Source of the DNA: Chitinophaga pinensis | GTDB taxonomy: Bacteria > Bacteroidota > Bacteroidia > NS11-12g > UBA9320 | Assembly (NCBI GenBank): GCA_945878925.1 | Contig: CAMDXE010000008.1 | Span: 1-38,507 of the forward strand | DNA length: 38,507 nt | Direction of reading: 5' to 3' | Part shown: in pieces, positions 1 through 38,507 of the stretch | How positions within the stretch are numbered: position 1 is the first letter of the stretch | How the letters are laid out: each line of letters opens with the position of its first letter | Notes under the pieces: model-generated | The model's input: the letters and a program-made list of their open reading frames with translations, nothing else | Told to the model about the DNA's origin: nothing | Databases searched by the model: none | Translations under genes and position numbers: made by a program

Positions 1-252
1 AGTATGACCAAGCAAATTAGATACAACAATGGTAAACCCATTTGGATACTTTATTTCGACAAGAATAAGCCTTGGTTGAAAATAAACCGATTTGGTAAAC
101 GGAGAATAATAAGAGCCTGCGAATGTCGCGAAGGGGCTTAGAAATTTTACAACCAAAGTTATTCCAAAGCAGCAGATTCTTCACCCTTAATGGCAACCCA
201 TTTTATGTATTACCCTATCTGGATATTTTTATACCTGCTCCCGAATGTGGTT
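1..252. other. Window edge, no supported gene
   Basis: Only a 45-codon plus-strand reading frame (4-141) runs from an ATG near the edge to a TAG. It is basic and aromatic-rich and matches nothing I recognise. Its frame is open to the window edge, so it could be the tail of a gene lying outside. The minus strand carries only short frames. I see no RNA gene or clear terminator here. Confidence 0.3.
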
Positions 253-1794
253 TTATAAAGGAATGTTTCCGTGCTTTTTCTTAGGCAAATTAGCCACCTT
301 ATTTTCGAGCATTTTAAAGGCCTTAATAAGTTTTATTCGGGTTTCTTCGGGTAAAATAACTTCATCAATAAATCCTCTTTCAGCCGCACGGTATGGGTTT
401 GCGAAAATGCCAGCATATTCGGCTTCCTTTTGCAATAAAGCTGCAGCCGAATCAGGCGATTCACTAATCTCTTTCTTAAAAATAATTTCAGCTGCACCCT
501 TTGCACCCATTACCGCAATTTCCGCTGTTGGCCAAGCAAAATTCATATCCGCTCCTATGTGTTTGCTGTTCATTACATCATAGGCTCCTCCATATGCTTT
601 ACGTGTAATTACCGTAACTCTTGGAACAGTTGCTTCGCAAAATGCATAAAGCAATTTAGCCCCATTGGTAATAATGGCATTCCACTCTTGATCGGTACCT
701 GGCAAAAACCCAGGAACATCTTCTAAAACCAATAAAGGTATATTAAAGGCGTCGCAAAATCGGACAAAACGCGCGGCTTTCTGACTGCTTTTTACATCCA
801 AAACTCCCGCTAAAAATGCTGGTTGATTAGCTACAATCCCAATACTTCGACCTGCTAATCGCGCAAATCCAACTACAATATTTTCTGCAAACTCTTTGTG
901 TATTTCAAAAAAACTATCTTCATCTATAACCCCATCAATCACTTCTCTAATATCATAGGGCTGATTTGCATTTTCAGGAATTACGGTTGCTAATTGCTCC
1001 CTTAGTTCGTTTTTGGTTAATGTATAAGCTTCGGATGGAGGTCGCTCTTCGCAGTTCTGTGGGATATAGCTAATTAGTTTTCTCAATTTATTCATGGCAT
1101 CCAATTCATTGGCAGCGCTTATATGCGATACGCCTGATTTGGTACCATGAACCGAAGCCCCACCCAATTCTTCACTGCTTACTTCCTCGTTGGTCACGGT
1201 TTTTACCACATTGGGTCCGGTTACAAACATATACGATGATTTTTCAACCATCATAATAAAATCGGTAATGGCAGGACTGTATACTGCTCCTCCTGCACAT
1301 GGACCCATAATGACCGATAGTTGTGGAATAACCCCACTTGCCAAAGTGTTTCTATAAAATATATCGGCATAGCCACCCAACGACACCACTCCTTCTTGGA
1401 TTCGAGCGCCACCGCTATCGTTAAGCCCAATAACCGGTGCGCCATTTTTCATGGCCATGTCCATTATCTTACAAATTTTCTCGGCATGGGTTTCGCTCAA
1501 CGAGCCTCCAAAAACAGTAAAATCTTGAGAAAAAACAAACATTAACCTCCCATCTATAGTTCCATATCCTGTAACCACGCCATCGCCCGGATAATGCACA
1601 TGTTCCATTCCAAAATCGGTGCTGCGGTGTTTTACAAAGGCATCAATTTCTTCGAAACTGCCTTCGTCAAGCAATAATTCCAAACGCTCTCTTGCGGTAA
1701 GTTTGCCTTTTTTATGCTGCGATTCTATGCGGTCGACTCCTCCGCCAAGTAGGCTCTGTTGCCTTTTATATTCTAGTTTTTCGCGCTTGTTCAT
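253..1794 (-). CDS. Acyl-CoA carboxylase carboxyltransferase subunit (propionyl-CoA carboxylase beta / methylmalonyl-CoA decarboxylase alpha type)
   Basis: This is a biotin-dependent carboxyltransferase of 513 residues, the usual family length. It moves a carboxyl group between biotin carrier and a short acyl-CoA, normally propionyl-CoA to or from methylmalonyl-CoA, in the cytoplasm. Visible signatures are the N-terminal [17 protein letters not shown] block, [10 protein letters not shown], the oxyanion-hole segment [16 protein letters not shown] in the first crotonase-like half, [10 protein letters not shown], and [13 protein letters not shown] in the second half. The sequence does not separate a PccB role (with biotin carboxylase) from an MmdA role (sodium-pump decarboxylase), and no biotin carrier or carboxylase partner is in the window. 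The gene stands alone, followed by the window edge and preceded by yebC. A Bacteroidota -7 box lies about 77 bases upstream of the ATG. Confidence 0.93.
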
Positions 1795-1870
1795 TTTTTT
1801 AAATAAGTGGTTTTTACTGAAGAGTGATGGAAATTAGGTGCTTAGATTTTAGCTTTTTGTATTATTACTG

Positions 1871-1878
1871 CAAATATA
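1871..1878 (-). promoter_or_regulatory. Bacteroidota -7 box for the carboxyltransferase gene
   Basis: On the minus strand this reads TATATTTG, an exact match to TAnnTTTG. It lies about 77 bases before the start codon of the carboxyltransferase gene. I see no clear -33 TTTG, so support is the -7 box and position only. Confidence 0.4.
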
Positions 1879-1968
1879 TTTTATAGTCACATATCTCTAT
1901 GTGCTGTCTGAAAAATCTCTTAATTAGTTGCAATACCTTTAAACCCAAGAAATCTCTTTTTATTAGTT

Positions 1969-2724
1969 CTATTTTTCCAATTCCTGTATGAGTTCATCCG
2001 TCAATTCCAAATTGTGATACACCGTATTGATATCGTCATCTTCTTCGAGCTTCTCAATCATTTTCAAAAACTTTATGGCATCGGGCACTTGCAGTACTTT
2101 GGTAATTAAGGCTATCCGTTGCAACGATGCATTTTCGGCTTCAATACCCAAAGCTTCCATTTTTTTTTGCATACATCCAAAGTTTTCGAAAGTGGTAGAT
2201 ATTTCCCAAGCCTCTTCACTCTTCTCAATTTCGTCGGCTCCTCCGTCAATCAATTCAAATTCTAGTTCTTCCACTTCTTTATTCATCAGTTGAGATTTGG
2301 AGACTATAAAAATTCCCTTTTGAATAAATATAAATTTAAGAGACCCATTAGTTGCCAAACTTCCTCCGCTTTTCATAAAAATACTTCGCAGATTGGCAAC
2401 CGTTCTATTAACGTTGTCGGTAGCGGTTTCGATAAACACCCCTACCCCTCCATGTCCATAGCCTTCGTAAGTGAGTTGTTGATAGTTAGCGGCGTCAGCC
2501 GATGAGGCCTTTTTAATGGCATTTTCAACCTTTTCTTTGGGCAAATTTGCCCCTCGTGCATTTTGCATAGCCAAGCGCAAGGCGGGATTGCTGTCAGGAT
2601 TTTCACCTCCCGATTTTGCAGCTATGCTAATGTCTTTTAGTATTCGGGTAAATAATTTACTGCGCCGTTTGTCTTGTGCACCTTTGCGGTGCTTTATATT
2701 AGCCCATTTGCTATGTCCTGCCAT
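1969..2724 (-). CDS. yebC: YebC/PmpR (TACO1) family protein
   Basis: A 251-residue protein with the hallmark N-terminus MAGHSKWANIKHRKGAQD and the RRSKLFTRILKDI segment of the YebC family, followed by the NLPKEKVENAIKKA and YEGYGHGGVGVFIE blocks. Length fits the family (about 235-250). Family members have been described as DNA-binding regulators, and more recently as ribosome-associated factors helping translation of proline-rich stretches; mitochondrial TACO1 is the homologue. The sequence does not say which role applies here. The start codon lies about 20 bases downstream of a TAnnTTTG-like box, giving a very short leader. Confidence 0.95.
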   Translation of the reverse strand: MAGHSKWANIKHRKGAQDKRRSKLFTRILKDISIAAKSGGENPDSNPALRLAMQNARGANLPKEKVENAIKKASSADAANYQQLTYEGYGHGGVGVFIETATDNVNRTVANLRSIFMKSGGSLATNGSLKFIFIQKGIFIVSKSQLMNKEVEELEFELIDGGADEIEKSEEAWEISTTFENFGCMQKKMEALGIEAENASLQRIALITKVLQVPDAIKFLKMIEKLEEDDDINTVYHNLELTDELIQELEK

Positions 2725-2745
2725 TTTCTAAATCTTGTAATCGTG

Positions 2746-2753
2746 CAAAGATT
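2746..2753 (-). promoter_or_regulatory. Probable -7 box for yebC
   Basis: The minus strand reads AATCTTTG, one mismatch from TAnnTTTG, placed 22 bases before the yebC ATG. It sits directly downstream of the terminator of the preceding gene, which suits a fresh promoter for yebC. Confidence 0.4.
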
Positions 2754-2760
2754 GCAAAAA

Positions 2761-2790
2761 AAATCCGCCTCATGTGCTGAGGCGGATTTT
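2761..2790 (-). terminator. Rho-independent terminator of the T9SS cargo gene
   Basis: A perfect 12-bp stem (AAATCCGCCTCA / TGAGGCGGATTT) with a 5-base loop. On the minus strand it is followed by a run of eight T. It lies 15 bases after the stop of the T9SS cargo gene and just upstream of yebC, so it insulates yebC from that gene. Confidence 0.85.
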
Positions 2791-2805
2791 TAATATTCTT
2801 ATTTT

Positions 2806-3702
2806 CTACTCCGACACTACTAATCGGGTTGAATTAACTCCATTTTCAGACGTTAGCTTAAGTAAATAAATACCTGCTTTAAGCCCTTCACAATCCACTG
2901 CTAATTCATTTTTCCCCGAAAATGTGTCGATGGGCTCCATTTGTTTTACAAGCCTGCCATTAAGGTCCAAAATATCAACACTAAGTTTCGAATTGCATTT
3001 CATGTTAAAACTTAGAGTCGTATTATTTTTAGCCGGGTTAGGATAAATCGCTAGTTGGCTTGGCCTGCCAAGGTTGGCAATATTCTCCTCTATACCAGCG
3101 GCATTATCCGAAAACTTGGCTGCATCTAAAATAAACATCAAGGCGTTTGCCGAAACTTGTCCATTTGTGTTGGGCAATAACCCAAAACGCAAAAAACAAG
3201 TATCGGGGTTATCGGTCAGTCCTGATCTATAAAAGGGCGCTAAATCAATAGCGATACTTGCCCAATCAATTATGGCTGCTCCATTTAGAGCTACGTTAAG
3301 GTTTAAAATTGTATCTCTTGAGGTTCCCTTCCATTTGGTCATCACAATTTGCACTCCTGCTTTTTGGCCAGGTACAGATGTGTTTGGAAAATACATGCAA
3401 TCGAATCGGAAGGATTTGGGACGCGAGGTAAATGGAAATTTTTGATTCACTTGCCCAAGGATGCCTGTAGTGCCAACCACAGCATTGCCGAGCCCGATAA
3501 ATAAAAGCCCATTTGTAGGTAGCTTGTTGGCCGAATTAACCGTTATTGAACTGATTTTAGCCAAAAAGCCAGCCGACGACCAATTGAGAGGCAATGAAGG
3601 GGGGCCGGTTGACCACGTTTCGAAACTGCCGTTGGGAACAGCCTGCGCGTTAACAAAAGTTGCACTTAGACTTAAGGCGAATAGGTAAATAATTTTTTTC
3701 AT
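2806..3702 (-). CDS. Secreted protein with T9SS type A C-terminal sorting domain
   Basis: A 298-residue secreted protein. Residues 1-19 form a signal peptide (MKKIIYLFALSLSATFVNA). The last ~80 residues are a type A type IX secretion sorting domain: LAIYPNPAKNNTTLSFN, VDILDLNGRLVKQM, and LKAGIYLLKLTSENG with a closing strand. The protein should cross the inner membrane by Sec and the outer membrane by T9SS, then be released or attached to the surface. The middle region (about 20-210) begins with NGSFETW, a start often seen in Bacteroidota secreted proteins with a carbohydrate-binding-like or PCMD-like beta sandwich; I see no catalytic motif. It is monocistronic, with its own strong terminator. 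Confidence 0.85.
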   Translation of the reverse strand: MKKIIYLFALSLSATFVNAQAVPNGSFETWSTGPPSLPLNWSSAGFLAKISSITVNSANKLPTNGLLFIGLGNAVVGTTGILGQVNQKFPFTSRPKSFRFDCMYFPNTSVPGQKAGVQIVMTKWKGTSRDTILNLNVALNGAAIIDWASIAIDLAPFYRSGLTDNPDTCFLRFGLLPNTNGQVSANALMFILDAAKFSDNAAGIEENIANLGRPSQLAIYPNPAKNNTTLSFNMKCNSKLSVDILDLNGRLVKQMEPIDTFSGKNELAVDCEGLKAGIYLLKLTSENGVNSTRLVVSE

Positions 3703-3817
3703 ATAATTTGTGGTTTTTTAATTGAATTTCGTTTTGATTTTTAAGCATTAATTTGATGGCAATGGCAGGGTTCTAAAAATGAATTATTCAAAATTATAAA
3801 AAAACAAATACGATATA

Positions 3818-6814
3818 TTACCCCAATATGTTTTTTATGTCATTTATATCCAATGTTTTGTAAAACGATTCTTCGGCCAAAACCAACTCAGAGGCCAGAT
3901 GTAATTTTTTATTTTGCAAGCTAAGTATTTTCTCTTCTACCGAATTTTTGGTAATAAATTTATAACTAAATATATTTTTGGTTTGGCCAATTCTATGAGT
4001 TCTATCTATGGCTTGCCGCTCTACGGATGGGTTCCACCAAGGATCGATAATAAAAACATAGTCGGCAGCGGTAAGAGTTAGTCCCACGCCCCCAGCTTTG
4101 AGCGATACAAGGAATAGTGGTATTTCGGGGGTTTCCTGAAAAATTTTAACTTGCGTTTGGCGCGCTTTTGCATTAAAACTCCCATCAAAGTAACAGTAGG
4201 CCATGCCTTGCTCATCAAAATGTTTCTTTAGGATATGAAGCTGCTGAACAAACTGTGAATAGATTAAAATCTTATGGCCGCTATCAATTGCCGTGCGTGT
4301 TCGCGTTAGCATTTCAATAAATTTTCCCGAACTGCCTACATACGATTTATCAATCAAATAGGGGTGATTGGCAAGCTGCCTTAACTTGGTAAGGCCTGCA
4401 ATGATATTAAATCGGGCTTTATTAATGCCAATCTCTTCAATAGTTTCTAATACCTGATTTCGGAATTGAGATTTGGTTTCTTCGTATATGGTCTCCTGCT
4501 CGGGAGTCATATCGCAATAAAGAATTTGTTCGGTTTTTTCGGGCAGCTCCTTGGCTACCTGCTGTTTGGTTCTACGAAGGATGAAGGGTTTTATAAGGGC
4601 TTTTAATTCTTCCAACTTTGCTTCATTGCGTTCGCGCTCGATTGGGGCAACATAGGTGTCTTCAAAAAATTTAAGGCCACCTAGCAATCCCGGATTTACA
4701 AAACTAATTTGCGACCACATGTCTCTAATTGTATTTTCAACTGGGGTTCCGGTAAGCACCAATTTATGCTCACTTTGCAGATGACGTGCTGATTTTGATA
4801 CCTGGCTATGCGGATTTTTTATATTTTGACTTTCGTCGAGTATAATGTAATTGAATCTAAAATTAACAAACACCTTTTCGTCGTTTCGCACTGTACCATA
4901 GGTGCTAATAATTAAATCATAGTTTTCGAAATGTTCATGGTCTTTGAGGCGCGATTGTCCACTATGAACAAAAACCTTGAGGCCGGGTGTAAATTTTTTG
5001 GATTCATTTACCCAAGTGTATATCAGCGAGGTTGGAACCACCAATAAGGATGTGTTTCCAATGCTGGAAACGGAATTAATCGAAGGAGCAACCGATTCGA
5101 AAATGGATAATTGATGTGTGTTTTTAGGTGTCTTTGATGCATCGATGGGCTCATGAATCTCGCTCATTTCTTTTTCATTTTGGAGAAGCGCCAAGGTTTG
5201 TATGGTTTTTCCTAAACCCATGTCATCGGCCAGGCATCCTCCAAATCCAAAGTCTTTCAAAAAATACATCCAATTGTATCCTGCCAATTGATAATCGCGC
5301 AATTGCCCTATAAAGCCTTTTGGCATTGGTTTTTCGGCTATTTCTTCGTAGGCTTTTAGGCCTTCAAGTTTCGATTGAATGCCCATTGAGCTTTCGAAAC
5401 CACCTAATAATCCCCAATGTATTTTTTTTAACCTTAGCTTTATACCGCCTTCGGCAAACCTCAATATCCCTTGAAATTTTGCCATCCACTCTTCGGGAAT
5501 CAAAGCTATCTCGCCATTGGGCAATATAAACTCGCGATTGCCATTCAAGATATTTTGTTTGAGTGCTATAAATGGAATTTCAAATTCGCCAAACCAAACC
5601 CTCGTTTCCAAATCAAACCAATCCGATTGTTTTGTAATTTCTATTTTTAAGTTTTTTTCACCTAAAAAAAATACTTCATTTCCCAAATTTTGATTGATCT
5701 CGAATCCCCTACCGCTTAAGGTTAATTTTTGTTGGTCGAGCCATTCGATGGTCTTGTATTTTTGGGTGCTATCTTGCTTGTCATTTTCTAAGCAAATTTT
5801 TCCAGTTGGCCTTTCTCTTAGCTTAAACACCGAACCCTCCAGCTGCACTAATCCTAGCGATTCGATGAATTCGCGCTTATGCTCCTCCCAATCGCGGCTT
5901 CGTCTTATTTTTTTAAAGACAAACGAATCGCCTGATTTTTCATAAATCGCGTGTGCCATCTTTTTGGAATGGTAGGGGAATACATGTCCATCGTATTTAA
6001 ACGAAAGTATAAATCCATACTCGCTGTTTAAAATACGTTCGAATTTTAAAACAGCCGACGCTTTATGCGTTTCTTGAATAATCTGAAAACCCTCGGCCTT
6101 AACGTTAAATTTTTCGATAAGCTCTAAACCGAATTTTTTAAAAAATATTTCTTCCGATCTATGGGCAACCGAAATATAATATTTCGACAAAAAAGGTTCA
6201 ATTTTTTTTCCATCCACATCGTCGAGCACTATCAATTTATTATCAATTATAATATGTGCCGGATTATAGGTAAGTATCGCACTGTTGCCAAGCAATTTAA
6301 GCCTTTCCGAATTGCATTTTATGGTTGCATAATATCGGGTTTCGATTTCATTTCTGTTAAAATGAAACAGCACACTTACATTCTCTTTTACAATGCTTAG
6401 TTTTTTGGCGGTAGGATTTTTTGTTTCGCTCGAAAAAAACAATTGATCCTCGTTAATGAATCCCAATGCCTCCGACAACCTTCGTTCAATATAAGGTCGT
6501 AGCACTGTTTTTAACATGGTTTCATCGCATTTTTTTTCAAAAAATTCCTTAGGTCTGATACTCCCTTTGGTATAAAATTTTTTGATCAAGCGTTCGGGTG
6601 TTATTTCTTCCAATAGTTTTATGGCCTTATAGTCGTTTTCGCCTAACAAATGGCTGTATAAGTTGGCATTAGCCGAAATAAGACGCTGGTGGGCCAACGA
6701 ATAATTGCCCAAAACAGTAACTTCCACCAAAAACGGTTCAATAATTAACCCTAAAAAAGGGTGTTTTACAATAGAGTACAGAAAAGCAATAGTTGCCTTT
6801 TCGGAAAGTTGCAT
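3818..6814 (-). CDS. SNF2-family DEAD/DEAH-box helicase
   Basis: A 998-residue Swi2/Snf2-type ATPase. The ATPase motor fills the C-terminal half: motif I DDMGLGKT at about 530, motif II DESQNIKN at about 660, motif III LTGTPVEN at about 690, then YSQFVQQL, the helicase C domain with SLKAGGVGLTLTAADYV, DPWWNPSVERQAIDRTHRIGQ-type motifs V-VI and a final FITKNSVEEKI. Such enzymes translocate on double-stranded DNA and displace bound proteins or RNA polymerase. The ~500-residue N-terminal part is typical of bacterial SNF2 proteins but shows no Cys/His SWIM zinc finger. About 45 residues rich in Ser/Thr/Asn separate motif I from LLVVPTSLIYTW, a likely loop insertion. Motif II is DESQ rather than DEAH/DEAQ, as seen in some bacterial members. 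Confidence 0.93.
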   Translation of the reverse strand: MQLSEKATIAFLYSIVKHPFLGLIIEPFLVEVTVLGNYSLAHQRLISANANLYSHLLGENDYKAIKLLEEITPERLIKKFYTKGSIRPKEFFEKKCDETMLKTVLRPYIERRLSEALGFINEDQLFFSSETKNPTAKKLSIVKENVSVLFHFNRNEIETRYYATIKCNSERLKLLGNSAILTYNPAHIIIDNKLIVLDDVDGKKIEPFLSKYYISVAHRSEEIFFKKFGLELIEKFNVKAEGFQIIQETHKASAVLKFERILNSEYGFILSFKYDGHVFPYHSKKMAHAIYEKSGDSFVFKKIRRSRDWEEHKREFIESLGLVQLEGSVFKLRERPTGKICLENDKQDSTQKYKTIEWLDQQKLTLSGRGFEINQNLGNEVFFLGEKNLKIEITKQSDWFDLETRVWFGEFEIPFIALKQNILNGNREFILPNGEIALIPEEWMAKFQGILRFAEGGIKLRLKKIHWGLLGGFESSMGIQSKLEGLKAYEEIAEKPMPKGFIGQLRDYQLAGYNWMYFLKDFGFGGCLADDMGLGKTIQTLALLQNEKEMSEIHEPIDASKTPKNTHQLSIFESVAPSINSVSSIGNTSLLVVPTSLIYTWVNESKKFTPGLKVFVHSGQSRLKDHEHFENYDLIISTYGTVRNDEKVFVNFRFNYIILDESQNIKNPHSQVSKSARHLQSEHKLVLTGTPVENTIRDMWSQISFVNPGLLGGLKFFEDTYVAPIERERNEAKLEELKALIKPFILRRTKQQVAKELPEKTEQILYCDMTPEQETIYEETKSQFRNQVLETIEEIGINKARFNIIAGLTKLRQLANHPYLIDKSYVGSSGKFIEMLTRTRTAIDSGHKILIYSQFVQQLHILKKHFDEQGMAYCYFDGSFNAKARQTQVKIFQETPEIPLFLVSLKAGGVGLTLTAADYVFIIDPWWNPSVERQAIDRTHRIGQTKNIFSYKFITKNSVEEKILSLQNKKLHLASELVLAEESFYKTLDINDIKNILG

Positions 6815-6840
6815 GAATAACTGGGCTTTGTATAAACCCT

Positions 6841-6848
6841 CAAAATTA
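6841..6848 (-). promoter_or_regulatory. -7 box for the SNF2 helicase gene
   Basis: The minus strand reads TAATTTTG, an exact TAnnTTTG match, 27 bases before the ATG. No convincing -33 element is visible. Confidence 0.4.
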
Positions 6849-6935
6849 GCGTATTTAGGAAGCTTATTTTTAGAAAATTAAGCCTTTTTGATTTATCGCT
6901 AGACGAATGAATTTTTTATAGAAGGTATAACTCTA

Positions 6936-8003
6936 TTACAAACTCACAAAATTCACACTCAAATTAAGAAACATAAAATTTGAAAGTTTATTTAGCATGG
7001 CATAAGGCTGTTTTCCAGATAGTCCTCTTGAAAAATCATTTTCGCCATAGCCTAGTTCATCCACTTTATAGTTAACACTCACCACATAGCCCGTTTGAAC
7101 GGCCAACCAAAACGATTTATAAAGCTGTCGTTGGTATTCAACTTTTGTACGAAACTCGCCTCTTCGCAATTCAAGGTTTCCTCCGCATATCAGTGTATTT
7201 AGTTCCCTGAGCCTGTAACTACCTCCTTCTAGTTCGTATCCTGCTCGCATTAAACTGTTTTTTGAAAGTACACGTCGATAAAACGCACGTGCAGGAAGCA
7301 TTATTTCGGCCCCCCATAGTTTACTGGCATCGGTATAATTAAACATGATCAAAGGCATAATGCTCGCCTCGCCCGCTCCATAAGCCCTTACCATACCAAT
7401 GGCCCATTGCTTTCTGTCGCTTGGCTTTTGCCCATACATCGCCAGGGCCGAATATTTCAAAGCGCTAAGGGATGCTTTATTTTTTGACGAATACATACCA
7501 TTAAGGTCGGCACCAATTTGGGCAATGATAAAATGTTTGGCATTGAGGGGTTTATAAACTGAGGTGTTTAAACCTGTTGATCGCAAACCGTTGACATGTA
7601 GGTGTTCGGCTAATTTGTGGCTAGACGCTGTGCCTTCATGGGTCTTTAACTCATAATCCGATCGCCAATAGTTTAGGCCAAGTTGCCAAATTATTTTAGG
7701 TTTGTTGATAAGAGGCGCTTTGGCTGTTATTCTTATCCCATTTACGCGCTTAAAAGAAGCCGTTTCGGTATAGGTGGCGGGGTCTTTTTTATTAAAACTA
7801 CCCAGGGGTGTTGATTGTAAATTTTGTTTAAACTCATGATCCCAGCCTATTGAAATTACTTTATTTGGGCTCATTCCTATGATGCGTGGTTGGCAATATT
7901 TTGGTGGTTTTGAATGTTTATTCATCGTAAAACTTGAATCAAAATTGGCCAATAAACCACTGCTTATAAAAAGCAAAAGATAAACTAATACACTCTGTCT
8001 CAT
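6936..8003 (-). CDS. Outer-membrane beta-barrel-like protein (possible DUF6268 family)
   Basis: A 355-residue exported protein. Residues 1-19 form a signal peptide (MRQSVLVYLLLFISSGLLA). The rest has alternating amphipathic strand patterns such as GIRITAKAPLINKPKIIWQLGLNYW and a C-terminus ending in NFMFLNLSVNFVSL, with alternating hydrophobics as in barrel proteins inserted by Bam. The 'APLINKPK...' block and overall length recall the DUF6268 outer-membrane barrel family of Bacteroidota; this is from memory and tentative. No enzyme motif is visible. It is divergent from threonine aldolase, and its -7 box almost abuts the ATG, so the transcript would be nearly leaderless. Confidence 0.6.
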   Translation of the reverse strand: MRQSVLVYLLLFISSGLLANFDSSFTMNKHSKPPKYCQPRIIGMSPNKVISIGWDHEFKQNLQSTPLGSFNKKDPATYTETASFKRVNGIRITAKAPLINKPKIIWQLGLNYWRSDYELKTHEGTASSHKLAEHLHVNGLRSTGLNTSVYKPLNAKHFIIAQIGADLNGMYSSKNKASLSALKYSALAMYGQKPSDRKQWAIGMVRAYGAGEASIMPLIMFNYTDASKLWGAEIMLPARAFYRRVLSKNSLMRAGYELEGGSYRLRELNTLICGGNLELRRGEFRTKVEYQRQLYKSFWLAVQTGYVVSVNYKVDELGYGENDFSRGLSGKQPYAMLNKLSNFMFLNLSVNFVSL

Positions 8004-8007
8004 AGTT

Positions 8008-8015
8008 CAAAAATA
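8008..8015 (-). promoter_or_regulatory. -7 box for the outer-membrane protein gene
   Basis: The minus strand reads TATTTTTG, an exact TAnnTTTG match only 5 bases upstream of the ATG, implying a leaderless transcript or a start slightly further in than annotated. Confidence 0.35.
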
Positions 8016-8069
8016 GGTTAATATTGAAATTTTGCAAATTTTCTGATAGGCTCCAGCATCAAAGCCAAT

Positions 8070-8077
8070 TATATTTG
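8070..8077 (+). promoter_or_regulatory. -7 box for threonine aldolase
   Basis: TATATTTG, an exact match to TAnnTTTG, 15 bases before the ATG. With transcription starting about 7 bases downstream the leader would be under 10 bases. An AAGG lies directly before the ATG but too close for normal ribosome binding. Confidence 0.45.
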
Positions 8078-8091
8078 CGATAAAGTAAGGC

Positions 8092-9114
8092 ATGCAAATA
8101 GATTTAAGAAGCGATACCGTAACAAAGCCTACCAACGAAATGCTGGAAGCTATGGGTAATGCAAGCGTTGGCGACGATGTGTATGGCGATGACCCATCGG
8201 TGAATAAATTGCAAGAGTTAACCGCTGCTTATTTTGGCATGGAATCGGGTTTGTTTTTCCCAAGTGGAACCATGGCCAATCAAGTGGCTATAAAAAACCA
8301 TACCCAAGCAGGCGATGAAATAATATGTGATCAAACGGCCCATATTTACAGATACGAAGGCGGTGGAATTGCCTTTAACTCGGGCGCTTCGGTGCGATTA
8401 CTTAATGGCCCACGTGGAATTTTTACGGCCGACGACGTGGTTGCTAACATCAATTCGGAGGATGTGCATTTTCCACCAACTACCTTGCTATCGATAGAAA
8501 ATACGGTGAACAAAGGCGGAGGCATTTGTTGGTCGTCCGAGCAGCTTTCATCAGTTTGCGACATTGCGCAAAAGCATGGCCTTAAAACGCATTTAGATGG
8601 CGCACGATTATGGAATGCCTTGGTAAAAACGCAGCAAAATCCACTGCAATACAGCCAATGGTTCAACAGCATTTCGGTATGTTTTAGCAAAGGACTTGGA
8701 TGCCCTGTAGGATCAATTTTGCTTGGCAATACCGCATTTATTAATAGTGCTCGACGCCATAGAAAACGCTTTGGCGGTGGAATGCGGCAAGCAGGCTATT
8801 TAGCAGCAGCGTGTATTTATGCTCTCCAAAACAATGTGGCCCGTTTAGAGAATGATCATATAAAAGCACAGTATATTCAAACCCATCTGAACACCCTAGT
8901 GCTTGTAAAAGAAGTGATGCCAGTAGAAACGAATATTGTACTTTTTAGGACCGAGTCGGACAAAATGGCTAATACCATACTCAATAAATTAAAAGATCAC
9001 GATATTTTAGCTGCATCTACTGGCGGTGGATGGATTCGCCTTGTAATACATCTCGGCATTAGCGATGCCATGATCGAAAGTTTGAACGCTGTATTGAAAA
9101 AAGTTTTGGGTTAA
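8092..9114 (+). CDS. ltaE: Low-specificity L-threonine aldolase
   Basis: A 340-residue PLP-dependent aldolase (beta-eliminating lyase family, fold type I) that splits L-threonine and L-allo-threonine into glycine and acetaldehyde in the cytoplasm. The N-terminus [18 protein letters not shown] and [14 protein letters not shown] are family signatures. DGAR at about 169-172 holds the aspartate that contacts the PLP ring nitrogen. [11 protein letters not shown] carries the PLP lysine, about K200. FGGGMRQAG follows, also conserved. Length is standard (330-350). It is monocistronic, divergent from the outer-membrane protein gene and convergent with the small secreted-peptide ORF. Confidence 0.95.
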
Positions 9115-9133
9115 ATTCCTTTTCTTTAATCTT

Positions 9134-9262
9134 TCAAATTGTAGAATATTTTTTGGAGATTAGGCTAAAAATGTGCCCAGATTTATTGGCTTGAAATTTG
9201 GTTTGGGCCATAGTCATTCCTGAAACAAGGCAGAGAAGTAGTCTTGCAAATCGAGCAGTCAT
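9134..9262 (-). CDS. Small secreted peptide, 42 residues, unrecognised
   Basis: This frame is too short for the ORF track. It encodes 42 residues starting MTARFARLLLCLVSGMTMAQ: basic N-terminus, hydrophobic core and a plausible signal peptidase I site after MAQ, leaving a basic mature tail of about 22 residues (NKSGHIFSLISKKY). An exact TAnnTTTG box lies 20 bases upstream of the ATG, between this frame and the stop of the metallo-beta-lactamase-fold gene, so it appears to have its own promoter. Alternatives are the start of a longer secreted gene cut short by mutation, or chance. I do not recognise a family. Confidence 0.4.
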   Translation of the reverse strand: MTARFARLLLCLVSGMTMAQTKFQANKSGHIFSLISKKYSTI

Positions 9263-9281
9263 TTATCATAAATTAAGGTAG

Positions 9282-9289
9282 CAAAACTA
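9282..9289 (-). promoter_or_regulatory. -7 box for the small secreted peptide
   Basis: The minus strand reads TAGTTTTG, an exact TAnnTTTG match, in the 33-base gap between the upstream gene's stop and the small frame's ATG. Confidence 0.4.
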
Positions 9290-9295
9290 ATAAAC

Positions 9296-10273
9296 TTAAA
9301 GTTCAAAAACTTGCCCAATCTTAGCAACATGGGCCCCAAATCGTTCTACCTCTTGGCTTGCTTTGCTTGATGGGTTCAACAAGGGATTGGTGTGATTAAA
9401 ATGAATAAAGTGTATTTTATCTTTTTCTTGTCGCGAAAGGGAAGCAAAAAGTTTGAGGCTTTCGATGACAAAAGGGTGAGGGATTTCGGAAATATTTCGA
9501 GAACTAATTTCGTTGCCATCGTAAAATGTAGCATCTACAAACGCATAGTCCACCTTTTTTATTTCGGTCGCAATCGATTTCCCCCAAATGGCCCATTTAT
9601 TAATATCGGGAATAAATAACGCCGATTTATTTGGTCCTTTGATTACAAAACCCACCGTTTCGGAATATTCGTCTCTATGGGGCACTAATAATGGCGTGAT
9701 AGAAAATGATTTTCCTAGCACTATGCTTGAATCGGAGAAGAGTTGGCTGATAGCAATATTATTTTGAGATACCAATTGGCTCCATGGGCCATTGGTTTCT
9801 AAGTAAGTTTTAAGGCGTGGCATGGCAAAAACAGGAATTGCTTTGGCCCCTAAGGCCTCCTTGCCCAAATACATAAGTCCTGCATAATGGCCTATGTGGG
9901 CGTGAGTGATAAAAATACCATCAGGAGTGGTTTTATTCGCAAAATTTGCAAGCTTATTTAATTTATAAATTTGAGACGTTATATCAGGTGTGGCCTCTAT
10001 GAGCCAAGTTTTTTTTGTGGTGTAATCAATCAGTCCAAGGCTAACTATTTTGCGGCTTTGATTACCAGTGTTGAATAAATGCGCACAGCATAATTTCTTA
10101 CAGCCTATATGTGGCGAACCTCCGTCTTGAATGGTGCCTAATACAAACAGCCGAATGCCTTGATTTGGCTTAGAGTTTTGTTTTGTTTTTACCGAATCAT
10201 GGCATGCCGAAATACTTAGGACCCAAACCGCTATTATGAGGTTTTTTATATTCAAACGAAACTTAATCGGCAT
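9296..10273 (-). CDS. PqqB-like metallo-beta-lactamase-fold lipoprotein
   Basis: A 325-residue MBL-fold hydrolase resembling PqqB. Residues 1-24 form a lipoprotein signal with lipobox ISAC, so it is probably anchored at Cys24 outside the inner membrane. Key blocks are VLGTIQDGGSPHIGC then CKKLCC (the cysteine-rich spot where PqqB binds a structural zinc), LIEATPDI, ITHAHIGHYAGL, VPHRDEYSETVGFVI, LFIPDINKW, FVDATFYDG and FIHFNHTNP. The usual HxHxDH metal motif reads HAHIGH, with Gly for Asp, so the second metal site may be changed. No other pqq gene is present, so a PQQ role is not supported. The track starts at TTG 10282; I prefer the ATG three codons later. That start lies inside the 3' end of the EF-G-like gene (11-bp overlap), suggesting coupled translation. 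Confidence 0.75.
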   Translation of the reverse strand: MPIKFRLNIKNLIIAVWVLSISACHDSVKTKQNSKPNQGIRLFVLGTIQDGGSPHIGCKKLCCAHLFNTGNQSRKIVSLGLIDYTTKKTWLIEATPDITSQIYKLNKLANFANKTTPDGIFITHAHIGHYAGLMYLGKEALGAKAIPVFAMPRLKTYLETNGPWSQLVSQNNIAISQLFSDSSIVLGKSFSITPLLVPHRDEYSETVGFVIKGPNKSALFIPDINKWAIWGKSIATEIKKVDYAFVDATFYDGNEISSRNISEIPHPFVIESLKLFASLSRQEKDKIHFIHFNHTNPLLNPSSKASQEVERFGAHVAKIGQVFEL

Positions 10274-12392
10274 GTGCTGCAACCAAATTATGGGCTTTTA
10301 ATAACTCTTCTTGAATGGGTTGGGGCACGTGGCTATAGCCTGCAAATTTGGATGTAAACGATCCTTTGCCTTGGGTCATCGAACGAAGCGTGGTTGAATA
10401 TTGATATAACTCGGATTGCGGCGTTTTGGCCTTTACTACCTGGTACAATCCTGCACCCTCCATGCCTAAAATTATGGATCTTCGCCCTTGCAAATCGGTT
10501 ATTATTTCGCCCATTAGTTCTTCAGGAACCTTCACTTCCACATCCTGAATAGGCTCCAACAAGCGAGGACTGGCATTTAAAAACGCCTCCTTAAACGCAT
10601 GTCCACCTGCTATTTTAAAGGCAATATCGTTGGAGTCGACGGCGTGCATTTTGCCATCGAATACCATCACCCGAATATCGCGTGCATAGGATCCCGTAAT
10701 CGGCCCATTTTCCATAACTTCCATAATTCCTTTTTTGATTGACGGCAAAAAACGCATATCAATTACCCCGCCAACAATGCAATTATAAAAAATTAGTTTG
10801 CCCCCCCAAGGTAAACTTATTTCATCTTTACCACGCAATTGGAACCCCTGTGGTTCGGGCATTCCTAGGGTATAAGGTTCAATTTTAAGATGCACTTCGC
10901 CGTATTGGCCCGAGCCCCCCGATTGTTTTTTATGCCTGTAACTTGCCGTAGCCGACCGTTGTATGGTTTCGCGATACGAAATTTTTGGCTCTATAAATTG
11001 AACCTCTATGCCATAGTCGTGATTCAACATCCATTCGACAATCGAAAGATGCAATTCGCCTTGGCAACCAATGAGCAATTGCCTAACCTCGCTGTTGAAC
11101 GTTACCTGCACGGTGGGGTCCTGGCTGTGAATTTTTCGCAATACTTCGCTCATTCGTTCTTCATCTTTTTTATTTTTGGGTTGAATGGCTTTGAGCAGGC
11201 GCGGCTCGGTATAAGGTATGGGCTGTATGCTTATCTTTTTTTGCAAGGCGTGCAAGGTGTCGTTGGTTTCGGTTTGTTTTAATTTTATGGCCACTCCTAT
11301 GTCGCCCGAACTTAATTTTAAAACAGGCTCCCTTTTATTGCCATCCATTATATAAAGTTGATTGATGGTTTGCTCGTCGCCGGTACGCGAATTGATAAGC
11401 TTATCGCCCGGCTTAATTTCGCCTGACTTGACCTTGAAAAAACTTATTTGCCCCAAATTGGGTTCATAGAGTGTTTTAAATACAAACAAGGCCACGGGTT
11501 TCGAGGGGTCACATTTAATTTCGTCGCCCTCCAAACTTTGTTCGGCTTTTAGCTCAGAAGCAGCCGGAGCCACGTGGTCGATAAAACCCATTAAGCGACC
11601 GCTTCCCATATCTAAAAGTGCCGAAACACAAAAAACCGGAAACAACTCATGGTTCAACATGCCTTTATTAATTCCTAATCTAAGTTCTTCTTCGTTTAGC
11701 GTTCCTTTCTCGAAAAATAGTTCCATTAGAGCCTCGTCATTTTCAGCTGCTTTTTCGACCAATTCGTTGTGCAAAGCTTCGGCTTTTTGGAGTTCATCAG
11801 CAGGTATGGCCATTTTTTCGGGCTTTCCTCCCTGTGGTCCAAACTTATAAACCTTCATTTTCAATACATCCACTATGGCTTGGTCGCCTTTAATTTTTAT
11901 GGGGTATTGCAGTAACATGGCATTTTTGCCGAAGGCTTTCTTAATGGATTGAAAACTGTCTTCAAAATTTGCATTGGGATGGTCAATCTGATTGATAACA
12001 AAAAGAGTCGGTTTACCCAATTGGTCGATATAATTCCAAATTATTTCGGTGCCTACTTCCACTCCGTGTATGGCATTAATTACCATGGCCAAGGTATCGG
12101 CAATGCGCATGGTTGAGGCTATTTCGCCAATAAAATCATCCAAGCCAGGCGTGTCTATCAAATTGATTTTATAATTGCGCCATTCGGTATGCAAAGGGGT
12201 GGCAAAAAGGGTTGTGCCTCGCTCCTGCTCCACAAGGTGGTAATCGGAAACCGTATTTTTGGTTTCTACTGTACCTCGGCGGTTAATAATACCGGCCTCA
12301 AAAAGCATGGTTTCGGCCAAGGTTGTTTTGCCGCTTCGGTGAGCGCCAACTAAGGCCACATTTTTGATGTGTTTTTCGTCATACACTTTCAT
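10263..12392 (-). CDS. EF-G paralog (EF-G2-like translation factor)
   Basis: A 709-residue translational GTPase with EF-G architecture: G domain (1-~270), domain II, domains III-V, ending in the EF-G-like YSTTLRSMTQGKGSFTSKF segment. It is not the housekeeping EF-G. The N-terminus MKVYDEKHIKNVALVG and the 'RRGTVETKNTVSDY' block match, as I recall, the Bacteroides EF-G2 paralog, which is reported to translocate without GTPase activity. Catalytic motifs have drifted: G1 is GAHRSGKTT without the aspartate of AHIDAGKTT, switch I is ERGTTL instead of ERGITI, G3 is DTPGLDDF with Leu replacing the catalytic His of DTPGHVDF, and G4 is NQID instead of NKxD. It overlaps the PqqB-like gene downstream. 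A possible structured RNA lies ~120 bases upstream. Confidence 0.88.
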   Translation of the reverse strand: MKVYDEKHIKNVALVGAHRSGKTTLAETMLFEAGIINRRGTVETKNTVSDYHLVEQERGTTLFATPLHTEWRNYKINLIDTPGLDDFIGEIASTMRIADTLAMVINAIHGVEVGTEIIWNYIDQLGKPTLFVINQIDHPNANFEDSFQSIKKAFGKNAMLLQYPIKIKGDQAIVDVLKMKVYKFGPQGGKPEKMAIPADELQKAEALHNELVEKAAENDEALMELFFEKGTLNEEELRLGINKGMLNHELFPVFCVSALLDMGSGRLMGFIDHVAPAASELKAEQSLEGDEIKCDPSKPVALFVFKTLYEPNLGQISFFKVKSGEIKPGDKLINSRTGDEQTINQLYIMDGNKREPVLKLSSGDIGVAIKLKQTETNDTLHALQKKISIQPIPYTEPRLLKAIQPKNKKDEERMSEVLRKIHSQDPTVQVTFNSEVRQLLIGCQGELHLSIVEWMLNHDYGIEVQFIEPKISYRETIQRSATASYRHKKQSGGSGQYGEVHLKIEPYTLGMPEPQGFQLRGKDEISLPWGGKLIFYNCIVGGVIDMRFLPSIKKGIMEVMENGPITGSYARDIRVMVFDGKMHAVDSNDIAFKIAGGHAFKEAFLNASPRLLEPIQDVEVKVPEELMGEIITDLQGRRSIILGMEGAGLYQVVKAKTPQSELYQYSTTLRSMTQGKGSFTSKFAGYSHVPQPIQEELLKAHNLVAAHAD

Positions 12393-12514
12393 AGTTTATA
12401 CTTTGTTTAATGGGTTTCTGTTGTTATAAGTAAATACCAACTTTTCGCTCAAAATAAAAAGGAAAACGTATTGGTCTACCCTTCATCATTCAATCATTCG
12501 TTAAATCAAAGTTT

Positions 12515-12590
12515 TATGGTTCTGCCTCATCAACCTGAGCACTTCCTATCAAGTAGGTTCACCAATTGCCTCAGGCCGACGAAAACCATA
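12515..12590 (-). ncRNA. Candidate structured RNA or leader element upstream of EF-G2
   Basis: On the minus strand a 76-base segment folds into nested stems. The outer 7-bp helix TATGGTT/AACCATA pairs perfectly. Inside it CGTC pairs with GATG using a G-U wobble; on the plus strand that pair would be A-C, so the minus strand is favoured. Next is a perfect 6-bp helix CCTGAG/CTCAGG and a small CCTA/TAGG hairpin. It lies about 120 bases upstream of the EF-G2-like start, same strand, and could be a 5' leader element or a separate small RNA. I see no T-run after it and match no known family (not a tRNA; no tmRNA, RNase P, SRP or cobalamin-box motifs). Confidence 0.35.
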
Positions 12591-13072
12591 CCTAAATAAT
12601 CGGAGAAGCCACAGGAGTTAATTTGCCGCTTATGCGATTTGCGTCGTATCAAAGGAAAACAAAAATTATTAGAAAGTGCAAATAAATATTTATACCATAA
12701 ACCTTTAGTATCTACATCCTATGAAATTAAAGGGATTAGGTAAAGTGGGGTTCAGCACTTTATAATTTCTAAGCACATAAATTATATAGAGTTCACGTTT
12801 TTGGTTTTTTAGGTTGAGAGCGCTCAAATTTTGTCATTTTACGAATCGCTCCGTAAGTGCTTAAATCTAAAATTTTAACCTTTCAACCGCCTTTAATCGA
12901 TAGGAAGGGCCAATTGGGCAAAAAACTTGCATGCCGATAACATGGCAGTACCAAAGGTTTTAGCAAATGTGTCACCTATTTGAACGTATTGAGACCTAAT
13001 TGTTACATATTTAATTTATGTAGTTTTAGAATATTTGACAATTGACAATAGGGGCTGGAATACTGGAGGGTA
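12591..13072. other. Long non-coding stretch, no gene seen
   Basis: About 480 bases with no convincing reading frame. On the minus strand the part next to the candidate RNA (12600-12655) is GC-richer than the rest and could extend that transcript, but I could not find stable pairing. The remainder is AT-rich and featureless apart from short runs such as TTGACAATTGACAA near 13035. Confidence 0.4.
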
Positions 13073-13130
13073 AAAATATTTTTATATATTTAAATCTTAT
13101 CCGATATCAAATTTAATAAATCACAATCAT

Positions 13131-13358
13131 TTGAAAACTCTAGGTAACATTTTTTGTCACTTTCCATTTTTGAGTTTCGTGTCAGCAATTTTTATTTGTC
13201 TTTATGGACTGCTCTTGACTTTTACAGTTTTTTCAGCACCGATCCTACTTGGACTTATGGAGTTAAGAAAATTTTTGTTGAGGACATTAGATAACACTAT
13301 AGTAAATAAAAGAAATCTGCGAGATGAACATAATAAGGCGTGGAAAGTGGTAAATTAA
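13131..13358 (+). pseudogene. Probable truncated small membrane protein (YccF-like N-terminal half)
   Basis: A 75-residue frame that starts at TTG (no ATG near the front). Residues ~10-45 form a long hydrophobic stretch with FPFLSF, FICLYGLLLTFTV and SAPILLGLMELRKFLL, a real-looking membrane hairpin. From memory it resembles the first half of small YccF-type inner-membrane proteins of Bacteroidota, which normally run on into further membrane segments; here the frame ends in a charged tail and TAA at 13358. Poor start plus missing second half suggests a gene fragment. It could also be a genuine small protein of unknown function. Confidence 0.35.
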
Positions 13359-13453
13359 ACAGTTGTGCTACTATCAAACTTTTGAAGAAGCTTGACGGTT
13401 TAGTGCTTTTAATCCTGCCAATCGTAAACTTGAAAACCGTTAAAAATATAAAA

Positions 13454-13822
13454 ATGGCACAAGAAAACATTAACGAAGTATTAAATAAATTGCTTGACGA
13501 AAAGAATCGCCCCACAGGTATTACGGTAATTTGTATTTTAGGTTTTATTGGTGCTGCATCTTTTAATCAACTTATCTTTTCAGACTTAGCAGACCAAATT
13601 GGAAGTTGGTGTCCACCTTATTTAGGCCTTTCAGCAATAATAGGGATAATGTGTTTGGTTGGGCTGTGGCAAATGAAAAAGTGGGCGGTATACACATACA
13701 CATGGTTTGTAGGACTTAATCAAATAGTTCTTTTGGTAATGGGGGTTTGGAATGTTGCGGCTCTTATAATTCCTGTAATGGTTGTAGGCATCGCTTTGGC
13801 TCATCTTAAAAAAATGGACTAA
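13454..13822 (+). CDS. Small multi-pass membrane protein, unknown function
   Basis: A 122-residue protein. The ORF track begins at 13340, but the ATG at 13454, preceded by an A-rich stretch, gives a sensible start (MAQENINEVLNKLL). After a ~20-residue cytoplasmic lead with RPTGITVICILGFIGA come three to four hydrophobic segments (about 22-40, 50-68, 74-92 and 95-115) and a short basic tail (LAHLKKMD). The RPTGITV entry into the first membrane helix is common in small uncharacterised membrane proteins. It shares its surroundings with gene fragments, so it belongs to the accessory region rather than to a recognisable operon. Confidence 0.6.
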   Translation: MAQENINEVLNKLLDEKNRPTGITVICILGFIGAASFNQLIFSDLADQIGSWCPPYLGLSAIIGIMCLVGLWQMKKWAVYTYTWFVGLNQIVLLVMGVWNVAALIIPVMVVGIALAHLKKMD

Positions 13823-13869
13823 TGACCTTGACCAAAAAGAAGAATAGCTGACTTGCCGTTTGTCCTCAT

Positions 13870-13982
13870 GCCCAAGTAACGAATTTTGCCCTAAACTTAA
13901 AATTTCTTCTAACGCTATTTAACAGAATTTCGAAGACTTACAAGGACTTATTCATAATAAAAGCTTTCAAGAAATGAAACCT
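13870..13982. repeat. Direct repeat copy 1 bounding the toxin-antitoxin islet
   Basis: A 113-base sequence found again at 15274-15386 in the same orientation, with equal length, no gaps and six mismatches by eye (about 95% identity). It begins GCCCAAGTAACGAATTTTGC and ends ATGAAACCT. Copy 2 ends inside the terminator stem of tRNA-Val. In copy 1 the hairpin is degraded (CAAG for CAGG) and joins a gene fragment instead of a tRNA. Confidence 0.9.
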
Positions 13983-14113
13983 TGTTTACCCAACGTAATT
14001 TTGACTTCAATGAAAGCTTCTTGGCTCCAATTACCGAAATTTGGATAGATTCAAACCGAAAAATGTATGGTTGGAAAAATCCATCAACTGTAGTAAATTT
14101 GATAAAAAAATAG
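13983..14113 (+). pseudogene. C-terminal fragment of an unknown protein
   Basis: Immediately after repeat copy 1 the plus strand is open for ~43 codons to a TAG at 14111-14113, encoding FTQRNFDFNESFLAP...TEIWIDSNRKMYGWKN...NLIKK. The composition and aromatic-rich pattern look like a true protein C-terminus. It has no start codon of its own, and its frame is closed by a TAA (13958-13960) inside the repeat, as if the gene's front had been replaced by the repeat. The stop is 3 bases before the antitoxin ATG. I do not recognise the family. Confidence 0.35.
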
Positions 14114-14116
14114 AAC

Positions 14117-14365
14117 ATGAATACATCAGAACTAAAACTTAGTATATTTAGACAGATAGATTTATTGGATAAAAACCAATTGAGCGAACTGTCAGCAATA
14201 GTTCGTAATTTGACACATGGCCAATATGGAATTGACGATTGGGAGAATCTTTCGATTATTGAGAAAGAAGGAATTCTTGAAAGTATAAAACACTTGGAAG
14301 CAGATGGTGGTATTCAACACGAAACAGTTATAAAAGAAATTCGGAAAAAATTCACAAATGTCTAA
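14117..14365 (+). CDS. Addiction-module antitoxin (RelB/ParD-type partner of a RelE/ParE toxin)
   Basis: An 82-residue acidic/helical protein. The pattern WENLSIIEKEGILESIKHLEADGGIQHETVIKEIRKKF is the common tail of addiction-module antitoxins, where a W-x-x-L-S-x-x-E motif precedes a helix and a toxin-wrapping segment. Its stop overlaps the start of a RelE/ParE-like frame by 8 bases, the typical antitoxin-toxin arrangement. Because that toxin is truncated, this antitoxin is probably an orphan. Such proteins usually repress their own operon and neutralise the partner. Confidence 0.65.
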   Translation: MNTSELKLSIFRQIDLLDKNQLSELSAIVRNLTHGQYGIDDWENLSIIEKEGILESIKHLEADGGIQHETVIKEIRKKFTNV

Positions 14366-14483
14366 TAACATTGTTTGGTCTTCTCATGCTGTAGAGGATC
14401 TAAACGAAATTGTTGAATACCTTTTAATAAGTTGGAACATCAAGGTGACAATTCAATACATTAACTGGGTAGACGACTTCTAA
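14358..14483 (+). pseudogene. Truncated RelE/ParE-type toxin
   Basis: This 41-codon frame, too short for the ORF track, starts MSNNIVWSSHAVEDLNEIVEYLL...WVDDF and stops. The IVWSxxAxxDLxEIVEYL opening is the first two helices of the RelE/ParE toxin fold, which normally continues to about 95-100 residues with catalytic or target-binding residues in the C-terminal strands. Those are absent here. Beyond the stop a short LPDNYYY remnant precedes the next gene pair, so the toxin's back part seems deleted. Expected to be inactive. Confidence 0.55.
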
Positions 14484-14528
14484 TTGCCAGACAATTATTA
14501 TTATATTTGAAACATAAAATGTTTGATA

Positions 14529-14732
14529 ATGTTAATTGAAAGAACTAATAATGAGGTTATAATTCGGCTCCCCTCCAATGTTGATACGGAAGGACTCCAA
14601 CGTCTTGTAGATTATTTAAGCTACAAAGAGGCAACCTCTAAGTCCCAAGCCAAGCAATCGGACGTCGACAAACTGGCCAAAGAAGTTAAAAGGGGTTGGT
14701 GGACAAAAAATCGAAGCCGATTTATAAAGTGA
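14529..14732 (+). CDS. Antitoxin of a PIN-domain toxin pair
   Basis: A 67-residue protein from the ATG at 14529 (the track's TTG start adds two residues). It opens with a short strand (NNEVIIRLP), then ...TEGLQRLVDYLSYKEATSKSQAKQ and a C-terminal helix VDKLAKEVKRGWWTKNRSRF. This DNA-binding plus basic/Trp-rich tail layout is typical of small antitoxins paired with PIN-family toxins in Bacteroidota. It overlaps the toxin by 4 bases (GTGA), a strong sign of coupled translation. Presumed to autoregulate the pair. Confidence 0.7.
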   Translation: MLIERTNNEVIIRLPSNVDTEGLQRLVDYLSYKEATSKSQAKQSDVDKLAKEVKRGWWTKNRSRFIK

Positions 14733-15172
14733 AAATAATTGTAGACACAAATATTATTTTCAGTGGCCTGATTAACACTAATGGAACAATTGGTGACCTG
14801 CTTCTTAACTCCTATAATATTTTAGAATTTTATAGTTGCAACTATATGCGGTATGAAATTGACAAGCACTGGGAAAAGTTAAAGCGTATTTCTAAACTTT
14901 CAGAAGACGAATTAGAAGAATCTCGATTTAATATATTTTCTAGGGTAAATTTTATTAAAGAAGATCTCATTCCTGAAAAGATTTGGCATAGTGCAGAGAA
15001 GATTGTTGCAGACATTGACATTGATGATTCTGATTTTATAGCCTTGACAAAATATCTAAAAGGCTATTTATGGACAGGCGACAAAGAATTATACAATGGA
15101 CTCAAACTAAAAAATTTCAAACGACTTTATAATACAGCGGAATTATTAGCTATAAGAAATGGGAGAAATTGA
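14729..15172 (+). CDS. PIN-domain toxin (VapC-like ribonuclease)
   Basis: A 147-residue protein from GTG 14729, whose GTGA overlaps the antitoxin stop; the track's TTG at 14696 is less likely. PIN fold signatures are KIIVDTNIIFSGL (first catalytic Asp, residue 6), an acidic residue near 43 (MRYEID), DIDDSDFIAL and LWTGDKELYNGL (third and fourth acidic positions). All four acid positions of the active site seem present. PIN toxins are Mg-dependent endoribonucleases that cut tRNA or rRNA and slow growth. The pair appears intact, unlike the RelE/ParE pair before it. It is followed by repeat copy 2 and tRNA-Val. Confidence 0.78.
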   Translation: MKIIVDTNIIFSGLINTNGTIGDLLLNSYNILEFYSCNYMRYEIDKHWEKLKRISKLSEDELEESRFNIFSRVNFIKEDLIPEKIWHSAEKIVADIDIDDSDFIALTKYLKGYLWTGDKELYNGLKLKNFKRLYNTAELLAIRNGRN

Positions 15173-15273
15173 AACTGAATATTCGAAAGCCATCCGCAAA
15201 CAGCTAGTATAGTCAATGGGTGTTTATGGGTTTTGAAAGTTCAAACTTCTGTCTAGTTCTGAAATAGATTTAC

Positions 15274-15386
15274 GCCCAACTAACGAATTTTGCCCTAAAC
15301 ATAAAATTTCTTCTAACGCTATTTAACAGAATTTCGAAGACTTATAAGGCCTTATTCATAAAAAAAGCTTTCAGGAAATGAAACCT
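15274..15386. repeat. Direct repeat copy 2, next to tRNA-Val
   Basis: The same 113-base unit as 13870-13982. It starts GCCCAACTAACG and ends within the left-hand side of the tRNA-Val terminator hairpin. Here the hairpin is intact, so this is likely the original locus and copy 1 the derived or imported one. Confidence 0.9.
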
Positions 15387-15392
15387 GAAAGC
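15360..15392 (-). terminator. Terminator of tRNA-Val
   Basis: A perfect 9-bp stem GCTTTCAGG/CCTGAAAGC with an 8-base loop, followed on the minus strand by seven T. It begins 15 bases beyond the 3' end of the tRNA. The same element, partly decayed, is present in repeat copy 1. Confidence 0.8.
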
Positions 15393-15406
15393 CTTGATGA
15401 TGTTAG

Positions 15407-15481
15407 TGGGGGCTACTGGGTTCGAACCAGTGACCCTCTGCTTGTAAGGCAGATGCTCTGAACCAGCTGAGCTAAGCCCCC
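15407..15481 (-). tRNA. tRNA-Val (anticodon TAC)
   Basis: Reading the minus strand, the 75-base sequence folds as a full cloverleaf. The acceptor is GGGGGCT/AGCCCCC, the D-arm GCTC...GAGC, the anticodon stem TCTGC/GCAGA with loop CTTACAA (anticodon TAC, reading GTA), and the T-arm ACTGG/CCAGT with TTCGAAC. The discriminator base is A. The 3' CCA is not encoded. Confidence 0.97.
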
Positions 15482-15492
15482 TTTGAGGGCTG

Positions 15493-15500
15493 CAAAAATA
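15493..15500 (-). promoter_or_regulatory. -7 box for tRNA-Val
   Basis: The minus strand reads TATTTTTG, an exact TAnnTTTG match, 12 bases before the mature tRNA 5' end. Confidence 0.45.
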
Positions 15501-15586
15501 TAAGAATTTTTATGTAAATCAAATTTTTATTTGCAAAGATTTTCTGAGCTAATGTTTAGAGGTATAATAGGCATATCAAAAAGAAG

Positions 15587-15594
15587 TAAATTTG
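15587..15594 (+). promoter_or_regulatory. -7 box for the sigma factor operon
   Basis: TAAATTTG, an exact TAnnTTTG match, 22 bases before the TTG start of the ECF sigma gene. No clear -33 TTG is placed at the usual distance, so the site might depend on another sigma factor or on auto-activation. Confidence 0.4.
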
Positions 15595-15615
15595 TACGCT
15601 TAATAGATTTGCGTA

Positions 15616-16104
15616 TTGGATTTAAAAGGGTTCGAACTGCTTTATAAAACCTATCAACCTCAGCTGGTCAATTTTGCTTTTTATTATCTCAAACAGGAGC
15701 AGGAAGCTATCGATACTGTTCAAGAATTATTTGTAAACCTTTGGGAAAAACGAGAAACCATCAACCTTTCGAGTCATCCAAAATCTTATTTAAGAACGGC
15801 CGTTAAAAATAGATGCATCAATAAACTTACCCGCAAAAAAATAGCGTTTACAGACTCCCATCTGTTGCAAGATGTATTTGTTGACCCCCAAACGCCCATC
15901 ATGTTACTGGAATCGAAGCAAACCGAAACCACCCTAATCCAACTGATAAATGCTATGCCCGAACGCTGTCGCGAAATATTTATACTCAGTCGATTCGAGC
16001 AAATGAGTTATAAAGAAATAGCGGCCTTTCTTGGAATTACTTCCAAAACAGTTGAAAATCAAATTGCAAATGCATTAAAATTACTTCGCAAACACCATCC
16101 TTAG
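15616..16104 (+). CDS. ECF-family RNA polymerase sigma factor
   Basis: A 162-residue sigma-70 family ECF factor with region 2 (residues ~1-70: FELLYKTYQPQLVNFAFYYL, AIDTVQELFVNLWEKR, SYLRTAVKNRCINKL) and region 4 (~105-160: MPERCREIFILSRFEQMSYKEIAAFLGITSKTVENQI with its helix-turn-helix). This is the Bacteroidota FecI-like type that is usually held by a FecR anti-sigma. The start is TTG at 15616; the frame is closed by a TAG only 12 bases upstream and has no ATG near the front. It lies first in a signalling operon with two FecR-like proteins, a TonB receptor with an STN domain and a lipoprotein. Confidence 0.9.
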   Translation: MDLKGFELLYKTYQPQLVNFAFYYLKQEQEAIDTVQELFVNLWEKRETINLSSHPKSYLRTAVKNRCINKLTRKKIAFTDSHLLQDVFVDPQTPIMLLESKQTETTLIQLINAMPERCREIFILSRFEQMSYKEIAAFLGITSKTVENQIANALKLLRKHHP

Positions 16105-16178
16105 TTTTATTGGGCCCAAAACTTTTTTTTATAAATAGTAACAACGCCTTGGGGGTAAATGTGTTTTGTGGTGTACTT

Positions 16179-16355
16179 ATGCAATCAGCACCACCAATTA
16201 TGGAATATGCAAAAGGAAATGTTATTGCAAGGTATATTTTAAACCTTTGCGATACCGAAGAAAAGGAATACATGAACGAATGGCTTAAACAAAGTCCTTA
16301 TAACCGTTTCATTTACAATCATATTGCTCAATCGCTAAACGAACTTGAAAATTAA
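16179..16355 (+). CDS. Small free-standing FecR-N-like protein
   Basis: A 58-residue frame from ATG 16179, or 51 residues from ATG 16200; the track starts further up at a weak codon. The core NVIARYILNLCDTEEKEYMNEWLKQSPYNRF follows the pattern of the N-terminal helical domain of FecR anti-sigma factors (I-x-x-Y-L...EEE...WL...S-P-x-N-R), the part that binds the ECF sigma. It lacks any transmembrane helix or FecR sensor domain and stops one base before the ATG of the full FecR. It may be a split-off or duplicated sigma-binding module. It could alternatively be an unrelated small protein. Confidence 0.45.
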   Translation: MQSAPPIMEYAKGNVIARYILNLCDTEEKEYMNEWLKQSPYNRFIYNHIAQSLNELEN

Positions 16356-16356
16356 G

Positions 16357-17340
16357 ATGGAGCGCACGCAAAATGAAATTTATAATATTCTCGTTCGGCA
16401 TATCGACGGCGAATGCAGCGAGGAAGAATCCCTATTTATTAAGCAACGTATTCAATCCGATCCGAAGTTGAAAAACGAATACGATTTACTTATTGAATTA
16501 AATGGGATTGTACTAAAGTCTTTCCCTTATACCATAGATTCGAAGCCCGACGCTGGTTTCGAACAGTTAAAAACAAAATTAGAATCGCCTGCAAAAACAA
16601 AATTTTATAACCCATGGCTTAGAGTGGCTCAATATACTGCCGCTGCTATGCTAATTTTTGTAGCAGGTTGGTATTTTATAAATTCTTCGAAAAACGAATT
16701 TAGCAGCTACGCCAAAGGCTTAACCTACAAAACCGGCCATAATGAACTACAAACGGTTCGATTGAACGATGGCAGCATTATTACCCTTAACCAAAATTCA
16801 CGCCTTTTGGTTGACAAAAGCTATAATTCAAAAAATAGGCTTGTGGAGTTATACGGAGAAGCTTTTTTTGAAGTGACACAAAATATCAATAAACCGTTTA
16901 TTGTAAAAACTAAGCAAACGTTTACCAAAGTTATAGGCACTTCCTTCGAAATTGAGTCGAGAAACAATCAAAGGGTTTTTCTAAAATTGCACAAAGGCAA
17001 AGTGCAGTTTATTACTGCCAACTCTACCACCATCCTTGCCCCGCTCGAAACTATTGATTTTTCGCCAATTACTAAAACCATAAAAAAACAAAAGGTTAAA
17101 AATTTGACAAAAGCGAATTGGGCTACTGGCTTATGTTTTAAAAACACGAGCCTTAAAAACATTCTGCATCAAATGGACGTGCTCTATAATGTTAAAATAA
17201 TGGCGAGTCCAGTCATCGAAAATGAAAGGTATACCGTTTCATTCACAGGATTACCCCTTAGCGAAACGCTTAAACTTTTGAGCGCACTTACCGATTGCAG
17301 GTTGATAAAAAATGGTACACATTATCTCTTAATTCCATAA
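16357..17340 (+). CDS. FecR-type anti-sigma factor
   Basis: A 327-residue inner-membrane anti-sigma. Residues 1-~80 form a cytoplasmic helical domain (EIYNILVRHIDGECSEEE...). One membrane helix follows at about 88-107 (YTAAAMLIFVAGWYFI). The periplasmic FecR domain follows (TVRLNDGSIITLNQNSRL, GEAFFEVTQN, KVIGTSFEIESR) and a C-terminal STN-like domain (LKNILHQMDVLYNVKI...LLSALTDC) ends it. By analogy with FecI-FecR-FecA it should hold the sigma until the receptor's STN domain signals substrate binding. I use the ATG at 16357, one base after the preceding stop; the track's TTG start lies inside the upstream gene. Confidence 0.88.
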   Translation: MERTQNEIYNILVRHIDGECSEEESLFIKQRIQSDPKLKNEYDLLIELNGIVLKSFPYTIDSKPDAGFEQLKTKLESPAKTKFYNPWLRVAQYTAAAMLIFVAGWYFINSSKNEFSSYAKGLTYKTGHNELQTVRLNDGSIITLNQNSRLLVDKSYNSKNRLVELYGEAFFEVTQNINKPFIVKTKQTFTKVIGTSFEIESRNNQRVFLKLHKGKVQFITANSTTILAPLETIDFSPITKTIKKQKVKNLTKANWATGLCFKNTSLKNILHQMDVLYNVKIMASPVIENERYTVSFTGLPLSETLKLLSALTDCRLIKNGTHYLLIP

Positions 17341-17349
17341 TTTTACAGG

Positions 17350-19983
17350 GTGCAATCGCCCGCTGTCAATCTTTATTTTCGATGGTTTTTGTTCGTTTTG
17401 GTTTTACTAAAAACCTACCATGGCTATTCGCAAGGTGATGCGCCCTTAGATGCAAAACTAAGCCTTGTTTTAAAGCAAAAAAAGGTCGTAGAAATACTAC
17501 AGTTGCTAAGCACTCAAACGGGATTATCGTATAATTACAAATCCGACATAATACCTATCGATGTTTTAGTGGATTTTGAGGCAAGCGATGAAAAACTTTC
17601 TGATATTTTGTATAGGCTACTTTCGCCTTATCACATTGAATATAAATATTTTGGAGGCCGCTCAATCATACTTAAAAAAATAAAACCCCATCAAAGCTAT
17701 ACCCTTTCGGGTTACGTGTATGATAAATCTAGCGGTGAAAAATTAATTGGTGCAACGGTGTTTTGTCGTTATAATAAAAGAGGCGTTGTTACCAACGATT
17801 ATGGTTTTTTTACGCTCACACTTCCTGTTGATACAATTTATTTGGAGGTGAGTTATATTGGCTATGTGCGCCATAAAGAAAAGAGTTTTAATCACAGCAA
17901 TGCTTTCAAAATAATCAAATTAGAGCCCATGCCCGATCTCACCGAGGTGGAAATACGAAACGAGAGCATCTCAAAGTCCGAAAACCGACCCAATGGGCAC
18001 TATTTCAACCTTAAAGCCATCAAAGAAATTCCATCATTATTAGGCGAAACCGATATATTGCGCGCCATTCAAATGGTTTCGGGCGTGCAGAGTTCGGGCA
18101 AAACCATTGGTGGGTTTAATGTAAGAGGGGGCGGAACCGACCAAAATCTCGTTCTGATAGATGGCGTTCCGGTTTATAATATGGTTCACGCTTTTGGGTT
18201 ATTTTCAATTATCAGCCCTGGGGTAGTCAATTCTGTTGAATTAATAAAAGGTGGATTTTCGGCAAAATACAATGGGCGTTTGTCGTCGATTTTAGATATA
18301 AAACTCAAAGACGGCAACAATCAAAAACTATCGGGAAAATTAAATATTGGCATGCTATTGTCGTCTGGCACCATTCAAGGCCCGCTTATCAAAAACAAAG
18401 CTTCGTTTCTGGTAGCTTTTCGGCGCACTTATTTCGATTTGTTAACAGCACCATACCAACAATTAAGCCAACGTAAAACATCAAATACGTATCTGGGGCA
18501 ATATTATTTTTACGATATCAATGCCAAAGTCAATTACAGTTATGGATTGAGAAATAAAATATTTCTCAATTTTTTTATGGGCGCCGATCGAGGCAGGATC
18601 ATCGAAACACAAAGCTATAGCGACACCAATGAAATACTGGCTAAACGACAATATACTAAAGATATAAAATGGTTTACTGCCATGAGCAGCCTTAGGTGGG
18701 ACTTTATTGTTACCGATAAAATATTTATGTCGTCGTCGGCAGGCATTACAAAATATAGCACCAGTTTTGAAGACAAACTCAATTGGGAAACCAAACCCAA
18801 GCCTCAATACAAAATTTCGTCCATTGCCTACAATCAATCGAGTGGAAATAGCGATTTATTTTTAAAAACGTGTTTTGAATTTAATAAATTTAAAACCCAT
18901 AAAATAACCGCTGGTGCCGATTTTATTTACCACCAATTTAATACCGGAACCTTAAAATATCATGCCCATGAAGACAGTATAACTATGGATACCACCATAG
19001 GCGAAAAATTTATTTATAGCGACGAAGAGGTGCTTTATATTGAAGATACCTGGAAACCAAACAAAAAAATTACCTTAAATGTAGGGCTTAGTTTTAATTC
19101 GATAGATGTAAAAAATAGGCGTTACAATTTAGTGCAACCTCGTTTTAGTGGCCATTATGCCATTTCAAAAAACATTTATATAGGAGGGTCGTTTACCCGA
19201 ATGCAGCAAAACCTACAAATATTGCCAAACAATAGCATTGGGCTGCCCATTGATATTTGGCTGCCCGTTACCGATAAGCTAAAGCCTCAAAACTCCGATC
19301 AGGTTTCTTTAAATACAGGCATTTACATAAAAAAACACTTTAAATTATCGGTTGAGGGCTACTACAAAACCATGAAAAATATAGTGGAACTTAAGGAAGG
19401 AGCCTTTTTTATTTTTGGGGGCTACGAATGGGATAAGTCATTTTATATTGGAAATGGGCAGGCAAAGGGGCTTGAATTTACGTTAGAAAAACATACAGGC
19501 AAAATTAGAGGGTGGATTGGTTATGCGCTTTCTAAATCGGACAGGCAATTCGACGCCATAAATCAAGGCATAGTATTTCCTTACAAATACGATAGACGGC
19601 ATCAATTATCCTTAATCGTAAAATTTCCAAAAACCAAAAATAATTGGAACATATCAAGCTCTTGGGTATTTTCTACTGGAAGCCCTGTTACGGTTCCCAC
19701 CTCCGTTTATACCCTCAACGGAAAAACCTATTATGAATTTACACAACGCAATAATATTAGAATGTCAAACTATCATCGAATGGACGTGTCGTTTACCAAA
19801 ACTATAAAACATGAAAACACCAATCGAGAATGGAACCTTGGTATCTACAACCTTTATAGCCATGTTAATCCCTTATTTATTTCTACAAATTTTTTGGTAA
19901 GCAGCAGCTCTGCCAAATTAAAATTTTATGAAGTTGGGCTTTTGCCCCTTATTCCATTTATAAGCTATGAAATCAGTTTTTAG
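17350..19983 (+). CDS. FecA-like TonB-dependent receptor with STN domain
   Basis: An 877-residue outer-membrane receptor starting at GTG. Domains in order: signal peptide (~1-28, ending GYSQ), STN signalling domain (~35-110, LSLVLKQKKVVEILQLLSTQTGL...), a carboxypeptidase-regulatory-like Ig domain (~115-200, YTLSGYVYDKSSGEKLIGATV...), the plug (~205-330, with GFNVRGGGTDQNLVLIDGVPVYN) and a beta-barrel. The STN domain marks it as a transducing receptor, able to signal through the FecR encoded just before it. The ligand is unknown; nothing in the sequence points clearly to siderophore, glycan or peptide. Its end overlaps the lipoprotein gene by 17 bases. Confidence 0.92.
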   Translation: MQSPAVNLYFRWFLFVLVLLKTYHGYSQGDAPLDAKLSLVLKQKKVVEILQLLSTQTGLSYNYKSDIIPIDVLVDFEASDEKLSDILYRLLSPYHIEYKYFGGRSIILKKIKPHQSYTLSGYVYDKSSGEKLIGATVFCRYNKRGVVTNDYGFFTLTLPVDTIYLEVSYIGYVRHKEKSFNHSNAFKIIKLEPMPDLTEVEIRNESISKSENRPNGHYFNLKAIKEIPSLLGETDILRAIQMVSGVQSSGKTIGGFNVRGGGTDQNLVLIDGVPVYNMVHAFGLFSIISPGVVNSVELIKGGFSAKYNGRLSSILDIKLKDGNNQKLSGKLNIGMLLSSGTIQGPLIKNKASFLVAFRRTYFDLLTAPYQQLSQRKTSNTYLGQYYFYDINAKVNYSYGLRNKIFLNFFMGADRGRIIETQSYSDTNEILAKRQYTKDIKWFTAMSSLRWDFIVTDKIFMSSSAGITKYSTSFEDKLNWETKPKPQYKISSIAYNQSSGNSDLFLKTCFEFNKFKTHKITAGADFIYHQFNTGTLKYHAHEDSITMDTTIGEKFIYSDEEVLYIEDTWKPNKKITLNVGLSFNSIDVKNRRYNLVQPRFSGHYAISKNIYIGGSFTRMQQNLQILPNNSIGLPIDIWLPVTDKLKPQNSDQVSLNTGIYIKKHFKLSVEGYYKTMKNIVELKEGAFFIFGGYEWDKSFYIGNGQAKGLEFTLEKHTGKIRGWIGYALSKSDRQFDAINQGIVFPYKYDRRHQLSLIVKFPKTKNNWNISSSWVFSTGSPVTVPTSVYTLNGKTYYEFTQRNNIRMSNYHRMDVSFTKTIKHENTNREWNLGIYNLYSHVNPLFISTNFLVSSSSAKLKFYEVGLLPLIPFISYEISF

Positions 19984-20932
19984 AATCCTTACTTTTTTCA
20001 TCTTTGGCCTCTGTTTTTTAAGCGGGTGTATCAAAGAACTCAATCCCGATAACAATGGTTACGTGGCCAAGCCTATACTTTGGGCCATATTAAATACCGA
20101 TAGCGCACTCGTTTTAGAAATTTCGGGCAATAAGGGAATGGACGATAAGGATTTTTTGGAAACAACGATCATGGATATGTTTCTTTATGAAGATGGTATT
20201 TTGGTCGACCAATTGAAAAACCAAGTGATACAAAGCGACAGCCAATCGTATCAATTTTTATATAAACCCAAAGCCTCAAAATTATACACGCTCAAACTAA
20301 CCAATCAAGCTCAAGAAATACAAGGTTCAACCTATACGCCAAGTACATCAGCCAAGCCCGATGAAATGATTCTTACCCAAGGCGATAATGCTCAATTAAA
20401 ATATACGCTAAGCGATGACTTAAGCCATGTTGATTACTACCAGTTTTCGGTCGAGATTTATAATTTTGGAACCTTAACCGATACCGCTACCAATGACACA
20501 TTAAACAAGGCTTATATATTTACTCGCAAGTTCGATAAGTTTGAAGAACCAAGCCTTAGCTTCAATTTTTTAGGTTTTAACACTATCGAAACCTATACGT
20601 ATCCCATTTCCGATCATTTATTTAATGGAAAGAAAAAAACATTTCTTTTTGCCCTTCAAAATCCGGTAAGTCCAATTTTTTATAGGCCTAGAGTAATCCT
20701 TGGCAAAATTCCTGTATCCGACAAATTAGTTTGTACCAAACAATTTCTGCTTGTTAAATGTCGAAAAATTTCGAGCGACTATTATAAATTTATAATTTCC
20801 GCTAATGAGGCACCTGCTATTTTTGGTACGCCCTTTTATCAACCAACCAATGTTTACACCAATGTGGTTGGTGGCTTGGGTTTATTGGGCGCATCTACCG
20901 AACGAAGCGATACTGTTTGGATTAAAAAATAA
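19967..20932 (+). CDS. DUF4249-type outer-membrane lipoprotein
   Basis: A 321-residue lipoprotein: signal MKSVFRILTFFIFGLCFLSGC with lipobox LSGC (Cys21). The mature part has the features of the DUF4249 family (PILWAILNTDSALVLEIS, short beta-strand blocks, PDEMILTQGD) that commonly follows CarboxypepD-reg/TonB receptors in Bacteroidota. Overlap with the receptor gene implies the two are made together, much as SusD partners SusC, although DUF4249 proteins are not SusD-like. Its role is probably substrate capture or a lid for the receptor; this is inference from position. Confidence 0.82.
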   Translation: MKSVFRILTFFIFGLCFLSGCIKELNPDNNGYVAKPILWAILNTDSALVLEISGNKGMDDKDFLETTIMDMFLYEDGILVDQLKNQVIQSDSQSYQFLYKPKASKLYTLKLTNQAQEIQGSTYTPSTSAKPDEMILTQGDNAQLKYTLSDDLSHVDYYQFSVEIYNFGTLTDTATNDTLNKAYIFTRKFDKFEEPSLSFNFLGFNTIETYTYPISDHLFNGKKKTFLFALQNPVSPIFYRPRVILGKIPVSDKLVCTKQFLLVKCRKISSDYYKFIISANEAPAIFGTPFYQPTNVYTNVVGGLGLLGASTERSDTVWIKK

Positions 20933-20936
20933 TTGG

Positions 20937-22265
20937 CTACGAAAGTTTCATTTCTATCCCCAATGATTTGAGTTCGTCTAATATTGGATTATAAAATTCA
21001 GGATATACCGGCAGTATGGTTCCACGCAAGGCTATTTTATTTTGTAAAATAAGTTTAGTGGCTATACCCATAGGCCATCCTACGGTTTTGCTCATGGACG
21101 TGTGAACTTGATCTTCGCCTTTTACCACAAGCGAACCCTGCAACTCATAATTTTTAAGCCCATCGGTGTACACAAATTTATGCCACATCACAATCATATC
21201 TTTTTCGTGCGATTTTATGGCCCATTTTGATTCTAATATATGTTGCAAAATTTGGGCAGGCGTCGCATTTTTTAATCCAATTTTTATGGGCTTAAATATA
21301 TCGAGCCACTCCAGTCGCTCCCAAAGCTCGGTTTCATCTTGAGCTATATCCAAATAATATTTTAATTTAATTTCGACCGAATCGGTTGGGTGATAGGCCA
21401 AAAAAGTATTGATAAAATCGCGATAGGTCATGTGTTCCGAATTTTCAAGCGTATAGCTATCGTCGGTAGCGCCCAAACTAACAAATACATTCCAAGCCTT
21501 GCAAAACCCTGGTCTGCGCAAGGTTCCCCTATACATGGTTTTGATGTCGCTCAAACCATAGGTATCTATGTATTTTAGCGAATCGCGGTTGGCATAACCT
21601 TCAAATTTTCCATAAGGCTCCAAGTTAATAATTTCGGTGCGCCTAAATATTTTGGTATAGGGAATGTATTTGAATTGCCCCTCTTGCAAAAATTTTACCG
21701 CTGCCCCTTGCCCTGCCAATACAACGTTTCGTGGGTTCCAAGTGAATTTATAATGCCAAGGATTGTCGTCGTTTTCGGGGGCTATTAATCCGCCTGTAAA
21801 ACTTTCGAATTCAATAATCTTATTCCCGTCTGCCTTAATTTTATCGATAAGATGCATGGCGGTTAAATGATCTAAGCCGGGGTCGAGCCCTATTTCATTC
21901 AAAAAAATTAAATCAGCCGATTTAGCTTCTTCATGAAGCGCTTTTAGATCATCCGAAAGATACGATGCCGTAACCAGGTGCTTTTTCATCTTAAGGCAAC
22001 TGATGGCAACAGGCAAATGCCTATTTGCCGGCAACATGCTCAAAACTATATCATGCTTAGCTATAAGTGCATCTAAATCATTGGATTGATCAATGTCTAA
22101 AAAAATACCCTGTGTATTTTCAAAAATGGCTTTCGAATGGGCCAAGTGCTCGTCTTTGTCAGCAATGGTTATTTGCCAATCATTTTCCAACCCTTGCTTG
22201 GCCAAATACTCGATAAGGTGCGTAGTGGAAAGGCCTGCCCCAATTATTAATATTTTTTTAGTCAC
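20937..22265 (-). CDS. Saccharopine dehydrogenase family oxidoreductase
   Basis: A 442-residue NAD(P)-dependent enzyme. A Rossmann start KKILIIGAGLSTTHLIEYLA is followed by SDH-family blocks: GLDPGLDHLTAMHLIDKI, ESFTGGLIAPENDDNPWHYKFTW, RNVVLAGQG, and SMSKTVGWPMGIATKLIL. This layout matches saccharopine reductase (Lys9-type), which links 2-aminoadipate semialdehyde and glutamate, and related bacterial enzymes of lysine or polyamine metabolism. The substrate here is not fixed by context. The convergent end to the DUF4249 gene has only 4 bases between stops and no obvious terminator. The -7 box almost touches the start codon. Confidence 0.85.
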   Translation of the reverse strand: MTKKILIIGAGLSTTHLIEYLAKQGLENDWQITIADKDEHLAHSKAIFENTQGIFLDIDQSNDLDALIAKHDIVLSMLPANRHLPVAISCLKMKKHLVTASYLSDDLKALHEEAKSADLIFLNEIGLDPGLDHLTAMHLIDKIKADGNKIIEFESFTGGLIAPENDDNPWHYKFTWNPRNVVLAGQGAAVKFLQEGQFKYIPYTKIFRRTEIINLEPYGKFEGYANRDSLKYIDTYGLSDIKTMYRGTLRRPGFCKAWNVFVSLGATDDSYTLENSEHMTYRDFINTFLAYHPTDSVEIKLKYYLDIAQDETELWERLEWLDIFKPIKIGLKNATPAQILQHILESKWAIKSHEKDMIVMWHKFVYTDGLKNYELQGSLVVKGEDQVHTSMSKTVGWPMGIATKLILQNKIALRGTILPVYPEFYNPILDELKSLGIEMKLS

Positions 22266-22269
22266 GGTG

Positions 22270-22277
22270 CAAAGATA
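22270..22277 (-). promoter_or_regulatory. -7 box for the saccharopine dehydrogenase-family gene
   Basis: The minus strand reads TATCTTTG, an exact TAnnTTTG match and a very common Bacteroidota form, 5 bases before the ATG; transcript probably leaderless. Confidence 0.45.
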
Positions 22278-22355
22278 AACGCGCTTGAATTAATACTGTA
22301 TTTATTCGATTCGAAAATTTTAAAACAGGGCCTAAGTTCTCGGTTGGCTAGCCGG

Positions 22356-23357
22356 CTACGATTCCATAACCAGTTTTTCTAAGACATCCACATGCTGGTC
22401 CATTTTTTTGAAAAACTTTGCCCTTTGTTTTTCAGCTGTACCACTCAAAAGCAACGATTTTTTTATAAGATTCTCCATCCAAAGTTTTGTTTCTTTGGCA
22501 ATGGATGCATTAAAGGTAGAGATGTTGTTAAAGGTATTATACCCCAAAAACACTCTTTCCAATAAATTTGATTCGCCGGGTTCGATCAATACCGCATTGT
22601 TTCCAATATAAACTTCAGAACTATAAAGTGTGAAATGACCGTGATTTGAATCATTACCTTTCGAACTTTTCTCGCAATTCAACTTCAATTCTTCAAGCAT
22701 TTCTCTGATTTCTTCGATCACTACTAAAGCCTGATCGCGATTTTCGAATAAGTCGGATTCCCAAAAAAATTCAACTTGTTTTAGGGTACTCAAAATGGTT
22801 TCTTCGGTCCATATTTCAACGCTATCTATTTGGCTATAGGCCTCATAGGTCTGCTGGTTGATGGCAATTATTTCGGGTGGTACAATGTTTGGATTAAATT
22901 TTTTACCTATAAAAAATTCATTATTTAAAACTGCTTTACTCCAATAAAAGCTTTTAAACGCCGATAAAGTTTTATATTTAAAGTGCCTGAATAGTGGCAC
23001 ATCTTCGGCCGCAAAAATTATTCTAGCACCCTTTATTTTCGAAAGATCGGTTAGGTATTTTGCATACCATTCCAGATATTTACCAAAATTTGAGGTAGAC
23101 TCAAACATGGGATTAAAATTAAAAGTTACTTGTAATGCATCGGTATTAAATAAACCGTCAATCGATACGCCAAATTTGCTGGATATAATGGCAACTTCAT
23201 CAAACGAAAAAGCGCTCTGACACCTCAATCGTCGGTAGACACTATCGGTAGATACCTTTAACAAATCGGCCAATTCATCAGCCAAACTGAGGTTTGCCGG
23301 AACAATAGACTTAAGTTGTTTTACAAATTTTTCTTGAAATGGAAGTTCAGCATTCAT
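22356..23357 (-). CDS. HTH-domain transcriptional regulator-like protein
   Basis: A 333-residue protein. The N-terminal ~70 residues contain a helix-turn-helix (LADELADLLKVSTDSVYRRLRCQSAFSFDEVAIISSKFGVSIDGLF), similar to BetR/XRE-like motifs found on Bacteroidota proteins. The remaining ~260 residues are mostly helical with no recognised ligand domain. It is divergent from the epimerase gene, so the ~190-base gap between them is a candidate operator. The regulator function is inferred from the HTH alone. Confidence 0.75.
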   Translation of the reverse strand: MNAELPFQEKFVKQLKSIVPANLSLADELADLLKVSTDSVYRRLRCQSAFSFDEVAIISSKFGVSIDGLFNTDALQVTFNFNPMFESTSNFGKYLEWYAKYLTDLSKIKGARIIFAAEDVPLFRHFKYKTLSAFKSFYWSKAVLNNEFFIGKKFNPNIVPPEIIAINQQTYEAYSQIDSVEIWTEETILSTLKQVEFFWESDLFENRDQALVVIEEIREMLEELKLNCEKSSKGNDSNHGHFTLYSSEVYIGNNAVLIEPGESNLLERVFLGYNTFNNISTFNASIAKETKLWMENLIKKSLLLSGTAEKQRAKFFKKMDQHVDVLEKLVMES

Positions 23358-23503
23358 AGTCTTATTGTACTTTCTAATTTAAACCGATTGTTAGGAAAGA
23401 TTTTATAATAACACCTGCGAATAAACATCTTAATAATTAAATAAAGCATTTATTACCAAACAATTTTCAATAGATTGCCTTAAATGGCTAAGGATTTGAT
23501 GAG

Positions 23504-23534
23504 TTGCAAAGCCCCAATAAAGAAACCATCTTTG
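23504..23534 (+). promoter_or_regulatory. -33/-7 promoter for the epimerase gene
   Basis: TTG at 23504-23506, then a 20-base spacer and CATCTTTG at 23527-23534 (one mismatch from TAnnTTTG). It predicts transcription starting near 23541, between the two candidate ATGs, and so supports 23550 as the true start. Confidence 0.5.
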
Positions 23535-23549
23535 CTGCGAAAATTAGAA

Positions 23550-24536
23550 ATGAAAAAAGTGTTTGTAACCGGGGCCGACGGCATGCTTGGATCTTGTATT
23601 TGTCGCGAATTAATTGAGCAGGGATTTAGTGTAAAAGCCATGTGCCATCCAAGTAGTAAAACCAATACCATCGATACTTTAGCTATTGAAATTGTAAGAG
23701 GCGATGTAACCCATAAACCTACACTAAGCAAAGAAATGGAGGGATGCGATATGGTAATACACGTGGCAGCGGTTATGAAACTTTGGCCTAGGCGCCATAA
23801 ACATATGACCTCCATTAACGTATTGGGTACAAAAAATGTGATGGAAGTGGCCGAATCCCTAAATATGGAGAGAATGATTCATATTGGCACTGCCAGTTCG
23901 TTTGCCAATGGCACCCTACAACAACCTGGTAATGAAAAGAGCGCCTTTATCGGCCATAAATTTAGAATGGATTATATTGATAGTAAATATAAGGCTCAGC
24001 AAATGTTACTTAATCAATACAAAAACAGTTCATTTCCAGTAATTATCATTAACCCAACCTTTATGATTGGCCCTTTTGATTCTGGCCCATCCTCAGGCCA
24101 AATGCTCATTGCTATTTTTAACAATTCCTTAAAATTTTATAATCAAGGTGGCAAAAATTTTGTGTGTACTGTGGATGTGGCAAAAGCCACCGTGAATGCA
24201 TTGAGCAAAGGCAAAATTGGAGAGTGTTATATTGCTGGAAACGAAAATCTATCCTATATCGAATTTTTTCAAAAAGCATTTAAGTCCATGCATAAACCCT
24301 TTAACATGAAAGGTATTCCAAATTTTGTATTACTCATGGCAGGTTTTATGAGTTCGGCAAAAGCGCGAATTGACCGAAAAACACCGAAGCTAAGCTATGG
24401 TATTGCACAATTGGCCAAAGAAAATCAATATTTCTCGGCAGCCAAGGCGGTACAAGAGCTAAACATGCCCCAAACTCCTATCGAAATTGGCATAGCCCAA
24501 TGCTTACAGTGGTTTAAAGATCATAAATACATTTAA
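23550..24536 (+). CDS. NAD-dependent epimerase/dehydratase (DFR-like extended SDR)
   Basis: A 328-residue extended short-chain dehydrogenase. The cofactor motif MKKVFVTGADGMLGSCI has GxxGxxG. Asp-rich GDVTHKPTLSKEMEGCDMVIHVAAV marks the NAD(P) pocket, GTASSF the serine strand, and DYIDSKYKAQQ carries the YxxxK active pair. C-terminal blocks (INPTFMIGPFD, FVCTVDVAKA) resemble dihydroflavonol reductase-like/HpnA-type enzymes acting on ketones or sugars. The track's ATG at 23484 adds 22 residues of no SDR character; the internal ATG at 23550, right after a promoter-like sequence, is preferred. A terminator follows. Likely controlled by the divergent HTH protein. Confidence 0.88.
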   Translation: MKKVFVTGADGMLGSCICRELIEQGFSVKAMCHPSSKTNTIDTLAIEIVRGDVTHKPTLSKEMEGCDMVIHVAAVMKLWPRRHKHMTSINVLGTKNVMEVAESLNMERMIHIGTASSFANGTLQQPGNEKSAFIGHKFRMDYIDSKYKAQQMLLNQYKNSSFPVIIINPTFMIGPFDSGPSSGQMLIAIFNNSLKFYNQGGKNFVCTVDVAKATVNALSKGKIGECYIAGNENLSYIEFFQKAFKSMHKPFNMKGIPNFVLLMAGFMSSAKARIDRKTPKLSYGIAQLAKENQYFSAAKAVQELNMPQTPIEIGIAQCLQWFKDHKYI

Positions 24537-24560
24537 GCGAAGCACCTGCTTTTCGAAATC

Positions 24561-24584
24561 AAATAAGGCTTTAGGCCTTATTTT
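24561..24584 (+). terminator. Probable terminator of the epimerase gene
   Basis: Perfect 9-bp stem AAATAAGGC/GCCTTATTT with a 5-base loop TTTAG, beginning 25 bases after the stop. The T-run is short (TTTTG) but is followed by TATTTTT. Confidence 0.65.
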
Positions 24585-24890
24585 GCTATTTTTAATGCTT
24601 GAAAATTCTATTCTAAGCCTATCAAATAAGGGATACACCACATTAATACGCCTCGGTTTTCGGTACGAATCGAAAAAAATAATTGTCAAAAAACACAAAA
24701 GCTGTTTATTTTTTTTGCGCTATTTGCCACAATTATTTAGAACTAAATTAAATAATGCATTTTTGCAATTCTCAGAACCCTTTTTTACACTGACTTGCAA
24801 AATATATTACTTAAACGCTTTTGGTTTACTTTGCCAATTATTCTAACTGATTGCTATACTTAATCTTTGCCTAACCAAAAAAACTTAAAA
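24585..24890. other. AT-rich intergenic region
   Basis: About 300 bases without a supported gene. The ORF at 24583-24846 starts inside the terminator at a non-ATG codon and has no recognisable content. Near 24830-24869 there is a TTTG and a TAATCTTTG, a loose match to a Bacteroidota promoter that could serve the gene at 24891. Confidence 0.4.
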
Positions 24891-26036
24891 ATGAAAACTC
24901 TAAAAAACAATTTCAAATCACTAACTCTCCTGGCCTTATTGATAGGCACATCCTTAAACGCGATGTCGCAAGGAGACGACAAAGCAAGCGCAGCTGTATT
25001 AAGTGTCGAAAGCAAAGGATTAATTAACAACTCCGAATCGGTTAGCTACATGGTTCGCCTCGAGCTCGAAAAAGCCAACGTCTACACAATTATGGATAAA
25101 TATGATATGGCCGAATTGGTAAAGAAAAATTCAATTGATTTGACTACTTGTTATGGCAAAAGCTGTGTAATTGCCGCCGGCAAAGCATTTGGCGTTCAAA
25201 AAATGATTGGCGGTAATATTGAACGATTTGGCGAAAAAATTGTCATTACCCTCAAGGTATTTGATGTTAAAACGGAATTGGTCGAAAAACAGAACACCAC
25301 CGAATATCAAAACCTTCAACCCGAATTGCAACGCATGATAGCCATCTCTGTACAAAAATTAATAGGCAAAACGCCCGATCAAAATATTGTAGACCTTTTG
25401 GTGAATTATGATGGCCCAATTGCAAGCCCACAAACACAAATTAAATTGAGCGGCCCACGCATGGGTGCTTCCATGACGTTTGGCGATGCCGCTAAGGTAT
25501 TGGGTGAAGCCAAAAGAAATGGTGGTTTTAATATGTATCCTGTGAATTTTCAAATCGGTTGGCAGTTTGAAAAACAATATATTAGTGCCGGCAATTTTCA
25601 AGCCCTTGTCGAATTTATTCCGACGATAGGTGGTTTAGAATCGGGTAGTTTTATACCATCCACCACGTTTTTAAATGGATTTAGAATGGGAAAAGCAGGG
25701 TGGGAAATAGCCTTTGGCCCGAATTTAAAAATTGTTAAAAAAGCGGATGGATTTTTTGACGAAGGCAATGCCTTAAATGAAGGCGTAGGCAAATGGTATT
25801 TAGAAGACAGTTGGGACGCAAGCAAGCTTGGCAAAAATCCCAATACAATCGAAAACAGATTGGATAGCCGTGGCGAAGCTCAGCTGTCTACCAGTTTATT
25901 TATTGGCATAGGCCGCACATTTAAATCTGGATATCTTAATATCCCTGTAAATTTATATGTTTTGCCACGTAAAGAAGGCTCAATCGCAGGCTTTTCGTTC
26001 GGATTTAATATCTATAAAAAACCAAAATCTTTTTAA
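24891..26036 (+). CDS. Secreted protein with CsgG/TolB-like N-terminal domain
   Basis: A 381-residue exported protein from ATG 24891; the track's start 8 codons up lacks an ATG. Signal peptide ~1-28 (MKTLKNNFKSLTLLALLIG...AMSQ). Residues ~35-165 look like the fold shared by CsgG N-terminal-like and TolB N-terminal proteins: YTIMDKYDMAELVKKN, a paired Cys (CYGKSC), GKAFGVQKMIGGNIERFGEKIVITLKVFDV. These domains often form periplasmic or outer-membrane oligomers. The C-terminal ~180 residues end in strand-rich, alternating sequence (GSIAGFSFGFNIYKK), as for an outer-membrane barrel or beta-sandwich. Function unknown; surface complex assembly is inference only. Confidence 0.6.
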   Translation: MKTLKNNFKSLTLLALLIGTSLNAMSQGDDKASAAVLSVESKGLINNSESVSYMVRLELEKANVYTIMDKYDMAELVKKNSIDLTTCYGKSCVIAAGKAFGVQKMIGGNIERFGEKIVITLKVFDVKTELVEKQNTTEYQNLQPELQRMIAISVQKLIGKTPDQNIVDLLVNYDGPIASPQTQIKLSGPRMGASMTFGDAAKVLGEAKRNGGFNMYPVNFQIGWQFEKQYISAGNFQALVEFIPTIGGLESGSFIPSTTFLNGFRMGKAGWEIAFGPNLKIVKKADGFFDEGNALNEGVGKWYLEDSWDASKLGKNPNTIENRLDSRGEAQLSTSLFIGIGRTFKSGYLNIPVNLYVLPRKEGSIAGFSFGFNIYKKPKSF

Positions 26037-26056
26037 TGAGTAGTTAGTTTTAGGTT

Positions 26057-26374
26057 ATGCGCCCGCCAATCCTCTTAGTTTTGTTGTTTCTATTTATCCT
26101 TGAGAGTGGATTTACTAGAGATGGACCGAACCTTTCAAAAAAAGAGGATTTAAAGGCGCTAAGCTATGGAGTAATTATTGAAAAAGATAAAACCCGAATA
26201 ACCAAAATTACATTAGTAGAGGTTAATGATGTGGCTGTTATGTATATTAAAAATGAAAGTATGCACGATATTGCCATCGACCAAATTATACGAATAGAAT
26301 TTGAGAATACGAAATGGGGACCACTTCACATCCTATTTCAAAATGAAAAACCCTCCATAAAATTTGTGGATTAA
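26057..26374 (+). CDS. Small secreted protein, unknown function
   Basis: A 105-residue protein with signal peptide MRPPILLVLLFLFILESGFT (~1-20) followed by a compact domain predicted from alternating hydrophobics (KITLVEVNDVAVMYIKN, IDQIIRIEFEN). It begins 20 bases after the CsgG-like gene and ends 80 bases before the preferred start of the CDP-alcohol phosphatidyltransferase, so it may be co-transcribed with both. I recognise no family. Confidence 0.6.
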   Translation: MRPPILLVLLFLFILESGFTRDGPNLSKKEDLKALSYGVIIEKDKTRITKITLVEVNDVAVMYIKNESMHDIAIDQIIRIEFENTKWGPLHILFQNEKPSIKFVD

Positions 26375-26453
26375 TCTGATCAAACCCATAAAGGATAAAA
26401 TTATTTTTGGAGCCCTTCCTTCCAATATAATTCTATCCTTTATTTGTAGAATA

Positions 26454-27059
26454 ATGTCAGTAAAAACAAATTCATCCGAAAAATTTTGGAATGTTCCAAA
26501 TTGCTTGTCTTTATATCGACTATGTAGCTTTCCACTCCTGGTCTATTTTATCCTTTCAAATCAGGAATCGCTGTTCATTGGGTTTTTATTAGCCAACTTA
26601 ATAACCGACATATTGGATGGAATTCTTGCCAGAGTGCTTAAACAATGCACCAAAATTGGAGCTCAGCTTGATTCGATAGCCGATATAGGCAGTTATATTT
26701 TAGCCGTTTGGGGTATTTATGTATTTAGATGGGAAGGATTTGCTCAAAATCCATGGCCATTTTTTTGCTTTATAACGCTTTACGTACTTGCCCATTTATA
26801 TGTTTTAGTGAAATTTAAAAAAATAGTGGGCTTGCACATGTATTCGTTTAAGATTTTAGGCTATATACAAGGAACCTTCATAGGAATTACGTTCTTGTTT
26901 CAATTTTATCCCTCTTTCTACCTCTTTGCTATGTTTGCCGGAATAGCTGTTTGTATCGAAGAAATGGTGGTTATTTATGTATTGCCTTACCCTATGCAAA
27001 ATGTGAAGGGATTATACTGGGTTATTAAAAATTTAAAACAAACCAAACACCATGTTTAA
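26454..27059 (+). CDS. CDP-alcohol phosphatidyltransferase
   Basis: A 201-residue integral membrane enzyme that joins CDP-activated lipid and an alcohol. The full active-site signature is present: DG-IL-AR-x8-G-x3-D-x3-D (DGILARVLKQCTKIGAQLDSIAD), and the protein has about six hydrophobic segments. I choose the ATG at 26454 because the family usually begins with a short NVPNCLSLYRL-type helix just before the active site; the track's TTG start would overlap the upstream gene. The alcohol (glycerol phosphate, serine or inositol phosphate) cannot be told. Its end overlaps the CdsA-like gene by 8 bases. Confidence 0.88.
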   Translation: MSVKTNSSEKFWNVPNCLSLYRLCSFPLLVYFILSNQESLFIGFLLANLITDILDGILARVLKQCTKIGAQLDSIADIGSYILAVWGIYVFRWEGFAQNPWPFFCFITLYVLAHLYVLVKFKKIVGLHMYSFKILGYIQGTFIGITFLFQFYPSFYLFAMFAGIAVCIEEMVVIYVLPYPMQNVKGLYWVIKNLKQTKHHV

Positions 27060-27786
27060 ATTTCTGCTTCTGGCTCTATTTATTGTTGTTGGAGGAATCG
27101 GCAATTATGCCGCTACCAAAAAAATGCCAAGCTTAAAGCAACACCAATATTGGATTAAATTTTTCGTTTATATCCTCTGGGTTACAGGAGTAATTACATG
27201 CACCCTACATTGGGCTTGGTTTTATACGGGCATGGCCATTGCTGTATGTTTTATTGGGCTCATCGAAATTCTAAGGTTTAATAAGCTAGCATCCATCAAA
27301 GATTACGCCATTGTTCTTGTATATAGTACCATAGCAAGTGGATTTGTTTTATTTTGTTTTTGGGCACAATCTACCCTATCCGAAATGTTAATTGTAACCT
27401 TTATCCTCGTTTGTATCTGTGATGGGTTTAGCCAAATTACAGGGCAATTATTTGGCAAAATAAAGGTCTTAAAACGCATTAGCCCAACCAAAACCTTAGA
27501 AGGATTTTTGGGAGGTATAAGCATCATGTTTTTTTCTGCATGGTTTATTATGCATGACCCTATGAATATTCAAATTCAAAACAATTGGGCAACCATTGCC
27601 ATCGTAGTAGCTATTGGAGCGCCCATAGGCGACGTTTTGAGCTCAAGCCTAAAACGCTATTTCAACATCAAAGATTTTGGAAGCTATTTTCCAGGACAAG
27701 GCGGCGTGCTCGATCGCTACGATAGTCATATATTTACAGGCGCATTATTTTATATCCTTCACCTTCTTAAAAATTATTATGCCTGA
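27052..27786 (+). CDS. CdsA-like phosphatidate cytidylyltransferase
   Basis: A 244-residue multi-pass membrane protein with the CTP-transferase signature near the C-terminus: SSLKRYFNIKDFGSYFPGQGGVLDRYDS, matching S-x-x-K-R-x4-K-D...G-G-x-x-D-R-x-D except that the His of the usual HGG is Gln. Membrane segments cover most of the rest. CdsA makes CDP-diacylglycerol from CTP and phosphatidic acid. The shorter length (E. coli CdsA is ~285) and the changed residue suggest a specialised paralog or substrate. It overlaps its neighbours on both sides by 8 bases, so the three genes are tightly coupled. Confidence 0.82.
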   Translation: MFKFLLLALFIVVGGIGNYAATKKMPSLKQHQYWIKFFVYILWVTGVITCTLHWAWFYTGMAIAVCFIGLIEILRFNKLASIKDYAIVLVYSTIASGFVLFCFWAQSTLSEMLIVTFILVCICDGFSQITGQLFGKIKVLKRISPTKTLEGFLGGISIMFFSAWFIMHDPMNIQIQNNWATIAIVVAIGAPIGDVLSSSLKRYFNIKDFGSYFPGQGGVLDRYDSHIFTGALFYILHLLKNYYA

Positions 27787-28465
27787 ATTTTTGCATTTTT
27801 TATGGATATCGGCCTTAGGGCTTGGCCTTTTTGCCATGGCCGAATGGCTGTATCATGTTAAGAAAATTCATGTTGAAATAACCCGAAAAATTGTCCATAT
27901 GGGTTCGGGGTTGCTCGTTTTATTGTTCCCCATATTTTTTTCCATACAATGGTATGTCTTGCTTATTTGCGGATCTTTTCAACTCATTTTGGTATTAAGT
28001 ATGAATTATGGATACCTTAAAAGTATCAATGCCGTGAAACGAAAAACCTATGGAAGCATTGTATATCCTATGGTGGTTTATTTGGTTTATTTAGCATGGT
28101 ATTACTCAGGTAGCCGGCAACATGGCGCTATTCAATCCTATGTTTATTTTTACTTGCCCATTTTAATAATGGCCTTTTGCGATCCTATAGCTGCCTTAGC
28201 AGGGCGACATTATCCCCTACTAAAATTTAAATCGTTAAATAAAAGCCTTGGAGGAACTTTGGCATTTTGGGCTTTGGCATTTTTACTATCCTGCGCCTTT
28301 TTGCTCTATTCTCAATTATTCAGTTCGAAAGACATTACCTGGGTAGCCATATTTATAGCCACTGTGGCAAGCTTAACCGAACTTTTTAGCCGCAAAGGCT
28401 TAGACAATCTTTTTATACCCATTGTGGTACTTATCTCAATGTATTTAATCGAACATTTTTTTTAA
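27779..28465 (+). CDS. Dolichol/phytol kinase-like CTP-dependent membrane kinase
   Basis: A 228-residue membrane protein from ATG 27779; the track's longer start overlaps CdsA by over 100 bases. It has ~7 hydrophobic segments and the polyprenol kinase/phytol kinase pattern: EITRKIVHMGSG near the N-terminus, DPIAALAGRHYPLLKFKSLNKSLGGTLAFW, and ELFSRKGLDNLFIPI near the end. Sec59/VTE5-type enzymes phosphorylate polyisoprenols with CTP. Alternatively it may be a second phosphatidate cytidylyltransferase-like protein, since the folds are related. Its gene overlaps CdsA by 8 bases. The kinase call is family-based. Confidence 0.72.
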   Translation: MPEFLHFLWISALGLGLFAMAEWLYHVKKIHVEITRKIVHMGSGLLVLLFPIFFSIQWYVLLICGSFQLILVLSMNYGYLKSINAVKRKTYGSIVYPMVVYLVYLAWYYSGSRQHGAIQSYVYFYLPILIMAFCDPIAALAGRHYPLLKFKSLNKSLGGTLAFWALAFLLSCAFLLYSQLFSSKDITWVAIFIATVASLTELFSRKGLDNLFIPIVVLISMYLIEHFF

Positions 28466-28495
28466 AACCTTTTTCATGGTTTCAATCGAAGTCCT

Positions 28496-28503
28496 TAAAT
28501 TTG
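28496..28503 (+). promoter_or_regulatory. -7 box for the ABC transporter genes
   Basis: TAAATTTG, an exact TAnnTTTG match, 21 bases before the ATG of the ABC ATPase gene. It suggests the transporter genes have their own promoter rather than continuing the lipid-enzyme operon. Confidence 0.45.
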
Positions 28504-28524
28504 TAAGGCACAAACATCCTCAAG

Positions 28525-29379
28525 ATGAATCATGCTATTGAAATTAAAGATCTAACCAAAAAATACGGTCAGATTCTTGCCTTAAAATCCATTACCCTCA
28601 ATGTTCCTGTGGGTACAATTTATGGATTAATAGGCCCAAATGGTGCCGGAAAAACAACCCTAATTAAGGCTTTGGTCGGTGCTGTGAAACCAAGCTCTGG
28701 CCATTTAAATGTTTTGGGCATGAATCCCATAAACGACAAGTGGGCCTTGCGGCAAAAAATTGGCTATATGCCCCAATCGGCTGCCCTCTACGAAGATTTA
28801 AGCGCCAAACAAAATATTTTGTTTTTTGGCAAAGCCCAAAAAATTGAAAATTTAAATCAAAAAACCGATGAGGTATTGCAATTTGTAGAACTAACGGATC
28901 GCGCCAATGATTTGGTTCGAAATTTTTCGGGAGGAATGAAAAAAAGAGTTTCCTTATGTTGTGCGCTTATCCATAGTCCCGAAATTTTGTTTTTAGACGA
29001 ACCTACCGCGGCTATTGATCCACACTTAAAACTGCAATCTTGGAACCTCTTTCGAAAATTGGCCAATTCGGGCGTTACCTTGTTTATAAGCACGCATTTG
29101 ATGGACGAGGCCATGCATTGCGATAAAGTTACCATTTTGATGAACGGCGAAATAATAGCTGTAGATACCCCTCAAAAAATAATAGAAAGCGGCAAAACTG
29201 TTTTAACTATTAAAGATAATGGAGTCATAACAACACGTACCATAGCATCAACTCCCGAAGGACTTGCCAACGAATTGCTAAAATTGGGGCTCCGTGCGTC
29301 GATAACTGAAATTTCGGCCACCCCCGACACCATCGAAAACATAGTTTTAAATATTATTAAAAAAAATCAGATCCATTGA
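28525..29379 (+). CDS. ABC-2 type transporter ATP-binding protein
   Basis: A 284-residue ABC ATPase of the CcmA/NatA-like exporter kind. Walker A is GPNGAGKTT (about 37-45), Q-loop YMPQS, signature NFSGGMKKRVSL, Walker B EILFLDEPTAAIDP, H-loop ISTHLMDEA. The ~80-residue C-terminal tail is typical of drug/lipid exporters. It should energise the permease encoded directly after it; the two genes overlap by 4 bases. Substrate unknown; the lipid enzymes just upstream make lipid or polyisoprenoid export possible but not shown. Confidence 0.92.
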   Translation: MNHAIEIKDLTKKYGQILALKSITLNVPVGTIYGLIGPNGAGKTTLIKALVGAVKPSSGHLNVLGMNPINDKWALRQKIGYMPQSAALYEDLSAKQNILFFGKAQKIENLNQKTDEVLQFVELTDRANDLVRNFSGGMKKRVSLCCALIHSPEILFLDEPTAAIDPHLKLQSWNLFRKLANSGVTLFISTHLMDEAMHCDKVTILMNGEIIAVDTPQKIIESGKTVLTIKDNGVITTRTIASTPEGLANELLKLGLRASITEISATPDTIENIVLNIIKKNQIH

Positions 29380-30110
29380 AAACGTTCATCGTAGCCAATA
29401 GAGTTTTAAAGCAATTAAAAGGAGATAAGCGTTTGCTAATACTCTCCATTGTTGCTCCGCTTATTATTATCTATTTTTTAAAATTGCTGTTTGATGCCTT
29501 TCCACCCAATGTGCCCATCACCAATTTTACCATTCCAATTGGGGCTTTGGTGGTTCATTTTTTAAGCTTTTTATTGTGTGCCATCCTACTTGTTCAGGAA
29601 CGCACCAAGGGAACTCTCGAAAGAATGCTTATAGGAGGATATAAGCGCAGCAGCATCATAGGTGGATACACACTTGGATATTTGGGATTGGCAACCATTC
29701 AGGCAGCCGTTGTGCTTATTGAATCGGTATGGCTTTTCGATTTAGATTACAGTTACAATGTTTTAATTCTTCTATTTTTTGTTATTTGGCTTCTTGCCGT
29801 TGTATCGGTTATGTTGGGTATTTTTATATCCACTTTTGCTCGCCACGAAGGCCATGTTTTTCCTTTTATTCCATTGCTCATTCTCCCCTCTATTTTTTTA
29901 TCGGGTTTATTAATTAATACCGACGAATTGCCACAGTGGGCTGCTTTTGTCGGCAAATGTCTCCCCTTGCATTATGCCGTTAATATTATTCATGAAATAA
30001 TAAAACCTGTATTTTTAATCTCCGAAACATATTTTGATTTTGCCATGTTGGGGGCCTACGTTTTCTTATTATGGCTTTGCGCATCCCTTAGTTTAAAAGA
30101 AACGGAATAA
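29376..30110 (+). CDS. ABC-2 type transporter permease
   Basis: A 244-residue permease of the ABC-2 family with about six membrane segments. Its TTG start lies in TTGA with the ATPase stop. The first helix (LLILSIVAPLIIIYFLKLL) is followed by a short outer loop and VVHFLSFLLCAILLVQERTKGTLERMLIGGYKRSS, the cytoplasmic coupling region with the ERTKGTLE motif characteristic of ABC-2 permeases. It works as a dimer with the ATPase. Confidence 0.88.
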   Translation: MKTFIVANRVLKQLKGDKRLLILSIVAPLIIIYFLKLLFDAFPPNVPITNFTIPIGALVVHFLSFLLCAILLVQERTKGTLERMLIGGYKRSSIIGGYTLGYLGLATIQAAVVLIESVWLFDLDYSYNVLILLFFVIWLLAVVSVMLGIFISTFARHEGHVFPFIPLLILPSIFLSGLLINTDELPQWAAFVGKCLPLHYAVNIIHEIIKPVFLISETYFDFAMLGAYVFLLWLCASLSLKETE

Positions 30111-30183
30111 GTTTCTTGTGAATAATGGTATTATTCGAATAACTATTCATGCACTTCTAACGTCTAAAGTAAAACATAAGCCT

Positions 30184-30191
30184 TAAATTTG
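30184..30191 (+). promoter_or_regulatory. -7 box for the small secreted gene
   Basis: TAAATTTG, an exact TAnnTTTG match, 14 bases before the ATG at 30206. Confidence 0.4.
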
Positions 30192-30205
30192 TAACCCAAA
30201 AAAGA

Positions 30206-30610
30206 ATGAGATTTTATTCCGTATTCCTACTAGTCATCCTAGGCCTAAATTCAAATGCCCAAATCACCGAATACAATCCTAGCATAGGCTGGAATTATGT
30301 AAAAAGTCAAGAATTGGTGATGGTTGATGGCTTATGGTACAACACCGAATTTGCAGCCGAAATTGGGTTTGATTATATTTTTATTATGAACCATAAACTC
30401 GATTCGGCTATGGCATCTATTCAAGTTTTCAACTTGCAAGACGAATATATAAGTATCAAAAATAGAGACACTTCCAATAAGATTTTAGATTTAACCTTTG
30501 ATGTTAAAGATTCGGGAGTGTACCGCGTTTTCTTTGGCATTAACGATAAAAAAGGAAGCGTCGACAACCACGATGTTCAATTTATGCTCGTTCGTCGCAA
30601 AAAAGTATGA
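30206..30610 (+). CDS. Small secreted protein, unknown function
   Basis: A 134-residue protein with signal peptide MRFYSVFLLVILGLNSNAQ (~1-19). The mature part reads as a small beta-sandwich: repeated strand blocks (FDYIFIMNHKL, MASIQVFNLQDEYISI, VYRVFFGINDK, VQFMLVRRKK). It is convergent with ComA, ending 9 bases from that gene's stop. No family is recognised; a secreted adhesion or binding role would be guesswork. Confidence 0.6.
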   Translation: MRFYSVFLLVILGLNSNAQITEYNPSIGWNYVKSQELVMVDGLWYNTEFAAEIGFDYIFIMNHKLDSAMASIQVFNLQDEYISIKNRDTSNKILDLTFDVKDSGVYRVFFGINDKKGSVDNHDVQFMLVRRKKV

Positions 30611-30619
30611 TGCTTTTTT

Positions 30620-31375
30620 TTATAGAAAAAAGTTAAAACTATCGCCCCTTAATCCTAGCCTTAAAGTTTCAAGAGGAATAACTTCATTTGGCGCTATGTT
30701 TCCTAAATTTACATTAGGTCCATACAACTTTATAAACCACACTTGCTGACTTTTTTGAGGAGCCTCCCACAAAATAGTTTCCTGAGGAATTTTGGTTAAA
30801 ATCTCTTCTACCAATCCTGATCGAACTTCGCCGGTACCTCTAAATATACCAACATTTCCGCTTTCGCGTGCTTCGGCAATTACTTTCCAAGCCCCCGCTT
30901 CAATTTCAGCTTGCATCATGGCTATCCATTTATATGGTGGAATAATTTTTTCGGCATCTTTCGAACCTACTTCCGACAAAACGGTGACGTATTTTGATAG
31001 GTATTGAATGTATTTGCATTTTTCCTCTTCAGGTATTTCAATGGAGCCATCGCTAACCTCACAATGCGAGAGCTTATATTTTTCGAGTAGCCTAACATAA
31101 TCTTCTAGCTGATTGCGCACTAGAAAAGCTTCAAATAATGTGCCTCCAAAATACACTGGAATATTTGCCGCCTGATACAATTTTATTTTTTCGGATAAAT
31201 TTGGTGTTATATATGCGGTTCCAAATCCCAATTTTAACAAATCGGTATATTCGCCGGCCACCGAAATAAAATCTTCAGTTTCTCGCAAGCTCAAGCCCTT
31301 GTCCATAACCATTGTCATTCCGGTTTGGCGCGGCTTAAGCGCTCTCTCAGGTAATTTACTTAATTCAAAATTCAT
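30620..31375 (-). CDS. comA: Phosphosulfolactate synthase (ComA family)
   Basis: A 251-residue TIM-barrel enzyme of the ComA family, which adds sulfite to phosphoenolpyruvate to give phosphosulfolactate, the first step of coenzyme M or sulfolactate biosynthesis. Motifs seen: RQTGMTMVMDKGL at the front, DLLKLGFGTAY, IPVYFGGTLFEAF, HCEVSDGSIEIPEEE, LSEVGSKDAEKI, and MQAEIEAGAWKVIAEARES. Length fits. No comB, comC or sulfonate exporter is nearby. In Bacteroidota the product could feed sulfonates such as those in sulfonolipids; that link is inference. Gene symbol by family only. Confidence 0.85.
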   Translation of the reverse strand: MNFELSKLPERALKPRQTGMTMVMDKGLSLRETEDFISVAGEYTDLLKLGFGTAYITPNLSEKIKLYQAANIPVYFGGTLFEAFLVRNQLEDYVRLLEKYKLSHCEVSDGSIEIPEEEKCKYIQYLSKYVTVLSEVGSKDAEKIIPPYKWIAMMQAEIEAGAWKVIAEARESGNVGIFRGTGEVRSGLVEEILTKIPQETILWEAPQKSQQVWFIKLYGPNVNLGNIAPNEVIPLETLRLGLRGDSFNFFL

Positions 31376-31452
31376 GGATGTATACGTTTCTTAATTGATA
31401 GTCATAATTGATTGATCCCCCTCATTGCAAAATAAGATTTTAAACCTAAACC

Positions 31453-32868
31453 CTAATTTTTATTTGGGTGATGCAAATCTATTAATTCGTTGACAAATTT
31501 TGATGTTTCAAAACCTGGGGCGTGTAAAAAAAATAATTGCCTTTGCGAATAGTCCTGAATAAGGGCTTTTTGGAGTTGGACACCCCCTTTTTTAACATCG
31601 CCAATACAAAAATAATAGGAGGCCAAACGATACACTATTTGACAATTGTCGGCATGAAATGGGTAAAGATCTTCTAACATTTGAATGGCTTTTTGATGAT
31701 TCCCCCCTTCCATTTGGGTATGCGACCAATCGAGCCATGCCTCAAGCATGCTTGGATTTAAGCCAATTATTTTTTCATATAAACTTTCGGCCTCGTCAAT
31801 TAAATCCAAATGATAATAAATATCGGCCAATTCTATCATATACTCGGTATTCTCAGGCTCTTCTCTTAATGCGCGTTTTACATAAAACAATGCATCGTGA
31901 TAACGCTCTTGTTCTTTAAACGTCATGCCTATGCCTAACCAGGCTTCGGCCAATTCCTGATCTTCCTTTACGGCTAATTTATAAAACGATCGCGCTTTGG
32001 CTGTATTTCCCAACTCTTCATAACAATTGGCCATATTGCAATAGGCCATGCCTTCGGGACCATCAATTTCAATAACTTTTTGATAACATTCCAAAGCGTC
32101 TTCAAACCGATCGAGCTCCATATAACAATTTCCTTTTGTAAACCAGGCTGTGGAGTTGTTTTCGTCGGTAATTACAGCGTAATCCAAGGCCCAAAGCGAT
32201 TTCTTAAAATCGAGCTTGCGCATGCTTGCCAATCCCAAGTTGAACCATGCCACCGACGAGTAGGGCTGACTTTCGATATAGTTTTCAAAAAATTTAATGC
32301 AATCGTTGTCCAAATCGAGCAACTCATAACAAAAAGCTATTTCGTATAGAATGTGTTCATTTTCGATTCCTCCAGCTACTATGCGTTTCAACCAATCGAT
32401 GGCGTCCTTATTGTTGCCCAAACTTTGTAAAGAAAAGGCAATGTTCAAATAAATTTCGGAAGGATTTTCGGCCATTGGCAAGGCAGTTTTATAATTTTCG
32501 ATGGCGCCGGCATAATCTTCCAATTGATCTAGAATTTCGCCTTTTATTAAATAAAGTTCTGAGTTCGATGGCTCAAATAATAGCGCTGTATTAATGGTAT
32601 CTAACGAATCCTTTAGCTTGCCAAGCATAATCAAAACCTGCGCTTTTCGGAGGTAAAAAAAGGTTTCGAAAGGGTAAAGCTTATTCGCTATTTCGATAGC
32701 TTTAAGTGCTTTAGATGGCTGATTTTCGGTAAAATAATACTCAACTATTTCTTCGAGTTCCTCGTCGTTCATGTAATTAACGTTATCGGCCTCAAGCATT
32801 TTTTCGAATTTTTCGGCCAATTGCCTTGCTTCATCGCCGTTTCCTGAGTAATCATCGTCCAACATCAT
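31453..32868 (-). CDS. Tetratricopeptide repeat (TPR) protein
   Basis: A 471-residue soluble protein of about twelve TPR units from residue ~45 to the end, e.g. AWFNLGLASMRKLDFKKSLWALDYAV, AWFTKGNCYMELDRFEDALECYQKVIEID, AYCNMANCYEELGNTAKARSFYKLAV. No signal peptide or membrane helix, so it is cytoplasmic; the acidic first 40 residues are a flexible lead. TPR solenoids act as binding platforms, partner unknown. It is divergent from the M1 metallopeptidase gene; facing -7 boxes sit in the 108-base gap. Confidence 0.88.
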   Translation of the reverse strand: MMLDDDYSGNGDEARQLAEKFEKMLEADNVNYMNDEELEEIVEYYFTENQPSKALKAIEIANKLYPFETFFYLRKAQVLIMLGKLKDSLDTINTALLFEPSNSELYLIKGEILDQLEDYAGAIENYKTALPMAENPSEIYLNIAFSLQSLGNNKDAIDWLKRIVAGGIENEHILYEIAFCYELLDLDNDCIKFFENYIESQPYSSVAWFNLGLASMRKLDFKKSLWALDYAVITDENNSTAWFTKGNCYMELDRFEDALECYQKVIEIDGPEGMAYCNMANCYEELGNTAKARSFYKLAVKEDQELAEAWLGIGMTFKEQERYHDALFYVKRALREEPENTEYMIELADIYYHLDLIDEAESLYEKIIGLNPSMLEAWLDWSHTQMEGGNHQKAIQMLEDLYPFHADNCQIVYRLASYYFCIGDVKKGGVQLQKALIQDYSQRQLFFLHAPGFETSKFVNELIDLHHPNKN

Positions 32869-32891
32869 TTGCTCTGATTTTAAAGTTACTA

Positions 32892-32899
32892 CAAATTTA
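32892..32899 (-). promoter_or_regulatory. -7 box for the TPR gene
   Basis: The minus strand reads TAAATTTG, an exact TAnnTTTG match, 24 bases before the TPR gene start. Confidence 0.5.
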
Positions 32900-32931
32900 A
32901 CATTAATGCTTTACATTGAACGATGTGTTTG

Positions 32932-32939
32932 TAAATTTG
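32932..32939 (+). promoter_or_regulatory. -7 box for the M1 peptidase gene
   Basis: TAAATTTG, an exact match, 37 bases before the ATG. It faces the minus-strand box at 32892-32899, only 32 bases away, so the two promoters must share or compete for the region. Confidence 0.5.
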
Positions 32940-32976
32940 ACTCCTAATTTATTAACGACTATTCAGATAAACCGAC

Positions 32977-35967
32977 ATGACTCGCCAATTTACTTTTTTT
33001 GCCTTCAGTTTATTTTTTCTCATCAATACCCCTCATGCCCAAATAACACATCAAGCCAAGTGGCAACAAACCGTAAATTATAAAATTGATGTAAAACTCG
33101 ACGATGTTCATCATCTCCTTCGCGGCTTCGAGCGTATCGAATACATCAATCATTCGCCGCACACGATCACCGAAATACACATGCATTTGTGGCCCAATGC
33201 TTATAAAAATGATCAAACTGCTTTTGCCAAACAAATGCTCGAAAACAAAGAAACCTCCTTCTATTTTTCAACTGAAGCAGAACGTGGCTATATTGATTCT
33301 TTGAATTTTATGGTGAATGATCAAAAAACGGCCTGGACCTTTGATTCAAATCATCAGGATATTGCAAAAATTACTTTAAATAAGGCCTTAAATCCTGGGG
33401 ACACGTGTTGGATAAGTACTCCATTTTTAGTTAAAATACCGAAGGTATTCTCACGCCTTGGCCACGATGGGCAAACTTATAATATTACGCAATGGTACCC
33501 AAAACCAGCCGTATTCGATGCCAACGGTTGGAACCCAATGCCCTATTTAAATCAAGGTGAATTTTATTCCGAATTTGGGGCCTTCGAAGTAAATGTTTGT
33601 CTACCTAAAAATTACATTATAGCCGCTACTGGCCAATTACAAAACCAAGATGAAATGTTATTTCGTAAAGATAAAGGCATAAATACAGGCATCATCGAAA
33701 ATACATATTGCAAAACGCCTTTCAAAATCGTACAATTTAAACAAGATAATATTCATGACTTTGCTTGGTTTGCTTCCAAAAACTTTGGGCTACTTAGCAG
33801 CTCTATGGTTATTAATAATCAAACGATCGAAGCCTTTGTGTATAGCCAAAAAAGTCAAGACCTAAACTACCGGCATCTCGAGGCCATCAAAATAGCGCTA
33901 AACTATTATTCAACTAATTCGGGGATCTATCCTTATAGCCATGCGTCGGTAGTTAAAAGTGAACTAAAAGCGGGGGGCGGAATGGAATATCCTATGATAA
34001 CCGTATGCGACATTTTGAATCCTGAAGTAATAATTCACGAGGTTGGGCACAATTGGTTTTACGGCATTTTAGGTTCCAACGAACGCCTATATCCTTGGAT
34101 GGACGAATCGATCAACAGCTATTTCGAATCGAAAGCTATGAAACCATTTAAAGTGGACCCTCAAGCCACCAAAAAACAAAAAATTATAGCTAATTCTATC
34201 AGCTTCGGAATGGAAATTTTGGCCATTAATGCCATTCGTTTAAATGGTGCCCAAGCCGTTGGCTTACCATCACAAGATTATACCGATATCAATTATGGTT
34301 TGATGGTTTATGGCAAAGGTTCTTTGATTTTCAAACATCTGTACGCCTATTTGGGTGAAATTACTTTTCAAAAATGTTTTCGAAATTATTTTGATCAATG
34401 GAAGTTCAAACATCCTTTGCCTGGCGATATTCAACAGGTATTTGAAGAAACTTCAGGGAAAAAATTAGACTGGTTCTTTAAAGATTTAATCGAAGCTAAC
34501 AAAAATTTGGATGTAAAACTGAAGTCGGCTAAAACCGATAAAAATGGGTTTGTAACCCTTGAAATTCAAAAAAATGGATATGCCGATATGCCCATTCAAA
34601 TTATGGCCTATTCGGGCAAAGATTCATTATTTAGCATTTGGACTACCGACCAAATTAGCACGTTTGCCACTTCTGAATCGTCCAAAAAAATAACTCATTT
34701 CTTAATCGACCCTCATCATCTAACGCTTGACGTAAACCGCAAAAACGACCATTATTCAACTAAAGGAATCCTCAAGCATTGGCACAAAACAAGTTTTAAG
34801 TTTTTTACCAGACCTGATGTTTCCCCCAATCGCCACCTCTTTTTTCTTCCATTAATAGGCTACAATATTCATAATGGGTTCAGCGCAGGTGCTTTGTTGC
34901 ACAATTGGAGTTTCCCTATACGTAAATTTGAATATGCTATTGCGCCCGTTTGGAGTTTTCGAACACAAACCTTAAATGGCTACGCCAATTTCAATTATAA
35001 AATTACCCCAAAACAACGATTTCAAACCATTGATATTGGCTTAAATAATGCATCGTTTGCCTACATCCCTTTCTCCGAAACTTATACCTATTACCGAACA
35101 AAAGCCAACCTAAATTTTTTGTTCAAACCCAAAGTCATGCGAAGCAGCAATCGCCACTCTCTAAATCTAAGCTACACCCATGTGGCTTCTCAATGGCTAA
35201 AAAAAGCATCCAATTTAGATGAAAATATCATTATTAAATTTCCGTCCTTAACCAAATCTATTGCTTATAGCTATGCTAAGGCAAACTATTTATACGACCA
35301 TAATAGCGCAATAAACCCTTACTCTATAAGTGTTTCAATTGAAGGAGGAGGATATGCCAACGCCCATTCGCCTTATCTTAAACCGGGCGTCCAATTCAAT
35401 TATTTCAAAACGTATCACAAAAAAAACAAAGGACTTTCTATCCGACTATTTGCTGGCACCTTTATATCGAAAGATGGTTTCGACAACGGCCTTTTCATGA
35501 ACCGTTTGGGCGCAAAAAATGGCAAATACGATTACGGCTTCGACGAATCACTCATCGGCCGAGGTGCTCAAACCGGCTTGTGGAGCAGTCAGATTACAAG
35601 CGCCGACGAACACCTAAAACTTAAAGGCGATTTAGGAAATATGTCTAAAGGTTTTTTAGCCCTAAACCTAAGAAGTACTCTTCCTGGAAAAATCCCATTA
35701 CGACCTTATGCCGACTTTTGTTTACTACAAAATAGCCAATTGAAAACAAAGCAATCGGAGCCTCAATACTTAGTTTATTCAGGAGGAATTGCCGTTCATA
35801 TTATCCCACATATCTTTACAATCTACCTTCCATTATTCCAGTCATCGGCAATAGTTAATGCACAAAACCTTCAGAACATAAAATCGTTCGAACAACGAAT
35901 TTGTTTTTCGTTAATCCTCAACGAATTTGAACCACATAGGTTCTTCAAAAAGTTTAGGTTATTTTAA
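32977..35967 (+). CDS. M1 metallopeptidase with probable C-terminal outer-membrane barrel
   Basis: A 996-residue exported protein. Signal peptide ~1-22 (FSLFFLINTPHAQ). The M1 aminopeptidase part (about 25-560) has the substrate-binding GGMEY (334-338), a GAMEN variant, and the zinc site HEVGH (354-358) followed 18 residues later by Glu377 in MDESINSYFE, so the HExxH-x18-E motif is complete. From ~610 the sequence becomes strand-rich with alternating aromatic/hydrophobic pattern (FEYAIAPVWSFRTQTLNGYANFNY..., HSLNLSYTHV..., ISVSIEGGGY) through to a C-terminal FKKFRLF, as for an outer-membrane barrel. The enzyme would thus be held at the outer membrane. No T9SS sorting tail. Confidence 0.85.
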   Translation: MTRQFTFFAFSLFFLINTPHAQITHQAKWQQTVNYKIDVKLDDVHHLLRGFERIEYINHSPHTITEIHMHLWPNAYKNDQTAFAKQMLENKETSFYFSTEAERGYIDSLNFMVNDQKTAWTFDSNHQDIAKITLNKALNPGDTCWISTPFLVKIPKVFSRLGHDGQTYNITQWYPKPAVFDANGWNPMPYLNQGEFYSEFGAFEVNVCLPKNYIIAATGQLQNQDEMLFRKDKGINTGIIENTYCKTPFKIVQFKQDNIHDFAWFASKNFGLLSSSMVINNQTIEAFVYSQKSQDLNYRHLEAIKIALNYYSTNSGIYPYSHASVVKSELKAGGGMEYPMITVCDILNPEVIIHEVGHNWFYGILGSNERLYPWMDESINSYFESKAMKPFKVDPQATKKQKIIANSISFGMEILAINAIRLNGAQAVGLPSQDYTDINYGLMVYGKGSLIFKHLYAYLGEITFQKCFRNYFDQWKFKHPLPGDIQQVFEETSGKKLDWFFKDLIEANKNLDVKLKSAKTDKNGFVTLEIQKNGYADMPIQIMAYSGKDSLFSIWTTDQISTFATSESSKKITHFLIDPHHLTLDVNRKNDHYSTKGILKHWHKTSFKFFTRPDVSPNRHLFFLPLIGYNIHNGFSAGALLHNWSFPIRKFEYAIAPVWSFRTQTLNGYANFNYKITPKQRFQTIDIGLNNASFAYIPFSETYTYYRTKANLNFLFKPKVMRSSNRHSLNLSYTHVASQWLKKASNLDENIIIKFPSLTKSIAYSYAKANYLYDHNSAINPYSISVSIEGGGYANAHSPYLKPGVQFNYFKTYHKKNKGLSIRLFAGTFISKDGFDNGLFMNRLGAKNGKYDYGFDESLIGRGAQTGLWSSQITSADEHLKLKGDLGNMSKGFLALNLRSTLPGKIPLRPYADFCLLQNSQLKTKQSEPQYLVYSGGIAVHIIPHIFTIYLPLFQSSAIVNAQNLQNIKSFEQRICFSLILNEFEPHRFFKKFRLF

Positions 35968-36088
35968 TTTGGTGTCGGGCTAATTCTTACTTTTCAGAAA
36001 ATTTCAGCTTGCATTTTTAAGGGGCTAAGCTCAAAAACTACCAATTTAAATATTATTTTAAAATTTGAGCAGAATACTCCTGTTTTCT

Positions 36089-36120
36089 TTTGACAATTCC
36101 ATCTAAAAACCTTTAATTTG
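36089..36120 (+). promoter_or_regulatory. Promoter of ppiD (-33 TTTG and -7 TTAATTTG)
   Basis: TTTG (36089-36092) and TTAATTTG (36113-36120) are separated by 20 bases, the usual Bacteroidota spacing; the -7 box has one mismatch to TAnnTTTG. The ATG is 20 bases further on. Confidence 0.5.
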
Positions 36121-36140
36121 CGGGCTTTAATAAAAATACA

Positions 36141-38258
36141 ATGGCGATTATTCAACAAATACAACGAAAAACAGGATGTTTATTTTTAGTGATTCTTGGA
36201 TCACTTCTCCTTTTTGTAATATCCGACCTTTTAAAAAGTGACCGAGGTGGCATATTTGGCAGCGAAGGATTAAATGTGGGTGAAATAAAAGGAGAAAAAA
36301 TTGCGTATGAAGATTTCAATACCCGTTTTACCACGATGCTGGCCCAAATGGAACAAAATAATCCAGGCGTAAAAGTAGATGAAACCATCAAATCGCAGTA
36401 TTCGGAACAAACTTGGAATTCGTTTTTGCAAGATAAAATTTTTGCAGTCGAATACGAAAAAATGGGGGTAGCCGTTTCGGGCGAAGAATTGGCCGACATG
36501 ACCATAGGCGATCACCCCGACGAACAAGTTGTAAAAGCATTTACCGCACAAGGCGGTCAGTTTGACAAAAATCGCTTAATCAAATTTTTGCAAGAAGATA
36601 TTGAGGCCGACGAAACAAAAAAAGCATCCTGGATTCAGTTTGAAGAAGGACTGGTACAAAATACCTTAGGTAAAAAATATGCCGCTGTTATTAAAGGCGC
36701 ATGTTATACAACCAAGTTAGAAGCGAAAGCGCAATTTAAGGATAGCCGCTATTCACTAACGGGAAGTTTCGTTGGTGTTCAATATGCAACTATACCCGAT
36801 GCGTCCATCAAAGTAAACGATGCCGAACTTACCAAAGAACTAAATTCTGTTAAAGATAAATACAAGCAAGAAGCATCTCGCGATATCGAATTTGTATCGT
36901 TTAGCATCGAACCTACCTCCGAAGATTCGGCCGCTACTAAAACGTGGGCCTATGAAAATTATGATAAATTAAAAACCAGCAAATACGATTCGGTTTTTGT
37001 TAATATCATGAACAGCGAAAATCCATGGGATGGTTCATTCAAACCTATTGGTTCGTTCGATCAAAGTATCGAAACTCAATTATTTGCCTTGGATAGTGGC
37101 GGAATGATTGGCCCGGTTTACACCAATGGAAAATATTCAATTTATAAAATTTCGGGAACCAAAGCCGATTCGCAATATATTTTTAAAGCAAGCCATATCC
37201 TCATTACATTAGGTGGCAATACCCCAGCCGATTCAATGGCATCTCAACAAAGGGTCAACACTATTATGAGCGATTTGATTTCTAAAAAAGTAACCTTCGA
37301 AAATGCAGCCGTAACCAATGCCGATGGAAGCGGGCAAGCAGGTGGCGATTTAGGATTACTATCCAAATCAAGCACACATGTGAGCAAGCAATTTTACCAA
37401 CGCGCTGCAATGGCGGCCGAGGGGCAATTATTTGTGGTAACCGACGAAACAGGAATACATATTGGAAAAGTTACTTCAGCCAAATCCAATAAATTAATAA
37501 AAGTGGCTGTACTTAGTCAGAGCGTAACAGCAGGACGCAATACCGTGCGCAATGCATCACAAAAAGCCAATACTTTTTTGTCGTTGGCACGCAATGCAAA
37601 AGATTTTGGAAAAGCAGCCGAATCACAAGGCCTTAGCAAAAGAGTGGCTTATGGAATTAAAGAAACCGATATTTCTATTGCAGGTATTAGCGAACCTAAG
37701 CAAATGATACGTTGGGTGTATGACGACAAAACCGCAGAAGGTGCCGTTTCGGATATGATGAGTTTTAATACCAATTACGTTATCGCAAAATGCGTTAAAT
37801 TAAAAAAGGAAGGCTTGCCAACAATCGAAGAAATTCGATCTATACTTGAATTGGCTGTGCGCAATACAAAAAAAGCAAGTCAATTAGAAACGAAGTTTAA
37901 TTCGGCACTTGCCAAATCAAAAAATATGGACCAATTGGCTACCAATGTCAAATCTATTGCCATGCTCATTCCAGAACAACTGTTTATCAACGACAATGTT
38001 CCCGGAGTAGGTTACGATTTAAAAGTATTAGGCACCCTGTTTGGAACCAAAACTGGCGCGTTTTCGAAAGTAATTAAAGGCGATAATGGCGTTTATGTGG
38101 TTTGGGTAAATAATGTGAACAAACCACAAGAACCCGCCAATTTTGACGAACAACAAAAAATGAATACCGACCAATTAAAGACATCGGTTGACGGTGGAGT
38201 TATGGATGCCTTGAGAAAAAAAGCAGCCATTAAAGATTTAAGATACAAGTACTTCTAA
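36141..38258 (+). CDS. ppiD: PpiD-type membrane-anchored peptidyl-prolyl isomerase
   Basis: A 705-residue periplasmic chaperone. Short cytoplasmic N-terminus, one membrane anchor (~13-30, CLFLVILGSLLLFVISDLL), then a SurA-N-like helical chaperone region to ~330 with VGEIKGEKIAYEDFNTRF. A parvulin-type rotamase domain follows (~345-440, FKASHILITLGG...GGDLGLLSKSS), and a second, partly diverged parvulin-like domain and helical tail reach to the end. Length and order match Bacteroidota PpiD. It assists folding of outer-membrane and secreted proteins. The alpha/beta hydrolase begins 18 bases downstream, so they are probably co-transcribed. Confidence 0.92.
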   Translation: MAIIQQIQRKTGCLFLVILGSLLLFVISDLLKSDRGGIFGSEGLNVGEIKGEKIAYEDFNTRFTTMLAQMEQNNPGVKVDETIKSQYSEQTWNSFLQDKIFAVEYEKMGVAVSGEELADMTIGDHPDEQVVKAFTAQGGQFDKNRLIKFLQEDIEADETKKASWIQFEEGLVQNTLGKKYAAVIKGACYTTKLEAKAQFKDSRYSLTGSFVGVQYATIPDASIKVNDAELTKELNSVKDKYKQEASRDIEFVSFSIEPTSEDSAATKTWAYENYDKLKTSKYDSVFVNIMNSENPWDGSFKPIGSFDQSIETQLFALDSGGMIGPVYTNGKYSIYKISGTKADSQYIFKASHILITLGGNTPADSMASQQRVNTIMSDLISKKVTFENAAVTNADGSGQAGGDLGLLSKSSTHVSKQFYQRAAMAAEGQLFVVTDETGIHIGKVTSAKSNKLIKVAVLSQSVTAGRNTVRNASQKANTFLSLARNAKDFGKAAESQGLSKRVAYGIKETDISIAGISEPKQMIRWVYDDKTAEGAVSDMMSFNTNYVIAKCVKLKKEGLPTIEEIRSILELAVRNTKKASQLETKFNSALAKSKNMDQLATNVKSIAMLIPEQLFINDNVPGVGYDLKVLGTLFGTKTGAFSKVIKGDNGVYVVWVNNVNKPQEPANFDEQQKMNTDQLKTSVDGGVMDALRKKAAIKDLRYKYF

Positions 38259-38276
38259 ATAAATACCCGCCATAAG

Positions 38277-38507
38277 GTGAATATTAATTTTAAGGGGCTG
38301 CCCATACACTATGAAATATTTGGTGACGGGCAACCCCTTATTTTTTTACATGGATTTAATGAAAATGGCAAAATTTGGGATTTGATAATTCCAATCCTTT
38401 CGAAACACTACGCATGCATAGTGGTCGATTTACCCGGCTTTGGCCAAAGTCCGTTGCCAGCTAAACTTTCATTAGCCTATATGGCCAATTCGGTACATAG
38501 GCTCATC
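38277..38507 (+). CDS. Alpha/beta hydrolase, cut by the window end
   Basis: The first 77 codons of an alpha/beta-fold hydrolase, running off the window. The start is GTG at 38277; the frame is open from there and no ATG is available near the front. Typical blocks are LPIHYEIFGDGQPLIFLHGF (strand 3 and the oxyanion HGF motif), KIWDLIIPILSKHYACIVVDLPGFGQS (strand 4 and DLPGFGxS loop). The nucleophile elbow GxSxG lies beyond the edge. Substrate not inferable. Confidence 0.8.
   Translation, partial: MNINFKGLPIHYEIFGDGQPLIFLHGFNENGKIWDLIIPILSKHYACIVVDLPGFGQSPLPAKLSLAYMANSVHRLI

Follow-up and report, generated by a model that had tools for sequence, protein, structure and literature searches.

The insertion of restriction-modification (R-M) systems with long target duplications is said to go back to original reports by Nobusato et al. 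in 2000 and Furuta et al. in 2010. For some of these systems, such duplications have been described as variable in length and of about 100 bp (review, PMC3874152). The question by which means small chromosomal toxin-antitoxin modules get from one genome to another without a transposase is still open, and a largely open-access literature search has returned no paper that describes such repeats as a general feature of toxin-antitoxin loci. A close parallel is found in Microcystis aeruginosa PCC 7806, where a ParE/ParD-like module linked to MaOC1 is fenced by identical 152-bp direct repeats, the first of which follows the stop codon of the adjacent gene at a distance of 14 bp; the passages of that paper on the module do not use the term target duplication (PMC7935541).

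Here, we describe an islet of toxin-antitoxin genes next to tRNA-Val, which is located in a stretch of 38,507 nucleotides (in the following, the window means this whole analysed stretch) and is enclosed by two long direct repeats. The features of the locus are as follows:

13870..13982, no strand, direct repeat copy 1: decayed second version of the tRNA-Val 3′ flank in a displaced position, terminator hairpin lost
13983..14116, plus strand, putative gene fragment lacking its start: open frame closed by a stop codon (from the ORF list)
14117..14365, plus strand, antitoxin of 82 aa from a ParE/RelE-type pair, now orphaned (from its relative in genome G086)
14358..14483, plus strand, truncated ParE/RelE-like toxin, 41 of ~99 aa (weak Pfam match and alignment with G086)
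14529..14732, plus strand, antitoxin of the PIN pair, 67 aa from ATG (from relatives and conserved pairing)
14729..15172, plus strand, predicted PIN-domain RNase toxin (PIN_2, PF10130, E 2e-24)
15274..15386, no strand, direct repeat copy 2: tRNA-Val 3′ flank carrying most of the working terminator
15360..15395, minus strand, predicted rho-independent terminator of tRNA-Val (RNA fold −17.6 kcal/mol, z −6.2)
15406-15481, minus strand, tRNA-Val(TAC), the gene with the duplicated 3′ flank (ARAGORN; Rfam RF00005)

The two repeat copies, each of 113 nt, have been aligned in direct orientation and without gaps, and are identical at 107 of 113 positions (95%), the six mismatches leaving no identical run longer than 43 nt, which confirms the repeats and the coordinates given for them in a first-pass annotation of this DNA. 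They lie 1404 bases apart and enclose 1291 bases. As the sole direct repeat of at least 40 nt within the window (E 4e-45), the pair is not a product of chance. The search for further copies that had been proposed earlier has been run over the own genome (2.4 Mb, 203 contigs) and has recovered these two copies only. An exact search with a 20-mer common to both copies, CTTCTAACGCTATTTAACAG, has given no match among 85,462 species genomes of bacteria and archaea, and viral contigs have given none either; the repeat is therefore not the dispersed family that had been named as one refutation of the first interpretation. Two candidates for a third, weak copy inside the islet have been rejected, one at 13991-14054 being marginal after several tests (2 of 200 shuffles), the other, at 14510-14544, lying within the upstream region of the PIN antitoxin itself (0 of 200 shuffles).

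Regarding the tRNA gene, repeat copy 2 has been found to end inside the second arm of the predicted terminator (in plus-strand sense), and the corresponding part of copy 1 hardly exceeds shuffled sequence in folding strength (z −0.97, versus −6.2 for the terminator), so that the earlier claim of an intact and a decayed hairpin is borne out by the folds. The hairpin part of copy 2 also matches the congeners G004 and G006. Since copy 2 folds into the hairpin and has these counterparts, it is taken as the working version and copy 1 as the decayed one. A gap of 19 bases separates the repeat (end at 15386) from the tRNA gene (start at 15406), and the tRNA 3′ end is not included in the repeats. As the tRNA 3′ end is left out, and as similar units elsewhere target the ends of protein genes, the tRNA is probably an incidental neighbour. 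The start of copy 2 is complementary to the end of the tRNA over 12 bases, with a modest fold signal; this has been treated as coincidence because G004, which has no islet, likewise carries TTAGTGGG at the tRNA end.

The antitoxin and PIN genes (14529-15172) are predicted to form an intact type II PIN toxin-antitoxin pair, in which the GTG start of the toxin overlaps the antitoxin stop by 4 nt. The acidic residues D4, E41, D95, D98 and D116 of the toxin are invariant among its relatives. Of 389 genomes from the class, 27 contain relatives of the antitoxin, and its gene is conserved beside a PIN gene at other loci. The pair shares with VapBC-type PIN pairs (PF10130, PIN_2) a PIN RNase with conserved acids and a small, overlapping upstream antitoxin, but unlike in these pairs the antitoxin exceeds the cut-off of no Pfam or NCBIfam model. 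The 82-aa antitoxin ahead of the pair is 34% identical to a protein of the same length that directly precedes a 99-aa ParE toxin in G086, the only relative found within the order. The 41-aa remnant behind it matches the Pfam ParE model below cut-off (E 0.042), and can be aligned with residues 1-37 of the toxin from G086. Homology accordingly upholds the orphan antitoxin, the truncated toxin and the intact PIN pair of the first-pass annotation, and its headless fragment (13983-14116) is retained as an open frame with a stop codon, for which no relative has been found on plasmids. No integrase or transposase is present among the ORFs of the islet, as had been stated before, and nothing resembling the islet has been found in plasmid and phage collections.

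The interval between EF-G2 and tRNA-Val has been compared among congeners, and neither the 113-nt repeat nor the islet occurs in G003, G004, G005 or G006. The empty-site comparison suggested in the first-pass annotation, which had asked for a single repeat copy, comes out in favour of an insertion to the extent that the interval in G003 is ~0.2 kb long and empty, with no toxin-antitoxin gene and with no recognisable repeat either. The three others carry unrelated DNA at this place: one large adhesin-like gene in G004, a Fic-domain gene together with an IS1-family transposase gene in G005 (L022, 4788-7786), and unrelated genes adjoining the tRNA in G006, where EF-G2 does not lie within 12 kb. 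The same two-copy layout, which had been named as a further refutation if shared by all relatives, is carried by none of them. Among 110 genomes of the order, one substantial DNA match to the islet has been obtained, i.e., the PIN pair of G013, which is placed among glycosyltransferase genes; the other matches are of chance length (30-39 nt). With the congener intervals empty or otherwise filled, and with the sole substantial match in a different context, the islet is, as far as these genomes tell, a lineage-specific insertion in a variable interval. The interval resembles an insertion hotspot in the genus.

Repeats of this kind have been surveyed around other toxin-antitoxin loci. A locus has been counted as straddled when the toxin has direct repeats of 45 nt or more on both sides within 2.5 kb, and the PIN sample has consisted of 53 named loci of PIN-toxin relatives, taken with 3-kb flanks, and 45 further distinct loci from whole-genome searches, which like all other sets were taken with flanks of 1.5 kb. 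Straddling repeats, 45-290 bases long, have been found at 16 of 98 PIN loci (10/53 named, 6/45 from whole genomes) and at 5 of 30 HicA loci, compared with none of 30 genes of an epimerase family and none of 30 GNAT acetyltransferase genes from the same class. The resulting contrast of 21/128 to 0/60 (Fisher P 1.8e-4), or of 11/75 to 0/60 (P 0.001) for the sets with 1.5-kb flanks alone, is drawn against control genes unmatched to toxin-antitoxin genes for mobility, and the P values are exploratory because thresholds were picked during the work. The background, determined in 533 kb of other DNA, amounts to 0.6% of gene-sized placements. About 84% of the sampled PIN and HicA loci have no such repeats, which may have been lost with time at these loci, or other routes may exist.

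Among the 21 straddled loci, L119, L101, L192 and L216 lie in repeat-rich DNA, and the repeats of L106 may be the starts of paralogous glycosyltransferases; these five have been left out of the clean cases. The repeats differ in sequence from one locus to the next, those around the PIN-toxin relatives being mutually unrelated, and nine loci constitute the clean gene-end cases. In seven of these, the repeat is the 3′ end of the neighbouring gene, namely that of an ABC-F ATPase (L089), panB (L108), a sucB-like 2-oxoacid dehydrogenase acyltransferase (L111), ftsK (L143), an acyl-CoA synthetase (L157), an outer-membrane protein (L166) and an M16-type peptidase (L210), the last three being assigned from sequence alone. 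In L167 and L208, it is the 5′ end of a gene, which by sequence encodes an SDR enzyme and a tyrosine recombinase, respectively. Each gene-end case has one copy on the intact gene and the other as a fragment beyond the module, and the islet follows this plan with the tRNA terminator as the target. The inserts at other loci measure ~0.6-1.3 kb, and those of L132 and L143 are essentially a bare antitoxin-toxin pair (653 and 669 nt). An empty site of the kind sought in the first-pass annotation has been provided at another locus by nine relatives of G586, whose match to L143 is confined to the ftsK end and which carry neither the module nor a second ftsK end; a corresponding search for L167 has yielded no usable orthologous locus in relatives. 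The distances between module and repeat range from about −31 to 546 nt, a variability that is hard to reconcile with a dedicated recombinase acting on an element of fixed ends.

We consider it probable that the islet is a toxin-antitoxin insertion with a long target duplication, for which the tRNA-Val 3′ flank was the target. DNA with the PIN antitoxin-toxin pair would have entered just downstream of tRNA-Val, and the ParE-type pair, since broken, would have come together with it or would have joined before or after. The entry would have left ~113 bases of the tRNA 3′ flank on both sides without the involvement of a transposase, an integrase or defined element ends, and with a working terminator kept by the tRNA in copy 2, copy 1 would have been free to decay. 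The repeats had earlier been judged too long for a normal target duplication, which is true of transposases and does not apply to R-M systems, for which ~100 bp have been described (PMC3874152). Like these systems, the islet contains a small addiction module without a transposase, between direct target duplications of about 100 bp and variable length. Unlike these, it holds a PIN-type pair with no DNA-cutting enzyme, its target is a tRNA 3′ flank, and its two copies already differ at 5% of sites. The Microcystis module equally has a toxin-antitoxin pair within direct repeats that begin close to a neighbouring gene, but according to the passages describing it these are identical and contain a 16-bp inverted repeat, and phylum and toxin family are different (PMC7935541).

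The position of the islet also recalls the islands that tyrosine recombinases integrate at tRNA genes, in which accessory genes adjoin the tRNA and direct repeats restore the end of the gene. The islet might be the remnant of such a larger, integrase-borne island at tRNA-Val, with the repeats as attL and attR and all but the toxin-antitoxin genes lost, and the tRNA neighbourhood, the variable content of the interval in congeners and four tyrosine recombinases elsewhere in the own genome are compatible with this. However, these recombinases are found on other contigs, one of them being XerD-like, and neither the islet nor its surroundings encode an integrase. The 19 bases next to the tRNA gene lie outside the repeats, which contain no tRNA sequence, and the architecture recurs in other genomes at the ends of many different protein genes, with inserts of only ~0.6-1.3 kb, all of which makes this origin improbable. 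The first-pass annotation had considered both a cassette-like unit recombined in by homology and a larger-element remnant; its view that DNA was brought in and left a long duplication is supported, and the cassette-like recombination fits better than the remnant at tRNA-Val. For integron-type cassettes in the strict sense, the repeats would be attC sites and the toxin-antitoxin genes the cassettes. Toxin-antitoxin cassettes are known in superintegrons (PMC2654758), and copy 2 starts with GCCCAAC, which fits the attC core RYYYAAC; yet the 113-mers fold no better than shuffled sequence (z 0.04 and 0.56), no integron integrase above cut-off has been detected (TIGR02249, at most 211.7 bits versus 265), and with two copies only and repeats elsewhere that are gene ends and not attC sites, an integron is scarcely credible.

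Ordinary local rearrangement might instead have duplicated the flank, and toxin-antitoxin DNA might have been inserted between the two copies in a later, independent event. Duplications do occur on a local scale, copy 1 is decayed and the islet is composite, all of which would suit such a history, but two events would have to coincide in position in every one of many genomes, and background repeat pairs occur at 0.6% of placements as opposed to 16% at toxin-antitoxin loci, and we regard this sequence of events as unlikely. That the versions of the tRNA flank from two strains were stitched around the islet during assembly could be imagined for a draft, probably metagenome-derived genome of 203 contigs, in which diverged copies would be expected from strain mixing. 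The longest identical run of 43 nt and the lack of any overlap between islet end and repeat that could cause a false join speak against this, as do the 109-nt repeats around an accessory gene in the isolate Larkinella terrae (L099) and the identical repeats around a toxin-antitoxin pair reported for the cultured Microcystis PCC 7806 (PMC7935541), so that an assembly artefact is very unlikely.

For the insertion with target duplication, two routes may be envisaged. The target could have been duplicated on the spot at insertion, the spare copy then drifting; or the module could have been imported from a related or diverged strain while attached to the donor version of the same gene end, one side being joined by homologous recombination at that gene end and the other illegitimately, so that the donor and recipient versions of the gene end would flank the module. 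Such homology-facilitated illegitimate recombination, i.e., one-sided homologous integration, has been described for naturally competent bacteria and for conjugation (PMC3240628). Differences between the two copies could separate duplication on the spot from the import of a foreign allele. In the coding 3′-end cases, 24 synonymous and 21 nonsynonymous differences have been counted at an expected synonymous fraction of 0.24, and the differences between the ftsK copies and between the acyl-CoA synthetase copies are all synonymous. This excess favours the import, as the copies differ like alleles under selection, and it is not decisive, because a retained conserved copy would also gather synonymous changes; the 5′-end cases, with 20 synonymous and 32 nonsynonymous differences, are compatible with either route. 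We therefore favour, as an inferred route, one-sided homologous import over duplication on the spot. The repeats, the decay of copy 1, the lack of the islet in congeners and the recurrence of the architecture around this toxin family and HicAB are directly observed. For the islet, we infer a single event of entry, its route and present-day excision, the last of which would be possible in principle through the repeats; since the islet holds two modules, one event and several would leave the same picture. Toxin addiction would select against loss by recombination between the repeats.

The insertion type is already known from R-M systems, and the point of interest is its possible generality, by which the mobility of toxin-antitoxin modules would be tied to the mechanism described for those systems. 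The presence of the architecture at about one-sixth of related toxin-antitoxin loci suggests that the modules spread without any transposase, and the gene-end duplications around a module provide a signature that can be counted (repeats at ~16% of PIN/HicAB loci, 0/60 control genes). As a tentative and still rather doubtful generalization, chromosomal type II modules might move in this transposase-free manner as a rule, attached to the end of a neighbouring gene and recombining there, with donor and recipient copies left behind as a scar that is still visible at about one in six of the PIN and HicAB loci sampled.

Several further loci have been noticed in the course of the survey. In L110 (3431-5425, corresponding to the L146 locus), a PIN toxin-antitoxin pair adjoins three copies of the 5′ end of an isochorismatase gene, which are separated by ORFs of 262 and 219 aa; this looks like serial insertions, each with its own target duplication. 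L127 (776-1608) holds a HicAB-type pair between 90-nt direct repeats (92%), which resemble the start of a REP-associated transposase gene. From the gene-start copies of L110 and the HicAB pair of L127, the process spans more than one toxin family. In L099 of Larkinella terrae (4945-6415), the gene between the 109-nt direct repeats (88%) encodes an AAA_14/DUF4143 ATPase, and the phenomenon may thus extend to other accessory genes. A 400-kb sample of the own genome contains a second short repeat pair, L076 on contig C9 (12949-13677). Its 68-nt repeats (87%) are located a short way upstream of gatB, on either side of an antitoxin-like ORF of 75 aa (13349-13576, minus strand). This ORF matches no Pfam family, and the locus may be a further toxin-antitoxin insertion that has decayed. 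Finally, the PIN antitoxin has given eight matches, spread over several contigs, in the 4.8-Mb genome G155, a result suggestive of multiplication within a genome.
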